Positions 1-64,000 of a stretch of 64,000 nucleotides of DNA are shown in pieces. The first letter of the stretch is position 1, and every line of letters begins with the position of its first letter. Both the position numbers and the translations under genes were made by a program. This stretch comes from Xylophilus ampelinus. Its GTDB lineage: Bacteria; Pseudomonadota; Gammaproteobacteria; Burkholderiales; Burkholderiaceae_C. The notes beneath the pieces are model-generated. The model ran no database searches, was not told where the DNA came from, and worked only from the letters and a program-made list of their open reading frames with translations. The stretch is taken from NCBI RefSeq assembly GCF_901875635.1, contig NZ_CABFMN010000093.1, forward strand, positions 1-64,000. The letters run 5' to 3'.

Positions 1-362
1 TGCCTGCGCTGCCGGGCGGCGCGCCTGCCGCGCCGCTGAAGTTCATCACCGCCAGCGACGCCGTGGGCACCGTGCGCATGGTGCCGATCGACGAGGTCCT
101 CTACTTCGAGGCGGCGGACAAGTACATCCGCGTGCTCACCGCCACGCAGGAGCACCTGATCCGCACACCGCTCAAGCAGCTGCTGCCGCAGCTCGACCCG
201 CAGGTGTTCTGGCAGGTGCACCGCGCGGTGGTGGTGCGCGCCAGCGCCATCGAGCAGGTGCAGCGCGACGAGGCCGGCAAGCTGCACCTGAGCCTGCGCG
301 GGCGGCCGGGCGAGGACATCGTCGTCAGCCGCCTCTACGCGCACCTGTTCAAGGCGATGTGA
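1..362 (+). CDS. LytTR-family response regulator, C-terminal part (5' end outside window)
   Basis: The reading frame is open from base 3 and ends at TGA 360-362, so the start lies upstream of the window. The visible 119 residues form a LytTR DNA-binding domain: the segment around residues 20-45 has the family's 'I.YFEA..KY..V.T' strand pattern, followed by a 'F..VHRA..V' helix, where LytTR regulators usually have 'RIHRS'. A Pro/Ala-rich linker precedes the domain, as is typical between receiver and LytTR domains. This is probably the output half of an AlgR/LytR-type two-component regulator, with its kinase gene expected upstream. The receiver itself is not visible, so that part is inference. 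A strong hairpin follows the stop. Confidence 0.85.
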   Translation, partial: PALPGGAPAAPLKFITASDAVGTVRMVPIDEVLYFEAADKYIRVLTATQEHLIRTPLKQLLPQLDPQVFWQVHRAVVVRASAIEQVQRDEAGKLHLSLRGRPGEDIVVSRLYAHLFKAM

Positions 363-375
363 GCCGCAAAAAAGA

Positions 376-405
376 AGGCCGTCCCCGCTTGCGCGGGGAC
401 GGCCT
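376..405. terminator. Strong bidirectional terminator hairpin
   Basis: A perfect 13-bp stem (376-388 with 393-405) closes on a 4-base loop. The A-rich tract at 368-375 becomes a U-tract on the minus strand, so it is best placed to end the leftward PXPV gene (514-834). It may also stop readthrough from the LytTR gene, although the plus side lacks a clean T-run. Confidence 0.8.
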
Positions 406-513
406 GTTCAGCCCGGAAGTCGGCGAGAGCCTTGGAATCCCTCGCCCTGGCGCGCCAGTCGGTGGTCGACCCTCGTTGCTCGTGAGTGAGGCGCGCCTGG
501 CTCGGGCTCAACC

Positions 514-834
514 TTAACGCCAGTGATGATGGCGGTAGTAGCCAGGCGCCGGCCGGTAGTAGGGACGGGGACCGTAGTACGGACGGGGGCCGTAATACAC
601 CGGCGGCGGCGGCGCGTAGTACACCGGGGCCGGGCGGTAGTACACCGGAGGCGGCGGCGCCACGTACACCGGGGCCGGCGCGTAGTACCCGGGATTGCCC
701 ACGCCGACCGCCACGCCCGGTGCGCTGATGCCGACCGACCAGCCCACCTGTGCGCTCGCCGTACCGGCGGCAAACAAGGCACCGGCCGCAACGGCACCGG
801 CTGCGGCCCACTTGAAGAATGTCGAACGTGTCAT
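514..834 (-). CDS. Secreted Pro/Tyr-rich PXPV-repeat protein
   Basis: A 106-residue protein. The N-terminal signal peptide has Thr-Arg-Ser start, Ala-rich core and a likely cut after the Ala-Ser-Ala at about 26-28. The mature part is almost only Pro, Tyr, Val, Ala and Gly, with repeated 'APVY', 'PPPPVYY' and 'GPRPYY' units, and ends in 'YYRHHHWR'. This composition matches small periplasmic or exported 'PXPV repeat' proteins common in Burkholderiales, whose function is unknown. It stands alone between glnS (divergent) and the hairpin at 376-405. The gap 835-1066 should hold divergent promoters. I see no catalytic motif. Confidence 0.8.
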   Translation of the reverse strand: MTRSTFFKWAAAGAVAAGALFAAGTASAQVGWSVGISAPGVAVGVGNPGYYAPAPVYVAPPPPVYYRPAPVYYAPPPPVYYGPRPYYGPRPYYRPAPGYYRHHHWR

Positions 835-1066
835 GTTGGTTCTCCTTGAACAGAGGCGGCTCGGGGTGGGACACCTGTCCCAGACGATCTGCCCATGTGC
901 GTATTGAACGCGTCAGTTGTAAATCAGGATCACGCGGCTCGGTGAAGATCGTTACCAAAAGTGAACCGACCCCCAGCCTTTCGTGAAATTCTGCGCCGGC
1001 CCGACCACTTGCGCCAGCCCGCCTGCGCCCCAGGTGAGAGTAGGCACCGACCCATAGAATTCCCCA

Positions 1067-2941
1067 ATGACCTCCCCCAACGCCAAAACCGGCGGTAACA
1101 AAGAACATCCCGAGGCGGCCGCGCCGGCCGCACCGAGCAACTTCCTGCGCCACGTCATCGAGCACGACATCGCCGAAGGCACCTACGCCACCCGCCGCTG
1201 GGGCGGCTCGCCGGGCGACGGCCCGCACCACCAGGCCGGCATGCCCGACCCTGCCAAGATCCGCACCCGCTTCCCGCCTGAGCCCAACGGATATCTGCAC
1301 ATCGGCCACGCCAAGAGCATCTGGCTGAACTTCGAGCTGGCCAAGGAATACGGCGGCGTGTGCCACCTGCGCTTCGACGACACCAACCCCGAGAAGGAAG
1401 AGCAGGAGTACGTCGACGCCATCCGCGAAGCCATCGCCTGGATGGGCTACGAAACCCTGCTGGCCGACGACCCGGTGCACCGCGGCACGATGCGCGAGCA
1501 CGAGTACTTCGCCAGCAACTACTTCGACTTCATGTACCGCGCGGCCGAGTACCTGGTGACGGCCGGCCACGCCTACGTCGACGAGCAGACGCCCGAGGAA
1601 ATGCGCGCCAACCGCGGCGACTTCGGCAAGCCCGGCACCGACAGCCCGTACCGCAGCCGCACGCCCGAAGAGAACCTGGCGCGCCTGCGCCAGATGAAGA
1701 ACGGCGAACTGCCCGACGGCGCCGCCGTGCTGCGCGCCAAGATCGACATGGCGAGCCCCAACATCAACCTGCGCGACCCCACGCTGTACCGCATCCGCCG
1801 CGCCACGCACCACAACACCGGCGACCGGTGGTGCATCTACCCCATGTACACCTTCGCGCACCCCATCGAGGACGCGCTGGAGCAGATCACCCATTCGATC
1901 TGCACGCTGGAGTTCGAGGACCAGCGGCCGTTTTACGACTGGCTGATGGATCGTCTGTGCGAAGGCGGTTTGCTCGTCGCCCCGCCGCCGCACCAGTACG
2001 AGTTTGCGCGCCTCAACGTCACCCACGTCATCACCAGCAAGCGCAAGCTGCGCCAGTTGGTGGAGGAAGGCCACGTCGACGGCTGGGACGACCCCCGCAT
2101 GCCCACCCTGGCCGGCCTGCGCCGCCGCGGCTACACGCCCGAGGCGCTGAAACTGTTCTGCGAGCGCAGCGGCACGACCAAGACCGGCGGCGCCTGGACC
2201 GAATATGCGGCGCTGGAAGCGGCGCTGCGCGACACGCTGGACCCGATCGCGCCGCGGGCGATGGCGGTGTTGGACCCGGTCAAGCTCGTCATCACCAACT
2301 GGGGCGAACTGATGGGCGGCGACGACGTGTTGGACGACTGCACGGCGCCTGTGCACCCGCACCACCCCGAGATGGGCGAACGCCATTTCAAGATCGGCCG
2401 CGAGGTCTGGATCGAACGCACCGACTACGAAGACGTGCCGCCCAAGGGCTTCAACCGCTTGTTCCCGGCATACACCAATGCCAGCGGCCAAGCGATCGCT
2501 GCCAGCAAGGTGCGGCTGAAGTACGGGCACATCATCGAGTGCACGGGCGCCACGCGCGATGCCGACGGCAAGCTGGTGGAAGTGCAAGCCAAGCTGGTGC
2601 CCGACACCAAGAGCGGCACGCCGGGTGCGGATGCGGTGAAGGTGAAGGGGAACATCACCTGGGTGGCGGTGGCGGATGCGGTGCCGGCTGAGGTGCGCTT
2701 ATATGAGAGGCTGTTTGCGGCAGCGCAGCCGGGGAGCGGTGAATTGCTAGATGAGCTGAACCGCAATAGCCTGGAGACGCGTTCAGCGTATGTGGAGCCA
2801 TCATTGGCAGATGCTGCGTGGGGCAGCATTGGTTTTCAGTTCGAGCGACATGGATACTTTGTGATTGATGCAAAGGCCGATGCGAGCGACGCGCGGGTGT
2901 TTAATCGGGCTGCCGGTATGCGCGATAGTTGGGGGCGCTAA
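1067..2941 (+). CDS. glnS: Glutaminyl-tRNA synthetase
   Basis: A class I aminoacyl-tRNA synthetase that charges tRNA-Gln with glutamine in the cytoplasm. The 624 residues include the ATP-binding HIGH motif at residues 78-81 (context PEPNGYLHIGHAK) and the KMSKS-equivalent VITSK at 321-325. The anticodon-binding beta-barrel domains follow. The protein is about 60 residues longer than the E. coli enzyme, largely through a charged N-terminal extension that other Burkholderiales also carry. The start ATG 1067 gives the full family fold; a later start would still keep HIGH. The last 250 bases are visibly poorer in GC than the rest of the gene, just before the low-GC OLD gene. Confidence 0.96.
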   Translation: MTSPNAKTGGNKEHPEAAAPAAPSNFLRHVIEHDIAEGTYATRRWGGSPGDGPHHQAGMPDPAKIRTRFPPEPNGYLHIGHAKSIWLNFELAKEYGGVCHLRFDDTNPEKEEQEYVDAIREAIAWMGYETLLADDPVHRGTMREHEYFASNYFDFMYRAAEYLVTAGHAYVDEQTPEEMRANRGDFGKPGTDSPYRSRTPEENLARLRQMKNGELPDGAAVLRAKIDMASPNINLRDPTLYRIRRATHHNTGDRWCIYPMYTFAHPIEDALEQITHSICTLEFEDQRPFYDWLMDRLCEGGLLVAPPPHQYEFARLNVTHVITSKRKLRQLVEEGHVDGWDDPRMPTLAGLRRRGYTPEALKLFCERSGTTKTGGAWTEYAALEAALRDTLDPIAPRAMAVLDPVKLVITNWGELMGGDDVLDDCTAPVHPHHPEMGERHFKIGREVWIERTDYEDVPPKGFNRLFPAYTNASGQAIAASKVRLKYGHIIECTGATRDADGKLVEVQAKLVPDTKSGTPGADAVKVKGNITWVAVADAVPAEVRLYERLFAAAQPGSGELLDELNRNSLETRSAYVEPSLADAAWGSIGFQFERHGYFVIDAKADASDARVFNRAAGMRDSWGR

Positions 2942-2975
2942 AAATCGTGCTCTAGTTAGACGTAGGAGGAGACAT

Positions 2976-4652
2976 ATGCAATTGATCACTGCAATTCAGA
3001 TTGCAAAATTCAGATCTATAGACAATCTCAATCTTCCTGAAATCGGTGATTTCTCGGTGTTCGCCGGCTTGAACAACTCAGGAAAATCCAATATCTTGAG
3101 AGCGCTCTATCTCTTTTTCTCCAACGAAGTTGAGCCGAATGTTCCGTTGAATTTTGCAACCGATTTTCATCGACGAGACTTATCCTCCAAAAAGCGAAAA
3201 CGTATCAGCGTTCAAATCACATTTGCGCTGCCGCCCTCATTTAAATTCAGAAAAGGCTTGGAGTCCACCGAGCAGTTGTTAACCAGAAATTTCAGCTTGA
3301 AAAAAGAATGGGGGCCTGAAGATAGCGCGCCCGAGTATTTTCTCAATGACTCAAATACTCCAGCGAGTCTTGAGGACGGTAGAAAGATTGAGAATTTTCT
3401 GCGACTTGTATCTGTTCGGTACATTCCGAACAGAGTCGTGCCAACTGAACTGATAAGCCGGGAGCATCAAGCTTTACGCGATGTATTAGTACGACGCCTA
3501 TCTAAACTGCAGGGACCGTCGACCCAATTATTTGATGCAATCAAGCAAACCTCCAAAGACTTGCTTGTTGATTTGTCCAAGCAGATGCAACAAGCCTCCC
3601 CTGATCTCGAAACTGTTTCTCTATCCACTGCAGATGGGCTTGCTGATCTTGCATTTAAGTTTGGATACCAACTGCTAGAGGGCGGCGCATACACTTCTGA
3701 GCATGAACAAGGCTCAGGCATTCAAAGCCTGCTGATGTTTCGAACGCTAAGCCTAATCGATCAGGATTATTTCAAGCAGTTTGGATGGAAGCAGGCATCA
3801 CTCTGGCTCGTTGAGGAGCCGGAATCGTCGCTGCACACTTCGTTAGAAGCCCAAGTGGCATACTTTCTAAGGAACCTCAGCACACGACCCGATGGCCGAC
3901 TTCAAGCTATAGCCTCGACCCACTCAGACTTGCAAATTCAATACAGCACAAAGTCTTATCTAGTTTCAAAGAAGTTAGCCGCAAAAAATCAGATCTCCAC
4001 TACTGCAGACTTACTTCCACAGCGGGAGCTTCTCAAGAAGGCAGCAAAATTTGGAGTCACCCGATGGGTTGACCCGATCCTCTTCCATCCACTTGAGCAC
4101 GTAGTCTTGGTAGAAGGAAAGTATGATAAAGATTTTATAGACGCATGCAATAAAATTCTAGGAATACTGCCGAAATACCGCGTTTTTACCCTTGAGGAAC
4201 TTGAAGAGGATCAGTCTAAAGGTGGAATTGATAGCTTAATCCAGTATGTCAAAAGTCGCGCAGAAATAATAAAATCTCGGAATGTTTCAGCAGGCGTTTT
4301 TCTTTTGGCGGACTGGGACGCGGCGAAGAAAGAGTCCACATTCCAGAACATTTTCAAGGGAAGCGATCCTTTTAAGTTCCTAGCGTGGGATGCTAAAGAA
4401 GCAAACCCTTTGCTGGACACAACGTTTCGCGGCATCGAGCGATTCATGCATGACCGAATAATCGATGCAGCCAACAATGCCTGTGGAATGCCAGCGGGCA
4501 CAAAGGCTTCTGGCGTCCGCATGATATCTTCCGAGGATTTTGGTCGTTTCAAGAAAAGCGCGAACGCCATCGTGAATGGGGGGGTGCAAGGAGACGACGC
4601 AGAATACGCAACTCCGATGCTGCTGCGTCTATCCGCATTGACAAGCGCGTAG
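2976..4652 (+). CDS. OLD-family ATPase/TOPRIM nuclease, stand-alone
   Basis: A 558-residue protein with an N-terminal ABC/SMC-like ATPase and a C-terminal TOPRIM nuclease domain. Walker A is GLNNSGKS (31-38), the Walker B/D-loop region is EEPESSLH (from E280), and a switch-type 'STHS' follows. TOPRIM is marked by VLVEG (E380) and the 'DWD' acidic pair D446/D448. OLD proteins (P2 Old, GajA of Gabija, retron-linked effectors) act in phage defence or DNA processing. The start is ATG 2976 with a very strong GGAGGA six bases upstream, rather than the longer frame. Base composition is clearly lower in GC than both neighbours, which suggests transfer. No UvrD-like GajB helicase or reverse transcriptase adjoins it, so it looks like a class 1 (single-gene) OLD. 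Confidence 0.9.
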   Translation: MQLITAIQIAKFRSIDNLNLPEIGDFSVFAGLNNSGKSNILRALYLFFSNEVEPNVPLNFATDFHRRDLSSKKRKRISVQITFALPPSFKFRKGLESTEQLLTRNFSLKKEWGPEDSAPEYFLNDSNTPASLEDGRKIENFLRLVSVRYIPNRVVPTELISREHQALRDVLVRRLSKLQGPSTQLFDAIKQTSKDLLVDLSKQMQQASPDLETVSLSTADGLADLAFKFGYQLLEGGAYTSEHEQGSGIQSLLMFRTLSLIDQDYFKQFGWKQASLWLVEEPESSLHTSLEAQVAYFLRNLSTRPDGRLQAIASTHSDLQIQYSTKSYLVSKKLAAKNQISTTADLLPQRELLKKAAKFGVTRWVDPILFHPLEHVVLVEGKYDKDFIDACNKILGILPKYRVFTLEELEEDQSKGGIDSLIQYVKSRAEIIKSRNVSAGVFLLADWDAAKKESTFQNIFKGSDPFKFLAWDAKEANPLLDTTFRGIERFMHDRIIDAANNACGMPAGTKASGVRMISSEDFGRFKKSANAIVNGGVQGDDAEYATPMLLRLSALTSA

Positions 4653-4895
4653 CTTTCCCGACAAACTGGTTAATAACCAATTTGCAAGCTGTGCTTTTGG
4701 CGATAGCAAAAAATCGCCTAATTTCACGCTGACTTGCTCAGTTTGCGCTTCGAACTTGGGCTAGTCGACGCGCGCGAGCGCGAGGTCTACGGCGACGGCG
4801 ACCAATAGACGATCGGCTGCAATATTGACAGCTGATCAAGGTTCTTCAGCTCCTATAGTGCGTTGCCGAGAGCAACAACTATCAACGGAGACGTA
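4653..4895. other. Low-GC gene-free gap after OLD gene
   Basis: There is no credible gene here. It contains a 13-base palindrome at 4667-4679 (TGGTTA-A-TAACCA) just after the OLD stop. A weak hairpin at 4699-4718 (GGCGAT/ATCGCC) follows and could be a terminator. Composition returns to genomic GC around 4760-4800, which probably marks the right edge of the acquired segment. The tannase-family promoter should lie at about 4800-4880. Confidence 0.5.
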
Positions 4896-6665
4896 ATGCA
4901 CCACCTGCACATGCCCACCCAAGCGCCCAAACGTCGCGAGAGCCACCGCACTATCACCTTGATCGGCGTTGTGATGGCCTCTGCGGCCGCCCTGTTCGCC
5001 GGCTGCGCCACCAATCCACCCCCAGCCGTCCCCCCCGGCTCTCCGCCCATCGGCACCGCCCCGCTCGCCTGCGCCGACCTGGCCACGCTCACCGTCCCCG
5101 CCTCCGCCATCGGCCTCCCCACCCGCGGCGCCAAGGTCACGTCGGCCACGGTGGTCGCCCCCGGCGGCACGGGCGCCGCGGCGCTGCCCGAGTACTGCAA
5201 GGTGCTGGCCGACATTGCTTCCATCGATCCCTCGGCGCCGGCCATCAAGCTCGAGCTGGACCTGCCGACGCAGTGGAACCGCAAGTTCCTGATGTTCGGC
5301 GGCGGCGGCTACAACGGCCTGATCCGGCTGCCGCCCAACGGCAACGTGCCGGCCGGGCCGGCCGACCAGCCGTACCCGTTGGGGCGCGGCTACGCCACCG
5401 TGGTCAGCGACTCGGGCCACCAGGCGGGGCCGATGGGCGCGCTGGACGGCTCCTTCGGCGTCAACGACGAGGCGGTGCGCAACTTCTCGCGCGACGCGCT
5501 GAAGAAGACGCGCGACGTGGCGATCGCCCTGCTGCGCCAGCGCTATGCGGTGGCGCGCCCGGAGCGGGCGTACTTCGCGGGCGGCTCGACGGGCGGGCGC
5601 GAGGCGTTGGCCGTCATTCAGAACTGGCCCGATGACTGGAACGGCGCGATCGCGCTGTACCCGGCCGGCGCGGCCGCAAGCCTCGACCTGCAGTTCGGCC
5701 GCATCTCGCAGGCGCTGGCGCGCCCAGGCGCGTACCCCAACGCGGCCAAGCGCAAGCGGCTCTTCGACGCGGCGCTGCAGGCCTGCGACCAACTGGACGG
5801 CGTGAAGGACGGGGTCATCGGCGCGACGCGCGCCTGCCAAGCCAGCTTCGACCCGGCCACGGCGACGGTGGACGGCGCGCCGCTGCGCTGCGCCAACGGC
5901 GTGGAGGGCGGCGACCGCTGCCTGTCCGACGCGCAGATCGCCGCGCTCAAGGTGTACGACACGCCCATCCGCTTCGGCTACCCGGTGGCCAGCGGCGAGA
6001 CCGGGTATCCCGGCTTCAACCTCTGGGGCTCCGACCTCGGCATGGACGGCCCGCTGCCGGCCCAGGCCACGGTGACGACGCTGGCCCTGGGCAGCGAGCA
6101 GCCCGCATCGCCGATGCCGCCCAAGGCGCCTTTCGGCCCCGCCTTCTGGGACCAGTGGGCGCGCTTCTTCGTCACGCGCGATCCGGCCTTCAATTCGATG
6201 ACGCTCGACCCCACGCAGCCGGGCCGCTGGCAGGCGCGCATCAGCGAGCTCACCGCCCTGCAGGACATCAACCAAACCGACCTGGGCGCCTTCCAGTCGC
6301 GTGGCGGCAAGCTGCTGATGGCGCACGGCACCAACGACGTGCTGGTGAGCACCCGCGCCAGCGAGGACTACTTCCAGCGGCTGAAGAAGACGATGGGCGC
6401 CGACCGCGTCGATGCCTTCGTGCGCTACTACGAGATCCCGGGCTACGGGCACGCCGTGAGCACGACCTTCAACGCCGCCTGGGATTCGCTCACCACGCTG
6501 GAAAACTGGGTCGAACGCGGCATCGCCCCGCCGCCGCAGACTGTGGCCGACACACTGGGCGTGCCGGGGCGCACGCGGCCACTGTGCCCGTATCCCGGCT
6601 ACCCGCGCTACAACGGCAGCGGGGACGTGAACCGGGCAGCGAGTTTCAGCTGCGCGCAGCCTTGA
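4896..6665 (+). CDS. Tannase/feruloyl-esterase-family lipoprotein
   Basis: A 589-residue exported alpha/beta hydrolase of the tannase/feruloyl esterase family (ester hydrolysis of plant phenolic or similar esters). A lipoprotein signal peptide ends at 'LFAGC' near residue 35, so it is probably outer-membrane anchored. The nucleophile is S231 in GGSTGG, the acid is D481 (GTNDV) and the base is H519 (GYGH). Start ATG 4896 is chosen because GGAG lies six bases upstream and the signal peptide follows. In characterised family members the Ser is preceded by Cys and the His is followed by Cys (CS-D-HC disulfide). Here these positions are Gly230 and Ala520, so both cysteines are missing together. The substrate is unknown. 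Confidence 0.88.
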   Translation: MHHLHMPTQAPKRRESHRTITLIGVVMASAAALFAGCATNPPPAVPPGSPPIGTAPLACADLATLTVPASAIGLPTRGAKVTSATVVAPGGTGAAALPEYCKVLADIASIDPSAPAIKLELDLPTQWNRKFLMFGGGGYNGLIRLPPNGNVPAGPADQPYPLGRGYATVVSDSGHQAGPMGALDGSFGVNDEAVRNFSRDALKKTRDVAIALLRQRYAVARPERAYFAGGSTGGREALAVIQNWPDDWNGAIALYPAGAAASLDLQFGRISQALARPGAYPNAAKRKRLFDAALQACDQLDGVKDGVIGATRACQASFDPATATVDGAPLRCANGVEGGDRCLSDAQIAALKVYDTPIRFGYPVASGETGYPGFNLWGSDLGMDGPLPAQATVTTLALGSEQPASPMPPKAPFGPAFWDQWARFFVTRDPAFNSMTLDPTQPGRWQARISELTALQDINQTDLGAFQSRGGKLLMAHGTNDVLVSTRASEDYFQRLKKTMGADRVDAFVRYYEIPGYGHAVSTTFNAAWDSLTTLENWVERGIAPPPQTVADTLGVPGRTRPLCPYPGYPRYNGSGDVNRAASFSCAQP

Positions 6666-6675
6666 GCGCCCGATT

Positions 6676-6739
6676 GCTATCTTTTTGAGAGCTGCTTGCG
6701 CTGGCGCTGTGGGCGCTGGCGGCCAATTTGGCTTTAGAA
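6676..6739 (+). repeat. Dispersed intergenic repeat, copy A
   Basis: This matches the shared pattern GCTAT-n-AGCTGCT-(T/C)GCGC-n-GGGCGCTGG-n-GGCC-n-ATTT. It lies 10 bases after the tannase-family stop, between convergent genes. Confidence 0.75.
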
Positions 6740-6779
6740 AACGTCGCTGCGGCGTCCGCTGGCGCGGCCGACGAGGTGT

Positions 6780-7118
6780 TCAGCGCTTCACACTGCAATG
6801 CAGGGGTGCACGGCTGCCCACCGTCCAGGTCCCGTCGTCGCCCTTGCCGCGAAGCTCGTAGCGCGGCGTGGCGTAGATGAAGCCCGAGCCCGAGCGCTGT
6901 TGCAGCAGGTCGACCTGCATGCGGGGCCGGCCGGGCAGCGTGACGCGTGCGATGTTGCCGGCAAAGCGCACCCGCAGCGTGCTGCCGTCGTCGCAAGCGT
7001 AGACGGCGGTGATGGCCTTGGCGGGTGCTGCGGTGGCCAGGGGGGCTGCGGCCGACAGTGCCGAGGCTGTGGCACCGTACAGCGCGATGGCAGCAGGACA
7101 AATCGCAACGCGATGCAT
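6780..7118 (-). CDS. MliC-family (C-type lysozyme inhibitor-like) periplasmic protein
   Basis: A 112-residue secreted protein. After an Ala-rich signal peptide (cut near residue 32) comes the MliC-type signature 'Y.C..G..L.V.F' (YACDDGSTLRVRF, about residues 40-52). A second cysteine near the C-terminus (LHCS) could form the family's disulfide. MliC/PliC proteins sit in the periplasm or on the outer membrane and block host c-type lysozyme. There is no clear lipobox, so a soluble PliC-like form is more likely. Middle-region similarity is weak, so the family call rests on the N-terminal motif and the Cys spacing. The gene is divergent from the uracil-DNA glycosylase-family gene. Confidence 0.68.
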   Translation of the reverse strand: MHRVAICPAAIALYGATASALSAAAPLATAAPAKAITAVYACDDGSTLRVRFAGNIARVTLPGRPRMQVDLLQQRSGSGFIYATPRYELRGKGDDGTWTVGSRAPLHCSVKR

Positions 7119-7208
7119 GGGTCGGCTCCTTGGCGACGGCTCCGGACGTGGATGCCTGAAATGCGATGCTAGCGACGATCCACCGCCCAGCCATTCGTCT
7201 GTGTTGCC

Positions 7209-7943
7209 ATGCCAAGCGCCCCACTGCCAGCCTCCGACTCACGCATCGAAGCGCGGCTGCGCTCCGCCCAGCGCGCCGCCTTCCGTCAACTTGCCGAAGA
7301 CACCCCCGGCATCGACCGCGAGGCCTACGAGGCCGTCGGCCGCGACTGGCGCGAGCCGATCATCGGCCTGGGCCCGCGTGACGCAGGGCTGTGCATCTTC
7401 GGCCGCGACCCGGGGCGAACGGAGGTCGAACACGCCCAACCTTTCGTCGGCAAGGGCGGGCAGCTGGTGCGTGCGGCGCTGTACCGGCATCGGCATGGGG
7501 CCGACGCGGTGGTGCCGGACTTCGCCGCCTCGGTCGCGGCCGGGCGCGAGGTGTTCTGGCTCAACACCGTGCCCTACAAGCCGGTGGGCAACCGCGCGTG
7601 GTCGATGGCAGTGAAGCGGCGCTTCCAGCCCTTCATGGCCGAGTTGCTGTTCGGCGCATGGCAGGGCCGCGATGGCGAGCGCACCGTGATCGCGCTGGGG
7701 CGCGAGGCCTTCTTCTGGTTCGGCATCGGGCAGCCGGCCGAGGTGGGCGCGGCGCTCGGCGCCTTCTGGGCGCAGGGCGATGCGCGCTACCGGCGCACGC
7801 TGCGAATCGACTACTGCGCGGGAGATGCGACGCATGCGATCACGCTGGCGCCGATGCCTCACCCCTCGCCGGCGAACGCGGTGTGGTTCGCCCGCTTTCC
7901 GGCGCTGATGGACGAGCGATTGAGCGCGCTATCGAATTCGTAG
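7209..7943 (+). CDS. Uracil-DNA glycosylase superfamily protein
   Basis: A 244-residue protein of the UDG fold. Motif 1 is 'GRDPGRTE' (residues 66-73), where the family usually has 'GEAPG..E'. A conserved 'LNTVPYKP' (119-126) follows, and motif 2 is 'MPHPSPAN' near 217-224, containing the His that stabilises the flipped uracil. Such proteins remove uracil or other deaminated bases from DNA, but no FeS-cluster cysteines of family 4/5 are seen, so activity is uncertain. The last residues and the TAG stop (7941-7943) lie inside repeat copy B. The product is therefore probably extended or trimmed by repeat insertion. Confidence 0.78.
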   Translation: MPSAPLPASDSRIEARLRSAQRAAFRQLAEDTPGIDREAYEAVGRDWREPIIGLGPRDAGLCIFGRDPGRTEVEHAQPFVGKGGQLVRAALYRHRHGADAVVPDFAASVAAGREVFWLNTVPYKPVGNRAWSMAVKRRFQPFMAELLFGAWQGRDGERTVIALGREAFFWFGIGQPAEVGAALGAFWAQGDARYRRTLRIDYCAGDATHAITLAPMPHPSPANAVWFARFPALMDERLSALSNS

Positions 7944-7989
7944 CTGCTGGCGTAGGCGGGACGGGCGCTACGGGCGGATTTCGCCTGAA
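7928..7989 (+). repeat. Dispersed intergenic repeat, copy B, overlapping a gene end
   Basis: GCTATCGAATTCGTAGCTGC opens the element, followed by GGCG-n-GGGCGCTACGGGC-n-ATTT. Its first arm encodes the last five codons and the stop of the uracil-DNA glycosylase-family gene. Confidence 0.75.
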
Positions 7990-8031
7990 GCTTGTCGCTG
8001 AGAAACGGATGATCTGAGCCGTAATCCTGCC

Positions 8032-8058
8032 AATTCGAATCATTTTTTGATCCGAATT
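8032..8058. promoter_or_regulatory. Inverted repeat upstream of fic gene (putative operator)
   Basis: The arms AATTCGAATCA and TGATCCGAATT (11 bases, one mismatch) flank five T residues. The centre is about 20 bases before the fic start, where a repressor would block transcription. The Fic protein carries a C-terminal winged-helix domain, so autoregulation is possible (inference). Confidence 0.5.
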
Positions 8059-8065
8059 CTTTAGA

Positions 8066-9259
8066 ATGCGGCGCATGTCCACCCAACGGCCCCGCTACAT
8101 CTGGCAATTGCCCGACTGGCCGAGCCTGCACTTCGACTTCACTACCGCCGGTCCTGCGCTCCTGCGGGCGCGTGAGCGCAAAGGCATCGCCCAGGGCATG
8201 GCGCGGGCCATCGGCCTCGATCGGGTCGACGAGGTTTCACACGAGTTGTGGATGCAGGAGGCCATGTCCACCGCGGCCATCGAGGGCGAATCGCTGGACC
8301 TTGCGGCCGTGCGCTCGTCGGTGCTGCGGCACCTGGGCGGCGAGAGCGGCGGGCCGGTCGAGCGCCACGTCGACGGGCTGGTCGAGGTGATTCAGGACGC
8401 GACGCTCAACCACGCCGAGCCGCTGGATGCGGACCGGCTCTGCCGCTGGCAGTCGGCCCTCTTTCCCGGCGGCACGGCGGGGATCCGCCGCATTGCCGTC
8501 GGACGCTTTCGCGACCATGCCGATCCGATGCAGATCGTCAGCGGCCGGCCCGGCCGCGAGGTCGTGCACTACACGGCGCCGCCCTCGGCCGAGGTGCCGC
8601 GCGAAATGGCAGCCTTTCTGGACTGGTTCGCGGCCACCGCGCCCGTCGAAGGCCGCCCCCCGGTACTCGATGGCATCGCGCGGGCCGCGATCGCGCACCT
8701 CTGGTTCGAAACGATTCACCCGTTCGAAGACGGCAACGGCCGCCTCGGGCGCGCCGTGGCCGACATGGCGCTGGCACAGGACAGCGCATCGGCCACCGGC
8801 AACGCGACGCGCCTGTACAGCCTCTCGCGCCAGTTGCTCACCGGGCGCGCTGGCTACTACGCCGCGCTGGAGCAGGCCCAGACCGGCGGGACCGACGTGA
8901 CCGCGTTCGTCGAATGGTTCGCGAACGTGTTCGCGCAGGCGTGCGATGCTGCGGGCGAGGTGATCCAGGCTTCGCTCACGCGCTCGCGCTTCTGGGCCAC
9001 GCAGGCGCAACGCGGCACCATCAACGAGCGGCAACGCAAGCTGCTGCAGCGGCTGCTTCTGGCCGGCGACGGCGGCTTTCTGGGCGGGCTCAACGTCGAA
9101 AAATACCTGAAGATGGTCGATGCCTCCAAGGCCACGGCCACGCGCGACCTGTCCGACCTGGTGCGGCAAGGCCTGCTGCACACGCGCGGACAGGGCAAGG
9201 CGCTGCGCTACTACATCAGCGTGCCGGGCTGGACGCACGGAATCGACGCCGATGACTGA
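8066..9259 (+). CDS. Fic-domain protein (DUF4172-Fic-wHTH type), class II auto-inhibited
   Basis: A 397-residue Fic protein, a family that transfers AMP (or other nucleotide parts) to target hydroxyls. The catalytic loop [12 protein letters not shown] begins at H218 and is fully intact. An N-terminal inhibitory helix motif T-AAI-E73-G is present (residues 69-74, form [S/T]xxxE[G/N]), making it a class II enzyme held in check by E73. The last roughly 90 residues look like a winged helix ([24 protein letters not shown]), so it may bind DNA. Start ATG 8066 or 8075 are both possible. It overlaps rluE by 8 bases (ATGACTGA), so the two are co-translated. Confidence 0.88.
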
Positions 9260-9824
9260 GCGCCCCGCCCCACCCCGCCTCATCCGCTTCCACAAGCCCT
9301 ATGGCGTGCTCAGCCAGTTCACGCCCGAGGGCCGATGGCGCGGGCTGAAGGACTTCATCGAGTTGCCGGGCGTGTACGTGGCCGGGCGGCTCGATGCCGA
9401 CAGCGAGGGGCTGCTGCTGCTCACCAGCGACGGCGCGCTGCAGGCGCGCATCGCCGACCCGCGGCACAAGATGGCCAAGACCTACTGGGTGCAGGTGGAA
9501 GGCGAGCCCGACGAGGCTGCGCTGGCCGCGCTGCGTGCGGGCGTCACGCTCAACGACGGCCCGACGCGGCCGGCACGGGCGCGCCGGCTCGACCCCGCGC
9601 CGGACGTGCCGCCGCGCGATCCGCCCATCCGCGAGCGCAAGAGCATCCCCACGGCGTGGATCGAACTCGTGATCCAGGAGGGCCGCAACCGCCAGGTGCG
9701 GCGCATGACGGCCGCAGTGGGTTTTCCGACACTGCGGCTGATCCGCGTGGCGATCGGGCCTTACACGCTCGAGGGGCTGGCGCCTGGGCAGTGGGCGGTC
9801 CAGCCTGTGGCGGCGCCGGGTTAG
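9252..9824 (+). CDS. rluE: 23S rRNA pseudouridine(2457) synthase RluE
   Basis: A 190-residue pseudouridine synthase of the RsuA/RluB/E/F group that converts a uridine of 23S rRNA to pseudouridine. The N-terminus reads '[13 protein letters not shown]' as in RluE, and the catalytic Asp lies in '[14 protein letters not shown]' (motif II, about residues 45-58). '[10 protein letters not shown]' near 145-154 is the conserved motif III. There is no S4 domain, which favours RluE over RluB/RsuA. Start ATG 9252 overlaps the fic stop. Its TAG stop overlaps the TAA of the leftward gene by two bases (TTAG). Confidence 0.88.
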
Positions 9825-10143
9825 GCAGCGCGCGCGCCGACTGAGGCGCCGCGCGTCGCCCGTGCGGGCCGCACTTCCATCAGGTAGATGCCCCGCGCCT
9901 CGTGCACGCGCTCCTCGCGCAGCGCGTCGCGTGCCTCGTCGTCGGCACAGGCGGCGCGCAGCAGCCGGTCCACTTCGTGGAGCGACCGGGTGAACAGGTG
10001 CTCGACGGACGCGCGCTGCGCGTCAGTCGATCGAGTTGGCGGCGCGCCTCGTGCGGCGCGAAGTCCATCAGCTCGAGCAGTTCGATCACGCGGCGCATCT
10101 GTGCGCCGTCGAACACGGGGGTGGCGAAATGGTCGGAGGTCAT
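9821..10143 (-). pseudogene. Small conserved-looking protein gene broken by a frameshift
   Basis: The ATG at 10143-10141 has a good AGGAG eight bases upstream. The frame reads MTSDHFATPVFDG, then 'MRRVIELLELMDFAPHEARRQLDRL' (given here in two overlapping pieces of a helical, acidic segment). It then leaves its natural frame near 10030-10020. The second frame continues sensibly as 'DAQRASVEHLFTRSLHEVD' and runs to TAA at 9823-9821. The total of 323 bases is not a multiple of three. The repaired product would be about 106 residues, mostly helical. This is either a true pseudogene or a single-base error in an otherwise normal gene. The function is not recognised. Confidence 0.62.
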
Positions 10144-10307
10144 GGGTGGCTCCTGCCCGTCGGGGCGATGTGTGTGCCGGCAAGTCTCGGGACGCCGGCT
10201 TAGGCGGGGCTGAAGGGCGAGCCCGCACCAGGAACGGGCAGCACCCCCATGTGCCGCACGCATCCGTGCAAACCCCGGCGCCTCCTCGCACCAAATTTAA
10301 GTACCTT

Positions 10308-10335
10308 CTCCATTTTGATGGAGTAATTACTCCAT
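10308..10335. promoter_or_regulatory. Perfect 18-bp palindrome with a third half-site (putative TetR operator)
   Basis: ATGGAGTAATTACTCCAT (10318-10335) is its own reverse complement. A further half-site CTCCAT at 10308-10313 pairs with ATGGAG across TTTG, giving three alternating half-sites. It lies 50 bases ahead of the Rieske oxygenase start. The likely ligand is the TetR regulator at the end of the same gene cluster (13546-14340); that pairing is inference. Confidence 0.72.
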
Positions 10336-10384
10336 AAATCACTGGCATGGCTCGTGCTGTCGAGCCTGCTCCACAGGAGCCCTG

Positions 10385-11413
10385 ATGACCCGCTACGCCT
10401 TCAATGCCTGGTACCCGCTCGCCTGGTCGCGCGACATCGGGCGCGCCCTCACCACCCGCCGTGCGCTGGAGGAGGACATCGTCATCTTCCGCACCGAGGC
10501 CGGCACCGTGGCCGCACTGGAAGACGCCTGCCCGCACCGCCTCGCGCCGCTGTCCATCGGCCGCCTGCGCGGCGACGCGGTGGAGTGCGGCTATCACGGC
10601 CTGACCTTCGACTGCGAGGGCACCTGCACGCACGCGCCGGGCATGCCGCGCCCCCCTGCCTCGGCGCGCGTGCGCAGCTACCCCACGGCCGAAAGCATGG
10701 GCATGGTGTGGGTGTGGATGGGCGACGTTGCCAAGGCCGACCGGTCGCAGGTCTTCCATCTGCCGCAGTACGACGACCCGGCCTACAGCGTGGTCCAGGG
10801 CGATGCCCTGCCGGTGCAGGCCAACTACCTGAGCCTGGCCGACAACCTGTGCGACCCGACGCATGTGGTTTTCGTGCATCAGACCACGCTGGCCAGCACA
10901 GGGCGCGAAGAAACCCGCGTCGAACACGAGCGCCAGGGCCACAAGGTCGTCACCTGGCGCTGGGTGCTTGACGGGCCGCTGATCCCCGTGTTCCAGGGCC
11001 TGAAGGACTTCGGCGGCAACGTCGACCGCTGGCACTACTACCACTACCACGCACCCAGCATCGCGGTGATCGACTTCGGATCGGCCAGGACCGGCACCGG
11101 CGCACCCGAAGGCAACCGCGACGACTGCATCCAGATGTACGCGTGCCACTTCATCACGCCGGTGGACGAGCGCACCTGCGTTCAGCACTGGCTGGTGCTG
11201 AAGAACTCGCCGGCTGATCCCGCCGTGGACGACCGCCTGCGCGCCAACCTGCGGATGGCCTTCGACGAGGACAAGCGCGTGCTCGAAGCCATCCAGCGCA
11301 ATGAGGACAAGCCGCGCGAATGGAAACGCGTGCGCCTGGCCCTCGACGCCTCCTCCATGAAGATGCGCAGCATCGTCGAGGAGATGGCTGCGGCCGACCG
11401 CGCCGGCCCTTGA
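10385..11413 (+). CDS. Rieske [2Fe-2S] aromatic ring-hydroxylating/demethylating oxygenase alpha subunit (VanA-like)
   Basis: A 342-residue terminal oxygenase. The Rieske cluster ligands are C49, H51, C68 and H71 (CPH...CGYH). The mononuclear iron site is in D153-N-L-C-D157-P-T-H160-x4-H165, matching the 'NLMDLTH...H' of vanillate O-demethylase VanA. It probably O- or N-demethylates, or hydroxylates, a small aromatic acid. No ferredoxin-reductase subunit (VanB) lies next to it, so electrons must come from an unlinked reductase. The next gene is a Liv-type binding protein, which suggests uptake of the same substrate. The palindrome 50 bases upstream suggests TetR control. Confidence 0.88.
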   Translation: MTRYAFNAWYPLAWSRDIGRALTTRRALEEDIVIFRTEAGTVAALEDACPHRLAPLSIGRLRGDAVECGYHGLTFDCEGTCTHAPGMPRPPASARVRSYPTAESMGMVWVWMGDVAKADRSQVFHLPQYDDPAYSVVQGDALPVQANYLSLADNLCDPTHVVFVHQTTLASTGREETRVEHERQGHKVVTWRWVLDGPLIPVFQGLKDFGGNVDRWHYYHYHAPSIAVIDFGSARTGTGAPEGNRDDCIQMYACHFITPVDERTCVQHWLVLKNSPADPAVDDRLRANLRMAFDEDKRVLEAIQRNEDKPREWKRVRLALDASSMKMRSIVEEMAAADRAGP

Positions 11414-11459
11414 GCACCTGCAGTCCACCTTCCTTCGTCCCTCGTCCCGGAGTTCAACC

Positions 11460-12674
11460 ATGAAGCCTGCACGCCGCCTCGGCGCCTCCCTCGTCTCGCT
11501 GGCCGCCTTCGGCCTGGCCTTCGGTGCCGGCCCCGCCCTGGCCCAGGGCACGATCAAGATCGGCGAAATCAACAGCTACAAGGCCCTGCCGCAGAACCTG
11601 GTGCCCTACAAGCAGGGCTGGCTGCTGGCGCAGGAGGAAATCAACGCGGCCGGCGGCGTGCTCGGCAAGAAGCTGGAGACCGTGTTCCGCGACGACAACG
11701 CCAACCCCGGCGACGCGGTGCGCATGGCCGAGGAACTGCTGGCGCGCGAGAACGTCGACCTGCTCTCGGGCGTGACGCTGTCGCACGTCGGGCTGGCGCT
11801 CACCGACTTCGCCAAGCAGCGCAAGATGTTCTTCCTGGCCTCGGGCCCGCTTTCGGACAAGGTGGTGTGGGAGAACGGCAACCGCTACACCTATCGCCTG
11901 CGCTCGGGCACCTATGCGCTGGCCACCTCGGTCGTCGCCGAAGCGGCCAAGCTCAAGAAGAAGCGCTGGGCCCTGATCTACCCCAACTACGAATACGGCC
12001 AGGCGGCCGTGGCGGCCTTCAAGGAAAACCTGAAGAAGGTGCAGCCGGACGTGGAGTTCGTGGCCGAGCAGGCGCCGCCGTTGGGCAAGATCGACGCCGG
12101 CGCCGTGTCGCAGGCCATCGCCGACGCCAAGCCTGACGCCATCTTCAACGTGATGTTCGGCAGCGACCTCACCAAGCTGGCGCGCGAGGGCAAGACGCGC
12201 GGCCTGTTCACCGGCCGCGAGGTGGTGAGCCTGCTGACGGGCGAGCCGGAATACCTCGATCCGCTCAAGGACGACGCGCCCGCAGGCTGGATCGTCACCG
12301 GCTACCCCTACGCGAACATCGACACGCCGGAGCACAAGGCCTTCATCGCGGCCTACCAGAAGAAGTACAACGACTACCCGCGCCTGAATTCGGTGGTGGG
12401 CTACGCAACCGTCAAGGCGCTCGCGGCGGGCATCCAGAAGGCCGGCTCGACCGACACCGAGAAGCTCATCGCCGCGTTCAAGGGCCTGGAGTTCGGCACG
12501 CCCTTCGGCAGGGCCGTCTTCCGCCCGCAGGACAACCAGTCGACTCTGGGCATCTTCGTGGGCCGCACCGAAGTGAAGGACGGCAAGGGCGTCATGCCCA
12601 GCGGCACCTACCTCGATGGCGCGAAGCTGCAGCCCAGCGACGAGCAGGTGCGCAAGCTGCGCAGCCCCTCGTGA
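11460..12674 (+). CDS. ABC transporter substrate-binding protein, branched-chain amino-acid/aromatic (Liv) type
   Basis: A 404-residue periplasmic protein with a Sec signal peptide cut after 'GPALA-Q' (about residue 29). The mature start 'GTIKIGEINSYKAL' and the 'INAAGGVLGKKLE' segment are characteristic of type I periplasmic binding proteins of the LivJ/K group, many of which carry aromatic acids in Comamonadaceae. No permease or ATPase genes adjoin it, so it must use transport partners elsewhere or serve as a solute receptor. It follows the Rieske gene by 46 bases and its TGA overlaps the next gene (GTGA), indicating an operon. Confidence 0.87.
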   Translation: MKPARRLGASLVSLAAFGLAFGAGPALAQGTIKIGEINSYKALPQNLVPYKQGWLLAQEEINAAGGVLGKKLETVFRDDNANPGDAVRMAEELLARENVDLLSGVTLSHVGLALTDFAKQRKMFFLASGPLSDKVVWENGNRYTYRLRSGTYALATSVVAEAAKLKKKRWALIYPNYEYGQAAVAAFKENLKKVQPDVEFVAEQAPPLGKIDAGAVSQAIADAKPDAIFNVMFGSDLTKLAREGKTRGLFTGREVVSLLTGEPEYLDPLKDDAPAGWIVTGYPYANIDTPEHKAFIAAYQKKYNDYPRLNSVVGYATVKALAAGIQKAGSTDTEKLIAAFKGLEFGTPFGRAVFRPQDNQSTLGIFVGRTEVKDGKGVMPSGTYLDGAKLQPSDEQVRKLRSPS

Positions 12675-13477
12675 ACACGCTGCCGCCCGTCGGCTGCAAC
12701 GGCCGCGGCGCGCAGCAGTCGTCGCCGGCGCGGCCAGTCTCGCTGACCGAAGCACCGCTCGAAGAGCAGTTCCGCCTGGTCAAGGAGGCCGGCGTGTTCG
12801 ACTGCTTCGACCGGCTGCCCGGCGCGGGCGAGGTGGCGCGCTACCGCGACTGCATCGCACGCCATGCCCTGCCCGTGCACACGGCGAGCTGGTTCTATGC
12901 GCGCGGCGTGCCCTTCTGGTTCACGCTGGATTACAGCCATGCAATCTTCAAGATCGGCAATGCGCAGGAACTTGCCATCTGCGGGCTCACCGAGGACGTG
13001 GCCGCCGGCCGCGCGGTGCTCGACCCACGCCGCCACGACAGCTTCGTCGACCAGTGGCTGGCCATGGGCATCGTGCGCTGGCTGCAGGTGCGCGCCGTGG
13101 CGCCGAACGGGCCGCGCAATGTGTGGTCGATCGCAGACCCGACGCTGGCCGTGGCGGCGGTGCCCGAGCACTCGATCTTTCCGTACCGCGCGGGCGAGCC
13201 GGGCCGCGGCATCCTCTACCCCTTCACCGAGCCGGCCGAAGGCGAATGGCATTCGCCCTGGGAGGACGCGGCACTGGACTGCACGCGCGCCGTGGTGCGC
13301 AAGGTGCTGAAGCACCACCACGAGGATGCCGATTCGCCACTGCGCTGGATCACCACCGAGATGATCAACCTGCCCGACTACGCGCACAACGCGCGCTTCT
13401 CGCTGATCGGGCAGAACGCGGCCATTGCAGCCTACGTGCGACGCAGCTGGGACGAGATCGCGGCGACGCCGGCCTAA
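12671..13477 (+). CDS. Uncharacterised protein, possibly TIM-barrel isomerase-like
   Basis: A 268-residue protein starting at a GTG that overlaps the stop of the binding-protein gene (GTGA). There is no signal peptide. Features include a 'LVKEAGVFDCFDRLP' opening, scattered His/Asp/Glu residues (RHDSF, KHHHEDADS, EMINLPDYA) and a C-terminal 'NARFSLIGQNAAIAAYVR' helix. The alternation resembles xylose-isomerase-like TIM-barrel sugar-phosphate isomerases/epimerases, but I see no decisive metal motif. Its place as third gene of a Rieske oxygenase operon suggests a role in the same breakdown route. Confidence 0.6.
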   Translation: MNTLPPVGCNGRGAQQSSPARPVSLTEAPLEEQFRLVKEAGVFDCFDRLPGAGEVARYRDCIARHALPVHTASWFYARGVPFWFTLDYSHAIFKIGNAQELAICGLTEDVAAGRAVLDPRRHDSFVDQWLAMGIVRWLQVRAVAPNGPRNVWSIADPTLAVAAVPEHSIFPYRAGEPGRGILYPFTEPAEGEWHSPWEDAALDCTRAVVRKVLKHHHEDADSPLRWITTEMINLPDYAHNARFSLIGQNAAIAAYVRRSWDEIAATPA

Positions 13478-13497
13478 GGCTCGTTCTGCAGGCCCGG

Positions 13498-13560
13498 CAC
13501 CGTTCGGGCTGAGCCTGTCGGAGCCTTGGCGCGGCTTCGACAGCCTCAGCCCGAACGGTG
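13498..13560. repeat. REP-like long hairpin between convergent genes
   Basis: The arms 13498-13520 and 13538-13560 are complementary at 22 of 23 positions, and an inner AGCC/GGCT adds to the stem. The core CCGTTCGGGCTGAGC is a repeat motif I recall from many Proteobacteria. It can act as a terminator for both neighbours. Its right arm encodes the last residues of the TetR gene. Confidence 0.75.
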
Positions 13561-14340
13561 TGGGGCGGCGCGACGCTTTGGAGAGCCCTTTGGCTCCGAC
13601 GCGTCTTTCGTGCGCTCTGCACCTGAAGTGCCTTGCACGCCTGTCGCCAGATGATCCAGCACCACCTGGCAGATGTGCGCGCGCCAGGCCGTGCGGCGCG
13701 GCTTCTTCATCAGGTCGCCACCCAGCCAGGCCGAGCACGTGTACTGGTTCGACAGGTAGAAGAAGCCCAGCGACATGATCGTCATGAGCGTGTACTCGGG
13801 CGTCGCGTCGGCGCGGAAGACGCCGCGCGCCTGGCCTGCCTCGAGGATGCGCGTCACCGTTTCGACGAGCGGGAAGGAGGTCGGCCCGATCTGCTCGGAC
13901 TGCACGATGTGCCGGCCACGCAGCAGGTTCTCGTTCATGAGCAGGCGCACCAGCTTCGGGCTGGCCGCGTAGTGGTCCCACGAATGCTCGATCAGCTGGC
14001 GCATGGCGGCCACCGGGTCGTCGGGCTGCACGAAGTTGCGCTGCGCGCCGATCATGTCGGCATAGAGCTGCTCCAGCACGGCCTGGTAGAGCCGCTCCTT
14101 GTTGCCGTAGTAGTAGTACAGCATGCGGTCGACCGTGCCGGCGTGGCTGCTGATGCGTTCGATGCGCGCACCGGCGAAGCCGTGCTCGGCGAACTCCTCG
14201 ATGGCGGCGGCGAGGATGCGGTTCTCGATCTGGTCGACCGGGTCGCGCTGCAGCTTGCGCCGGGTGGGACCGCCGGCGCGGCGTTCCGGCGCCGAAGCGG
14301 CGGTCTTGGCACGGGCGGGCTGTGGCGGTTTCGCGGGCAC
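13546..14340 (-). CDS. TetR-family regulator (RutR/YcdC-like C-terminal domain)
   Basis: A 264-residue regulator. A basic 35-residue tail precedes the helix-turn-helix at about residues 40-85 ('ILAAAIEEFAEHGFAG', 'RISSHAG', 'LYYYYGNKERLY'). The ligand domain 'LMNENLLRGRHI...' resembles the TetR_C domain found in RutR-type proteins. It faces the Rieske operon, and the palindrome at 10318-10335 is its probable target. The Lys/Arg-rich C-terminal tail (SPKRRAAPHRSG) is encoded partly by the REP-like hairpin, so the original end was probably altered by that repeat. Confidence 0.85.
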   Translation of the reverse strand: MPAKPPQPARAKTAASAPERRAGGPTRRKLQRDPVDQIENRILAAAIEEFAEHGFAGARIERISSHAGTVDRMLYYYYGNKERLYQAVLEQLYADMIGAQRNFVQPDDPVAAMRQLIEHSWDHYAASPKLVRLLMNENLLRGRHIVQSEQIGPTSFPLVETVTRILEAGQARGVFRADATPEYTLMTIMSLGFFYLSNQYTCSAWLGGDLMKKPRRTAWRAHICQVVLDHLATGVQGTSGAERTKDASEPKGSPKRRAAPHRSG

Positions 14341-14431
14341 GGGTGGGCGGTCCTTCGGAGATCTCGCCGGCCATTGTCCATGACGCCCCCGCGTGCCGCC
14401 CCGGCCGCCGCTGCTGGTAGGCTCGCCCCCC

Positions 14432-14490
14432 GTGAACCTGCGCGCGCACCAAGATCGTCGCCCTGGCCGTGGCCCCGCTGCTGGTGGCGC
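14432..14490 (+). pseudogene. Possible remnant of a sensor/chemoreceptor N-terminus
   Basis: If one C is removed near 14447, GTG 14432 opens [20 protein letters not shown], a textbook N-terminal membrane anchor of Cache-type sensor kinases or chemoreceptors. The reading then stops making sense exactly at the stop codon of the leftward TetR gene (14491-14493). This is short and could be chance. Confidence 0.3.
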
Positions 14491-15117
14491 TCAATCCGCC
14501 AACTTGCGCAGCAGCCAGGCCATCGCGGCCTGCTGCGCCTGGAGGTCGCCACCCGCATCGACCGCCAGCGCCGCACGGTCGAAGGCGGCGGACAACAGGT
14601 CGGCCAGCACCGGCAGCGCCACGCCCCGCGGTGCGACGCCGGCGGCAGTCAGCCCCTCCGCCAGCGTGGCCGCGGCGGCGGCCCCATCCATGGCCAACAC
14701 CTCCGCCAGGCCGAGCACGGCCGGTCCGTCGACCAGCAGCAGCCGCGTGCGGCCCGGCGCCGTCATCGCACGCAGATAGGCGTCGCTGCCGGCAACCAGC
14801 GCCTTGAGCGGCGGCAGGCCCTCGCGCGCGGCTGCGCGGATGTCCTCGGCCACGGCCGCCATCTCGCGCGCCAGCACGGCGCGGAACAGGTCGCGCTTGT
14901 CGACGAAGTGGTGGTACAGCGCGCCGCGCGTGGTGCCCGCCGCAGCCACCACCTCCGGCGTGGAGGTGTCGGCGTAGCCCCTCTCGACGAAGAGCGTTCG
15001 CGCCGCATCCATCAGCGCCCCGCGCGTGGCCTCGGTGCGCTCGCGGTTGCTGCGCGGCGCCGCCGGGTCGACCTTGGCGGCGATGGACTTGCGACGGGCA
15101 GGGTCATTCAATGACAT
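14491..15117 (-). CDS. TetR-family regulator, divergent from VOC gene
   Basis: A 208-residue TetR repressor. The basic N-terminus ([12 protein letters not shown]) is followed by the helix-turn-helix at about residues 25-70 ('[18 protein letters not shown]', '[22 protein letters not shown]'), which is a very typical TetR signature. The start ATG 15117-15115 is chosen because one operator copy (15118-15134) directly adjoins it; longer frames would run through the operators. It probably represses itself and the divergent VOC gene. The inducer is unknown. Confidence 0.86.
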
Positions 15118-15166
15118 ACATACAGCCTGTACGTTAATCTTCATTAAAACATGCAGCCTGTATGTT
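15118..15166. promoter_or_regulatory. Twin TetR operators in divergent promoter region
   Basis: Two near-palindromes share the core CAG-C-CTGTA: ACATACAGCCTGTACGT (15118-15134) and AACATGCAGCCTGTATGTT (15148-15166). Their centres are 31 bases apart, about three helical turns. Both are followed by GTTAAT. They span the gap between the TetR and VOC starts. Confidence 0.8.
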
Positions 15167-15190
15167 AATTCAACCTCTCCAGGAGAAGCC

Positions 15191-15634
15191 ATGTCCGCCC
15201 CCTTCAAGGTCAGCAGCTACTACCCCGTCGTCATGACCCGCGACGTCGCGGGCACCGCCGACTTCTGGCACACGCATTTCGGCTTCGTGCCGCTGTTCAC
15301 GAGCGACTGGTACGTCCACCTGCAGCTGGAGGGCGACGCCGCCGTCAACCTGGCGGTGCTCGACGGCAGCCACGCCACCATTCCCGAGGCCGCGCGCGGG
15401 CAGGTCGCGGCCGGCCTGCTGCTGAACTTCGAGGTCGAGGACGTGGATGCCTTCCATGCCCGCGTGCAGGCCGCCGGCCTGCCGGTGCTGCTGCCGCTGC
15501 GCGACGAGGCCTTCGGCCAGCGCCACTTCATCACCCGCGACCCCAACGGCGTGCTGATCGACGTCATCAAGCCGATCCCGCCGACGGGCGAGTTCGTGCA
15601 GCAGTACGAGGCCTCGGCCTTGCCGCAGGGATGA
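15191..15634 (+). CDS. VOC (glyoxalase/bleomycin-resistance/dioxygenase) superfamily protein
   Basis: A 147-residue protein with the paired beta-alpha-beta-beta-beta units of the VOC fold: '[23 protein letters not shown]' (given in part) in the first half, and '[18 protein letters not shown]' with '[15 protein letters not shown]' in the second. The 'DPNG...D' ending is typical. Members bind metals and act as lyases, dioxygenases or drug binders. The start ATG 15191 has AGGAG eight bases upstream. It is controlled with the divergent TetR gene and is probably a detoxification enzyme for whatever compound that repressor senses. Confidence 0.85.
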
Positions 15635-15656
15635 CGCGGGGCAGGGCGCAGCGGCC

Positions 15657-15716
15657 GCTATAAACTTCATAGCGTGTCGCGCCCGATCCATGGGCGCGAG
15701 CGGCCGATTTGGCTCC
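15657..15716 (+). repeat. Dispersed intergenic repeat, copy C
   Basis: GCTATAAACTTCATAGCG-n-CGCGCCC-n-GGGCGCG-n-GGCCGATTTGGCT has both stems of the family. It lies between the VOC gene and the M23 peptidase; a TTG inside it mimics a start codon for the peptidase. Confidence 0.72.
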
Positions 15717-15732
15717 CAATCCAGCGCCCTGC

Positions 15733-16617
15733 ATGACATCGACCTCCCCCGCCCCTTCGCTGCCCCGCCGCCATGTGATCGCCGGCCTGGCGGCCAGCCT
15801 CGCCGCCCCCGCGGTCTGGGCCGCGCGTGCCAAGGCCGCGCCCGCTGCCCCGCCGGCGCCCGCGCTCTGGCCGAAGGCACTGGCCGTGCCGGGTGGCGTG
15901 GCGCGGCTCTCGCTCGGGCCGGCGGCCGACCGGCCCGCGGCGCACACCCGCATCGGTGACGCGCAGGTGCCGCTGCTGGTGGTGGGTGACGCGATCGACT
16001 GGACGGCGCTGGTCGGCATTCCGCTGGCGGCCACGCCGGGCGAGGCCGCCATCACCAGCGCCGGCCGCAGCATCCCGTACACCGTTGCGCCCAAGCAGTA
16101 CCGCGAGCAGCACCTCAAGGTGGCGCCCGGCACCGTCGACCTCTCCGCCGAAGACACGGCGCGCTACGAGCGCGAGCGCACCCACCTGGCGGGCGTGATG
16201 GCGACCTTCACCGATGCACCGCCTGCCACGCTGCACATGGCAGTGCCCGTGCCGGGCCGGCGCTCCAGTTCCTTCGGCCTGCGCCGCGTCTTCAACGGAC
16301 AGTCGCGCAATCCGCACAGCGGCATGGACATCGCGGCCGGCACCGGCACGCCGGTGCGCGCGCCGCTCGCGGGCCGGGTGATCGACACCGGCGACTATTT
16401 CTTCAACGGCGGCACCGTGTGGCTCGACCATGGCGCGGGCCTGCTCAGCATGTACTGCCACCTGAGCCGCATCGACTGCAAGGTGGGCGACGCGGTGAAG
16501 CCCGGCGACGCCTTTTGTGCGGTGGGCGCCACCGGCCGCGTGACAGGGCCGCACCTGCACTGGTCGGTGATGCTGAACCGCGCCATGGTCGACCCGGCGC
16601 TGTTCATCACGGCCTGA
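15733..16617 (+). CDS. M23-family (LytM) peptidase, Tat-exported
   Basis: A 294-residue periplasmic protein. The N-terminus has a twin-arginine signal ('LPRRHVIAGLAASLAAPAVWA'-type, shown in part: RRHVIAGL). The zinc site of LAS peptidases is complete: 'NPHSGMD' (H and D ligands) and 'GPHLHW' (catalytic and ligand His) near the C-terminus, within 'G.D...GTPV.AP..G.V'. It should cut peptidoglycan cross-bridges or act in cell-wall remodelling. I prefer ATG 15733 to the TTG at 15709, because the latter falls inside repeat copy C. Confidence 0.87.
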   Translation: MTSTSPAPSLPRRHVIAGLAASLAAPAVWAARAKAAPAAPPAPALWPKALAVPGGVARLSLGPAADRPAAHTRIGDAQVPLLVVGDAIDWTALVGIPLAATPGEAAITSAGRSIPYTVAPKQYREQHLKVAPGTVDLSAEDTARYERERTHLAGVMATFTDAPPATLHMAVPVPGRRSSSFGLRRVFNGQSRNPHSGMDIAAGTGTPVRAPLAGRVIDTGDYFFNGGTVWLDHGAGLLSMYCHLSRIDCKVGDAVKPGDAFCAVGATGRVTGPHLHWSVMLNRAMVDPALFITA

Positions 16618-16713
16618 CGGCGGACGCTGACGCCGGCCGTCGGCACTGCCCGAGGTTGACGGCGCGGCGTCCCCCTTAAAAAATGGACCGTTCCAGGAGA
16701 GTCAAGAGACGCC

Positions 16714-17217
16714 ATGCCAGCTTTGGAAGAGGCACTCGCGCGCGCTGCGGCGCTGCCCGACGATGCGCCGATCGAGCGCATCGACCGCTCCGTGCACGAA
16801 GTCCTGCGCCTCATGCGGGAGCATCTCGGGATGGATGTCGCATTCGTCTCGCGTGTGCACGCGGGCAGGCGCTACTTCGTGACCGTCGAGACACGCCAGG
16901 GCGCGGAGGTGATCGCCGAAGGCGAATCGGCGCCCGCCAGCGAGAGCTTTTGCCAGCGGGTGATCGACGGCCGCATGCCGGAGTGCGTGCCGAACGTCGC
17001 GAGGCTGCCCGACGCCGATTCCCTGCCGCGCACGCCCTACACCATCGGCACCCACCTGAGCACGCCGATCGTGCTGGGAGACGGCAGCACCTACGGCACG
17101 CTGTGCTGCTTCAGCTTCGAGGTGGCACCGCCCCTGCAAGATCGCGACCTCAAGCGCCTGCGCATGGCCGCCGACATGACGGCGCGGCTGATCGACAAGC
17201 GCCACGGCCGCGCCTGA
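16714..17217 (+). CDS. GAF-domain sensor protein
   Basis: A 167-residue single-domain protein. The sequence 'LMREHLGMDVAFVSRVHAGRR' (shown in part: HLGMDVAFVSRV) and the later 'SFCQRVIDGRMPE', 'HLSTPIVLGDGSTYGTLCCF' pattern are those of a GAF domain, which binds small ligands, haem or bilins. No output domain is attached, so it may act through a partner. A related protein lies at 62130-62720. The start ATG 16714 has CCAGGAGAG upstream at -18 and weaker GAGACG near it. Confidence 0.85.
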   Translation: MPALEEALARAAALPDDAPIERIDRSVHEVLRLMREHLGMDVAFVSRVHAGRRYFVTVETRQGAEVIAEGESAPASESFCQRVIDGRMPECVPNVARLPDADSLPRTPYTIGTHLSTPIVLGDGSTYGTLCCFSFEVAPPLQDRDLKRLRMAADMTARLIDKRHGRA

Positions 17218-17279
17218 GGGGCGCCGGGCGCGGCACGACAATCGGCGGTCCACGCGGCCGAGCCCTGCCGCGTTGGAGC

Positions 17280-17933
17280 ATGACACCCATGACGCCTGTC
17301 ACTCCCCCCGCCCCCGTCCTGAGCATCGACGAACTGCGCTTCGCCCATCGCGGCGAGCCGCCCTTGATCGAAGTCGCCTCGCTCGCCCTCCCCGCGGGCC
17401 TCACCCTGTTCGCCGGCGACACCGGCGCCGGCAAGACCACGCTGCTGCGCGTGCTGGCCGGCGAACTGCCCGCGCAGGGCCGGCTGGTGCTGGAGGGCAT
17501 CGATCTGGCCCAGGCACCCGAGGCCTACCGCCGCCAGGTGTTCCATGTCGATGCGCGCGATCCGGCGCTCGATGCGCTCACCCCCGCGGCCTGCACCGCG
17601 ACCTGGCGCGAGGGGGATGCCGGCTTCGACGCGGCACGATGGCCATCGCTCGTCGATGGCTTCGCGCTCGCGGAGCACATGGACAAGCGCATGGACATGC
17701 TCTCCACCGGCTCGCGCCGCAAGGTGGCGCTGGCCGCCGCGCTGGCCAGCGGCCGCGCACTGGTGCTGCTCGACGAGCCCACGGCCGCACTCGACAAGGC
17801 GTCGGTGCGGTGGCTGTGGCAGGTGCTGGGCGAGCGCGCGAGCCTCGGCATGCGGCAGGCCGTCGTCCTGGCCAGCAGCCTGCCCGTCGAGGGCCTGCCG
17901 CTGGCCGCAGCATTCACCCTTCCGCTTCGCTGA
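17280..17933 (+). CDS. Lone ABC-transporter ATP-binding protein
   Basis: A 217-residue ABC ATPase with Walker A GDTGAGKT, a divergent signature 'LSTGSRRK' (usual LSGGQ) and Walker B 'LVLLDEPTAALD'. The small size and the CcmA-like layout suggest an exporter or haem-export type subunit. No permease is next to it; instead its TGA overlaps the ATG of an exported 157-residue protein (TGATG). Start ATG 17280 is preceded by GGAG. The altered signature motif, with T for the first G and S-R-R in place of Q, could slow ATP turnover. Confidence 0.82.
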   Translation: MTPMTPVTPPAPVLSIDELRFAHRGEPPLIEVASLALPAGLTLFAGDTGAGKTTLLRVLAGELPAQGRLVLEGIDLAQAPEAYRRQVFHVDARDPALDALTPAACTATWREGDAGFDAARWPSLVDGFALAEHMDKRMDMLSTGSRRKVALAAALASGRALVLLDEPTAALDKASVRWLWQVLGERASLGMRQAVVLASSLPVEGLPLAAAFTLPLR

Positions 17934-18406
17934 TGCCGCCGCACGCTCACCTCCCGTCGTCCGACACCCGCCGCCGCTGGCTGCTGTGCGCTGCCGCCGC
18001 GGCCCTGCTACCGAGCGCGGCGACGGCCCAGGGCAAGGCCCCCGCCGCGCCCGTCGCCCGCGCGCCATGGCTGCGCGTGCGCTTCCCGCGGCGGGGCGGC
18101 ATGCGCCTGCTGCGCGGCCGGCTGCAGGCGCCGGCGCACAGCGTGCGCGACTACGTGATCCAGGGGCGCGCCGGGCAATCGCTCGAAGTGGAACTGGAGA
18201 CTCTGGCACCGGGCGCCTCCTTCAAGGTGCTCGGACCGCAACAGAAGGATGCGCTCTTCATGAGCGAGTTCTCTGCCCTGCCGCTGTGGCAAGGCCGCTT
18301 GAGCGCCGACGGCGACTACCGCGTGCGCGTCTCGCTCAACGCGGTGCAGCGTGCCCGCGGCGAGTCGATGGATTTCATCCTGCGGCTGGCACTGCGCGCC
18401 GCCTGA
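17933..18406 (+). CDS. Exported protein, possible g-type lysozyme inhibitor-like
   Basis: A 157-residue protein with a Tat-like or Sec signal ('DTRRRWLLCAAAAALLPSAATA', in part: TRRRWLLCAAAAAL). The mature region has 'LLRGRLQAPAHSVRDYVIQG', 'RAGQSLEVELE', 'FKVLGP' and a C-terminal 'GDYRVRVSLNAVQRARGE'. These resemble PliG-type inhibitors of g-type lysozyme ('YVL.AKAGQTLSV', 'GDY.IRV....AARRGE'). That match is from memory and moderate. It is translationally coupled to the ABC ATPase. Confidence 0.68.
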   Translation: MPPHAHLPSSDTRRRWLLCAAAAALLPSAATAQGKAPAAPVARAPWLRVRFPRRGGMRLLRGRLQAPAHSVRDYVIQGRAGQSLEVELETLAPGASFKVLGPQQKDALFMSEFSALPLWQGRLSADGDYRVRVSLNAVQRARGESMDFILRLALRAA

Positions 18407-18418
18407 AGGCCCGCCCCC

Positions 18419-20065
18419 TCAGGCGCGCGTGCCGGTGGCGCCATCGAGCGCCATGCGCACGCGCAACGCCAGATCCGACAGGCGGTACGGCTTCTTGAGG
18501 ATGTCGAACTCCGAGGGCGCGACCTGGTCGAGGTTGCCCATGTCGCGGTCGTAGCCGGTGGTCAGCAGCACGTGCACCGAGGGCAGCAGCCGCCGCATCT
18601 CGCGGGCGAGCGTGTAGCCGTTCATGCCGCCGGGCATCACGACGTCGGAGAACAGCAGGTCGGGCCTGCGGTCCTGCGGCAGCGAGCGCACCAGTTCCAG
18701 TGCGGCGCGCCCGGTGTCAGCCACGTGCACGCGGTAGCCCAGGCCTTCGAGCATGTCGCGCGCGAGTTCCGACACTTCGGGGCGGTCTTCCACCACCAGG
18801 ATGGTCTCGGTCCCGCCGCGCTCGTTGGGACGCGCGCCGCTATCGCCCTCGGCGCGCACTGCATTGCGCACGGCGGGAAAGAACATGCGCACCGTGGTGC
18901 CCTGCCCCTGCTCCGACGAGACCGTCGCCGTGCCCCCCGACTGCTTCGCGAAGCCGTACACCATCGACAGGCCCAGGCCCGTGCCCTTGCCCTCGTCCTT
19001 GGTGGTGAAGAACGGGTCCATCACCCGCGCGATGATCTCGGGCGCGATGCCGGTGCCGGTGTCGGTGACCGACAGCGCCGCATACGCGCCGGGGCGCAGG
19101 CCCGCGGGCAGCTCGCCGCAGTCGTCGCCCTCGCTGGCGGCTTCGACCGCACGCGTCTCGATGCGGATGCGCCCGCCCTCGGGCATGGCGTCGCGCGCGT
19201 TCACCAACACGTTGAGCAGCGCCACCTCGACCTGCGTGGTGTCGAGCTCGCAGTTGGGCAGGTCGGGCGCCAGGTCGAACTCGAGTTGGACCTGCTCTCC
19301 CAGCGTGCGCTGCACCAGCGCCGTCATGCCGGTGGCCAGCGTGTTGAGGTTGATGGTGCGCCCACGCAGCTTCTGCTTGCGCGAGAAGGCCAGCAGCTGC
19401 TGCGTGAGGGTCGACGCCTTGGTCACCGCGCTGCGGATGCTGCCGATGCCGCGGGCGAGGTCTTCTGGCCCGAGCTTGTTCAGGCGGGCCCGGGCGCCCA
19501 TCAGGTCGAGGTGGCCCGACATGACCTGCAGCAGGTTGTTGAAGTCGTGCGCGATGCCGCCGGTGAGCTGTCCCAGCGCCTCCATCTTCTGCGCCTGGGC
19601 GAGGCCCTCCTCCGCATCGCGGCGGCGGCTCACGTCGAGCTGCGAGGCGAAGAAGAACACCAGTTCGTCGCGGCGGTTGTAGACCGGCGAGATGAACAGC
19701 GCATTCCAGAAGGTCGAGCCGTCCTTGCGGTAGTTGAGTATCTCCAGCGAGATTTCGCGCCTCTCCTCGATTGCCTGGCGGATCGCCTGCACGGTCTGCC
19801 GGTCGGTCGCCGGGCCCTGCAGGAAGCGGCAGTTGTGGCCGACGATCTCGTCCTGCGTGTAGCCCGTCATCGCGATGAAGGCGCGGTTGGCGAAGACGAT
19901 GGGGTTGTCGGACTGCCGCGGATCGGTCACGAGCATGGGCATGCGCGTGGTCTCGATGGCGGCGAAGAAGATGTCGTCCTTGTGGGAGACGAATTCGGAG
20001 GGGCCGCCGTCCTCGATCTGCACGGGACTGCGGCCGGGAATCGGCGGTTTTTCGGGTTGACTCAT
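18419..20065 (-). CDS. LOV-domain hybrid histidine kinase with receiver (putative blue-light sensor)
   Basis: A 548-residue cytoplasmic protein. A PAS domain of LOV type occupies residues 30-145: the photoactive cysteine C79 sits in GHNCRFLQGP, the flavin-binding LOV signature. A histidine kinase follows, with phospho-acceptor H173 (GGIAHDFNNLL), N-box 'NVLVNARDAM', G boxes 'DTGTGIAP' and 'GKGTGLGLSMV'. A C-terminal receiver has its phospho-acceptor D474 in 'FSDVVMP'. Blue light should form a flavin-Cys79 adduct and alter kinase output. The start ATG 20065 removes an unlikely 67-residue extension. No obvious partner regulator is adjacent. The neighbour downstream is convergent. Confidence 0.92.
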   Translation of the reverse strand: MSQPEKPPIPGRSPVQIEDGGPSEFVSHKDDIFFAAIETTRMPMLVTDPRQSDNPIVFANRAFIAMTGYTQDEIVGHNCRFLQGPATDRQTVQAIRQAIEERREISLEILNYRKDGSTFWNALFISPVYNRRDELVFFFASQLDVSRRRDAEEGLAQAQKMEALGQLTGGIAHDFNNLLQVMSGHLDLMGARARLNKLGPEDLARGIGSIRSAVTKASTLTQQLLAFSRKQKLRGRTINLNTLATGMTALVQRTLGEQVQLEFDLAPDLPNCELDTTQVEVALLNVLVNARDAMPEGGRIRIETRAVEAASEGDDCGELPAGLRPGAYAALSVTDTGTGIAPEIIARVMDPFFTTKDEGKGTGLGLSMVYGFAKQSGGTATVSSEQGQGTTVRMFFPAVRNAVRAEGDSGARPNERGGTETILVVEDRPEVSELARDMLEGLGYRVHVADTGRAALELVRSLPQDRRPDLLFSDVVMPGGMNGYTLAREMRRLLPSVHVLLTTGYDRDMGNLDQVAPSEFDILKKPYRLSDLALRVRMALDGATGTRA

Positions 20066-20165
20066 AGGGCGCGGCCCGCAAGGGCGCCGGAGGATGCTAA
20101 AGAGGGTAATGTCCGCGTCCCGCACCGCCTGTCGGAGGAGGCCCCGGCCAGGCGTGCCGCGGGCG

Positions 20166-20486
20166 CTATTCGGGGCGCTTGTAGACCAGGCCCAGCACGG
20201 CGCCGTTCTCGTCGGCGGTGCACACGGCGCTGCGCTTCTGCGGGCCGACGGCGAGGTTGATGGCATAGACGCCGTCGCGGGGCGTGCTGCTGCTCATCAC
20301 AGCCACGCCCGCGGGCGGCACCTTGAACTCGCGCGCGGCCGCGGCCACGCAGTTCTTCACGCTGATGTCGGGCGTGCCGCCGACGCGTACGGCGGTGCTG
20401 CTGCACGCGGACAGGGCCAGGGCGGCCAGCGCCGCAATGCCGGCAGCGGCAAGCGACGCGGGTCCGAAGCGGTGGAGGGGGGTCAT
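20166..20486 (-). CDS. Small lipoprotein, function unknown
   Basis: A 106-residue protein with a lipobox 'LALSAC' (Cys at 28) followed by Ser-Ser-Thr, indicating a lipoprotein. The mature part has two further Cys residues (KNCVAAA and SAVCTAD), 'FKVPPAGVAVMSSS' and a 'YAINLAVG..KR.AVCTADENGAVLGL' core (shown with gaps). This resembles small outer-membrane or periplasmic proteins widely annotated as hypothetical in Burkholderiales. The start 20486 has AAGGAG seven bases upstream. It is probably monocistronic, lying between the LOV kinase and the FUSC transporter genes. Confidence 0.75.
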   Translation of the reverse strand: MTPLHRFGPASLAAAGIAALAALALSACSSTAVRVGGTPDISVKNCVAAAAREFKVPPAGVAVMSSSTPRDGVYAINLAVGPQKRSAVCTADENGAVLGLVYKRPE

Positions 20487-20643
20487 CGGCAACTCCTTGA
20501 AGGCTTGGGCCGCAGGCACGGGGGCCCGTCGGTTCGTATTGGAGTGCGGTCGACCCCGCCGGTTCGCCGGACGCCGCCAGCACGCGGCGCCGTCCGACGT
20601 CGCGCCGTCGAATGCTTCGTGGGCCTTGGAGGCGCCGCGGGGT

Positions 20644-22590
20644 TCAAGCGATTGGCTTCCACAGCGCGGCGCCCTCGCGCAGCGCATCGGCGGCGTCGTG
20701 CACGACCTGGCGCAACGCCGCGTCGTGCACCGCAGCGCCGGCCTGGAGTGCGGCCGCCGCGGCGCCCTCGGGATCCCGGTCGAAGGCCTGCAGGGCGCCC
20801 AGCACGGCGTCTAGCGCGGCGCCCTGCGGGTCGCCTTCGCCGCGGGTGTCGCGCGCGTCCTGCAGGGCGGTGACGGCATGGCCCAGGTTCAGCGCCGCCA
20901 GCAGCCCCTCCGGCGCGTCGCCGGAGCGGCCGGCGCGCTGCAGGTCCAGCAGCAGGCGCAGGATGCGCCGCGCCGTCTGTGCGTGCCACTCGCCCGCCAT
21001 GGCGGCGGCGCGCGCGCCCGGGTGGTCGAAGAGGCGTGCCACGTCGCGCCGGATGTGGCCGGCCAGCGCCTGCGAGCGCGCCGCCGAGCGGTCGGGCGCC
21101 AGCAGGCAGGCGCTGCCCACCAGCACCGCCCCCGTCATCAGCGCCGCAGCCCCGTTGAGGATCTCCGGCCCGCCCGCCGCCGGCATGCCGGCCTGGCTGC
21201 CGAGCATGAAGCACATGTTGGCATCCAGCGCCGGCATGGCGGTGTAGCGGCTCACGCGCGCCAGCGCGCCGATGACGATGAAGGGCACGATGCTCAACAC
21301 CAGCGACACCAGCCCGCCCACCTGCGGTTGCACCACGAAGCGGTAGAAGGTGGCAGCGACCACGCCCGCCGCCACGCCGGCGATGAGCTTGGGCGCCACC
21401 GCGCGCGGCGCCGGCAGCGTTCCCAGGACCATCGAGAAGATGCACACGCCCAGTGCCGCCAGCTCGGCCGCCGGCCATCCGGAGGCCAGGCCCACGGCCG
21501 CGGCGACGAAGGTGCCCAGCCCGGCCGCCACGGCGTTGCCGGCGGCGCGCTGCCAGTCGCGCTGGGGCATCAGGTAGGCGCTCGCGCGCGGTGCGAAACC
21601 GCGCTCGTCGGCGGCCGCGTCGACGCGCTGCGCGAAAAGGGCCTGTTCGGCGGCCACCAGCCAGGCCATGGCGCGGTGCACGCGTTCCTCGGGCGTGGTG
21701 GCGCCGCCGGGGAGCTGGGCCGGGTCCAGCGGCGCAGGCTCCCAGGGCGCAGCCTCGCGCAGGAGCGCGGCCTGGCTGGCCAGTTGGCCCGCCAGCGCGT
21801 CGGGCACCGGTTCGCCGCGAAGGCGCCGGGCGCGCAGCGCCGCCGTGGCGGCCATCAGCGCAATGGACGCCGCCACCAGCGCCGTCGTGTAGCGCAGGCG
21901 CCGGTAGCCTTCGACCGAGCCGGCGGCCACGGTGCGGGCGGCGGTGTCGACCTCGCCCATCTCGGTCAGTACGCGCCGTTCCAGCGCGGCCGTGTCGCGC
22001 GCCGGACGGCCGGCCGCGGCCTCGGCGGCAAAGCCCGCGGCGTCGGCCGCCAGGTGCCGCACGCGCTGGTAGAACTCGCGCCGCCGGGCCGAGGGCGTGA
22101 AGAAGCCCGTGACCAAGGTGACCACCACGACGCCGATCAGCGTGCATTCCACGCGCGCCACCGCCAGCGGCAGCAGCCGCTCCGGCGCCAGCACCGAAGG
22201 CAGCACCACCACGGCCGCCGTCATGCCGGCCATGAGCGCCGCATACGACACCACGCCGCGCAGCAGTGCCGCGGCCGCAGCACCGCCCGCCACCCACAGG
22301 CCCAGCAGGGCGAGCGCCGCATAGGGGCCGGGCACCGCGCGCAGGATGGCGAAACCGGCCGCCGCGCCGACCAGCGTGCCGACGATGCGAAAGAAGCCGC
22401 GCTCGATCAGCAGGCCGCGCGCGTTCTGCGCGACGACCCACACCGGCATCGCGGCCCAGTAGGCGTTGTGGACGTGAAAGGCCGCGGCGATGGCGAAGGC
22501 CAGCGTGGCAGCCACGGCCATGCGCAGCGCGAGGGCGGCGCCCGCTGCGTCGATGCCGAGGCGCCGGCCGACGGAGGCGAGCGTGGTCAT
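20644..22590 (-). CDS. FUSC-family (fusaric acid resistance/aromatic acid efflux) membrane protein
   Basis: A 648-residue inner-membrane protein with two hydrophobic blocks of about five to six helices (residues 20-170 and 350-500), separated and followed by helical cytoplasmic regions. This is the FUSC/YccS/AaeB layout for export of aromatic acids. The start 'MTTLASVGRRLGIDAAGAAL' at ATG 22590 is preferred; the longer frame (to 22725) begins inside repeat copy D. No membrane-fusion or outer-membrane partner is adjacent, so it may be a stand-alone exporter or a YccS-like protein. Confidence 0.82.
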   Translation of the reverse strand: MTTLASVGRRLGIDAAGAALALRMAVAATLAFAIAAAFHVHNAYWAAMPVWVVAQNARGLLIERGFFRIVGTLVGAAAGFAILRAVPGPYAALALLGLWVAGGAAAAALLRGVVSYAALMAGMTAAVVVLPSVLAPERLLPLAVARVECTLIGVVVVTLVTGFFTPSARRREFYQRVRHLAADAAGFAAEAAAGRPARDTAALERRVLTEMGEVDTAARTVAAGSVEGYRRLRYTTALVAASIALMAATAALRARRLRGEPVPDALAGQLASQAALLREAAPWEPAPLDPAQLPGGATTPEERVHRAMAWLVAAEQALFAQRVDAAADERGFAPRASAYLMPQRDWQRAAGNAVAAGLGTFVAAAVGLASGWPAAELAALGVCIFSMVLGTLPAPRAVAPKLIAGVAAGVVAATFYRFVVQPQVGGLVSLVLSIVPFIVIGALARVSRYTAMPALDANMCFMLGSQAGMPAAGGPEILNGAAALMTGAVLVGSACLLAPDRSAARSQALAGHIRRDVARLFDHPGARAAAMAGEWHAQTARRILRLLLDLQRAGRSGDAPEGLLAALNLGHAVTALQDARDTRGEGDPQGAALDAVLGALQAFDRDPEGAAAAALQAGAAVHDAALRQVVHDAADALREGAALWKPIA

Positions 22591-22711
22591 GGGGCGGATT
22601 GTCGACCGCGCCGCCACGCGACGCCCGGACGGGGGGCGATAGCGCAGCGCCCGACTGGGATGCGCGGCCCCGGGGCTCGCACGGCTGCGCGCACGCGCCG
22701 CGTACTTCTTT

Positions 22712-22769
22712 GCTCCTGAATTCATAGCTGCTCGCGCAGGAAGGACGGGCGCCGGAGGCAGATTTCATT
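22712..22769 (+). repeat. Dispersed intergenic repeat, copy D
   Basis: GCTCCTGAATTCATAGCTGC opens the element, followed by CTCGCGC-n-CGGGCGCCGGAGGC-n-ATTT. It lies between the divergent FUSC and TetR genes. Confidence 0.72.
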
Positions 22770-22805
22770 GCCGGTCCGGACGAGAGTTACATTTTTCCTC
22801 TTGCG

Positions 22806-22850
22806 CCATACCAATCGGTACGTATAGTCCATACCAACCAATCGGTATGG
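22806..22850. promoter_or_regulatory. Two TetR-type operator boxes overlapping the TetR start
   Basis: ACCAATCGGTA occurs at 22810-22820 and 22837-22847. The second copy lies in a larger palindrome CCATACC-n8-GGTATGG (22829-22850) covering the start codon. The boxes are 27 bases apart. The form TACC-n4-GGTA is a common TetR target, so autorepression of the next gene is likely. Confidence 0.72.
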
Positions 22851-23563
22851 CCATGAACACCCTTCCCTCCCCTGCACTCCCGTCGCGCACCCGGCTGCTC
22901 GACGCCGCGCTGCAGGTCATCCGCACCAAGGGCTACACCGCGACCACGGTCGACGAGATCTGCCAGGCCGCCGGCGTCACCAAGGGCAGTTTCTTCCACC
23001 ACTTCAAGGGCAAGGAAGACCTCGCGATCCAGGCCACGCTGCACTGGAGCGACGTCACCGGCGCCGCCTTCGCCGCGGCCGACTACCACCGCCTGCCCGA
23101 CCCGCGCGAGCGCGTGCTGGGCTACATCGACCTGCGCGCCGTCATGCTGGCCGGCGAGCTGCCCGACTTCACCTGCCTGCTCGGCACCATGGTGCAGGAA
23201 ACCTTCACCACCCACCCCGCCATCCGCGACGCCTGCAACGCCGGCATCGACGGGCACGCGCACACGGTGGCGGTGGACATCGCCGAGGCACAGGCGCTGT
23301 ACGTGCCCGACGCCACCTGGGACGCGCAGGAACTCGCGCTCTACACCCAGGCCGCGCTGCAGGGCGCCTTCGTGCTGGCCAAGGCGCAGGGCGGCGCGCA
23401 CATCGCGTCGGTCTGCGTGGCCCACCTGCGCGCCTACGTGCAGGCACTGCTCACGCCCGGTGCGGCGGTGGCGCTGGCTCCGCCGGTGGCGCCCGGCCGC
23501 ATCGACCCCCTTCCCGTTCCCGTTTCCGTTCCCGTTCCGTCCAACCAAGGAGACACACCATGA
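22847..23563 (+). CDS. TetR-family regulator
   Basis: A 238-residue repressor with a canonical helix-turn-helix at residues 15-60 ('LLDAALQVIRTKGYTATT', 'ICQAAGVTKGSFFHHFKGKEDL'). The ligand domain carries 'ELPDFTCLLGTMVQETFTT', as in TetR proteins that control small-molecule detoxification genes. It has a Pro/Val-rich tail (PVPVSVPVPS). Either ATG 22847 or 22853 could be used; the operator covers both. Its stop overlaps the next gene (ATGA), so it leads an operon of small enzymes and probably represses it. Confidence 0.87.
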   Translation: MAMNTLPSPALPSRTRLLDAALQVIRTKGYTATTVDEICQAAGVTKGSFFHHFKGKEDLAIQATLHWSDVTGAAFAAADYHRLPDPRERVLGYIDLRAVMLAGELPDFTCLLGTMVQETFTTHPAIRDACNAGIDGHAHTVAVDIAEAQALYVPDATWDAQELALYTQAALQGAFVLAKAQGGAHIASVCVAHLRAYVQALLTPGAAVALAPPVAPGRIDPLPVPVSVPVPSNQGDTP

Positions 23564-23919
23564 CCATGCACTACGTCGACGGCTTCGTGGCCGCCGTGCC
23601 CACCGCCAACCAGGAGAAGTACCGCGCGCATGCGGCCAAGGCGGCCGAGATGTTCAAGGAGTTCGGCGCGCTGTCCGTCGTCGAGTGCTGGGGCGACGAC
23701 GTGCCCGAAGGAAAGCTCACGTCGTTCACCCTGGCCGTCAAGCGCGAGCCCGACGAGGCCACCGTGTTCTCGTGGATCACCTGGCCGTCGAAGGAGGTGC
23801 GCGACGCGGCCTGGCAGAAGGTCATGGTCGACCCGCGCATGCAGCCCGACGCCAACCCCATGCCCTTCGACGGCAAGCGGATGATCTACGGCGGCTTCCG
23901 GATGATCGTCAACGCCTGA
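23560..23919 (+). CDS. DUF1428-family protein
   Basis: A 119-residue protein with the DUF1428 pattern: 'YVDGFVAAVPTANQEKY' at the N-terminus, 'AEMFKEFGALSVVECWGDDV' in the middle (parts shown) and 'MPFDGKRMIYGGFRMIV' at the end. The fold is a dimeric alpha-beta barrel, similar to YciI/ABM proteins; the function is unknown. The ATG overlaps the TetR stop by four bases and AAGGAG lies upstream. It is co-transcribed with TetR, SRPBCC and VOC genes. Confidence 0.85.
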   Translation: MTMHYVDGFVAAVPTANQEKYRAHAAKAAEMFKEFGALSVVECWGDDVPEGKLTSFTLAVKREPDEATVFSWITWPSKEVRDAAWQKVMVDPRMQPDANPMPFDGKRMIYGGFRMIVNA

Positions 23920-24039
23920 ACGCGGCGCGCACCCCCGGCCTTGAGGGGCCCGCGCTGCCCACCCTTTCTTCCCCCGAACTTGCGGCTTGCGCGGCTGCAG
24001 GCCTTTTCTCACCCTGCTTGTCCAACCCAGGAGCTCACC

Positions 24040-24549
24040 ATGACCGACACGACGAACCCCGATCCCTGCCGCAACGTCGCCGCGAGCGATGCCCATGCGC
24101 TGACCCTCACGCGCCTCTTCGACGCCACGCCGGAGCAGGTCTTCCGCGCCTGGACCGAGCCCGAGCTGCTCAAGCAGTGGTTCGTTCCGCGGCCATGGAC
24201 CATCGCCAGGGTGCAGCACGACCTGCGCCCCGGCGGCCAGTCGCTGGTCGTGATGCGCGACCCCGAGGGCAACGAATACCCCAACGACGGCGTGTTCCTG
24301 GAGATCGTGCCCCACCGCAAGCTCGTGTTCACGAACGCCTTCACGCCCGGCTGGGTGCCGGCCGATCCGCAGCCGATCAAGATGGTCGCGGTGGTGAGCT
24401 TCGAGCCCGAAGGCGAAGGCAAGACGCGCTACACCGCCACCGCCATGCACTGGAGCGCGGCCGACCGCGAGACGCACGAGAAGATGGGCTTCCACGAAGG
24501 CTGGGGCCAGTGTGCGGACCAGCTGGGCGAACTGCTCGCCAATCGCTGA
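24040..24549 (+). CDS. SRPBCC/AHSA1-domain protein
   Basis: A 169-residue protein of the START/SRPBCC fold. 'LTRLFDATPEQVFRAWTEPE' and 'LKQWFVPRPW' near residues 22-50 are the hallmark of the Aha1-like (AHSA1, CalC-like) group, and 'FTNAF.PGW' with 'TAMHWSAADRETHEKMGF' follows. The fold binds hydrophobic ligands in a deep pocket. AGGAG lies nine bases before ATG 24040. It follows the DUF1428 gene after a 120-base gap with no gene and sits in the TetR-led set. Confidence 0.85.
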   Translation: MTDTTNPDPCRNVAASDAHALTLTRLFDATPEQVFRAWTEPELLKQWFVPRPWTIARVQHDLRPGGQSLVVMRDPEGNEYPNDGVFLEIVPHRKLVFTNAFTPGWVPADPQPIKMVAVVSFEPEGEGKTRYTATAMHWSAADRETHEKMGFHEGWGQCADQLGELLANR

Positions 24550-24562
24550 GGAGCATCAGGCC

Positions 24563-25036
24563 ATGCGCAAGATCACGCCCTGCCTGTGGTTCGACTTCGA
24601 CGCCGAGGAGGCGGTGGCGCACTACATGCGCATCTTCCCGAACTCGCGCGTGCTCGAGACCTCGCACTACAACGATGCCACGCCCGACCTCAAGGGCAAG
24701 GTGCTGACGATCCGCTTCGAGATCGAAGGCCAGGAGCTGCTGGCGCTCAACGGCGGGCCGCAGTTCCCCTTCACCGAGGCGATCTCGCTGTCGGTGGACT
24801 GCGCCGAACAGGCCGAGGTCGACCGCCTGTGGGCCCAACTGAGCGAGGGCGGCTCCGAAGGCCCCTGTGGCTGGGTGAAGGACCGCTTCGGCCTGTCGTG
24901 GCAGATCGTGCCGCGGCCGATGATCGAGATGCTCCAGGGCCCCGACGCCGCCGGCGCGGCGCGCGCAGTGGCGGCCATGATGAAGATGGGCAAGCTCGAC
25001 ATCGCCGCCCTGCGCGCGGCGTACGAAGGCCGCTGA
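24563..25036 (+). CDS. PhnB-like VOC-family protein (3-demethylubiquinone-9 methyltransferase-like domain)
   Basis: A 157-residue VOC protein. The start 'ITPCLWFDFDAEEAVAHY' is typical of the PhnB/3-dmu-9_3-mt group, with 'SLSVDCAEQAEVDRLWAQL' and 'CGWVKDRFGLSWQIVPR' further on. Despite the Pfam name these are not methyltransferases; the role is unknown. GAGGAG lies eleven bases upstream. It is the last gene of the TetR-led set and its gene end faces a leftward small gene 18 bases away. Confidence 0.85.
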   Translation: MRKITPCLWFDFDAEEAVAHYMRIFPNSRVLETSHYNDATPDLKGKVLTIRFEIEGQELLALNGGPQFPFTEAISLSVDCAEQAEVDRLWAQLSEGGSEGPCGWVKDRFGLSWQIVPRPMIEMLQGPDAAGAARAVAAMMKMGKLDIAALRAAYEGR

Positions 25037-25054
25037 GACGCCAAGGCGCCGCGC

Positions 25055-25330
25055 TCAGTGCGCGGTCCGCCGGTGGCGCTGCACCGAGCGCCAGATGTCG
25101 ACCTTCGCGCGTGCCAGGCTGGCCAGCCGGTTCGCCACATCTTTGGGCGTGGCGTCGGGGCTGCCGATGGACAGCCGGCCGCGGAACTGCGCGTCCTCGA
25201 ACAGGTCGGCGCGGCCGAAGGTGCAGTCGGGCGTGCGCTCCACGTCGATGCGGATGTCCACGCCGCGATAGCGCGACGGCGATGGCCGTGGCACTGCGCC
25301 CGAAGGGTGGGTCGTCGGATCGATGGTCAT
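25055..25330 (-). CDS. Small hypothetical protein
   Basis: A 91-residue protein with no signal peptide. It is moderately charged and ends 'IWRSVQRHRRTAH'. Support for a real gene is the strong AAAGGAGG seven bases upstream of ATG 25330 and a fitting codon pattern. The middle 'FRGRLSIGSPDATPKDVANRLASLARAKVDIW' (in parts) predicts a strand and then a helix. I do not recognise a family. It is placed between the VOC gene and the small heat-shock genes. Confidence 0.6.
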   Translation of the reverse strand: MTIDPTTHPSGAVPRPSPSRYRGVDIRIDVERTPDCTFGRADLFEDAQFRGRLSIGSPDATPKDVANRLASLARAKVDIWRSVQRHRRTAH

Positions 25331-25541
25331 GTCTTGCCTCCTTTGCTCGATGAACCATGCGTCGTGACGAAAGGCGAAATAGGTGCGGCTGGCGGCGATT
25401 CAAGGGGGCAGCGGCATGACACCGCCGGCTTCTGAAATTTCCTACTTGAAGCGCGCGCGAGAGCACCTAGATGGCCCCTCGGAGCCACCGCGCCTCGGCC
25501 GGCGCGCTCCGCATCGATGTTCGACTTCAGGAGGTTTCGCC

Positions 25542-25979
25542 ATGTACCGATCCCCGTTTCCGCGCGACATGCTCGCCGAGATGGATCGCCTGCAGCGCGA
25601 GATGCAGCAGGCCTTCGATCTGTCCCCCACCATCCGCGGGCTGGCCCGCCAGGGCTTTCCTGCGCTCAATGTCGGCCACACGCCGCAGGCGCTCGAGATC
25701 TACGCCTTTGTGCCGGGCGTCGACCCGGCCTCGATCGAGGTGCAGCTCGAGCGCGGGCTGCTCACCGTGTCGGGCGAGCGCCGCAATGTGCTGCCCGACG
25801 CCCAGAGCAAGGCCGCGGTGCACATCCACGAGCGCTTCACCGGCAAGTTCCACCGCGCGCTCACGCTGCCCGACGACGCCGACCCCGAGGGGGTCGACGC
25901 CCACCTGCAGGACGGCGTGCTGCACATCACCGTGCGCCGCCGCGCCGCGGCCCAGCCCCGGCGCATCGAGATCCACTGA
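25542..25979 (+). CDS. Hsp20/alpha-crystallin small heat-shock protein (first of pair)
   Basis: A 145-residue chaperone that binds unfolding proteins. The alpha-crystallin domain covers residues 45-140: 'ALEIYAFVPGVDPASIEVQL', 'GLLTVSGER', and the 'GVLHITVRR' beta-9 strand. The N-terminal region is short (MYRSPFPRDMLAEMDRLQ). Start ATG 25542 has AGGAGG nine bases upstream. A second Hsp20 follows after 18 bases. A possible heat-shock promoter (CTTGAAG at 25445-25451, weak -10) lies upstream. Confidence 0.9.
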   Translation: MYRSPFPRDMLAEMDRLQREMQQAFDLSPTIRGLARQGFPALNVGHTPQALEIYAFVPGVDPASIEVQLERGLLTVSGERRNVLPDAQSKAAVHIHERFTGKFHRALTLPDDADPEGVDAHLQDGVLHITVRRRAAAQPRRIEIH

Positions 25980-25997
25980 ACGAGGAGGGCAGCCACC

Positions 25998-26402
25998 ATG
26001 AACGCGATCCAGACCCAGCGCCCGGCCGCACCTGCCGCCGAGGGCGAGAACGCCGCGCCGCACTACGTCGAAGACGCCCTGACGCCACCCGTCGACGTGG
26101 TGGAAGACGCGCAGGGCATCACTCTCTACGCCGATCTGCCCGGCGTGCCGAAGGACCGGCTGCGGCTGGAGGTGGAAGCGGGCACGCTCAGCATCGAGGG
26201 CCAGCTGCAGCTGGCGATGCCCGAAGGCCTGCAATCCAGCCACCGCGAGGTGGCGGCGCCGCGCTTTCGGCGCGTGTTCACGCTGAGCAAGGAACTGGAC
26301 ACCGAGAAGGTGACCGCCGAGCTGGCGCAGGGGGTGCTGACGCTGCGCATTCCCAAGGCCACGCACGCACAGGCGCGGCGCATCGACATCCGCGTCGGCT
26401 GA
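25998..26402 (+). CDS. Hsp20/alpha-crystallin small heat-shock protein (second of pair)
   Basis: A 134-residue chaperone. The core reads 'PPVDVVEDAQGITLYADLPG' then 'LRLEVEAGTLSIEG' and 'GVLTLRIPK'. It has a different N-terminal arm from the first copy (NAIQTQRPAAPAAEGEN) and a 'FRRVFTLSKELDTEKVTAEL' segment. Tandem Hsp20 genes with distinct N-termini often form mixed oligomers. GAGGAGGG lies 12 bases before ATG 25998. Confidence 0.9.
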   Translation: MNAIQTQRPAAPAAEGENAAPHYVEDALTPPVDVVEDAQGITLYADLPGVPKDRLRLEVEAGTLSIEGQLQLAMPEGLQSSHREVAAPRFRRVFTLSKELDTEKVTAELAQGVLTLRIPKATHAQARRIDIRVG

Positions 26403-26414
26403 AGCAAGCGACAA

Positions 26415-26441
26415 CGCGGCCCGGCTGCACGCCGAGCCGCG
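26415..26441. terminator. Possible bidirectional terminator hairpin
   Basis: CGCGGC (26415-26420) pairs with GCCGCG (26436-26441) around CGGC/GCCG-like inner bases, between the convergent Hsp20 and MFS genes. There is no T-run. Confidence 0.35.
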
Positions 26442-26465
26442 TCGTCGATGCGCCCCTGGCGCTGC

Positions 26466-27698
26466 TCAGCGGGCCTGGGCGGCGCCCGGCCACAGCCGCA
26501 CGGCCAGCGCGCCGAGCGCCGACACGGTGGCCAGCACGGTCACCCCCATCCAGCCCCATTGCGCCAGGGCCAGCGCACCCAGTGCGGAGCCGGCCGCCAT
26601 GCCGATGAACATGGCGGTGAACAACACCGCATTGAGGCGGCTGCGCGCGCCGGGGTCGATGCTGTAGACGATGGTCTGGTGGGCGATCAGCGCGGCCTGC
26701 AGCCCGAGGTCGAAGCCGATCGCGCTCACCACCAGCAGGCCCAGCCGGGCGTGCGGCATCAGCAGCGGCGTCAGCGCCATCAGCGCGAAGGACACGACCA
26801 CCAGCCCCGCCCCCAGGCGCGTGACGAGTTCCGGCCCGCGGCGGTCGGCGACACGGCCGGCGATCGGCGCCGCCAGCGCGCCGGCCGCCCCCGCCAGGCC
26901 GAAGGCGCCGGCCGCGGCGCTGCCGAGGTGGAAGGGCGCACCGTGCAGCATCACGGCCAGCGTCGACCAGAAGGCGCTGAAACCCACTGCCAGCAGGCCC
27001 TGCGCCAGGGCCGCCCTTCGCAGCGCACCGTGCTGGCGCCACAGCTTGCCCAGCGAGCCCAGCAACGCGCCGTAGGCCAGGTGCGTCGTCGGCCGGAAGC
27101 GCGGCAGCCCGCGCCAGGAAGCGGCACCGATCAGCGCGATGCTGGCAGCCGCGGCCACGAACATCGAGCGCCAGCCGAAATGCTCGGCCACGAAGCCGCT
27201 CACCACGCGCGACAGCAGGATGCCCAGCAGCAGCCCGGTCATCACCGTGCCCACCACCTTGCCGCGGTGGGCCTCGGGTGCCAGCGTGGCGGCGGCGGGC
27301 ACGATGTCCTGGGCCAGCGTGGCCGCAAGGCCGATCGCCAGGCTGGCGGCCAGCAGCATCGCGATGGACGGCGCCGCGCCAGCCAGCAGCAGCGCTGCGC
27401 ACAGCGCGGCGGCCTTGATGAGGATGATGCGGCGGCGGTCGTAGCGGTCGCCCAGCGGCGCCAGCAGCAGGATGCCCAGCGCGTAGCCCAGCTGCGTGAG
27501 CGTGGGCACGAAGCCCACCATCCGGTCCGATGCGCCGATGTCGGCGCCCAGCACGCCCAGCATCGGTTGCGCGTAGTAGAGCGAGGCCACGCCGAAGCCA
27601 GCGCCGCTGGCCAGCAGCAAGGTCAGCGCGGGCGGCAGTCCCTCGGCAGCCGGCGCTGGCGTGGGGGCGATGGCATGCGCGGATGGAATGTTCGACAT
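26466..27698 (-). CDS. MFS transporter (DHA-type, sugar/drug efflux)
   Basis: A 410-residue inner-membrane protein with 12 predicted helices. The motif 'LLAPLGDRYDRRRIILI' (loop 2-3, MFS motif A) and 'LGILLSRVVSGFVAEHFGWR' (helix 5-6) place it in the drug:H+ antiporter or sugar-efflux group. The start 'MSNIPSAHA' at 27698 removes a Cys/Arg-rich artefact. Divergent from a LysR gene, whose product likely controls it. It is likely an exporter of a small organic compound. Confidence 0.88.
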   Translation of the reverse strand: MSNIPSAHAIAPTPAPAAEGLPPALTLLLASGAGFGVASLYYAQPMLGVLGADIGASDRMVGFVPTLTQLGYALGILLLAPLGDRYDRRRIILIKAAALCAALLLAGAAPSIAMLLAASLAIGLAATLAQDIVPAAATLAPEAHRGKVVGTVMTGLLLGILLSRVVSGFVAEHFGWRSMFVAAAASIALIGAASWRGLPRFRPTTHLAYGALLGSLGKLWRQHGALRRAALAQGLLAVGFSAFWSTLAVMLHGAPFHLGSAAAGAFGLAGAAGALAAPIAGRVADRRGPELVTRLGAGLVVVSFALMALTPLLMPHARLGLLVVSAIGFDLGLQAALIAHQTIVYSIDPGARSRLNAVLFTAMFIGMAAGSALGALALAQWGWMGVTVLATVSALGALAVRLWPGAAQAR

Positions 27699-27784
27699 GG
27701 TGTTTACCCGTATTCGAGAAAGCGATTGCGCGAGTGTGCAGGGTCGACACCCGGATCGGTAGCCCCGTCGGCCACACAATTGCT

Positions 27785-27799
27785 ATACGCTTTACGTAT
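27785..27799. promoter_or_regulatory. Inverted repeat at LysR/MFS divergent region
   Basis: ATACG-CTTTA-CGTAT (27785-27799) has five-base arms and overlaps the LysR start codon. LysR proteins often bind T-n11-A palindromes in such gaps and repress their own gene. Confidence 0.45.
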
Positions 27800-28745
27800 G
27801 ACCACACGCGCGCCGCCCAACATTCCACTGGCCGCCGACCGGCTGGAGCTGATGCAGACCTTCGTGCGCATCGTCGAGGCCGGCAGCCTGTCGGCCGCGG
27901 CAGCGCAGATGCTGTCGACCCAGCCCACCGTCAGCCGCAGGCTGCAGGCGCTGGAGCGCTCGCTGGGCGTGCGGCTGCTGCAGCGCTCCACCCACGCCAT
28001 GAAGCTCACCGAGGACGGCGAGCGCTGCTACGCCCGCGCCAAGGAACTGCTGGCCAGCTGGGCGTCCTTCGAGGCCGACATGCGCGGCACGGGCGACGCG
28101 CCCGAGGGCCTGCTGCGCGTCGTGGCGCCCCACGCCTTCGGGCAGCAGCAGTTGGTCGCCCCGCTGGCCGACTTCCTGCGCGCCCATCCGCAGGTGAGCG
28201 TCGAATGGCTGCTGCACGACCGCCGGCCGGACTTCATCGCGCATGGCGTGGACTGCGCGATCCAGGTCGGCGAGGTGGACGACCCCTCGGTGGTGGCGAT
28301 CCGCCTGGCCGAAGTGCCCCGCATCGTGGTGGCGGCGCCCTCGGTGCTCGACGGCCGCGCGCCGCCGACCCACGCCCGCGACCTGGCGGACCTGCCCTGG
28401 TTGGCGCTGCAGACCTTCTATCGGCACGAGATCGCGCTCACGCACCGCCGCACGGGCGAGCAGGAAGTGCTGTCGTTGCGCCCGCGCCTGTCCACCGACA
28501 GTCTCTATGCGCTGCGCAGCGCCGCCCTCCAGGGCCTGGGCGTGGGGGTCGGCTCGGCCTGGTTGCTGTCCGAGGACCTGGCCACCGGCGCCCTGCTCCA
28601 CCTGGTGCCGCAGTGGGAAGCGGCCCCGCTGCCGGTGTACCTGGTGTACCCCTACGCCCGCTTCTACCCGGCGCGGCTGCAGCGCTTCGTCGCGCTCATG
28701 CGCCAAGCGATGCCGGCGGCGGTGCACGGCGCGGGGCCCGACTGA
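27798..28745 (+). CDS. LysR-family transcriptional regulator
   Basis: A 315-residue regulator. The N-terminal winged helix-turn-helix reads 'LMQTFVRIVEAGSLSAAAAQM' and 'STQPTVSRRLQALERSLGVRLLQRS' (parts shown), followed by the periplasmic-binding-like effector domain (residues 95-300). It belongs to the AaeR/CrgA-like subgroup with 'TEDGERCY'. It is divergent from the MFS exporter with a 99-base gap, so it probably controls that gene. The effector is unknown. Confidence 0.9.
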   Translation: MTTRAPPNIPLAADRLELMQTFVRIVEAGSLSAAAAQMLSTQPTVSRRLQALERSLGVRLLQRSTHAMKLTEDGERCYARAKELLASWASFEADMRGTGDAPEGLLRVVAPHAFGQQQLVAPLADFLRAHPQVSVEWLLHDRRPDFIAHGVDCAIQVGEVDDPSVVAIRLAEVPRIVVAAPSVLDGRAPPTHARDLADLPWLALQTFYRHEIALTHRRTGEQEVLSLRPRLSTDSLYALRSAALQGLGVGVGSAWLLSEDLATGALLHLVPQWEAAPLPVYLVYPYARFYPARLQRFVALMRQAMPAAVHGAGPD

Positions 28746-28756
28746 GCCGGCGATGG

Positions 28757-28825
28757 ATTGCTATCAATTTCGTAGCTGCTCGTGCACGACTGGCGGGCGC
28801 TGCAGCCCTTTTTTCTTTGAGAACC
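28757..28825 (+). repeat. Dispersed intergenic repeat, copy E
   Basis: ATTGCTATCAATTTCGTAGC then TGCTCGTGC-n-GCGGGCGCTGCAGCCCTTTTTTCTTTGA gives both stems and the T-rich end. It follows the LysR stop by 11 bases and could also terminate it. Confidence 0.78.
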
Positions 28826-28943
28826 GCGGGTGCCTCGCCGGGCCGCAGGCCTTCGTCCGACAGCCAAGCGCCACGGATTGCGCTGCAATGCAGCACCAGC
28901 GGCGCCGCCGATCGTGCGAACGCCCATGCTCCAAGGAGATGCC

Positions 28944-29159
28944 ATGAAACGCCAAGCGACCATCCACGGCCACGTCACCTACACGCCCGGCGACGGCGCT
29001 CCGATTCCGATCCCCGAGGGCCCGATCGAGGTCGAGGAAACCGAGGACAGCGTGATCCTGGGCTGGCAGCAGGCCGATGGCGTGGTCGGCTCCACGGCGA
29101 TGCCGCGGATCCAGTACGACCAGTACGTGGAGGCCGGGAAGATCCGCCTGGCCGACTGA
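28944..29159 (+). CDS. Small hypothetical protein (71 residues)
   Basis: A short acidic protein: 'KRQATIHGHVTYTPGDGAPI', 'PIEVEETEDSVILGWQQADG', and 'QYDQYVEAGKIRLAD' at the end. A perfect AAGGAG eight bases before ATG 28944 and a normal codon pattern support a real gene. It predicts mainly beta strands. I do not recognise a named family. It faces the MBL-fold gene end 14 bases away. Confidence 0.68.
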   Translation: MKRQATIHGHVTYTPGDGAPIPIPEGPIEVEETEDSVILGWQQADGVVGSTAMPRIQYDQYVEAGKIRLAD

Positions 29160-29173
29160 GCTCCGAGCGCCGG

Positions 29174-29986
29174 TCAGGCCGGCTGGCGCCGCGTGGGCGA
29201 CAGCCGACCGGTCGGCAGCCGGTAGTTCTCGGGGCCGAAGAGGTCGATGCCGCAGGCCAGCGACTCCACCCAGTCGAAGAAGTCCGAGATCGCCGCCGCG
29301 CCCTCGATCGGCGCGCCGTGCTGCGGCACCAGCATCGAGATCTGCAGGCGCCGCGCCATCTGCACCCACAGCCGCAGCACCTTGTTCGACGCCATGTAGC
29401 GGCGGTGGAAACCTTCCATGCGCGGGATGTGCGGCGCCAGTTCGCGCACCGGCTGCTGCGCGTCGGCGCCGCTGGTCATCGACACGCCCAGGTCGCCGGT
29501 GAAGAGGATGCGGCTCACCGGGTCGTAGAAGTGGAAGTTGCCCTCGGCATGCAGGAAATGCGCGGGCAGCAGGTGAAGTTCGCTGTCGCCCAGCGGCAGG
29601 ATGCCGCCCGCATCGGGCACCGCCAGCACCCGCTCCTGCGTCTTGCCGCTCTTGGCGAAGTGCGGCACGAAACGCTCCCACACCCGCGAGATGACGAGTT
29701 GCGCCTGTGTCGACGTGAGCCAGCGGTCGAGCGACGCGATGATGTCCGGGTCGGCGTGCGAGGCCAGCAGGTACGCCAGCCGCTGCGGCGGGAAATGCCG
29801 CCCCATGCCCAGGAAGAGCTCGTTGAACGCGATGTTGCCGCCCGGGTCGATGAGCGCGCCCACCCCATGGTCGACCACGAGGAACTGGTTGGCCTGCACC
29901 GCCTCCTCCGACTCGTGGACCAGGTCGGAGAACATCAGGCAGACATGCTGCGGGTCGCGGTAGAGCTCGAGGGGCATGGCGGCCAA
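29174..29986 (-). CDS. MBL-fold metallohydrolase of flavodiiron/ODP type
   Basis: A 270-residue protein with the diiron site of flavodiiron-like beta-lactamase-fold proteins: 'SHADPD' (H-x-D-x-D, in place of the classical H-x-E-x-D-H), 'LPAHFLHAEGNF' (H), 'LFTGDLG' (D) and 'VPQHGAPIEG' (H). It lacks the flavodoxin domain of FprA. Such stand-alone ODP proteins bind O2 or NO at a diiron site and act as sensors in some bacteria. Start options are ATG 29986 or 29977. Confidence 0.78.
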   Translation of the reverse strand: MAAMPLELYRDPQHVCLMFSDLVHESEEAVQANQFLVVDHGVGALIDPGGNIAFNELFLGMGRHFPPQRLAYLLASHADPDIIASLDRWLTSTQAQLVISRVWERFVPHFAKSGKTQERVLAVPDAGGILPLGDSELHLLPAHFLHAEGNFHFYDPVSRILFTGDLGVSMTSGADAQQPVRELAPHIPRMEGFHRRYMASNKVLRLWVQMARRLQISMLVPQHGAPIEGAAAISDFFDWVESLACGIDLFGPENYRLPTGRLSPTRRQPA

Positions 29987-30050
29987 AGGGCCGGACTGTA
30001 GGGCGGCGGGCGGCGGGCCACCTTGATCTGCGTCAGCGTCCCGGTCCGCT

Positions 30051-31031
30051 TCACGCGTCCGCTGCGTGCGCCTGGGCCAGGCACTCGCCGAAGAGCGCTG
30101 TCGCCCGTCCTGGCTGCGGTGAGCGGCGCCAGATCGCCGTGAAGCGGCAGTCGTAGCGCAGTTGCGCGGGCGACACCGCCGCCATGCGGCCCTCGCGCTC
30201 GAAAGCCGCAGCGTAGTGGTCGGGCAGGAAACCCAGGTAGCGGCCCGAGAGGATCAGCAGCGCGATCGCCTCCTGGTCGTAGCCCGTGGCACTGCGCGCC
30301 AGGCGCCGGGCATGGCTCAGCTCCATGTTGGGCGAGTGGTAGCCCAGTCCGGCGAAGGCATGGCGGCGCAGCTCGGCCCAACCCAGTTCCGCGCCCGCGC
30401 TGCCGAAGAGCGGATGCGAGCGCCCGGCGTACAGCTGCATCGTCTCGCCGAACAGGTCGGCATAGGCCAGGCTCTGCGAGGCCCGGTGCGCCGGGATCAC
30501 GCCGACCTGGAAGCGCCCGTCGATCACGCCGCGCTCGATCGCGTTGATGGACGCAACGTGCACGTTCAGCCGCACATCAGGCGCCCGCGCCGAAAACAGC
30601 GCGATCGCCTCCCCGATGCGCGCCTGCGGGTTGCTGGCCGTCTTGTCGAACAGGGCCAGGTCGAGTTCGCCGCCCATGCGGCCGTGGATGTCGTCGATGC
30701 CGCTGCGAAAGCCGTCGACCGAGGCCAGCAGGCGCAGTGTCTCGTCGTATACGCGCTGGCCCTCGGCCGTGAGCGCGAAACCCGCCCGGCCGCGCCGGCA
30801 CAGCGTGAGGCCGAGACGCGTTTCCAGGTCCTTCACGTGGCGGCTGACGGTGGAGGTGCCGATGTTCAGTTCCAGTTCGGCCGCCGTCATGCCGCCGCAG
30901 TCCACCACGCTCTTGAACACGCGCAGCAGGCGCAGGTCCATGTCGCTGAGCTGGCCCAGCACGGCGCGCTGGCGGGGCTGCGCCGGCGCCGCCTTGGGTG
31001 CGGCGCGCTTCGCTGGCTTCTTAACTTGCAT
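30051..31031 (-). CDS. LysR-family transcriptional regulator, divergent from aminotransferase
   Basis: A 326-residue regulator with a basic Lys/Ala/Pro N-terminal tail (QVKKPAKRAAPKAAPAQPRQ). The winged helix at about 30-90 reads 'DLRLLRVFKSVVDCGGMTAAE' (in part) and 'STVSRHVKDLETRLGLTLCRR'. The effector-binding domain fills the rest. It is divergent from the omega-aminotransferase across 94 bases and is likely its activator, as for beta-alanine or putrescine utilisation genes. Confidence 0.88.
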   Translation of the reverse strand: MQVKKPAKRAAPKAAPAQPRQRAVLGQLSDMDLRLLRVFKSVVDCGGMTAAELELNIGTSTVSRHVKDLETRLGLTLCRRGRAGFALTAEGQRVYDETLRLLASVDGFRSGIDDIHGRMGGELDLALFDKTASNPQARIGEAIALFSARAPDVRLNVHVASINAIERGVIDGRFQVGVIPAHRASQSLAYADLFGETMQLYAGRSHPLFGSAGAELGWAELRRHAFAGLGYHSPNMELSHARRLARSATGYDQEAIALLILSGRYLGFLPDHYAAAFEREGRMAAVSPAQLRYDCRFTAIWRRSPQPGRATALFGECLAQAHAADA

Positions 31032-31125
31032 GGATCGTCAAGTGAACAGTGATGATTGTCCATTTTCGCCACTAAGCGCTCGAGCCAACAATGACGTCTT
31101 CGTCCACCCCTGCACGCCGCCCGCC

Positions 31126-32490
31126 ATGAGCTCCGTCCTCACGCCCGACACCTCGTCCTCCCACTCGCGCAGCGACGCCGCCTGGCTCGACGCGCACTGG
31201 ATGCCCTTCACCGCCAACCGCCAGTTCAAGGCCGACCCGCGACTGATCGTCGAGGGCAAGGGGGCGTACTTCACCGATGCCGATGGCCGCAAGATCTTCG
31301 ACGGCCTGTCGGGCCTGTGGTGCACGGGCCTGGGCCACTGCCGCAGCGAGATCGCCGAAGCCGTGGGCCGCCAGGCCGCGAAGCTGGACTATTCCCCCGG
31401 CTTCCAGTTCGGCCATCCGCTGTCCTTCGAACTGGCCAACCGCATCAAGGGCCTCATGCCCACCGGCGCCGGGCTGGACTATGTGTTCTTCACCGACTCG
31501 GGATCCGAATCGGCCGACACCTCGCTGAAGATGGCCCGCGCCTACTGGCGTGCCAAGGGCCAGGGCACCAAGACGCGCCTGATCGGCCGCGAGAAGGGCT
31601 ACCACGGCGTCAACTTCGGCGGCATCTCGGTCGGCGGCATCGCCGGCAACCGCAAGACCTTCGGCCAGGGCGTCGAGGCCGACCACATCCCGCACACGCA
31701 GCCCGCCATGGGCTCCTTCCACCAGGGCATGCCGGCCGAGGGCGGCGTGGCCCTGGCCAACCGCCTGCTGGACGTGATCGCCCTGCACGACGCGTCGAAC
31801 ATCGCCGCCGTGATCGTCGAGCCCTTCTCGGGTTCGGCCGGCGTGGTCATCCCGCCCGTGGGCTACCTGCAGCGCCTGCGCGAGATCTGCACCCAGAACA
31901 ACATCCTGCTGATCTTCGACGAGGTCATCACCGGCTTCGGCCGCTGCGGCGCCATGACGGGCGCCGAGGCCTTCGGCGTCACGCCCGACATCCTCAACTT
32001 CGCCAAGCAGGTCACCAACGGCGTGCAGCCGCTGGGCGGCGTGGTGGCCAGCAAGGAGATCTACGACACCTTCATGGCCGCAGGCGGCCCCGACTACATG
32101 GTCGAGTTCCCGCACGGCTACACCTATTCGGCCCACCCGGTCGCCTGCGCCGCAGGCATTGCCGCGCTCGACCTGCTCGAAAACGAAGACGGCCCCGGCC
32201 GCGTCAAGGCCCTGGCCCCGCATTTCGAAGCCGCCGTGCACAGCCTCAAGGGCAGCAAGCACGTGCTCGACATCCGCAACTACGGCCTGGCCGCCGGCAT
32301 CACCATCGCCCCCGTGCCCGGCGAGCCCGCCAAGCGCCCCTACGAGATCGCCATGGCGTGCTGGAAGAAGGGCTTCTACGTGCGCTACGGCGGCGACACC
32401 ATCCAGCTCGCACCGCCCTTCATCACGGAGAAGGCGGAGATCGATCGGCTGGTGAATGCGGTGGGGGATGCGTTGGCGGAGACGGTTTGA
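31126..32490 (+). CDS. Class III omega-amino acid:pyruvate aminotransferase
   Basis: A 454-residue PLP enzyme. The Schiff-base lysine is K294 (NFAKQVTNG), D265 contacts the pyridine nitrogen (IFDEVITGFGR), and 'SGSESADTSLKMARAY' binds the cofactor phosphate. The sequence matches beta-alanine/omega-amino acid-pyruvate transaminases (amino group from beta-alanine or similar to pyruvate, giving L-alanine). ATG 31126 fits the family length. A strong terminator follows. The divergent LysR regulator probably induces it. Confidence 0.9.
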   Translation: MSSVLTPDTSSSHSRSDAAWLDAHWMPFTANRQFKADPRLIVEGKGAYFTDADGRKIFDGLSGLWCTGLGHCRSEIAEAVGRQAAKLDYSPGFQFGHPLSFELANRIKGLMPTGAGLDYVFFTDSGSESADTSLKMARAYWRAKGQGTKTRLIGREKGYHGVNFGGISVGGIAGNRKTFGQGVEADHIPHTQPAMGSFHQGMPAEGGVALANRLLDVIALHDASNIAAVIVEPFSGSAGVVIPPVGYLQRLREICTQNNILLIFDEVITGFGRCGAMTGAEAFGVTPDILNFAKQVTNGVQPLGGVVASKEIYDTFMAAGGPDYMVEFPHGYTYSAHPVACAAGIAALDLLENEDGPGRVKALAPHFEAAVHSLKGSKHVLDIRNYGLAAGITIAPVPGEPAKRPYEIAMACWKKGFYVRYGGDTIQLAPPFITEKAEIDRLVNAVGDALAETV

Positions 32491-32517
32491 TCACGCAATT
32501 GCGTTTGATGAAGTTGG

Positions 32518-32542
32518 AGCGCCCTTCGGGGCGCTTTTTTTT
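32518..32542 (+). terminator. Rho-independent terminator of aminotransferase gene
   Basis: AGCGCCC-TTCG-GGGCGCT is a perfect seven-base stem with a stable tetraloop, followed by a run of eight T. Confidence 0.92.
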
Positions 32543-32903
32543 GCTGCGCCCGCCGGGTCCGCTTCCGCGGGCCACACCTTGAAGCCGCGGCACAGGGGGG
32601 GCTGCGCCCATATCTCGACCTTCGGAGCGTCGTACGGCGGCGACATCCGCGCCGTCACGTGTGGCGACAATACGCGCGTACCGTCTCGCGGCACTTGCCA
32701 GGCGCGCAACATCTGCCGACCACAGCGCGACGACGCCACCTGAACTCTCCCGCGCCGTGCTCGAAGAATCATTTCCGCTCGTGCCCGCGATCCTGGCGGG
32801 TCGCCCTGAATGCGTCGACGATGGACCCATGACCGCGCTCTCTGGCGTGGGTGTCAGGAATCCCCTGCGCGCTGTTGTCGACGTCGAAGGACGCGGCGAC
32901 GCC
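32543..32903. other. Gap without supported gene
   Basis: After the terminator the sequence has no frame with good codon pattern on either strand that is not a shadow. A longer N-terminus of the GGDEF gene (from ATG 32829, or further to TTG/ATG 32661) would enter this gap but lacks support. I see no repeat copy here. Confidence 0.5.
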
Positions 32904-34688
32904 ATGGGGCCACGCGCCGGATCGTCGCATCGCCTGTCGTGGCGTGTCGGGTCGCTGCTCATACTGCTGTTCGCGCTGCTGACGCTGGCTTCGGCGCGCG
33001 CCGACACGGCGCGTGAACCGTTGCGCCTGTCGCGCCAGGACGGCGGCATGGCGGCCGTCCAAGCCCTGCAGGTCCTCGAAGACGACAGCCGCGCCCTGAC
33101 CATCGAGCAGGTCCGGTCCGCACCCGACATCGCACGCTTTGCCTATCCGCAGGACCCGCTGCGCGGCAAGGAAGCAGACCGTGTGCTCTGGTTCCGCCTG
33201 GAGATGCGGCTGGCCGATCCGGCCGACGCGAGCCGCGACTGGCTGATGGTGGTGCCGACCGTCTCGACCCACGAGATTCGCTTCTATGGCCCCTTCGATG
33301 CCGACGGCAAGGCACTGGCACCGGTCGTCGTGACCGGCATGCGCCATCCCTGGGCGAGCCGCCCCGCGGCATCCGAACAGATGGCCTGGCGCTTCCGCCT
33401 GCCCGGACCGGGCATCTACACCGCCTATTTCCGGGTGGAGTCGACCTTCGCCCGGATCTACGACGTGAAGATCTGGGACCCCGTCGACTACCTGCAGTCC
33501 ACGCAGGACAAGCGCATGTTCGATGCGCTGACCTACGGCCTGCTCGTCGGCCTCATGGTCTATGGGCTGGTGCTTTTCAAGGTGTTCGGCGAAGCCCTCT
33601 ACGGGTTCTACGTGCTGGCCTGCGCCACCGGGATCCTCGCGCTGTCGAGCATCAACGGCCACGCGCTGCGCTACGCCTTCCCGAACTGGCCCGACGCCGC
33701 CGAGTTCGCGTATGGGGCGGGGCCCGCGCTGTGGGCGGTGTGCAAGCTGCAATTCGGCCGTCGGCTGCTGCGGCTGCGCCACTTCGCGCCGCGCCTGGAT
33801 CTGCTGGTGCAGGTGATCACGGTGGCCCTGCTGCTTGCCGTGCCCTATGCCTTCTGGGGCGCGTACCCGCTGGCGACCTTCCGCCTCGTCCAGCTGTCGG
33901 TGGTGGGCTCGACGGCGGTCATGGTGGTGGGCGCCCTCATCGCGATGCGTCGGCGCTACTGGCCGGCTGTTCTGTACTTCTTCGGCGTCGCGATGCTGCT
34001 GGCCGGCATCGGTGCGATCGTGGTGGCCAGCTGGGGCTGGATCGCCTGGGCGCCCAACCAGATGAACATCTCCCAGGGGGCGCTGCTCGCGGAACTGATC
34101 GTCTTCGGGGTGGCGATGGGCTCGCGCCTGCAGTTGGTGCACCGTTCGGAGCGGGCGCTGGCGGTGCGCACCGAGCAGCTCGTGCAGGCGCTGGGCACCG
34201 ATGCGCTCACGGGCGTGGCCAGCCGCGCCGCCTTCGACAGTGCGGGCGAGACGCGCCTGCGCGATGGGAAGGCCTTCGCCGTGGCCATGCTCGACCTGGA
34301 CGGCTTCAAGGCGGTGAACGACAAGCACGGCCACGCGGCGGGAGACGCCGTGCTGGCCGCGGTCGCCCAGCGCCTGCGCGAACGGCTGGGCCATGGCGAA
34401 CTGGTGGCCCGACTGGGTGGCGATGAGTTCGCCTTGCTGCTGGCCGATCGACCTGTCCACGCCCTGGCCGAGCTGGCCGAGGGCCTGCTCGACGCCTGCC
34501 GCGCGCCCGTCCGGTTCGACGGGCTGGACCTAGTGGTCGGGGCGAGCGCAGGCATCGCGGTCCATGACCAGCAGGACGAGACGCTGGCGCAGTTGCTCCG
34601 GCGGGCCGACCGAGCCATGTACGACGCGAAGCGCCAGCGCACAGGATTGCCGCTGGCGTTCGCCGATGGCGCTGCAGCGGCGCGCTAG
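32904..34688 (+). CDS. 7TMR-DISM diguanylate cyclase (GGDEF)
   Basis: A 594-residue membrane sensor that makes c-di-GMP from two GTP. A signal peptide (SLLILLFALLTLASARA) leads to a periplasmic 7TMR-DISMED2 domain (about 45-190), then seven membrane helices (about 200-400) and a C-terminal GGDEF domain with intact 'RLGGDEFALLL'. The inhibitory site RxxD five residues before GGDEF is absent (GHGELVARLGGDEF), so product inhibition may be weak. ATG 32904 starts directly at the signal peptide; 32829 is an alternative. The periplasmic domain suggests sensing of a carbohydrate-like ligand. Confidence 0.87.
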   Translation: MGPRAGSSHRLSWRVGSLLILLFALLTLASARADTAREPLRLSRQDGGMAAVQALQVLEDDSRALTIEQVRSAPDIARFAYPQDPLRGKEADRVLWFRLEMRLADPADASRDWLMVVPTVSTHEIRFYGPFDADGKALAPVVVTGMRHPWASRPAASEQMAWRFRLPGPGIYTAYFRVESTFARIYDVKIWDPVDYLQSTQDKRMFDALTYGLLVGLMVYGLVLFKVFGEALYGFYVLACATGILALSSINGHALRYAFPNWPDAAEFAYGAGPALWAVCKLQFGRRLLRLRHFAPRLDLLVQVITVALLLAVPYAFWGAYPLATFRLVQLSVVGSTAVMVVGALIAMRRRYWPAVLYFFGVAMLLAGIGAIVVASWGWIAWAPNQMNISQGALLAELIVFGVAMGSRLQLVHRSERALAVRTEQLVQALGTDALTGVASRAAFDSAGETRLRDGKAFAVAMLDLDGFKAVNDKHGHAAGDAVLAAVAQRLRERLGHGELVARLGGDEFALLLADRPVHALAELAEGLLDACRAPVRFDGLDLVVGASAGIAVHDQQDETLAQLLRRADRAMYDAKRQRTGLPLAFADGAAAAR

Positions 34689-34848
34689 CTCGCATGCGCC
34701 TGACGCTCGGCCTGTCCCGTGCAGTCCGGCCGCTGCTCGTGGTCTCCCGCTGCCGCTGCCGCTGAGCATCGCAGTCGGTGCAATGGTCGGCGGCGGCGAG
34801 CCGGCAACGACGATCCAGATGCCGCCGAGCGGCACCTGGCCGCGAGAT

Positions 34849-35790
34849 TCAGACCGCCGCGCTGATCAAGGGCCGCCCGGCAAAGAACGCGGCCAAGTTG
34901 TCTTCCACGCGGCGCGCCATGTCGGCCCGCGTCTCATGCGTGTTGCTTGCCACGTGCGGCAGCAGCACGACATTGTCGAGCGCCATCAGCGCCTCGGGCA
35001 CGTGGGGCTCGTGCGTGAACACATCGAGGCCCGCGCCCGCGATGCGCCGGTGCACCAGTGCATCGATCAGCGCGTCTTCGTCGGTCACGCTGCCGCGTGC
35101 GATATTCACCAGGTAGCCCTGCGGCCCGAGCGCGTCGAGGATCTCGCGCGACACCAGTCCGCGCGTGCCCTCGCCGCCGGCACTGGCAATCACCAGGAAG
35201 TCCGACCACTCGGCCAGCCCCTTCAGCGTGGGTTCGTAGACATAGGGCACATCGTTCAGCGCGCGCCGGTTGTGATAGCGCACCTCCATGTCGAAGCCCG
35301 ACGTGCGGCGCGCGATGGCCTGGCCGATGCGCCCCAGCCCCAGGATGCCCACGCGCTTTCCCGACACCTTGGTGGCCAGCGGAAACTGGCCCGTGCGCCA
35401 GTCGCCACGGCGCACGAAGCGGTCAGCCGCGCTGATGCCGCGCGCCACGTCCATCAGCAGCGCGAAGGCGGTGTCGGCCACGCAGTCGTTGAGCACGTCG
35501 GGCGTGTAGCCCACCGCGATGCCGCGCGCACGCGCCGCGTCGAGGTCGAAGGCATCGAGCCCGACGCCGAAGCTGGAGATCACCTTCAAGGCAGGCAGCG
35601 AGTCGATGAGCGCCTGGTCGGCGCCATAGCGCGCGGAGGTGACCAGGCCGACGAATTCACCGCCGCGCGCGGCGAGGAAGGCGGCGGCGTCCGGCTCTTT
35701 CCAGAGCGGGTGCACCGAATACCGTTGCGCGAGCCGGTCCTCGAGCGCCGGAAGCAGCGGCCCGAGTTGGAGAAGCGAATGGGATGGCAT
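34849..35790 (-). CDS. D-2-hydroxyacid dehydrogenase (GhrB-like hydroxypyruvate/glyoxylate reductase)
   Basis: A 313-residue NAD(P)-dependent dehydrogenase. The Rossmann motif GLGRIG is at about residues 149-154. The catalytic trio is R (in 'VNIARGSVTDEDAL'), E (in 'DVFTHEP') and H (in 'VLLPHVASNTHET'). It reduces glyoxylate, hydroxypyruvate or a similar 2-keto acid. It lies 32 bases downstream of the Lrp-type regulator gene, on the same strand, and may be controlled by it. Confidence 0.88.
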   Translation of the reverse strand: MPSHSLLQLGPLLPALEDRLAQRYSVHPLWKEPDAAAFLAARGGEFVGLVTSARYGADQALIDSLPALKVISSFGVGLDAFDLDAARARGIAVGYTPDVLNDCVADTAFALLMDVARGISAADRFVRRGDWRTGQFPLATKVSGKRVGILGLGRIGQAIARRTSGFDMEVRYHNRRALNDVPYVYEPTLKGLAEWSDFLVIASAGGEGTRGLVSREILDALGPQGYLVNIARGSVTDEDALIDALVHRRIAGAGLDVFTHEPHVPEALMALDNVVLLPHVASNTHETRADMARRVEDNLAAFFAGRPLISAAV

Positions 35791-35822
35791 GAAGCAGGTG
35801 ACGTGATGCGGGGCGCGGAAGC

Positions 35823-36323
35823 CTAATTCTGCGGTGGCACGGCAGTGCTGTACTTGATGCGCTCCATCGCGAAGCTCGAACTCACGTTAGACAGCTGCAC
35901 CAGCCGGATGAGGCGTTGGTAGAAACGGTCGTAGTCGGCGATGTCGCTCACCAGCACATGCAGCAGGTAGTCGATGTCGCCGCTCAGCCGGTAGGCGGCA
36001 GTGACCTCGGGCAGTTGCCCCAGTGCCACCGAGAAGCTCTTGAGCCACTCCTGGCTGTGGTCGCGTGCCTGGATGAAGACGAAGGCCAGCATGCCGCGGT
36101 CGAGCTTGGCCGGATCGCAGATCGCCACCTCGGCCGTGATCACGCCCGCGCTCTTGAGCCGCTGGATGCGCTTCCAGCACGCGGGGCCGCTCAGGTTGAC
36201 CATCTGCCCCAGTTCGTTGACCGGGATGGAACAGTCGCGCTGCAGGTTTTCAAGCAGCACACGATCGACCTTGTCCAAGGTAATTTCTTTTCCTGGGGCC
36301 TGCATGATGGGTTGAAAGTTCAA
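35823..36323 (-). CDS. Lrp/AsnC-family transcriptional regulator
   Basis: A 166-residue regulator with an N-terminal helix-turn-helix ('VDRVLLENLQRDCSIPVNEL', 'NLSGPACWKRIQRLKSAGVI') and a C-terminal RAM/ligand domain ('VTAAYRLSGDIDYLLHVLV'). Lrp proteins form octamers that sense amino acids. It is divergent from the Cys/Met-type PLP gene and the long import operon (55-base gap), so it is the likely controller. The start may be ATG 36323 or 36305 (MQAPGKEITL). Confidence 0.9.
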   Translation of the reverse strand: MNFQPIMQAPGKEITLDKVDRVLLENLQRDCSIPVNELGQMVNLSGPACWKRIQRLKSAGVITAEVAICDPAKLDRGMLAFVFIQARDHSQEWLKSFSVALGQLPEVTAAYRLSGDIDYLLHVLVSDIADYDRFYQRLIRLVQLSNVSSSFAMERIKYSTAVPPQN

Positions 36324-36378
36324 ATAAATTTAACCGGAGCGGGACATAAAGTTTCTGTTCACCGAAGCAGAAAGCGCC

Positions 36379-37641
36379 ATGTCCCATCGCAAATTGCATG
36401 CCATCGCAACGCCACGACAGGACACCGCCCTGACGCGCGTCGGCCGGTCGTCCCCGCACGGGCCAGCGAGCGACGACGCAGGCATTTCCCCGGCCTATGC
36501 CAACCCGCCGCTGGTGCGCGCATCGACCGTGCTGGCCGGTTCCCTGCGCGAATGGCGCGAACGCGCCGCACTGCCGACCCGCGACAAGCCCGCCGCCGCC
36601 TATGGGCGCTTCGGCACGCCGACCACGCAGGCATTCGAATCGGCGATGGCCGAACTCGAATCGGCGCATCGCGCACTTTGCTTCCCGTCGGGGCTGGCCG
36701 CCTGCACGATCTCGCTGCTGGCGCTGGCCCCGCCGGGCTCGCATGTGCTGATCACCGCCAGCGTCTATTGGCCGGTGCGCGAGTTCGCCGAGGAGACGCT
36801 CACGCAGCTGGGCTGCACCGTCGAGTTCTTCAACGAGATCGATGCCGACGGCATCGCCGCGCGCCTGCGCCCCGACACCTCGGTCGTTTATCTCGAATCG
36901 CCGGGCTCGCTGACCTTCGAGGTCTGCGACGTCGACCACATCGCGGCGCGCTGCCACGCCGCGGGCGTGCGCGTGGTAATGGACAACACCTGGGCCACGC
37001 CGGTGCTGTTTCGACCGCTCGAGCATGGCGTCGATGTGTCGGTGCAATCGGCCACCAAGTACATCTGCGGCCACTCCGACTGCATCCTCGGCGTGGCCGC
37101 GTGCAACGAGGAGACCTGGCGTGCGGTGGCAACCATGGCCACGCGCTTTGGCCAGACCGCATCGCCCGACGATCTCTATCAGGGGCTGCGCGGCCTGCGC
37201 ACGCTGGGAGTGCGCATGCGCCAGCATGGGGCCAGCGCGGTCACGCTGGCGCACTGGCTCGCCGCGCGCCCCGAGGTGATGCATGTGTTCTCGCCGGTGA
37301 TGCCCGGACATCCCGGCCACGCCGAATGGAAGCGCTTGTACGACGGCGCCTCGGGCGTGTTCTCCTTCGTGCTGAAGCCCGTGCCCGAGGCGGTGCTCGC
37401 GCGCTTCTTCGACAGCTTGCGCGCGTTCGGCATCGGCCTGTCGTGGGGTGGCTTCGAGAGCCTGGTGGTCCCGGTGCCCTCGGGCCGCACGCTGGCCATG
37501 CAACAGGTTCAAGGCGGCGGCCAGCTGGTGCGCATCGCCGCCGGCCTCGAGGCCATCGAGGATCTGGTGGAAGACCTGCGCCAAGCGCTTGATTCCATGA
37601 TCGATGTATCTTCTCTCGCCTTGTCGGCCCAGGTTGCCTGA
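36379..37641 (+). CDS. Cys/Met-metabolism PLP enzyme (cystathionine beta-lyase MetC-like)
   Basis: A 420-residue fold-type I PLP enzyme. The PLP lysine is K227 (QSATKYICGHSD). 'YGRFGTPTTQAFESAMAELE' and 'CFPSGLAACTISLLA' bind substrate and cofactor. 'MDNTWATPVLFRPLEHGVDV' is the Asp that contacts the pyridine ring. MetC-like enzymes split C-S bonds of cystathionine or S-alkyl cysteines. It opens the long operon with the peptide importer, pointing to breakdown of an imported sulfur amino acid or dipeptide (inference). Confidence 0.9.
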   Translation: MSHRKLHAIATPRQDTALTRVGRSSPHGPASDDAGISPAYANPPLVRASTVLAGSLREWRERAALPTRDKPAAAYGRFGTPTTQAFESAMAELESAHRALCFPSGLAACTISLLALAPPGSHVLITASVYWPVREFAEETLTQLGCTVEFFNEIDADGIAARLRPDTSVVYLESPGSLTFEVCDVDHIAARCHAAGVRVVMDNTWATPVLFRPLEHGVDVSVQSATKYICGHSDCILGVAACNEETWRAVATMATRFGQTASPDDLYQGLRGLRTLGVRMRQHGASAVTLAHWLAARPEVMHVFSPVMPGHPGHAEWKRLYDGASGVFSFVLKPVPEAVLARFFDSLRAFGIGLSWGGFESLVVPVPSGRTLAMQQVQGGGQLVRIAAGLEAIEDLVEDLRQALDSMIDVSSLALSAQVA

Positions 37642-37682
37642 GACCATTACACCGCCCTCCCTCCACCTCCACAGGAATGACC

Positions 37683-37769
37683 ATGCCCCGAAACCACGCG
37701 TCGATGCGCGACGTTATGCCGAGCGATGTCCTAGCCACCGTCAACGTCTTGGGCGGGGTGCGGCCATGA
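37683..37769 (+). CDS. 28-residue ORF coupled to substrate-binding-protein gene
   Basis: ATG 37683 is preceded by ACAGGA at a spacing of six. The frame (MPRNHASMRDVMPSDVLATV and eight more residues) ends in TGA 37767-37769, overlapping the ATG of the binding protein as ATGA. It sits in the 124-base gap between the PLP gene and the transporter genes. Several internal ATGs make coding by chance possible. It could be a leader peptide that couples translation, or a leftover of a longer gene. Confidence 0.4.
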   Translation: MPRNHASMRDVMPSDVLATVNVLGGVRP

Positions 37770-39361
37770 CCGACCTGTCGCGCAGAACGGTGGTGGTCGG
37801 CGGTGCCGCCCTGGCGCTGGGGAGCACGCTGGCCGGCCAGGCCATGGCACAGGCCGCGGCGAGCAAGAACACCTTGCGCATCACGCTGCCCGAGCCCGTG
37901 ATGCTGACCGGCGCCTTCAACTCGTCGGGCCAGATCTACCTGATCTCCGGCAAGATGTTCGACGGCCTGGTGACCTACGGCTTCGATTTCAAGCCGCAGC
38001 CGCAGTTGGCCGAATCGTGGCAGCTCAGCGCCGACGGCCTCACGCTCACCTTCAAGCTGCGCGCCGGCGTGAAGTGGCATGACGGCAAGCCGTTCACCTC
38101 GGCCGACCTCGCCTATTCGGCGATGAGCGTGTGGAAGGTCGCGCACCCGCGCGGGCGCTCGACCTATGCCAATCTCGAGAAGGTCGAGACGCCCGACGCG
38201 CTGACCGCCGTGATGCGCTTCAGCAAACCCGCGCCCTACGTGATGAACGCCTTGGCTGGCATCGAATCGCAGATCCTCCCGAGGCATCTGTACGAGGGCA
38301 AGGACCTGCTCACCAACCCGCTGAACTCGGCGCCGGTGGGCACCGGCCCCTACAAGTTCGTCGAGTGGCAGCGCGGCCAGTTCATCACACTCGAGCGAAA
38401 CCCCGACTACTGGGATCGGACCAAGACGCCGGTCGAACGCATCGTCGTGCGAATCATCCCCGACCCGGCCGGACGCTCGGCGGCCTTCGAGTCGGGCGAG
38501 CTCGACGTCGGCGGCGCGATCCCGGTGGCGCTGGCCGACGCCAAGCGCCTGGGCAGCCTGCCCAGCCTGGAAATCCCCGACAAGGGCACCGAGGCGCTGG
38601 CCACCATGGCCTACATCGAGTTCAACCTGCGCAAGGCGCCATTCAACGACGTGCGCGTGCGCCGCGCCATCGCCCATGCGCTCAACCGCGAGTTCATGCT
38701 GAAGAACATCTGGTACGGCTTCGGGCGCCCGTCGACCGGACCGATCTCCTCGGACATGGTCCAGTACTATTCCAAGGACGTGCCGAGCTACAAGTACGAC
38801 CTCGAAATCGCCAAGAAGCTGCTCGACGAGGCCGGCCTCAAGCCCGGCGCCGATGGCATCCGCCTGCGCATGACGCACGACCCGCTGCCAGGCGGCGACC
38901 ACTACCGCGCCACGGGCGACTACTTCCGCGCGGCGCTGCAGCGCATCGGCATCGCGGTCGAAGTGCGCAACCAGGACTTCGCGGGCTACTACAAGCGCGT
39001 CTACACCGACAACGACTTCGACACGACCAATTTCGTCGCCTTCAACCTGACCGATCCGACCATGGGCGTGCAGCGCTTCTACTGGTCGAAGAACATCCAG
39101 AAGGGCGTCGTGTTCTCCAACGGTTCGGGCTACTCGAATCCGGAGGTCGACAAGCTGCTCGAGGCCGCGCAGGTCGAAATCGATCCGGTCAAGCGCAAGG
39201 CGCAGTTCGCGGCTTTCCAGAAGATCGTGATGACCGATCTGCCCAACATCCCGATCGGCGACATCAATTACTTCACGCTGATCAACCGCCGCGTGAAGAA
39301 CTCGGTCACCAGCCCCTTCGGCGCGCACGACAACTTCGCTGCCGTGACGCTCGTGGGCTGA
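37766..39361 (+). CDS. Peptide/nickel-type ABC transporter substrate-binding protein (DppA/OppA family)
   Basis: A 531-residue periplasmic binding protein. The signal is Tat-like ('SRRTVVVGGAALALGSTLAG', cut near 'AMAQA'). Family landmarks are 'FDGLVTYGFDFKPQPQLAESW', 'FKLRAGVKWHDGKPFTSAD' (given in parts), 'GTGPYKFVEW' and 'DVRVRRAIAHALNRE'. It delivers peptides or peptide-like compounds to the permeases that follow. ATG 37766 overlaps the small ORF. The related KPN_01854-type binding proteins, as I recall them, occur with CMD/AhpD-like genes as here. Confidence 0.9.
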   Translation: MTDLSRRTVVVGGAALALGSTLAGQAMAQAAASKNTLRITLPEPVMLTGAFNSSGQIYLISGKMFDGLVTYGFDFKPQPQLAESWQLSADGLTLTFKLRAGVKWHDGKPFTSADLAYSAMSVWKVAHPRGRSTYANLEKVETPDALTAVMRFSKPAPYVMNALAGIESQILPRHLYEGKDLLTNPLNSAPVGTGPYKFVEWQRGQFITLERNPDYWDRTKTPVERIVVRIIPDPAGRSAAFESGELDVGGAIPVALADAKRLGSLPSLEIPDKGTEALATMAYIEFNLRKAPFNDVRVRRAIAHALNREFMLKNIWYGFGRPSTGPISSDMVQYYSKDVPSYKYDLEIAKKLLDEAGLKPGADGIRLRMTHDPLPGGDHYRATGDYFRAALQRIGIAVEVRNQDFAGYYKRVYTDNDFDTTNFVAFNLTDPTMGVQRFYWSKNIQKGVVFSNGSGYSNPEVDKLLEAAQVEIDPVKRKAQFAAFQKIVMTDLPNIPIGDINYFTLINRRVKNSVTSPFGAHDNFAAVTLVG

Positions 39362-39367
39362 GGACCG

Positions 39368-40357
39368 ATGGGCCCCTCGACCCCACCCCTGGTGCGCTTC
39401 CTCGGGCGACGGCTTCTGCACGGGCTCGTGGTGCTGGTGTGCATTGCGGTGCTCGACTTCGTGCTGCTGCACATGGCGCCGGGCGACGCGGCCGAGATCC
39501 TGGCGGGCGAATCGGGCGGCAGCGATGCGACCTACGTCGCGCAGTTGCGTGCGCAGTTCGGACTCGACCAGCCGCTGTACAAGCAGCTCGGCCACTACCT
39601 GCTGAGGCTCGCACAGTTCGACCTGGGTTGGTCCGGACGCAACAACATGTCGGTCGCGCAGCTGCTGATGTCGCGCCTGCCGGCCACGCTGCTGCTGATG
39701 GTCGCGGCCATCACGTTGGCAGTGGTGGCCGGCGCGGCGCTGGGCACGCTGGCCGCGCGCCGCGTGAACTCGCCAACCGACAACGCCATCGCCGTGTTCT
39801 CGCTACTCTCCTACGCCACGCCGCTGTTCTGGCTCGGGCTGATGCTGATCGTGCTGTTCTCCGTCACGCTGCGCTGGCTGCCGACCGGCGGCATGGAAAG
39901 CGTGGGCGCGGGGCTTACCGGCTGGAGCCGCATCATCGATGTCGCGGCGCATGCGGTGCTGCCCACCATCACGCTGGGGTTGTTCTACATGGCCGTGTAC
40001 ACACGCCTGGTGCGCGCTTCGGTGCTCGAGGTGAAGGAGATGGACTATGTGCGCATGGCGCGCGCCAAGGGCCTGAGCCCCGCACGTGTGACGCTGCGCC
40101 ACGTGTTCCGCAACGCGATGCTGCCGATGGTCACCATGCTGGGCGTACAGGTCGGCTCGCTGCTGGGGGGCGCGGTCGTGGTCGAGATGGTGTTCAGCTG
40201 GCCCGGCCTCGGCCGCCTGGCATTCGACGCGGTGCTCGCGCGCGACTTGAACCTGCTGCTGGGGATCGTGCTCGCCAGCGCGGTACTGGTCATCCTCATC
40301 AACATCGCGGTCGACCTGCTCTATGCACGGCTCGACCCCCGGATCGAGGTGCGCTGA
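39368..40357 (+). CDS. ABC transporter permease, DppB type
   Basis: A 329-residue inner-membrane permease with six helices. The N-terminal 'LLHGLVVLVCIAVLDFVLLH' and 'MAPGDAAEILAG' are DppB/OppB landmarks, and the coupling helix carries the EAA-like motif 'YVRMARAKGLSPARVTLRHV'. It starts six bases after the binding-protein stop. Confidence 0.92.
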   Translation: MGPSTPPLVRFLGRRLLHGLVVLVCIAVLDFVLLHMAPGDAAEILAGESGGSDATYVAQLRAQFGLDQPLYKQLGHYLLRLAQFDLGWSGRNNMSVAQLLMSRLPATLLLMVAAITLAVVAGAALGTLAARRVNSPTDNAIAVFSLLSYATPLFWLGLMLIVLFSVTLRWLPTGGMESVGAGLTGWSRIIDVAAHAVLPTITLGLFYMAVYTRLVRASVLEVKEMDYVRMARAKGLSPARVTLRHVFRNAMLPMVTMLGVQVGSLLGGAVVVEMVFSWPGLGRLAFDAVLARDLNLLLGIVLASAVLVILINIAVDLLYARLDPRIEVR

Positions 40358-40358
40358 G

Positions 40359-41198
40359 ATGGTCCGTGCAATGCGTTTTGCGCGTGACTTCGCCAGACGC
40401 TGGCCCGCGCTGCTCGGTCTGGTGCTGCTGCTGGCCGTGGTGTGCGCCGCGCTGTTCGCGCCGGTGTTCTATCCCGAAGACCCCCTCGAGATGGTCGGGC
40501 AGCCGCTGACCTGGCCTGGCAAGGACGCGACCACGCCGCTGGGCACCGACACGCTCGGCCGTGACGTGGCTTCAGGCATCGTGCACGGTGCACGCGTGTC
40601 GCTGGCGGTCGGGTTCTCGGCCACGCTGGTCGCGATGATCGTGGGCGTCGGCGTCGGCGCCACCGCCGGCTACGCGGGCGGCCGCGTCGACGACCTGCTG
40701 ATGCGCCTCACCGAAGTGTTCCAGACCATTCCGAACTTCGTGCTGCTGATCGTGCTGGTGGTCGTGCTGCAGCCCTCGCTCGGCACCGTGACCGTGGCGA
40801 TCGCCGCCGTGTCGTGGCCCAGCCTCGCGCGGCTGGTTCGCGCCGAGGTAATGGCGCTGCGGCGGCGCGAGTTCGTGCAGTCGTGCGTGACGCTGGGCAT
40901 GGGCCACCTACGCATCGTGCTCACGCAGATCCTGCCGAACTGCCTGGCACCGGTGATCGTCACCGCATCGATCATGATGGCCAGCGCCATCCTGATGGAG
41001 ACCGGCCTGTCCTTCCTCGGCCTGGGCGACCCGAACGTCGTGAGCTGGGGCAGCATGATCGGCAACGGCCGCAATTCGCTGCGCACTGCGTGGTACCTCT
41101 GCGCGATTCCGGGCGTGGCGATCATTCTCACGGTGCTGTCGATCAACCTCGTCGCCGAGGGACTCAACGACGTGCTCAATCCGAGGCTGCAGCGCTGA
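40359..41198 (+). CDS. ABC transporter permease, DppC type
   Basis: A 279-residue permease with six helices. It has 'HPLGTDTLGRDV'-like 'TPLGTDTLGRDVASGIVHGA' after the first helix and the EAA motif 'RREFVQSCVTLGMGHLRIV'. ATG 40359 lies one base after the DppB-type stop; its TGA overlaps the next gene (TGATG). Confidence 0.92.
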   Translation: MVRAMRFARDFARRWPALLGLVLLLAVVCAALFAPVFYPEDPLEMVGQPLTWPGKDATTPLGTDTLGRDVASGIVHGARVSLAVGFSATLVAMIVGVGVGATAGYAGGRVDDLLMRLTEVFQTIPNFVLLIVLVVVLQPSLGTVTVAIAAVSWPSLARLVRAEVMALRRREFVQSCVTLGMGHLRIVLTQILPNCLAPVIVTASIMMASAILMETGLSFLGLGDPNVVSWGSMIGNGRNSLRTAWYLCAIPGVAIILTVLSINLVAEGLNDVLNPRLQR

Positions 41199-42165
41199 TG
41201 GCCGCACTCGACATCCAGGACCTCAACGTCACGCTCACGCGCGACGGCCAGCGCTTTCTCGCGGTCGAAGGCGTCACGCTCGGGGTCGAACGGGGCCAGA
41301 CGCTAGCGCTCGTCGGCGAATCGGGCAGCGGCAAGTCGGTGACGGCGCTGGCCATCATGCGGCTGCTGCCGCCGCGCGGGGCGAGTCTCGCGGCCAAGAA
41401 GCTTTCACTCGACGGCGTCGACCTGATGGCGCTGCCCGAGCGCGAGATGCGCCGTATCCGCGGCAACCGCATCTCGATGGTGTTCCAGGAGCCGATGACC
41501 TCGCTCAACCCGGTGCTCACCATCGGCGAGCAGATCGTCGAAGTGCTTCGCGAGCACGAAGACCTGACGCACGCCCAGGCCTGGGAGCGCGCCATCGAAC
41601 TGTGCAAGCGCGTGCGCATCCCCGACGCCGAACGCAAGGTCAAGGACTACCCGCACCGCCTGTCGGGCGGCATGCGGCAGCGCGTGGTGATCGCCATCGC
41701 GCTTGCCTGCCAGCCGGACATCCTGATCGCCGACGAGCCGACCACCGCGCTGGACACCACGATCCAGGCACAGGTGCTGCGGCTGCTGCGCGAGCTGCAG
41801 CGTGAAAGCAATGCGGGCGTGCTGCTCATCACGCACAACCTGGGCGTGGTGGCGCAAGTGGCCGACCGCGTGGCCGTGATGTACGCCGGCCGCACGGTCG
41901 AACATGCGGCCGTGCGCGACCTGTTCCGCCAGCCGCTGCATCCGTACACGCAGGGCCTGCTGCGGGCGATGCCGGTGCCGGGTTCGACCGACCGGCTCGT
42001 CGAGATCCCGGGCAGCGTGCCCGATCCGCGGCGTCGCCCGGCCGGCTGTGCCTTCCACGACCGTTGCCCGCGTGCGATCGCCCTCTGCCGCGAGGCGCGG
42101 CCCGACATGGTCGAGCTGGCACCGGGCCATTCGGTCGCCTGCTTCGTGGCCCAGGAAGAGACGGC

Positions 42166-42169
<4 letters not shown>
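41198..42169 (+). CDS. ABC transporter ATP-binding protein, DppD type
   Basis: A 323-residue ATPase with Walker [10 protein letters not shown]-loop '[11 protein letters not shown]', signature LSGGM, Walker B '[12 protein letters not shown]' and H-loop 'LLITHNLG'. The C-terminal oligopeptide-transporter extension has its three cysteines for an FeS-like site ([12 protein letters not shown]...C). Its start overlaps DppC by one base and its end overlaps DppF (ATGA). Confidence 0.93.
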
Positions 42170-43205
<1,036 letters not shown>

Positions 43206-43209
<4 letters not shown>

Positions 43210-44012
43210 GCAAGGTCGCAGGCAAGGTCGCGCTCGTCACCGGCGCCACCGGCGGCCTCGGCTCAGCCATCGCGCTGCAGCTCGCCGCCTCGGGTTGCCG
43301 CGTGGTGGTGCACTACGGCCATGACGCTGCGAAGGCCGACGCCGTGGTCGCCGACTGCATCGCGGCCGGCAGCGAGGCCGTGGCCGTGAGCGGCGACCTG
43401 GCCGAAGACGACGCCTGCCGCCGCATAGCGACCGAAGCCGCAGCCGCCTGGGGCCGCATCGACGTGCTGGTGAACAACGCCGCGATCACGCGCTTCATTC
43501 CGCATGCCGATCTCGAGGCGCTCGACTCCGCCAGCTTTCGCCAGGTGATGGACGTGAACCTGATGGGCCCGTTCCAGATGACGCGCGCCGCGTTGCCCTG
43601 GCTGCGCGCGCACGGTGCAGGCAGCGTGGTCAACATCTCGTCGACGGCGGGCCAGGCCGGCACCGGCAGCTCGATCGCCTATGCGGCCTCGAAGGCGGCA
43701 CTCAACAACCTCACGCTGACGCTGGCCCGCGCGCTCGCGCCCGCCGTGCGGGTGAACGCGGTCGTGCCTGGCTTCATCGCCAACGACTGGCTGCTGAAGG
43801 GCATCGGACCCGAGCGCTTCGCGGCGCTCACGGCCGCGCAAATCGCGGCCACGCCGCTGCAGCACGCGGCGACGCCCGACGACGTGGCCGAGGTCGCGGT
43901 GTGGGTGGCGCTGTCGGCGCGCCATCTCACCGGCGAGCTGGTGCGCGTCGACGGTGGACACCACCTGGGACCGGGCTCCGCGGTGGTCCCGAGCGAACGG
44001 AGAGCCCCTTGA
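43206..44012 (+). CDS. Short-chain dehydrogenase/reductase (first in operon)
   Basis: A 268-residue NAD(P)-dependent oxidoreductase. The glycine motif is 'TGATGGLGSAI', NNAA at about residue 91, and the catalytic Ser-Tyr-Lys are in 'VVNISSTAGQ' and 'YAASKAAL'. The C-terminal 'LVRVDGGHHL' is typical of FabG-like SDRs. It overlaps the DppF ATPase at its start and the flavoprotein at its end. The substrate is unknown. Confidence 0.9.
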
Positions 44013-45466
44013 TCCCCGACACCCACACCACGGCCCTCGACCGCCTCGCGCAACAGGCGCACCATGAACGAACGCTGTTCGACTACCCGCCGCGCGAATG
44101 GGTGCCGCCGCGCTTGCGCGACGGCGAGCGGGTGCTCGACGTCGTCATCGTCGGTGGCGGGCAGAACGGCATCGCCGCCGCGTCGGGCCTTCAGCAGGCG
44201 CGCGTGCCCAACCTTCTCATGCTCGACGAGAACCCCGAAGGCCGTGAAGGCCCCTGGGTGACCTACGCGCGGATGATCACCCTGCGCACCATCAAGACGC
44301 TGCCCGGCCCCGCGCTGAAGGTGCCTGCGCTGTCGTTCCAGAGGTGGTACGAGGCCCAGTACGGGGCCGACGCCTGGGAGGCCTTGGTGCGCATCCCCAA
44401 GGAAATGTGGATGGCCTACCTTGGCTGGATCCGCCAGACGCTGGCGATCCCGACGATGCACAGCACGCGGCTCGAACTGATCGAACCCGCCGACGGCCTG
44501 CTGCGCCTGACGGTGCGCACGCCGGCCGGCACGCAGCACATCCTCACGCGCAAGGTGGTTCTGGCCACCGGCAGCACCGGCGCAGGTGGCCGCAACATCC
44601 CGGCTTTCGTCGAACAGAAGCTGCCGCGCGACCGCTGGGCGCACAGCGCCCAGTCGATCGACTTCGCGGCACTCCAGGGCAAGGACGTGGCGGTGCTCGG
44701 CGCCGGCGCGTCGGCCTTCGACAACGCGGCCACCGCGCTGGAAGCGGGCGCCGCGCGCGTCGACCTCTACATGCGCCGCGCCACGCTGCCCGAGATGAAT
44801 AGCGCGCGCTTCATGGAGTTCGAAGGCCTGTACCGCCACTTCGCGGAGATGGACAGCCTGGTGCGCTGGCGCTTCATGCGCAAGATCTTCGCGAGCCCGA
44901 TGCCGCCGCCGCCCGACACCTTCCTGCGCACAACGGCCTTCCCCAACTTCCACATGCACTTCGAATCGGCCTGGGAAGACGTCGGCGTTCGCGATGACGG
45001 CAAGATCGAACTGGTCACGCCGACGGGCACGCACACGGCGGATTTCGCGATCCTGGGCACCGGCTTCGCGGCCAACCTTGCGCGCCGGCCTGAACTGGCC
45101 GCGGTGCTGCCGCACGTCGCGCTGTGGGGCGATCGCTTCGTGCCGCCGGCCGGCGAGGAGTCGCCTGCCATCGCCCGCTTCCCCTTCCTGGGTGCCGGCT
45201 TCGAGCTGACCGAGCGCACGCCGGGCGAGTGCCCGGAGGTCGCGGACATCCACATGTTCAACGGCGGCGCGCTGCCCAGCATGGGCCCGATCGGCCTGGG
45301 CATCAACGGCATGGCGCATGGCACCGAGCGGCTGGTGCGGGGCATCACGCGGGACTTCTACCTGCGTGACGCCGAGCGCTTCTGCGCCGAGTTCCTGGCC
45401 TACGACGTGCCCGAAGCCAAGCTGGTGCCTGCACCGGTGGCCATGCCGTCGCCTTCACCGACCTGA
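44009..45466 (+). CDS. FAD/NAD(P)-binding monooxygenase-like flavoprotein
   Basis: A 485-residue protein. A first Rossmann motif 'VVIVGGGQNGIAAASGLQ' (FAD) and a second 'VAVLGAGASAFDNAATALEAG' (NADPH) are separated as in flavin-containing/N-hydroxylating monooxygenases. 'GPWVTYARMITLRTIK' follows the first. The start is TTG 44009, which overlaps the SDR stop as TTGA, with GGAG eight bases upstream; no ATG fits better. In this operon it could oxidise nitrogen or sulfur of the imported compound (inference). Confidence 0.85.
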   Translation: MIPDTHTTALDRLAQQAHHERTLFDYPPREWVPPRLRDGERVLDVVIVGGGQNGIAAASGLQQARVPNLLMLDENPEGREGPWVTYARMITLRTIKTLPGPALKVPALSFQRWYEAQYGADAWEALVRIPKEMWMAYLGWIRQTLAIPTMHSTRLELIEPADGLLRLTVRTPAGTQHILTRKVVLATGSTGAGGRNIPAFVEQKLPRDRWAHSAQSIDFAALQGKDVAVLGAGASAFDNAATALEAGAARVDLYMRRATLPEMNSARFMEFEGLYRHFAEMDSLVRWRFMRKIFASPMPPPPDTFLRTTAFPNFHMHFESAWEDVGVRDDGKIELVTPTGTHTADFAILGTGFAANLARRPELAAVLPHVALWGDRFVPPAGEESPAIARFPFLGAGFELTERTPGECPEVADIHMFNGGALPSMGPIGLGINGMAHGTERLVRGITRDFYLRDAERFCAEFLAYDVPEAKLVPAPVAMPSPSPT

Positions 45467-45487
45467 ACCCTCCACCTTTGGACTGCC

Positions 45488-46009
45488 ATGACCACACCCG
45501 ACGTGATCGACCGACTGATGGGCCTGCAGCCCGGCGACTTCCTGAGTGACCTTCGCCATGAACGCCCGGCCGTGCGGCAGCACAGCCAGGGCAGCTTTGA
45601 CGCGCTGCTGAATGTGGCCCAGGCGGCCGACCTGTCCCCTGCCGAGCGCGACATGGTCGCGCTGCGGGTGGCCACGCTGCACGCCTGTGCGCCGCTGGTG
45701 GCGCTGCACCGCGAGCGCCTGGCCGCGCTGGGCATTGGACCTGCCGCAATGGATGCCGCCGCGGCGAGCCCGGATGCAAATGGCGCGACGGCTGCCGATG
45801 GCTTCGACGCGCGCACGGTCGCCCTGCTGCGCCACGCCGATCTGCTGACCTTGCGGCCCATCGAGGCGCGGCCCGAGCACCTGCATGCGCTCGCCGACGC
45901 GGGCCTCGCACCGGCCGCCATCGTCACGTTGTCGCAACTGATCGCCTTCGTTGCGTACCAGGTGCGCGTCGTCGCTGGCTTGACGCTGCTGGAACGGAGC
46001 CCCGCATGA
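45488..46009 (+). CDS. CMD-domain protein (Avi_7170-like)
   Basis: A 173-residue protein of the carboxymuconolactone decarboxylase/AhpD fold: 'AERDMVALRVATLHACAPLVALH' (given in part: RDMVALRVATLHAC). The usual CxxC is not complete (one Cys at the catalytic helix), which suggests a non-peroxidase role. I recall a defined but unstudied family, 'CMD domain protein, Avi_7170', usually next to an AhpD-like partner as here. It overlaps that partner (ATGA). Confidence 0.82.
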   Translation: MTTPDVIDRLMGLQPGDFLSDLRHERPAVRQHSQGSFDALLNVAQAADLSPAERDMVALRVATLHACAPLVALHRERLAALGIGPAAMDAAAASPDANGATAADGFDARTVALLRHADLLTLRPIEARPEHLHALADAGLAPAAIVTLSQLIAFVAYQVRVVAGLTLLERSPA

Positions 46010-46575
46010 ACTTCACGCTCGACACGCTCGACTGGAAGCCCTGGATTGCGGCCGTGCCGCTGGAAGACTGCAGCGAAGCACAGCTTGCAGTGCTCGACGC
46101 CAGCAACCGCAGTGCACGCCAGTCGCAGTACTACCTGACCCTGGTGCACGACGCGCCCGCGCTGCTGGAGCGCTCGCTGCTCTTCAATGCCGTGATGTAC
46201 GGAACCAAGGGGCTGCCACGCGCCGAGCGCGAGTTCGCGACAGTGGTGGAGTCGCGCATCAACGGCTGCCCGTACTGCGCATCCGTGCACGCGCGTCTCT
46301 TCGTGCAACTGGCCAAGGACCTGCCGACGATGCAGGGCCTGCTCGCCGACGGCCCCGCCGCACCGATGCCGCCGAGACTGCGCGCCATCGCCGACTACGC
46401 CGCGGCGCTCACCACCACGCCGCCGAGCGCCACGCCGGCGCATATCACCGCGCTGCGCGAGGTCGGCCTCACCGACCTCGAGATAGCCGACGCAACGCAT
46501 GCCGTAGCGATGTTTGCCTGGGCCAACCGCCTGATGCAGACGCTAGGCGAGCCCTTTCTGCCGCAAGCCGCCTGA
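46006..46575 (+). CDS. Alkylhydroperoxidase-domain protein (AhpD-like, Avi_7169-like)
   Basis: A 189-residue protein with the intact AhpD redox site 'INGCPYCASVHARLF' (C-x-x-C with the following His), preceded by 'EREFATVVESR'. AhpD-type proteins reduce peroxides or carry out decarboxylation-like chemistry. It forms a pair with the preceding CMD protein and probably a heteromeric complex (inference). Start ATG 46006 overlaps the CMD stop. Confidence 0.85.
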   Translation: MNFTLDTLDWKPWIAAVPLEDCSEAQLAVLDASNRSARQSQYYLTLVHDAPALLERSLLFNAVMYGTKGLPRAEREFATVVESRINGCPYCASVHARLFVQLAKDLPTMQGLLADGPAAPMPPRLRAIADYAAALTTTPPSATPAHITALREVGLTDLEIADATHAVAMFAWANRLMQTLGEPFLPQAA

Positions 46576-46616
46576 AGGCGGCGCGCGGCGCTGTCACTGT
46601 TCGAGGAGATTCCGTC

Positions 46617-47351
46617 ATGCCCTTTCCCCCTTCGCTCGGTTATCGCATCGCGCTCGTCACCGGTGCCTCGAGTGGCATCGGCGCCTCCACGGTCGAGGCG
46701 CTGACTGCGGCCGGCCTCAAGGTGTACGCCGTGGCCCGCCGCGGCGACCGTCTGCAAGCGCTTGCGCAGCGAACCGGCTGCATCCCGCTGGTGCTGGACA
46801 TCACCGACCGCACCGCCTGCGCCGCCGCACTCGACGGGCTGGAAATCGACATCCTGGTGAACAACGCCGGCGGTTCGCACCAGAGCCCGCTGCAGGACTA
46901 CCCGCCGGACGAGATCGATCGAATCCTCGACCTGAACCTGCGTGCCGTGATGCACCTCAACCGCATCGTGCTGCCCGGCATGCTCGAGCGCGACCGCGGC
47001 CACATCGTGGTGATCGGTTCGATGGCAGGCCACTATCCGATGCGCGGCTCGGCGCTTTACTCCGCCGCCAAGGCCGCGGTATCGCACGCCTTCGACGTGC
47101 TGCGCCTTGACACGCTGGGCAGCCGCGTGCGCTGGACCGAAGTCGCGCCCGGCCGCGTGGCGACCGAAGCCTTCATCAACTCCATCGGCCCCGAGCGTGC
47201 CAAGGAATTCCTGAGCAAGGAAACGCTGCAGCCCGAAGACCTGGCCGCCTCGATCTGTCACGCGCTGATGGCGCCGCCCCACGTGAACGTGAGCCGCATC
47301 GAGATCTATCCGGTCAAGCAGGCGTCGGGCGGCTTTCTCTACGCGGACTGA
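46617..47351 (+). CDS. Short-chain dehydrogenase/reductase (YdfG-like, last in operon)
   Basis: A 244-residue SDR. The glycine motif is 'TGASSGIGAST', NNAG is present, and the catalytic residues are in 'VVIGSMAGHYP' and 'YSAAKAAVSHA'. The layout and the end 'IYPVKQASGGFLY' match YdfG-type 3-hydroxy acid/serine dehydrogenases. It is 41 bases after the AhpD-like gene with GAGGAG upstream and ends the long operon. Confidence 0.9.
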   Translation: MPFPPSLGYRIALVTGASSGIGASTVEALTAAGLKVYAVARRGDRLQALAQRTGCIPLVLDITDRTACAAALDGLEIDILVNNAGGSHQSPLQDYPPDEIDRILDLNLRAVMHLNRIVLPGMLERDRGHIVVIGSMAGHYPMRGSALYSAAKAAVSHAFDVLRLDTLGSRVRWTEVAPGRVATEAFINSIGPERAKEFLSKETLQPEDLAASICHALMAPPHVNVSRIEIYPVKQASGGFLYAD

Positions 47352-47440
47352 AACGACCTGTCGGCTGGGGTGGGTCGCATCGGATCCATCAAGCCGACCC
47401 GATTGCCGCGCAGACTGCACTGTCCGCTTTGCCCGGCCCC

Positions 47441-48409
47441 TCAAACCCCCCGCGTCAAATATACCGCTTCCCGCCCCACGATCGGCTCGCGCGTCGGCAT
47501 GAAGATCGTGCACCCGTCGCAGGGCGAGACGATGGTGCGGTCGCCGTCGGTGGCGATGAGCTCGTCCTTGGCAAAGGTCTCGAAGCCGACCAGCGGGCGC
47601 TCGAAGCGGAACTCGGTGGTGTGGACCATGTGCGTCTGCAGGAGTTCATAGCGGCGCTGCGGCTCCTTGGGCGTGGAGGGCTCGGGCGCGTCGATGAGGC
47701 CGAAGTGGGCCAGAAAGTCCAGCGTCACGGCAGTGGCCAGTTGCGAGGCCGATGCCTTGAAATGCTGGCCGCACTCGACCACCATGGCGGTGCCGGGGCC
47801 GGGCCCGTCGTTGCCGTGGCGGCCGTACTGGATGAGCGGGATGCCCGACCCCAAACCCTGCGGCATGACCAGGTGCACCGGCGGCCGGCCGATGGCCATG
47901 GCAACGGCGCCGTTGCGCTCGAAGGCGGGGTACACCCAGAAGGGCACGACGTCCTGGCTCGTCGAATGGATGTCGAGGATGTGGTCGGCCGCGTCGACCA
48001 CGGTGCGCATGGCGCGGGCGCGCTGCAGTTCGGGGCTGTCTTCGGCGCCGTCGAGCCATTCGCTGGACCAGATGCGGTTCATGTTGTGCACCAGCTGCCG
48101 GCTCTCGAAGGGCTTCTCGATGTCGAAGCTCTCGTACGCGGCCACGTTGGCGAAGCTGACGGTGAGCGTGCCGATCCTGGGCCGCACGCCGGTGTCGAGC
48201 AGATGGGTGGCGGCGACCATGCCGCAGATCTCGTTGCCGTGCGTCAGCGCGTTGATGAGCACGTGCGGGCCGGGGCGGCCGGATTCGAAGCGGTGGACGT
48301 ACTCGACGCCGGTGTTGCCGGCCTTGTAGGCCGACAGGTCGCGCGGCGTGACTTCGAGCGTGGGGAGCGGGGTTGGGGTGTGGGTCATTGCGCCATTCTG
48401 GCGCGTCAT
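47441..48409 (-). CDS. Succinylglutamate desuccinylase/aspartoacylase-family (AstE/AspA) protein
   Basis: A 322-residue zinc carboxypeptidase-like protein. Zinc ligands are H and E in 'LTHGNEICG' and a later His in 'LDIHSTSQD'; the catalytic Glu is in 'MVVECGQH'. These enzymes hydrolyse N-acyl amino acids. ATG 48409 overlaps the stop of the sheath-like gene (ATGA), which argues for that start; ATG 48388 (MTHTP) is an alternative. It is convergent with the long operon. Confidence 0.87.
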   Translation of the reverse strand: MTRQNGAMTHTPTPLPTLEVTPRDLSAYKAGNTGVEYVHRFESGRPGPHVLINALTHGNEICGMVAATHLLDTGVRPRIGTLTVSFANVAAYESFDIEKPFESRQLVHNMNRIWSSEWLDGAEDSPELQRARAMRTVVDAADHILDIHSTSQDVVPFWVYPAFERNGAVAMAIGRPPVHLVMPQGLGSGIPLIQYGRHGNDGPGPGTAMVVECGQHFKASASQLATAVTLDFLAHFGLIDAPEPSTPKEPQRRYELLQTHMVHTTEFRFERPLVGFETFAKDELIATDGDRTIVSPCDGCTIFMPTREPIVGREAVYLTRGV

Positions 48410-50151
48410 CCGCCGGGCTGCAGCACGCCCGCCGCGCTGCCGGTCCAGCGCAGGACGACGAACTCCGCGGGCCGCAGCAGCGCCATGCCGATTTCACACA
48501 CCACCCTGCCCTGGGCGACGTCAGCGGGCGTCATGGTGCGGCTGAGGGCGCACTGCACGTACCAGGCGTCGCGCGGGCGGCCGCCCTGCAGTGCACCCTC
48601 GCGCCACTGGCCCCGCAGGAAGTTGTCGACGGTCGCGCCCACCCGGGCCCACAAGGCCTCGCCTTGCGGCTCGAAGGCGACCCAGCGCAGTCCCGCGTCG
48701 AGCGAGGCCTCGATGGCGTCAACGTAGCGGCGCAGGTGGACGTAGCGCCACTGCGGGTCAGACGACAGCGTGCGGCCGCCCCACAGCACGAGGCCGCGGC
48801 CGATGAACTCCCGAAAGCAGTTGATGCCGAGCGGGTTGAGATGCTCCTGCTCGTGGGTGCTCACGGGCTGCTCTGCGCGAATCACGCCCCGCACCGCCAG
48901 GTCGGCCGGTGCGTGATGCACGCCGCGCTGCAGGTCCGAGCGCGCATACAGGGCTGCGACGGCGCCGCTGGGCGCCACGGTGACCGTCGCGCCGACGACG
49001 CCTGGCGGCGGCAGCGGGTCGGGCACCACCAGGCAGGGCCAGTGCAGCGCGGCGTGCGGCGAATCGACCTCGGCGCGCTGCGCCTGCACGTCCGCCGCGG
49101 TCAGGCCCGGCGCCGGGTCGAGCAGCGCCATGCGCCAGGCCCGCGGTGCGCCGGCATGCGCGACCAGCGCGGCGCGCAGCACGGCGCCGTCGGGGCGCAG
49201 GCTGCTTCCGGGCGCAGCGACGAGGCGCACGTCATCCAGGCCGGCCAGCGTGGCGAAGGCGGCGGCGTAGCTGCCGGGCTCGTCCGCCGCGCCCAGGGAT
49301 GGCAATCGGCCGTCGGTGCCGCCGGCCAGCGGGATGGGCGCCAGGCCGTCGGCATCGGGCACCAGCGAACGCACCGCATCGAGCAGCACCCAGGCATCGG
49401 CCGCCGGCGCGAGCTCCCACCACACGGACGCACGTCCCACGGCGGCCGCCCCTCGCGAGAGCACCGTGCCCACCCACCGTGGATGCAGTGCGGAGAAGGC
49501 CAGCCCCGTCCAGGCGTCCAGCAGCAGGCCCTCGGCGTCGAGGCATTCGATGTCGAAGCTGAGGATGCGGCTCACGCCGACGCGTCCATGCACCACCCGG
49601 CGGCCCTGGCGGTCGTGCCAGCGGCCCTGGGCATCGGCGACGCATTCGAAGATGCCGTCCTCGTTGGCCGTACGCATCAGCGCGCCCGGTTCGGCATGGG
49701 TCATGGCGCGCAAGGTGGCCGGGCTGGCACGCTCGCGCAGCCGGACGATGCCGTTGCCCAGGCGGCCGGGCGTCGCGGCGTGGATCACGATGGACCGGTC
49801 CGGCGCGACACCGTCGGGGTGCAGCGTCGCGCTGGCTGCGGTCGCCGCTGCCGCGGTCCGCTGCACGTACAGCCGCGCGCCGCCGTTGTCGAAGAAGGCG
49901 CGCACGGCCAGTGCGATGTGGTTGGTCCGCGGCGCCACGCCGCCGGCGCCGTCGTCGAGCCACAGCGGCCGCGCGTCGCCATAGATGCGCTCGAAGTCCG
50001 CCACGCTCGCGAGCACAGGCGGCGCGCCTTCCACCGGCCCGCGGCGGGTCGGCCCGACGAAGGCCGCGATGTGCGTGGGCACCAGCGTGATCGTGTAGCT
50101 CGACAAGGGCGTCTCTTCGACGTAGACGCCGGGAGCGGTGGAGGCCGGCAA
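48406..50151 (-). CDS. Orphan phage tail-sheath-like protein
   Basis: A 581-residue protein with the sheath N-terminus 'STAPGVYVEETPLSSYTI' followed by 'THIAAFVGPTRRGP' and 'FERIYGD', and the C-terminal domain 'GVIRAEQPVSTHEQEHLNPL', 'GLVLWGGRTLSSDPQWRYVH' and 'VRRYVDAIEASL'-like 'LRRYVDAIEASLDAGLRWVA'. Contractile tails and injection machines polymerise such subunits. I choose TTG 50151 because AGGGAGG lies eight bases upstream and the family start follows at once; ATG 50250 would add a 33-residue tail unlike the family. No tube, baseplate or other tail gene is near. Confidence 0.88.
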   Translation of the reverse strand: MPASTAPGVYVEETPLSSYTITLVPTHIAAFVGPTRRGPVEGAPPVLASVADFERIYGDARPLWLDDGAGGVAPRTNHIALAVRAFFDNGGARLYVQRTAAAATAASATLHPDGVAPDRSIVIHAATPGRLGNGIVRLRERASPATLRAMTHAEPGALMRTANEDGIFECVADAQGRWHDRQGRRVVHGRVGVSRILSFDIECLDAEGLLLDAWTGLAFSALHPRWVGTVLSRGAAAVGRASVWWELAPAADAWVLLDAVRSLVPDADGLAPIPLAGGTDGRLPSLGAADEPGSYAAAFATLAGLDDVRLVAAPGSSLRPDGAVLRAALVAHAGAPRAWRMALLDPAPGLTAADVQAQRAEVDSPHAALHWPCLVVPDPLPPPGVVGATVTVAPSGAVAALYARSDLQRGVHHAPADLAVRGVIRAEQPVSTHEQEHLNPLGINCFREFIGRGLVLWGGRTLSSDPQWRYVHLRRYVDAIEASLDAGLRWVAFEPQGEALWARVGATVDNFLRGQWREGALQGGRPRDAWYVQCALSRTMTPADVAQGRVVCEIGMALLRPAEFVVLRWTGSAAGVLQPGG

Positions 50152-50318
50152 GCTCAGGGCCTCCCTGGGTTGGGGCGGCTGAGCGCGACGTGGGGGGCGG
50201 AACGGGCAGCCATGGGGGCGCGGGGACAGGTCCGGGAAAGAACGGACCATTGTGGGCGGCGCCCCTCCCGCTGCCCATCTGCCGGATGGCCAGTCCGCGT
50301 GCCCGCGGCGGCCAGGGA

Positions 50319-51314
50319 TCAGTCGGCCGCTTCTTCTTCGTTCGCCGCGTCGTCGTCGTCCGCGCGACGGCCGGTGCCCTTCTTGGCCTTGAGCGCGGCC
50401 TCGCGCCGTTTGCGCAGTTCGGCCTCGGCCTTTCGGCCGTCGCTCAGCCACTTGGTGAACTGGTTGACCGTCTCGAGCGTGATGCGCCCGAGCGCGCCGC
50501 TGCGGAAATCGGTGATCAGCGCCTCGGCGGCCTTCTGCCGGTCGACCCGGCCCCCGCTGACGAGGGCACCGCGCTTGCGGCCGACGGCGTCGAGGATGTC
50601 TTCGTCGGGCTGCGTGCACAGCGCCGCCTGGGCCGTATCGGCCGCCAGCTTGTAGCGGCCGCGCAGCGCCTCGGTGTACTGGGCCTTGAGGTAGGCGATG
50701 AGCTCCAGCGCGACTTCCTCGTCGTCGTAGGCGTTGCGGCCCACCGCGCCGCTGATGGCCAGCCGGTAGCCGCTCTCGGGCACGATGATCTTGGGCCACA
50801 GCATGCCCGGCGTGTCGTAGAGGTAGAAGTCGTCGGCCAGCAGGATGCGCTGTTCCTGCTTGGTCACGCCCGCCTCGTCGGCCGCCTTGGCCTGGCGCTT
50901 GAGGCTCAGGGTGTTGATCAGGGTCGACTTGCCCACGTTGGGCACGCCGCAAATGAGCACGCGCATCGGCTTGGCCAGCCCGCCGCGGTTGGGCGACAGG
51001 CGGTGGCAGGCGTCGATGATGGCCTGGCGCTGGGCCGGCGCGGTCTGGCTGGCGTCCAGGGCGATGGCGCCGGTGGCGCTCTGCGCCTGGTAGTGGGCCA
51101 GCCACTCGGCGGTGCGGGCGGGGTCGGCCAGGTCCTGCTTGTTGAGGATCTTCAGCCGCGGCTTGACCGAGGTCATGCCCTCGATGGCCGGGTTGGCGCT
51201 GGAGCCCGGCAGGCGCGCGTCGAGCAGTTCGATCACGACGTCGGTGGTCTTGAGCCGCTCCGCGATCGCCTTGCGGGTGGCATTCATGTGACCGGGGAAC
51301 CACTGGATCGTCAT
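50319..51314 (-). CDS. ylqF: Ribosome-biogenesis GTPase YlqF/RbgA
   Basis: A 331-residue circularly permuted GTPase that helps assemble the 50S ribosomal subunit. The G motifs run G4 'NKQD', then G1 'GVPNVGKST', then G3 'DTPG', the order unique to the YlqF/YjeQ group. 'WFPGHM' at the N-terminus is the family signature. A charged C-terminal tail (KKGTGRRADDDD...) is unusual but common in this family of Burkholderiales. ATG 51314 (MTIQWFPGHM) is preferred over the longer frame. Confidence 0.93.
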   Translation of the reverse strand: MTIQWFPGHMNATRKAIAERLKTTDVVIELLDARLPGSSANPAIEGMTSVKPRLKILNKQDLADPARTAEWLAHYQAQSATGAIALDASQTAPAQRQAIIDACHRLSPNRGGLAKPMRVLICGVPNVGKSTLINTLSLKRQAKAADEAGVTKQEQRILLADDFYLYDTPGMLWPKIIVPESGYRLAISGAVGRNAYDDEEVALELIAYLKAQYTEALRGRYKLAADTAQAALCTQPDEDILDAVGRKRGALVSGGRVDRQKAAEALITDFRSGALGRITLETVNQFTKWLSDGRKAEAELRKRREAALKAKKGTGRRADDDDAANEEEAAD

Positions 51315-51382
51315 CGGGGCGCGGGCTGCTGGCTGCAAAGAAGGGAAGGCGCGATTGTCCGCGCTCGGCCCCATGACCCGGT

Positions 51383-51450
51383 CTGCTATCGAAATGAGAG
51401 CTGCTTGCGCAAGCGGGACGGGCGCTGGAGGCCGATTTGGCTTGGAAAAC
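51383..51450 (+). repeat. Dispersed intergenic repeat, copy F
   Basis: CTGCTATCGAAATGAGAGCTGC then TTGCGC-n-CGGGCGCTGGAGGCCGATTTGGCTT fits the family well. It lies upstream of ylqF (minus strand) and three bases before the end of the LytTR gene. Confidence 0.78.
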
Positions 51451-51453
51451 GCC

Positions 51454-52383
51454 TCAGGCGGCCGCGCCCGTCAGGGCCTCGCGGTAGCGCCGGCTGCACG
51501 GCACCACGCTGCCGTCGTGCAGGTGCAGCCGGGCATCGCCGCCGTCGGTGGGCTCGATCTCGCGGATGCGGTCGAGGTTGACGGCGTGGCTGCGGTGCAC
51601 GCGCACGAAGCGGGCCGGATCGAGCTGCGCGAGGAAGTCGGTCAGCGTGGCGCGCAGCAGGTAGTCGTGGCCGTTCACGCGCAGGCCGACGTAGTTGCCC
51701 TGGGCCTGCAGCCAGTCGATGTCGGCCGCGGCGATGAGGAACTCGCGCCGCAGCTTGCGCACCAGGAAGCGCTCGGGCCGCGCGGGCGGCGCGCTGCCCT
51801 CGGGCGGCCCGGACTCGGGCGGTGCCTGTGGCGATGGCGCGGGCGCCGCCTCACCGGCCGGCTCCGGCGCATCGAGCACCCGGGCCTCGCCCTGCAGCCG
51901 CAGCAGCCAGAGTCGATAGATGGCGATACCGGCCACGATCGACACGTAGCTGCGCACGTCCTTCAGGTATTCGTACAACCACGAAGCGCCGCCGCCGAAG
52001 TCGTACGCGCCGCCCGCGGCCCAGGCCACCGCCTTGCGCAGCAGCACCATGCCGCCCACATGCAGCGCGCAGAAGCCGAGGCTGCCCGCCACGTGGGCGC
52101 CCGCCGTGCGCCACCAGCCCACGGGCCGGTAGAGCGGAAAGCGGCGCTCGAAGGCCGCCAGCACCGGCACCAGCGCCAGCAGCACGACGTGGCTCGACAG
52201 CTCCCAGCTCACCACCTGCCAGGTGGCCGGCGGGTGCGCGGCGGCCCGTGCGTCGACCAGGGCCACGGCGGTGTTGAACGCCGCCTGCAGCCCCATCAGC
52301 ACGACCCAGAAGCCGATCTCCACCGGCCGCCGCACCGGCGCATAGCGTTCGTAGAAATTCCGTTGGCCCGTCGTCGCACCCAT
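51454..52383 (-). CDS. Membrane-bound LytTR-family transcriptional regulator
   Basis: A 309-residue protein with four predicted N-terminal membrane helices (about residues 22-160), a Pro/Ala/Glu-rich linker (about 170-205) and a C-terminal LytTR DNA-binding domain: 'DIDWLQAQGNYVGLRVNGHDYLLR' (in part), 'RFVRVHRSHAVNLDRIREIE', 'SRRYREAL'. Membrane-tethered LytTR regulators without a kinase sense signals directly at the membrane. ATG 52383 gives the full membrane domain. It is divergent from the acyltransferase gene, its most likely target. Confidence 0.88.
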   Translation of the reverse strand: MGATTGQRNFYERYAPVRRPVEIGFWVVLMGLQAAFNTAVALVDARAAAHPPATWQVVSWELSSHVVLLALVPVLAAFERRFPLYRPVGWWRTAGAHVAGSLGFCALHVGGMVLLRKAVAWAAGGAYDFGGGASWLYEYLKDVRSYVSIVAGIAIYRLWLLRLQGEARVLDAPEPAGEAAPAPSPQAPPESGPPEGSAPPARPERFLVRKLRREFLIAAADIDWLQAQGNYVGLRVNGHDYLLRATLTDFLAQLDPARFVRVHRSHAVNLDRIREIEPTDGGDARLHLHDGSVVPCSRRYREALTGAAA

Positions 52384-52547
52384 GCGGCCGATTCTGGGGC
52401 CGCCGCCGCGGTCGGCCCGCCGCCGGGGCCGGATTTCGTCCCGCCGGGCCACCGCTCGTCCCACCGGCGGGCCCATCCGACCCGCAGACGCGCCGGACAC
52501 GAGGCCGCCGCGCAGCATGCGCCCATCGCCCTCACCCGCCCCGCCCC

Positions 52548-53759
52548 ATGACCCCGCCGCCCCCCACCGAACGCCGCCACGACATCGACGCCCTGCGCGC
52601 CCTCGCCTTCGCCCTGGTCATCCTCTATCACCTGGGCATGTACTACGTGGCGGGCTGGCCCTGGCACCTGAAGAGCCCACACGCGGCCGAATGGCTGCGG
52701 TGGCCGATGGCGCTGATGAACCTGTGGCGCATGGACCTGGTGTTCCTGATCTCCGGCGTGTCGCTGGGCTTCCTGGCGCGCAGCCGCCCGCCGGGCGCAC
52801 TGCTGCGCAGCCGAGCGTGGCGCCTGCTGCTGCCGCTGGCCTTCGGCATGGCGGTGGTCGTGCCCTGGCAAGCCTATGCGCAGGGGGTGGCGAACGGCTT
52901 CGTGGCGCCCGGCTTCGGCGCCTTCCTGCTGCGCTACCTGGGCGGCGGGCCGCACTGGCCGGCCGCGGCCTTCGACGGTGCCGACATCGGCATCACCTGG
53001 AACCACCTGTGGTACCTGCCCTACCTCTTCGCGTACACGGCCGTTGTCGTGCTGTTGCTGCCGGTGCTGCGCGCCCGGGCGGGCGAGCGGGCGGCGGCGG
53101 CGGTGCGCCGGCTGCGCGGCGGCTGGCTGCTGGTGCTGCCGGCCCTGCCGCTGGCCGCCTACGTGCTGTGGCTGGCGCCGCGCTACCCGGCCACGCACGA
53201 CCTGCTGCACGACGGCTACCTGCACCCGCGCTACTTCACGTTCTTCCTCTACGGCTGGTGGCTGGCCACCGACGCGGGCCTGTGGCGCGACCTGGCGCGC
53301 ATCCGCTGGGCGGCGCTGGGCCTGGCGCTGCTATCGGCCGCGCTGCTGGTGGCCGGGCGCGAAGGCCTGCTGGGCGCGGCCGGCGCCGCCCTGGCGCAGG
53401 CGCTGCGCGCCGTGTACGGCTGGGCGGTGGTCGCCGCCGTGCTGGGCTTCGGCCACCGGCACCTGAACCGTCCGTGGCCCTGGCTGCGCTGGGCCAACGA
53501 ATCGGTCTACCCCTGGTACGTGCTGCACCAGACGCTGATCCTCCTCGCCGCCGTGTGGCTCGCGCCGCTGGCACTGGGCCCGGTGGCCGAGCCGGCGGCG
53601 ATCCTGGCCGCGACGGTGAGCGGCTGCTGGCTGCTCAACGACGGGCTGATCCGCCGCCTGCGCGTGCTGCGGCCGCTGTTCGGGCTTCCGCCGCGCAGGC
53701 CGCAGCCTCAGCCGCGCGCAGCCAGCCAGGCGCCGATGGCCTCGCGCGGCACCTGGTAG
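52548..53759 (+). CDS. Membrane acyltransferase (acyltransferase-3 family)
   Basis: A 403-residue inner-membrane protein with about ten helices. 'RRHDIDALRALAFALVILYH' is the family start with the catalytic H/D pair; 'NHLWYLPYLF' and 'YPWYVLHQTLI' are conserved later. Such proteins acetylate or succinylate glycans, LPS or glucans (OpgC-like). Its last 52 bases overlap the end of the convergent GNAT gene. It is probably controlled by the divergent membrane LytTR regulator (inference). Confidence 0.88.
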   Translation: MTPPPPTERRHDIDALRALAFALVILYHLGMYYVAGWPWHLKSPHAAEWLRWPMALMNLWRMDLVFLISGVSLGFLARSRPPGALLRSRAWRLLLPLAFGMAVVVPWQAYAQGVANGFVAPGFGAFLLRYLGGGPHWPAAAFDGADIGITWNHLWYLPYLFAYTAVVVLLLPVLRARAGERAAAAVRRLRGGWLLVLPALPLAAYVLWLAPRYPATHDLLHDGYLHPRYFTFFLYGWWLATDAGLWRDLARIRWAALGLALLSAALLVAGREGLLGAAGAALAQALRAVYGWAVVAAVLGFGHRHLNRPWPWLRWANESVYPWYVLHQTLILLAAVWLAPLALGPVAEPAAILAATVSGCWLLNDGLIRRLRVLRPLFGLPPRRPQPQPRAASQAPMASRGTW

Positions 53760-54793
53760 AAGGCCTCGCGCCGGTAGACCTCGTAGCCCATCTGCCGATT
53801 GACGGCGAGCATCGGCGCGTTGACCTCGGCGTTGAAGGTCACGGCACGGCGCAGCGAGGGGTGCAGCTCGCGCGCACCGATCAGCAGCGCCGCCTTCACC
53901 GCCTTGGCCAGGCCGAGGCCGCGCCAGCGCGGGTCGGTGGTGGTGAGCTTCTGCCACAGCACCTCGGGCACGCGCGCGTCCCACGAGCCGATGCTCAGCG
54001 CCGCCACCTCGCCGGCCGCATCGAGCAGCAGCGCCACGTGGTGCGCGCCGCCGCGCGCGTCCATGTCGGCGTACCAGCTGCGGAAGTCCTCCATCTCGAA
54101 ACGCACCGGCGGGCCTTCGAGCGCGCCCATCGGCACATGGCGGAACAGCCGCTCGAACACCGGCAACAACTGCGCGAGCCGGTCCAGCGGCACGCGGCCG
54201 GCGTGCAGTTCCCAGCGCAGTCCCTGCGCGGCGATGGCCGGTGCCTCTCGCCAGCGCCACAGAAGCGCCGCGTCGAGCAGGTCGAAGTCCAGCCGGTTCT
54301 GCACCGTCGCCAGCCGCGGCGGCGTGCCCAGCGACGCGAGCCAGGCCCAGGCCGCGGGGTCGTGCGCCTGCACCGTGACCAGCGTGCGCCCCTGCGCCTG
54401 CAGGAAGCCGTGCAGCGTGCCGAGCATGCAGCTCGCGACGCCGCGCCGCCGCCAGCCCGGCAGCACGTAGCACCACGCATCGGCCAGCGCGGCATGTTCG
54501 TTCGCGCCGGGGGCGCCGGGACGGCGGGTGCTGGCCAGCAGGTTGCCGACGGGCTCGCCGTCCGCGGCGAGGGCGGTCCAGCGGTGGTGCTGCACCAGCG
54601 GCTCTTCGCGCTGCAGGGTGCGGACGAACTCGTCATCGCTCGTCAGCGGCATGTCGGGCGCGCGGTCGAGGTCGCGCACGCGGCGGTAGCGCTGGTAGGC
54701 GGCCCAGGTCGACGCGCTGGCGCTGTGCACGTCGAAGGGCTCGATGCGGACCTCGGGCAGGCGCGCCCGGTCCGCGAGGGGATCGTGTGTCAT
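53708..54793 (-). CDS. Tandem GNAT-family N-acetyltransferase
   Basis: A 361-residue protein with two GNAT repeats. The first acetyl-CoA loop is 'LPGWRRRGVASCMLGTLHGF' and the second is 'RWRGLGLAKAVKAALL' with 'NAEVNAPMLAVNRQMGYE' after it, both typical (R/Q-x-x-G-x-G/A). Double GNAT proteins often modify small molecules such as mycothiol precursors or antibiotics. Start ATG 54793 follows the micro-ORF 54898-54978 on the same strand by 104 bases, so it may be regulated through it. Confidence 0.87.
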   Translation of the reverse strand: MTHDPLADRARLPEVRIEPFDVHSASASTWAAYQRYRRVRDLDRAPDMPLTSDDEFVRTLQREEPLVQHHRWTALAADGEPVGNLLASTRRPGAPGANEHAALADAWCYVLPGWRRRGVASCMLGTLHGFLQAQGRTLVTVQAHDPAAWAWLASLGTPPRLATVQNRLDFDLLDAALLWRWREAPAIAAQGLRWELHAGRVPLDRLAQLLPVFERLFRHVPMGALEGPPVRFEMEDFRSWYADMDARGGAHHVALLLDAAGEVAALSIGSWDARVPEVLWQKLTTTDPRWRGLGLAKAVKAALLIGARELHPSLRRAVTFNAEVNAPMLAVNRQMGYEVYRREAFYQVPREAIGAWLAARG

Positions 54794-54820
54794 GGAATTC
54801 CCACGGGAACGACGGCCGCA

Positions 54821-54837
54821 CCCACGCAGGGCGTGGG
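54821..54837. promoter_or_regulatory. Perfect hairpin between micro-ORF and GNAT gene
   Basis: CCCACGC-AGG-GCGTGGG is a seven-base perfect stem in the leader between the 26-residue ORF stop and the GNAT start. There is no T-run. It could be part of an attenuator coupled to translation of the micro-ORF. Confidence 0.35.
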
Positions 54838-54897
54838 CTCGGGCGTCTGGAACTGGAAGGGACCGGCGCGAAGGCCGGCGGTGTGCGAAGCGCGGCC

Positions 54898-54978
54898 TCA
54901 GCCGCGCGGCATGTGCGGGCAGCGACAGCCCGGCATGCACACAGGTGCGGATGCGATGGGGAAGAAGCGGTTCGTCAT
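54898..54978 (-). CDS. 26-residue Cys-rich micro-ORF with perfect Shine-Dalgarno
   Basis: ATG 54978-54976 is preceded by AGGAGGTGCCC, a full anti-16S match at ideal spacing. The peptide reads MTNRFFPIASAPV followed by CMPGCRCPHMPRG and ends at TGA 54898. The C-x3-C-x-C-x-His cluster suggests metal or redox binding, or a Cys-sensing leader peptide. It precedes the GNAT gene on the same strand. It is too short for family recognition. Confidence 0.6.
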   Translation of the reverse strand: MTNRFFPIASAPVCMPGCRCPHMPRG

Positions 54979-55083
54979 GGGCACCTCCTGTTCGCGTTGT
55001 TGTGGGGTCGAGCGCGCCACTCTACCGGCGGATCGCGCCGCCGGCCAGCGCGGTGTGGCGCACACGCACAATCCCGGCTCGCC

Positions 55084-55800
55084 ATGAACGTCCAGCGCCT
55101 GCCCTTCCACGTCGACACCGCAGGCGCCCGGCTGCACGGCAGCCGCTGGGCGATGCGGGCCGATCAGGCGCCGTGCGTGCTCGCGCTGCATGGCGGCGGC
55201 GTATCGACGCACCTCGGCGCGCAATGGCTGACGGCCGCGCTCGCCGCGCAGGGCTGGCCCGGTGCCGGCTTCGACTTCGTCGGCCATGGCGAGACCGGCG
55301 GGGCGCTGGAAGGATCGAGCCTCGACCACCGCATCGCGCAGGCGCGCGCCGTGGCAGAGGCACTGCCGCTCGCCGCGCCCCGCGTGCTGGTCGCCTCGAG
55401 CATGGGTGGCCACATCGCCTGCCGGCTGATCGAGCCGCTGCGGCCACGCGCGCTGGTGCTGTTCTGCCCCGCGGCCTACGAGTCGGCGGCGGAATCGCAG
55501 CCCTTCGGCCCGGCCTTCCAGCGCACCATTCGCGCGACGACGGACTTCGAGGCCTCGCCCGCCTTCGCGGCACTCGCGCGCTTCGACGGCCGCCTGCTGC
55601 TGGTGCTCGGCAGCGAGGATGCGGTGATCCCGCCCGCCGTCACGGCGGCCTACCGCCGCCGTGCGCGGGCGGCCGATCGCGCGGAGGTCATGGTGCTCGA
55701 AGGCGCCGGCCACCTGCTCCACCGCTGGCTCGCCGAACGCCCGGAGGAAGCAGCCCGGGTGCAGGCGCGCGTGCTCGCCACGCTCGACGGCCTGGCCTGA
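55084..55800 (+). CDS. Alpha/beta-hydrolase fold protein
   Basis: A 238-residue hydrolase. The nucleophile Ser is in 'VASSMGGHIACRL', the Asp in 'LGSEDAVIPP' and the His in 'GAGHLLHRW'. 'LALHGGGVSTH' is the oxyanion-hole strand. Likely an esterase or acyl hydrolase of unknown substrate. ATG 55084 follows a 105-base divergent gap to the micro-ORF. The gene ends exactly at the edge of a broken thioesterase-like gene (55801-55969), so its 3' side marks a deletion junction. Confidence 0.85.
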   Translation: MNVQRLPFHVDTAGARLHGSRWAMRADQAPCVLALHGGGVSTHLGAQWLTAALAAQGWPGAGFDFVGHGETGGALEGSSLDHRIAQARAVAEALPLAAPRVLVASSMGGHIACRLIEPLRPRALVLFCPAAYESAAESQPFGPAFQRTIRATTDFEASPAFAALARFDGRLLLVLGSEDAVIPPAVTAAYRRRARAADRAEVMVLEGAGHLLHRWLAERPEEAARVQARVLATLDGLA

Positions 55801-55969
55801 TCAGCGCGCCGATCAGCCCCGCGTGCAGGAAAGCGGCCTACTGGCCCATGTCCTCCGCGCGCCAGGCGACCTGCAGTTCGACCTGGCCGTCGGCGGCCTG
55901 CGTGACCTCGAAGCCGGCCCAGCGGTTGAAGGCGGCACTGGCATTGATGGCGGTGATCGTGTCGAGCAT
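55801..55969 (-). pseudogene. Remnant of a PaaI-type (hotdog) thioesterase
   Basis: From ATG 55969 (with CAGGAG nine bases upstream) the frame reads 'MLDTITAINASAAFNRWAGF', then 'QVELQVAWRAEDMGQ', the N-terminal part of a hotdog thioesterase. TAG at 55840-55838 replaces a codon where the family usually has Tyr, after which the same frame continues 'AAFLHAGLIGALI', the family's active-site helix. It then stops matching at the stop codon of the alpha/beta-hydrolase gene. So the gene has an in-frame stop and has lost its 3' two thirds. Confidence 0.72.
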
Positions 55970-56096
55970 CGGACGACTCCTGATGAAACGGTGCAGCCAC
56001 TCCAGGAAGCGCGTGCCCTGCGCGTCGTCCCGTGCGCGACGCCATCGCCCGCAGCGGTTGCATCGGCGACAGACGCGCGGATGACATTGCCGCGGC

Positions 56097-56162
56097 CTGC
56101 TATGGAATCGATAGCTGCCCGCGCCCGTCCCACGGGCGCTGCAGGCCTTTTTTGCTTGAAAC
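56097..56162 (+). repeat. Dispersed intergenic repeat, copy G
   Basis: TGCTATGGAATCGATAGCTGC then CCGCGC-n-CGGGCGCTGCAGGCCTTTTTTGCTT is one of the best matches to the consensus, with both stems and the T-tract. It lies in the gap ahead of the DUF4139 gene. Confidence 0.8.
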
Positions 56163-56257
56163 AGCGAATGCGCCAACCCCGAAACGCCGCGTGCGCCGTA
56201 TGAGCCTTCATCGCCGCCTGCGGGTCGCGCCCTTCCTCAACCTCGGAGAAGTCCACC

Positions 56258-57907
56258 ATGCCCTTCCTGTCCTCGCCCTCCCTGCGCCCCGCGCCGCTGC
56301 TGGCAGCGCTCGCCGCGGCCTTCGCCCTGCCGGCCGCCGCCCTCGACATGCCGCCGCCCGCGGCGGTCGTATCGCGCATCGCCCAGGTCAAGGTCTACCC
56401 TGGCAGCGCGACCGTCGAACGCGTGGCCCGCATCCCGGCCGGCAGCCGCAGCGTCACCATCGCCTGCCTGCCGGCGGGCCTGGACGTGCAGAGCCTGCAG
56501 GTGAGCGCCGATGCCTCGGTGCGCGTGGGCGAGACCTCGGTCATCACCGAGCCGCGCGCGCTGTCGGCGGCCTGCGCCACCAGTGCGCTCGACGGCCGCA
56601 TCCGCGCGCTGGAAGACCAGAAGGCCACGCTGCAGGCCGAACGCGATGCGCTGGGCCTGGTCACGGGCTACCTCAAGGGCCTGGGTGGCGGCGACGGCGA
56701 TGCGAAGCGGCCCGCGATCGATGCGCGCAACCTGGCCGCGACGGCCGACGCGATGCGCCGCACCGGCCAGGAGTCGCTGCTGCGCCAGCACCAGATCGAT
56801 CGGCGGCAGGAGGACCTCGACCGCCAGCTGCAGCCGCTGCTGGCCGAGCGCCAGCGCAGCCAGGGCGGCGAGAACGGCCAGGTCACGGCCGTGACGGTGA
56901 CGCTCGACGCACCGCGCGAAGCCGAGCTGCGCCTCGCCTACCAGGTGGCCGGGCCGGGCTGGACGCCCAGCTACCGCGCGCTGCTCGACACCAGCACGCG
57001 CAAGCTGCGCATCGAGCGCCAGGCGCTGGTCGCGCAGGCCACGGGCGAGGACTGGCGCGGCGTGAAGCTGGTGCTGTCCACCGGCCAGCCGAGGCGCAAC
57101 ACGGCTGGCCGCACGCCGGCGCCGTGGCGCATCGGCGTCGAGCCACCACCGCAACAGCAGGTCGCGCGCGAAGACAGCGTCGCGCGCTTCGCGATGGCGC
57201 CGGCGCCCGCGGCGCCCATGGCCGCGGCCAAGGCGATGGCAGCGGAACGGCCCCTCTTCGACGTCAACGTATTCCAGAACAGCTTCGCCACCGAGTTCGA
57301 CGTGCCGCAGCCCATCGACGTGCCCTCGAACGGCCAGCGCGTGGCCATGCCGCTGGGCCAGCACGAGGACACGGCGCAGGTGGCCGTGCGCATCAGCCCG
57401 CGGCTGGAACAGGCCGGCTACCTGATCGCCGACATCGCGCAGCCCGAGGGCGTGTGGCCGGCCGGCGCCCTGCAGCTGTACCGCGACGGGGCCTTCGTCG
57501 GCAGCGGGCAGTGGAGCGCGCCGGGCAGCGTCGACGGCCCGGCGCGCGTCACGCTCTCCTTCGGCCGCGACGAACTGGTGCGCGTGAGCGCCGAGCCCGA
57601 GCGCGACCACCAGGGCAGCGGCGGCTTCGCCGGCAGCCGCGCCGAGCGCCAGGTGCAGCGCGCCTATGTGATCGAGAACCGCCACCGCACGCCGATCGCC
57701 CTGCAGGTCCTGGAGGCGGCGCCCGTGTCGGTGAACGAGCAGGTGCGGGTGGCGGCGCAGTTCTCGCCGCAACCGGCCGAACTGGTGTGGAACCGGCAGC
57801 CCGGCGTGGCGATGTGGCGCACCGACCTGGCCGCCGGCCAGCGCGCCCGCTTCACGGCGGACTACACCATCGGCTACCCGAAGGACGCGCGGTTGCAGGA
57901 GCGCTGA
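56258..57907 (+). CDS. DUF4139/DUF4140 protein, MuiA (mucoidy inhibitor A) family
   Basis: A 549-residue exported protein. A signal peptide (cut after 'LPAAALD', about residue 29) leads to DUF4140 ('VKVYPGSATVERVARIPAG'), a coiled-coil region rich in Arg, Gln and Leu (about 105-205), then DUF4139 ('LRLAYQVAGPGWTPSYRALLD', parts shown). MuiA-like proteins were named for reduced mucoidy, but their biochemical role is unknown. AGAAG is a weak ribosome site. A strong terminator follows at 57931-57967. Confidence 0.87.
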   Translation: MPFLSSPSLRPAPLLAALAAAFALPAAALDMPPPAAVVSRIAQVKVYPGSATVERVARIPAGSRSVTIACLPAGLDVQSLQVSADASVRVGETSVITEPRALSAACATSALDGRIRALEDQKATLQAERDALGLVTGYLKGLGGGDGDAKRPAIDARNLAATADAMRRTGQESLLRQHQIDRRQEDLDRQLQPLLAERQRSQGGENGQVTAVTVTLDAPREAELRLAYQVAGPGWTPSYRALLDTSTRKLRIERQALVAQATGEDWRGVKLVLSTGQPRRNTAGRTPAPWRIGVEPPPQQQVAREDSVARFAMAPAPAAPMAAAKAMAAERPLFDVNVFQNSFATEFDVPQPIDVPSNGQRVAMPLGQHEDTAQVAVRISPRLEQAGYLIADIAQPEGVWPAGALQLYRDGAFVGSGQWSAPGSVDGPARVTLSFGRDELVRVSAEPERDHQGSGGFAGSRAERQVQRAYVIENRHRTPIALQVLEAAPVSVNEQVRVAAQFSPQPAELVWNRQPGVAMWRTDLAAGQRARFTADYTIGYPKDARLQER

Positions 57908-57930
57908 AGGGCGGCTGCATCCCAAGCGAA

Positions 57931-57967
57931 AGCGGCACGGCGCTCCACGCCGTGCCGCTTTCTTTTT
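57931..57967 (+). terminator. Strong Rho-independent terminator
   Basis: AGCGGCACGGCG-CTCCA-CGCCGTGCCGCT is a 12-base perfect stem followed by TTCTTTTT. It ends the MuiA-like gene. The T-run merges with repeat copy H. Confidence 0.93.
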
Positions 57968-58019
57968 GATAGCTGCTCGCGCCCGGCTGGCGGGCATTGC
58001 AGGCCTTTTTTATCTAGAA
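57955..58019 (+). repeat. Dispersed intergenic repeat, copy H
   Basis: GCTTTCTTTTTGATAGCTGC then TCGCGCCC-n-GGCGGGCATTGCAGGCCTTTTTTATCT carries the family pattern, with its first arm formed by the terminator end. Confidence 0.75.
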
Positions 58020-58034
58020 CACCGACCGGAAGGC

Positions 58035-58235
58035 TCAGCGCCAGACGTAGTGGCCGCGCACATAGCGGCCGCGGTGGTCGCGGTGCGCGGGCACCCACAT
58101 CTTGTGCTTGCGATGGTGGGGGCGCGCATGCGGCCGCTCCATGTGCGGGCCCGGCGGCGGCGGGGGACGCATGGGTTGGGCAAAGCTGGCGACACACAAG
58201 CCGGCAGCGGCCAGGGCGATCAGGTATTTCTTCAT
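58035..58235 (-). CDS. Small secreted His/Pro/Arg-rich basic protein
   Basis: A 66-residue protein. The signal peptide 'KKYLIALAAAGLCVASFA' cuts before QPMRP. The mature part holds a Pro run, repeated His ('PHARPHHRKHKMW') and ends 'HRGRYVRGHYVWR'. The final Tyr/Arg/Trp segment resembles the tail of small periplasmic 'YXWR' proteins in Burkholderiales. Metal or polyanion binding is possible from composition only. CAGGAT lies nine bases upstream. It is divergent from the HPF-like gene. Confidence 0.75.
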   Translation of the reverse strand: MKKYLIALAAAGLCVASFAQPMRPPPPPGPHMERPHARPHHRKHKMWVPAHRDHRGRYVRGHYVWR

Positions 58236-58467
58236 GTTGGTAGATCCTGTGAAAGTCGAAACGCACGTGCCCGCAAGGCACCACCGACGCTAGCGCGCAC
58301 CGGGCAGCGGCGGCTGTAGGCAAAGGCCGATCCTCGGGTGTGCGCCGAGGCGAACAGGCCGATTGGGCAGGATCGCCGAGCGACGGCATGGGCCTCGGCC
58401 TACGCCTGTCGGCCCACGCATGCCGCACCCTCGACGGCATGTTGAATTCCCTCAGGAGATGGCACGC

Positions 58468-58824
58468 ATGCAAATCCAGCTGAACACGAGCAACGGCGTC
58501 GAGAACAAGGAATCGCTGGACCGCTGGGCCGACGAGGAACTGCGCCAGCAGCTGCACCGCTATGCAGACGACCTCACCCGTGTCGAGGTGCACCTGAGCG
58601 ACGAGAACGGCCAGCGCGCCAGCGATGCCGACAAGCGATGCGTGATGGAAGCGCGGCTTGCGCACCATGCTCCCCTCGCCGTGACGCACGATGCGGCAAC
58701 GCTGGACGACGCCTTCCACGGCGCGCTGGACAAGCTCAAGCGCCAGATCGAGCACAAAATCGAACGCACCGTCAAGCACCGCGACCGCAGCACCATCCGC
58801 ACCGTCGACGGCACGCAGGAGTGA
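58468..58824 (+). CDS. HPF/RaiA-family ribosome-associated protein-like
   Basis: A 118-residue protein with 'RVEVHLSDENG', 'CVMEARLAHHAPLAVTH' and 'DDAFHGALDKLKRQIEHKIER' (parts), the beta-strand and helix pattern of sigma-54 modulation/HPF proteins that dimerise or hibernate ribosomes. The N-terminal 'IQLNTSNGVENKESLDRW' fits. The start ATG 58468 has AGGAG nine bases upstream (ATG 58459 is too close to it). It is followed after two bases by a large EF-hand protein, so the two are co-transcribed. Confidence 0.85.
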   Translation: MQIQLNTSNGVENKESLDRWADEELRQQLHRYADDLTRVEVHLSDENGQRASDADKRCVMEARLAHHAPLAVTHDAATLDDAFHGALDKLKRQIEHKIERTVKHRDRSTIRTVDGTQE

Positions 58825-58826
58825 GG

Positions 58827-61022
58827 ATGGAGGGACCGACCGCGGCAACGCCGCATGCCTGGCAGTTCGTCCGTGCGGGAGGGGTGGACCAGGTGGTCTT
58901 CCGCAGCGGCGAAGACATTGCCCGCCTCGGAGAACTGGACCCGAAACTGTGGGTCGCCCTCGCCTGCCCCGTGCAGGGACTGGAGTTCGATTCCCGCACG
59001 CTCGAACTGATCGACACCAACCATGACGGGCGCATCCGCCCGCCCGAGCTGATCGCGGCCTGCGAATGGGTGTGCGGGGAGTTGCGCGATCCCGACACGC
59101 TGCTCGCATCGCACGCCACGCTGGCCGTGGCCGATCTCGCCGAGGGCAGCGCGCTGGCGCCCGAGGTGGCCCGCATCCTGGAGATCGTGGGCAAGGGCGC
59201 GGGCGACGCGCTCACGCTGGAAGATGTCACCGGCCGCAGCGAACTGCTGGCCGCGATGCGCTTCAACGGCGATGGCATCGTCACGGCGGCGACGGCACAG
59301 GACGCCCCGGCGCAGGAACTCATCCGCCGCATCATCGCCACGCACGGCAGCGTGCAGGACCGCAACGGCGAGCCCGGCGTGGACCGCGCCCACGCCGACG
59401 CCTTCTTCACCGACGTGCAGGCGCTGCGCGACTGGCATGCGCGCGCAGTCGCCGACGGCCCGGCCATGCCGCTGGGCGGCGGCACCCTCGATGCCGCGCA
59501 GGCGGTGGAGGCGGTGCACGACAAGGTGGAGGACTTCTTCGCGCGCTGCCGGGTCGCCGCGTACGACATCCAGGCCGTGCCCGCGCTCAACCCCTCGCCC
59601 GCCGAGTACGAGGCGCTGGCGGGCCAGGCCATCGACGCGCACGCCGCGGCACTCGCCGCGCTGCCGCTCGCGCCTGTCACGCCTGGCCGCACCCTGCCGC
59701 TGGGTGGACACGTGAATCCCGCCTGGGCCGACGCGCTGGCGCGCCTGCGCGATGCCGCGGCGGTGCCGCTGCTGGGCGAAGGCGCCGAGGCGCTGAGCGA
59801 GGCGCAGTGGCGCAAGCTGCTGGCACGCCTGGCACCCTGCCGCGAATGGCTGCGCACGCGGCCCGACACGAAGCTCGGCGCCGCCGACTCGACCGCACTC
59901 GATGCCTGGCTCGAGGCGAGGCCCGCGCTGCTCGCGCTCATCGCCGAGGACGAGGGCGTGGAGGCGCACAACGCGCGCATCGTCGACCTGGAACGCCTGA
60001 TCCGACTGCGCCGCGACCTGGTCGCGCTGCTGCACAACTTCGTGTCCTTCAAGGCCTTCTATCACCGCGAGGGCGCGATCTTCCAGGCCGGCACGCTGTA
60101 CCTCGATGGCCGCAGCTGCGACCTGACCGTGCGGGTGGACGATGCGAAGAAGCACGCCATGCTCGCCGGCCTGGCCAAGACCTGCCTGGCCTACTGCGAC
60201 TGCACGCGGGATGGCAAGAAGATGGGCATCGTGGCCGCCTTCACCGCCGGCGACGTCGACTTCCTCTTCGTCGGGCGCAACGGCGTCTTCTACGACCGGC
60301 AGGGCCGCGACTGGGACGCCAGCATCACCAAGCTGATCGAGAACCCGACCAGCGTGGCGCAGGCCTTCTTCTCGCCCTACAAGAAGTTCGTGCGCGTGAT
60401 CGAGGAGCAGGTGGCCAAGCGCGCGGCGGCCAGCGAGGCGACGGCGCAGAGTTCGCTGACCTCGATGGCGACCACGCTCACCACGGCGGACAAGGCGGGC
60501 GCTGCGCCGGCCAAGCCCGGCGTGGTGCCCAAGGCCGGCAACGGGCGCATCGACGTCGGGACGGTGGCGGCCATCGGCGTGGCGCTGGGCAGCATCAGCG
60601 CGGTGATGGTGGGCATCTTCGCGAAGTTCATCGACCTGGGGGCCTGGATCCCGATCGCGATCGCAGGCATCGTGCTGGCGATCTCGGGGCCGAGCATGCT
60701 GATCGCATGGCTCAAGCTGCGCCAGCGCAGCCTCGGGCCGATCCTGGATGCCAGCGGCTGGGCCATCAACGGCCGCATGAAGGTGAACGTGCGGCTGGGT
60801 GCGTCGCTGTCGCAGGTGGCGCATGTGCCGGCCACGGCGCGGCGCATGACGCGCGACCCCTTCGCCGACCGCAACGGCTTCGCCGGCGCGGCGGCGGCGG
60901 CTGTGCTGGTCGTTGCCGTCGCGGTGCTGGCCTGGCGCATGGACTGGCTCGACCCGCGCCTGCCGGCCGCGCTGCAGCACGCGCCGGAGGTGCCGGCGGC
61001 CACCGGCGCGCCGGCCTCCTGA
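58827..61022 (+). CDS. Large EF-hand membrane protein of unknown function
   Basis: A 731-residue protein. A canonical calcium-binding EF-hand loop is at residues 63-74 (D63-T-N65-H-D67-G-R-I-R-P-P-E74), and a weaker second hint is 'FNGDGIVTAAT' near 150. The long helical middle part contains 'LLHNFVSFKAFYHREGAIFQ' and a Cys-rich 'TCLAYCDCTRDGKKMG'. Two hydrophobic stretches of about 22 residues each lie at about 575-625, and a third near 680-700, so the C-terminus is membrane-inserted. It starts two bases after the HPF-like gene. I do not recognise a family. Confidence 0.75.
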   Translation: MEGPTAATPHAWQFVRAGGVDQVVFRSGEDIARLGELDPKLWVALACPVQGLEFDSRTLELIDTNHDGRIRPPELIAACEWVCGELRDPDTLLASHATLAVADLAEGSALAPEVARILEIVGKGAGDALTLEDVTGRSELLAAMRFNGDGIVTAATAQDAPAQELIRRIIATHGSVQDRNGEPGVDRAHADAFFTDVQALRDWHARAVADGPAMPLGGGTLDAAQAVEAVHDKVEDFFARCRVAAYDIQAVPALNPSPAEYEALAGQAIDAHAAALAALPLAPVTPGRTLPLGGHVNPAWADALARLRDAAAVPLLGEGAEALSEAQWRKLLARLAPCREWLRTRPDTKLGAADSTALDAWLEARPALLALIAEDEGVEAHNARIVDLERLIRLRRDLVALLHNFVSFKAFYHREGAIFQAGTLYLDGRSCDLTVRVDDAKKHAMLAGLAKTCLAYCDCTRDGKKMGIVAAFTAGDVDFLFVGRNGVFYDRQGRDWDASITKLIENPTSVAQAFFSPYKKFVRVIEEQVAKRAAASEATAQSSLTSMATTLTTADKAGAAPAKPGVVPKAGNGRIDVGTVAAIGVALGSISAVMVGIFAKFIDLGAWIPIAIAGIVLAISGPSMLIAWLKLRQRSLGPILDASGWAINGRMKVNVRLGASLSQVAHVPATARRMTRDPFADRNGFAGAAAAAVLVVAVAVLAWRMDWLDPRLPAALQHAPEVPAATGAPAS

Positions 61023-61040
61023 AAAAGGCCGGTGGCGGCC
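61022..61040 (-). terminator. Terminator after SDR gene
   Basis: On the minus strand GGCCG-CCAC-CGGCC is followed by TTTTT, starting three bases after the SDR stop. It is short but well formed. Confidence 0.55.
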
Positions 61041-61043
61041 GCC

Positions 61044-61952
61044 TCAGCGGCGCGCCGCCATCGCCTTGCCGACCTCGTTGGCACCCTGCGCGGCGCCGCT
61101 TTGCGGCACCTGCTCGCCGTTGCGGTCCGTCACTTCCTGCAGCCGCGCGGCCAGTTGCTCGGGCGTGTCGGCCGCCAGGCCGATGTAGGCGCCCTGCGTG
61201 AGCGTGATGTGCGCCGCCTCGAAGGTGCCGGCGCCAGCGCACAGGATGGTGCGCGTGGGCGCGCTCTCCGCCGCCAGCACCAGCATCGCAGGCACCACGG
61301 CCTCGGGCCTGAGCGCCTCCAGCACGTCCTGCGGCATCAGCCCCTCGGTCATCCGGGTGGCGGCCGTCGGCGCCAGGCAGTTGACGTGGATGTTGTTCTT
61401 GGCGCCCTCGAGGCTCAGCGTCTGCATCAGGCCGACCAGCGCGAGCTTGGCGGCGCCGTAGTTGCTCTGGCCGAAGTTGCCGTACAGGCCGGAGGACGAG
61501 GTGGTCATCACGATGCGGCCGTACTTCTGATCGCTCATCAGCGCCCACACGGCCTTGGTGCAGTGCACCGCGCCCATCAGGTGCACGTCGACCACGAGTC
61601 GGAAGTCGGCCAGGTCCATCTTGGCGAAGCTCTTGTCGCGCAGGATGCCGGCGTTGTTGACCAGCACGTCGACCCGGCCCCAAGCGTCCACCGCCTGCTG
61701 CACCATGGCCTGCACGGCCGTGAAGTCGGTGACCGAGGCACCGTTGGCGATGGCTTCGCCGCCGGCTGCGCGGATCTCGTCGACCACTTGCTGCGCTGCC
61801 GTGGTGGAGCCGCCCTCGCCGTCCACCGCGCCGCCCAGGTCGTTGACCAGCACCTTGGCGCCCCGCGCCGCCAGGGCCAGCGCATGCTGGCGGCCCAGGC
61901 CGCCCCCGGCCCCGGTGACGATGGCCACGCGGCCCTTGAAATCGATGTTCAC
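61044..61952 (-). CDS. Short-chain dehydrogenase (multifunctional enzyme type 2/HSD17B4-like)
   Basis: A 302-residue SDR. The glycine motif is 'TGAGGGLGRQHALALAARGA', 'NDLGGAVDGEG' follows as in the (3R)-hydroxyacyl-CoA dehydrogenase part of peroxisomal multifunctional enzyme, and the catalytic residues are in 'TTSSSGLYGNFGQSNYGAAK'. It probably oxidises 3-hydroxyacyl-CoA. The GTG at 61952 has a strong AAGGAAAGG upstream and starts directly at the fold (VNIDFKGRVAIV); ATG 61979 would add nine residues with poor ribosome site. Confidence 0.87.
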   Translation of the reverse strand: MNIDFKGRVAIVTGAGGGLGRQHALALAARGAKVLVNDLGGAVDGEGGSTTAAQQVVDEIRAAGGEAIANGASVTDFTAVQAMVQQAVDAWGRVDVLVNNAGILRDKSFAKMDLADFRLVVDVHLMGAVHCTKAVWALMSDQKYGRIVMTTSSSGLYGNFGQSNYGAAKLALVGLMQTLSLEGAKNNIHVNCLAPTAATRMTEGLMPQDVLEALRPEAVVPAMLVLAAESAPTRTILCAGAGTFEAAHITLTQGAYIGLAADTPEQLAARLQEVTDRNGEQVPQSGAAQGANEVGKAMAARR

Positions 61953-62129
61953 GCTCGGTTTCCTTTCCTTGTCAGACATTGGATGGCCGCACGTGCCAGA
62001 AGGCCCGCGGCCGGCGGATGGCAACCGGCGACTGTAGTGCCTGGCGCAGCGACGGGCCTGTCGCGGGCGCACACACGCCGCGCAGCGCAGGATGCGCCGG
62101 CAAGGAAAAGGGCGGGAGACGGGGCGTCC

Positions 62130-62720
62130 TCAGGCCGCGAGGGCCCAGGTGCGCGGGATGTCGTCGAACTGCGGCGCTGCGGCCGGCGCGGGCTGCGGCT
62201 GCGCTTCGACGAAGGGGGTGATGGTGGCGGTCTCGCCGGTGGCGCGCGGTGCGGCCACGGGACGGTTGCGCTCGTCGATCCGGCGCGCGATGAGTTGGCT
62301 GGACAGTTCGACCTGGCGCAGCAGTTGTTGCTCGCGGCCGGCGTCGGCGGCGAAGCGCGGGGCATAGATCACACCCACCACGCTGCCGCTGGCCAGCACG
62401 ACCGGCACCGTGAGGCAGCCGGTGGGCAGCGGTGCATCGGCCTGGATCCAGTGCGGCATCACCTCGTCGCGGCAGAAGCTGCTGTCGAACAGGTACCACT
62501 GGGCGGCCTCGGAGAGCTCGCGGCTCGGCTCCGGCGCGGCGCCCACCACCACTTCGGAGGCGAACACGAAGTGCATGCCCATCTTGTCGTGGATCACCCG
62601 CAGCACTTCGCCGATGGCGGCGTCGATGTGGCGATCGGGCCGGCGCGCAGTGACGACGGCGAACTCAAGCTCCTCGACCTGCACGGAGGCAGGGTTGTGC
62701 TGGAAATCGAAGAAGTTCAC
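62130..62720 (-). CDS. GAF-like sensor domain protein
   Basis: A 196-residue protein. 'LRVIHDKMGMHFVFASEVVV' and 'SFCRDEVMPHWIQ', 'GCLTVPVVLASGSVVGVIYA' match, position for position, the GAF protein at 16714-17217 ('LRLMREHLGMDVAFVSRV', 'SFCQRVIDGRMPE', 'HLSTPIVLGDGSTYGTLCC'). It is therefore a diverged GAF domain with a longer, Pro/Ala-rich tail and no output domain. The 5' region (62721-62862) is AT-rich, which is unusual here. Function unknown. Confidence 0.75.
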   Translation of the reverse strand: MNFFDFQHNPASVQVEELEFAVVTARRPDRHIDAAIGEVLRVIHDKMGMHFVFASEVVVGAAPEPSRELSEAAQWYLFDSSFCRDEVMPHWIQADAPLPTGCLTVPVVLASGSVVGVIYAPRFAADAGREQQLLRQVELSSQLIARRIDERNRPVAAPRATGETATITPFVEAQPQPAPAAAPQFDDIPRTWALAA

Positions 62721-62862
62721 GGCGGCGATCCAATGTCAGTCAGAGGTATTCAGTTTCACACCTTGTGACGATTTTGGAAACCTTTGAATGCAAAAGTTTG
62801 ATAAGCCAAATGGCCTATATGTGGCAAAAGTCCCGACTTGGCGGCCCAATGCACCACAAAGA
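62721..62862. other. AT-rich gene-free region
   Basis: This stretch is much poorer in GC than its surroundings and holds TATTCAG, AAAGTTTGATAAG and TATATG elements. It probably contains the promoter of the GAF-like gene and is the main AT-rich regulatory gap at the right end. There is no supported ORF. Confidence 0.5.
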
Positions 62863-62884
62863 AGCGGGACTCGAGGGTCCCGCT
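62863..62884 (-). terminator. Terminator after ABM-family gene
   Basis: AGCGGGAC-n6-GTCCCGCT is an eight-base perfect stem. On the minus strand it is followed by TCTTTGT, downstream of the gene at 62922-63230. Confidence 0.7.
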
Positions 62885-62921
62885 GTTCTGGGGGCGCCGT
62901 GTCGGCGCGGTGAGCAGGCAC

Positions 62922-63230
62922 TCAGGCCGGTGTGAGCACCCGCAGCTCCATGCTCCGCACATAGGGTTTGACCGCCGCCCGGTAGGCCTTCATGTGCGGT
63001 GCAGCGCCATGGGCCTTGAGCGCGTCCAGGCTTTCCCACTGCTCGACGACCACCACGCGGTCGGCACCGACCTCGAACTGGCCGGGAATCGCTGGCTGGT
63101 TGTCGATGGTGGGCGTGTAGGCGATGCAGCCAGCCTCCTCCAGCACGGTGGGCACGACCTTGTGGAACTCGGCGAGGAAGGCGTCGCGCGTGCCCGGGTT
63201 GAGCTCGACGGTGGCGATGACGTGGATCAT
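62922..63230 (-). CDS. Antibiotic-biosynthesis-monooxygenase (ABM) domain protein
   Basis: A 102-residue single-domain protein of the dimeric alpha-beta barrel fold: 'IHVIATVELNPGTRDAFLAE', 'EEAGCIAYTPT', 'VVVVEQWESLDALKAHGAAPHM' (in parts). ABM-family enzymes oxidise quinone-like compounds without cofactors, but many are housekeeping proteins of unknown substrate (YgiN-like). A strong AAGGACATC lies upstream. It lies 109 bases downstream of gshA and may be co-transcribed with it. Confidence 0.87.
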   Translation of the reverse strand: MIHVIATVELNPGTRDAFLAEFHKVVPTVLEEAGCIAYTPTIDNQPAIPGQFEVGADRVVVVEQWESLDALKAHGAAPHMKAYRAAVKPYVRSMELRVLTPA

Positions 63231-63339
63231 GGATGTCCTTGAGAGAGGAATGAAGGCGAAGGCGCGGCGTGCGCCGCAGCGGCCAGTGTTCCATCCTTCG
63301 CGCAACGCGGCTGTCCGGCGCCGGACAGCGGGCCGGGCG

Positions 63340-64000
63340 TCAGATGGCCAGCGCCACGTCGCCGCGCAGCGGCCGCAGGCCCAGCCGCGCGGGCGAGACG
63401 TACTGCTCCCGGTACTGCTCGAAGGGCAAGGTGTCTGCCGCCTCGATGCGCCGCTGCTCCTCGACCGAGGTGGCCGTGGCCGCCTCGAACGCCTGCTGCC
63501 GTTCGGCGCTCCAGGGCAGCGCCAGGAGCACGTCGCGGACGGCTTCGGAGCGCGCCCGCGTGAAGGCGGTGAAGGAATTGCCGTGCTCGGCGGCCATGTG
63601 GGCCAGCACCCGCGCCGAGGGCAAGGTGTCGGGCGCCGCCAGGGCGGCCAGTGCGGCATCGAGCGCCTGGGCGTGCAGCTCGCCGCCCTGGGCGGCATCG
63701 AGCGCAGCGGCGATCGGACGGCACTGGTCGAGGATCTCGGCGCCCCACTCCACGAGTTTCACCGGCCGCCCGCCACGCTGCAGCGAAAGGCCCGGCTCGC
63801 GCCCACGCGCAGCCGTGAGGTGCTGGTTGTGGGCAATCTCGCCGATCTCGTCGCGGCTGTCGGGCGGGCTGTCGGCCAGCAGGCAGTGCAGCAGGAAGAT
63901 GTCGAGGAAGCGCATGGTCTGCGCGCGGATGCCGACCGGCTCGAAGGGGTCGAGGTCCATCAGGCGCACCTCCACGTATTCCACGCCGCGTTCGCGCAGC
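63340..64000 (-). CDS. gshA: Glutamate-cysteine ligase, C-terminal part (5' end outside window)
   Basis: The frame is open to the right edge, so only the last 220 residues are visible. The conserved 'VEYVEVRLMDLDPFEPVGI' start and 'DIFLLHCLLADSP' are distinctive of proteobacterial GshA, and the end 'RREQYVSPARLGLRPLRGD'-like 'QYREQYVSPARLGLRPLRG' closes it. The enzyme joins glutamate and cysteine in the first step of glutathione synthesis. Its N-terminal catalytic part lies outside. Confidence 0.92.
   Translation of the reverse strand, partial: LRERGVEYVEVRLMDLDPFEPVGIRAQTMRFLDIFLLHCLLADSPPDSRDEIGEIAHNQHLTAARGREPGLSLQRGGRPVKLVEWGAEILDQCRPIAAALDAAQGGELHAQALDAALAALAAPDTLPSARVLAHMAAEHGNSFTAFTRARSEAVRDVLLALPWSAERQQAFEAATATSVEEQRRIEAADTLPFEQYREQYVSPARLGLRPLRGDVALAI

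What the first reader, a model, noticed from the sequence alone, without database searches (positions are those of the whole stretch)
48406..50151. Orphan tail-sheath-like gene coupled to an amidohydrolase
A full-length sheath-like protein stands alone, with no tube, baseplate, capsid or lysis gene in the neighbourhood, and its stop overlaps the start of an AstE/AspA-type zinc hydrolase. Either it is a prophage or tailocin leftover, or a domesticated protein with a new role. The long, in-frame and unbroken gene argues for selection. The TTG start with AGGGAGG is chosen by ribosome site.
Basis: partly seen in the sequence, partly recalled or inferred. Interest (0 to 1): 0.75.

Follow-up and report, generated by a model that had tools for sequence, protein, structure and literature searches.

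The report
Lone injection-machine sheath gene, kept
A bacterium carries one gene for the contractile outer sleeve of a phage-tail-like injection machine, although most of that machine was not found in its close relatives' genomes; the gene has stayed intact at the same chromosomal site, so it may be kept for a job of its own, which is not yet known.

Summary
The sheath gene is real: 48406-50151 (-), 581 aa, PF04984 + PF17482, predicted sheath fold. Outside its genus it is closest (38-47%) to first sheaths of extracellular contractile injection system (eCIS) clusters and to other solo sheaths, not to phage sheaths. The window's own assembly is not held. In seven genomes of one genus (six close, 79-91%; G402, 55%) the order is YlqF-sheath-AstE. 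In five of them no Pvc16 cap, and no Baseplate_J over the cut-off outside a prophage-like locus, was found. The six close genomes each have one tube gene on another contig, akin to a different cluster type; G402 has none, so the sheath persists without it. Selection is purifying but weaker than on cluster sheaths (dN/dS 0.26-0.48 against 0.06-0.22). AstE is an older, separate gene: orthologues occur without this sheath, and its conserved start lies 17 nt past the sheath stop, so the drawn overlap is doubtful. Solo sheaths recur in at least five other family genomes among ordinary genes. Best reading: a displaced eCIS sheath retained as a stand-alone, possibly self-assembling protein. Slow decay is not excluded.

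The parts
48406..50151 (-). Solo tail-sheath gene (581 aa, TTG start, TGA stop)
50160..50166 (-). Shine-Dalgarno-like AGGGAGG, 8 nt before the TTG
   Evidence: Direct reading; AGGAGG at the corresponding place in G402
50152..50318 (-). 167-bp gap between YlqF stop and sheath start; no sigma-70-like promoter or terminator by consensus scan
47441..48409 (-). AstE/AspA-type hydrolase ORF; real start more likely at 48388
   Evidence: PF24827 E 4.5e-10; relatives; spacing in G402
50319..51374 (-). Ribosome-biogenesis GTPase YlqF/RbgA, upstream neighbour; real start probably at an internal Met (inference)
   Evidence: TIGR03596 E 9.2e-90

Best explanation
A first-type sheath gene of an eCIS-like cluster came to lie between the housekeeping genes YlqF and AstE in an ancestor of part of one genus, without its machine, and has been kept there as a stand-alone gene. 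Shown: family, predicted sheath fold, solo context, same site in seven genomes, purifying but relaxed selection, persistence in G402 without any PF06841 tube. Inferred: it is translated from the conserved ribosome site, the product folds as a sheath subunit, and, because sheath proteins can form tubes without other tail proteins (reported for phage FV3 gp053), it most likely acts as a self-associating protein or empty polysheath in the cell rather than as part of an injector. What it does for the cell is not known. My confidence is about 0.9 for a displaced eCIS-type sheath, 0.8 that it is still under selection, 0.5 that it has a role of its own, 0.3 that it forms tubes.
For: Pfam, PDB sequence and fold matches. 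eCIS clusters whose first sheath is 38-47% identical in ten family genomes. Tree: seven Xenophilus-type rows form one group (96/99) among eCIS sheaths. YlqF-sheath-AstE in G001-G005, G381 and G402. No Pvc16 (0 of 5); Baseplate_J over the cut-off only beside the second sheath of G004/G005, one strain, with sub-threshold hits (E 0.02-0.5) elsewhere. G402: no PF06841. dN/dS 0.26-0.48 in 10 of 10 pairs; indels only of 3 nt among six copies; excess of third-position changes. Recurrence: solo sheaths at L063, L069, L180, L184, L185, ordinary neighbours, no tail family but sheath among the 25 of 57 PHROGs listed; no PF06841 in their genomes. FV3 gp053 polysheaths: start of abstract of PMC6357053 in a search listing.
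Against: Constraint is weaker than on cluster sheaths (0.06-0.22, nine pairs) and even along the protein (0.29-0.34; 0.40 in the last 11 residues), as slow decay would give; but at the same identity (about 81%) cluster pairs reach 0.21-0.22, so the gap there is about 1.5-fold. Of 159 columns conserved in 15 cluster sheaths the window has lost 48; those replaced in all six close copies lie mostly in the N-terminal arm (8 of 19) and C-terminal part (20 of 64), regions expected to make subunit contacts, which speaks against ordinary sheath assembly. No promoter-like site. No expression data. The other solo sheaths share no partner gene, so no pathway is suggested.
Confidence: 0.5

Rival explanations
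1. Slow decay. The gene is a relic of a lost eCIS with no present use; the GC-rich genome makes stops rare, so the frame has stayed open, and dN/dS below 1 reflects a function lost recently or weak selection against misfolded product.
For: dN/dS above that of cluster sheaths; about 30% of cluster-conserved columns lost; 65-113 of 200 neutral runs keep the frame open; the youngest pair has the highest ratio, 0.477.
Against: The copies in all seven genomes are full length, with only 3-nt indels among the six close sequences; third-position excess in all six comparisons with the window; ratio well below 1 in 10 of 10 pairs; the 55% copy in G402 is intact, 572 aa; start and ribosome site conserved.
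Confidence: 0.27
2. A dispersed minimal contractile device: the sheath works with the tube and the tube-adaptor-like protein (weakly PF19266-like) encoded at a second locus between an NrtR-type and a GNAT gene.
For: Among 15 genus genomes the tube is found in exactly the six that carry the close (79-91%) sheath. Tube dN/dS 0.11-0.15, adaptor 0.31-0.40, four genomes each. Tube and adaptor are adjacent at L071-L074 and in G381.
Against: The tube's nearest relatives (72-80%) sit beside a different sheath family in other clusters, so tube and sheath stem from different systems. G402 keeps a sheath without a tube. No Pvc16 cap, and no Baseplate_J over the cut-off outside the prophage-like locus. 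The six genomes are close kin, so co-occurrence may be shared descent.
Confidence: 0.13
3. A poison of foreign tail assembly: the solo sheath subunit joins the sheath of an infecting contractile phage inside the cell and stalls it.
For: Fast change and recurrence of solo sheaths would fit; nothing tests it directly.
Against: In the 20 of 40 phage records listed, sheaths match over 27-29% of its length at 28-36% identity, and none of the 40 covers 80%. Defence-family scans (padloc) were not run.
Confidence: 0.06
4. Sheath and AstE form a functional pair, the sheath scaffolding or localising the hydrolase.
For: Tight packing and the same order in seven genomes.
Against: AstE exists at 67-84% identity in 63 listed family genomes without a window-type sheath; no AstE relative was found by tblastn in the stretches around the five other solo sheaths; AstE dN/dS 0.04-0.11 is far lower than the sheath's.
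Confidence: 0.04

Closest known systems
eCIS / CIS sheath proteins (PF04984 + PF17482; e.g. Streptomyces coelicolor CIS 8bky/9gts, H. borinquense 9ezm)
   Different: No machine around it; about 30% of cluster-conserved positions lost; higher dN/dS
eCIS clusters of family genomes (L058-L062, L064-L068)
   Same: Their first sheath is 38-47% identical over nearly the whole length
   Different: There the gene lies between a Pvc16/DUF4255-type gene and a tube gene, with a second sheath and tube downstream; here between YlqF and AstE
Recombinant phage sheaths that form tubes alone (FV3 gp053, PMC6357053; RaK2 041, PMC8618960; both seen only as start of abstract)
   Same: A sheath subunit without tube or baseplate
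   Different: Laboratory expression of phage genes; here a chromosomal gene in nature, assembly untested
Type VI secretion sheath TssB/TssC
   Same: Related sheath fold (recalled); G002 does have a T6SS TssE gene
   Different: Single-chain eCIS-type sheath, other family; T6SS sheath genes were not searched

Membership tests
Phage tail sheath family PF04984/PF17482 | Scores above curated cut-offs for both domains | tested here: met
   51.9 against 31.4 and 40.4 against 26.9 bits
Phage tail sheath family PF04984/PF17482 | Sheath fold | tested here: met
eCIS gene cluster | Several linked core genes (survey rule: at least four linked within 12 kb, three different Pfams) | tested here: not met
   No other labelled eCIS gene in the window or in L001-L005. 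Rule from passages of PMC8213781
eCIS machine encoded anywhere in the genome | Baseplate_J, gp25 and Pvc16 cap outside prophage and T6SS | tested here: inconclusive
   G001-G005: Pvc16 0 of 5; Baseplate_J over cut-off only at the prophage-like locus of G004/G005. gp25 over cut-off in 5 of 5, shown to be TssE for G002 only; the others inferred from size and score, and G003 has a second gp25 gene not examined. Spike, gpD and ATPase not searched. Window's own genome not held
eCIS machine encoded anywhere in the genome | Tube protein | tested here: met
   One PF06841 gene each in G001-G005 and G381, on another contig and akin to another cluster type; none in G402
Prophage or tailocin | Neighbouring phage structural or lysis genes | tested here: not met
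   PHROGs scan of 57 window proteins: no other tail or head family among the 25 of 42 listed; one endolysin-named family (phrog_6700) matches one ORF, not examined
Self-assembling polysheath | Forms tubes without other tail proteins | not testable with these tools
   Needs expression and electron microscopy

The most novel reading that the evidence does not exclude
Bacteria of this family have several times over kept a single eCIS-type sheath gene after losing the injector and turned it into a free-standing intracellular protein, probably a tube-free self-assembling sheath with a host function; eCIS surveys that require linked core genes miss the class by design.
Probability: 0.35. Interest if true: 0.68.

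Novelty: new variant of a known kind. Interest (0 to 1): 0.47.

Why it matters
A contractile sheath gene is usually read as a sign of an injector. A retained solo sheath, seen at unrelated sites in several genomes of the family, says that this reading can fail, that surveys need a look without the linkage rule, and that the sheath fold may have been re-used by the host cell. It can be tested in a collection strain that carries it, Xenophilus aerolatus DSM 19424 (L002).

Tried and rejected
Viral contigs: no stretch matched any of the six peptide patterns. Phage records: 40 with a match, none covering 80%; the 20 listed match in the C-terminal third at 28-36%. Plasmid records: 125 with a match, none covering 80%. 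These make a recent phage or plasmid source unlikely. Literature: eight searches listed no paper on solo eCIS sheaths; I saw found passages of PMC9230969, PMC8213781, PMC10598620 and PMC12210884 and otherwise only listings with starts of abstracts. That is not proof of absence from print. Considered and dropped: an antisense reading of the locus (codon-position pattern favours the sheath frame); the open frame alone as a sign of selection; the ATGA overlap as translational coupling. The sheaths at L182, L183, L186 and L187 (30-33% identity) also had no labelled eCIS neighbour, but my labelled set would miss other phage types, so they are not counted as solo (L182 and L183 are rows of the solo label in the tree). 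L070 and L181 have no PF06841 in their genomes but are shorter (377 and 413 aa as read) and were not put through the PHROGs scan. Promoter and terminator scan: nothing. Not used: viral fold library, a second AF2 job, RNA-family searches, padloc.

Full report

Start and stop. TTG with a GGGAGG ribosome site is kept in all six copies printed (window, L001-L005; L004 and L005 are the same strain), and the 55% copy in G402 begins with ATG behind AGGAGG at the same point. The AstE overlap rests on an upstream Met: in G402 the matching AstE start is 17 nt after the sheath stop, and the window has the same 17 nt if AstE starts at 48388.

Orphan status. In the window tblastn finds no other eCIS gene of the labelled set, and the part of the PHROGs list shown (25 of 42 families) has no other tail gene. 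The window's own assembly is not held, so relatives were used. L001 is 97% identical to the window over 13.8 kb. In G001-G003 there is one PF04984 gene each, in G004/G005 (one strain) a second of 408 codons, which lies near Baseplate_J and a gp25 hit and is probably prophage (inference). Other Baseplate_J hits are below the cut-off, E 0.02-0.5. Pvc16 is absent in 5 of 5. gp25 hits over the cut-off occur in 5 of 5; that of G002 is TssE of a T6SS; for the others this is inferred, and G003 has a second gp25 gene that I did not examine. Spike, gpD and ATPase genes were not searched genome-wide.

A split partner locus. Each of the five genomes, and G381, has exactly one PF06841 tube gene, in all six on another contig than the sheath. 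In the five genomes looked at (G001, G002, G003, G005, G381) it is followed by a 186-aa protein that in G002 has a sub-threshold match to CIS_tube (PF19266, 20.8 against 27 bits, E 3.5e-4); at L071-L074 the pair lies between an NrtR-type and a GNAT gene. Tube relatives of 72-80% identity in 18 family genomes sit next to another sheath family in all 18 stretches fetched, with DUF4255 in most and adaptor-, gpV- or gpD-like genes where the stretch reaches. So the group carries pieces related to two systems. Among 15 genus genomes the tube occurs in exactly the six with the close sheath, but these are close kin; G402, with the sheath at the same site, has no PF06841.

Origin. In a sample of 399 family genomes, 90 have some sheath relative (at most three candidates per genome were scored). 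Four of the 90 are of the window's type; of the other 86 I looked at the neighbourhoods of 49, so this is not a census. Ten loci (L058-L062, L064-L068) are eCIS clusters in which the gene 38-47% identical to the window's is the first sheath, between a Pvc16-type gene and a tube; L060 and L068 are cut before the baseplate genes. In a 41-row tree the seven Xenophilus-type rows (window, G001-G004, G381, G402) form one group (96/99) among these sheaths; their sister is not resolved; the eight-row solo label needs five changes, at least three forced by well-supported branches. The tree carries warnings: one very long solo row (L070) and unusual letter make-up in eleven rows, the window's among them.

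Site. YlqF, sheath, AstE is the order in L001-L005, G381 and G402. AstE of 67-84% identity is listed for 63 family genomes without a window-type sheath. Of 14 such AstE regions examined, G350 has YlqF about 420 bp away with no sheath, G181 has a different gene between them (read by eye as a SulP-like transporter), G008 has a larger gap, and the other 11 show no YlqF. So the sheath came to an older pair, or was lost elsewhere; the tree does not settle which.

Selection. Over five copies (window, G001-G004) dN/dS is 0.26-0.48 for the sheath, 0.04-0.11 for AstE and 0.07-0.12 for YlqF; over four genomes each, tube 0.11-0.15 and adaptor 0.31-0.40. Nine cluster-sheath pairs give 0.06-0.22; the two of them at about 81% identity give 0.21-0.22, so at equal divergence the difference is about 1.5-fold. 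The six close copies differ only by indels of 3 nt (against G402 the nucleotide alignment also splits one 3-nt gap into 2 and 1), and third positions differ most in all six comparisons with the window. The open frame by itself is weak: 65-113 of 200 neutral runs per distance show no stop. Against strong function: the ratio is even over the protein, and 48 of 159 cluster-conserved columns are lost in the window, against 0-17 in 14 of 15 cluster rows tested leave-one-out (the exception, the distant Roseomonas row, loses 60 of 182). The five other solo rows lose 12-44 of 159; the lowest, L185, lies within the cluster range. Columns replaced in all six close copies: 8 of 19 in residues 1-30, 0 of 17 in 31-105, 2 of 6 in 106-265, 8 of 53 in 266-462, 20 of 64 in 463-581. 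In the wider set the window has lost 53 of 184 columns, the 52 other homologues a median of 1 and at most 39. The N-terminal core is kept while arm and C-terminal positions have moved, which fits a protein freed from its tube and neighbours, or one beginning to decay.

Recurrence. L063 (G247), L069 (G369), L180 (G069), L184 (G309) and L185 (G066) hold sheaths with no labelled eCIS gene in the stretch fetched. Nearby genes are GGDEF, M23 peptidase, GST, SoxZ, MscS, histidine kinase, exonuclease, glyoxalase and YebC genes. In a PHROGs scan of 93 of 116 called ORFs, from these five loci and L205, six members match tail sheath and no other tail family is among the 25 of 57 listed. None of these genomes has a PF06841 tube; tubes of other families were not searched. 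L069 and L184 share part of their surroundings and group together in the tree, so they probably share one event.

Mechanism. I take the most likely course to be: a sheath gene separated from its cluster, set between YlqF and AstE, still translated from its own ribosome site, giving a sheath-fold subunit that may self-associate. A phage sheath made alone can form polysheaths (PMC6357053, start of abstract seen). Whether this one does, and to what end, is untested; slow decay stays a serious rival at 0.27.

Known or new. The protein family is known, and some relatives are named phage tail sheath in public records. The solo, retained state is what looks new: the passages read of two eCIS surveys define systems by linked genes (PMC8213781) or by required baseplate, tube and initiator classes (PMC12210884), so solo sheaths would be filtered out. 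My eight literature searches listed no description.

Noticed in passing
window 34690-47436: About 12.7 kb of the window (with oxidoreductase, SDR and carboxymuconolactone-decarboxylase-like genes at its AstE end) is absent in L003, where AstE is followed directly by sequence matching window 34689 downwards; L004/L005 have about 7.6 kb of other sequence there. A variable spot beside the sheath-AstE block.
   Followed up: partly
L010/L011, G005:C1 and G004:C10: A 408-codon sheath ORF near Baseplate_J and a gp25 hit in both copies of strain E41: probably a prophage or tailocin.
   Followed up: no
L071-L074: Conserved NrtR-tube-adaptor-GNAT locus; the tube evolves slowly (dN/dS 0.11-0.15) although no labelled cluster gene surrounds it in these stretches: a second orphan tail part.
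   Followed up: partly
window 48373-50655 (+): 760-codon antisense ORF over the sheath, a reminder that long open frames mean little in this GC-rich DNA.
   Followed up: partly
P0084, P0085: Two other relatives that also lost about 19-20% of otherwise conserved columns; possibly further solo sheaths, context unknown.
   Followed up: no
L070, L180, L181: Short sheaths of 377-413 aa as read, in genomes with no PF06841 tube.
   Followed up: partly
G407, G403, G405 (L206-L208): Genus members with other sheath genes (37-42% in the C-terminal part), no labelled eCIS gene but sheath in the stretch and no PF06841 tube; could be phages of another tube type.
   Followed up: no
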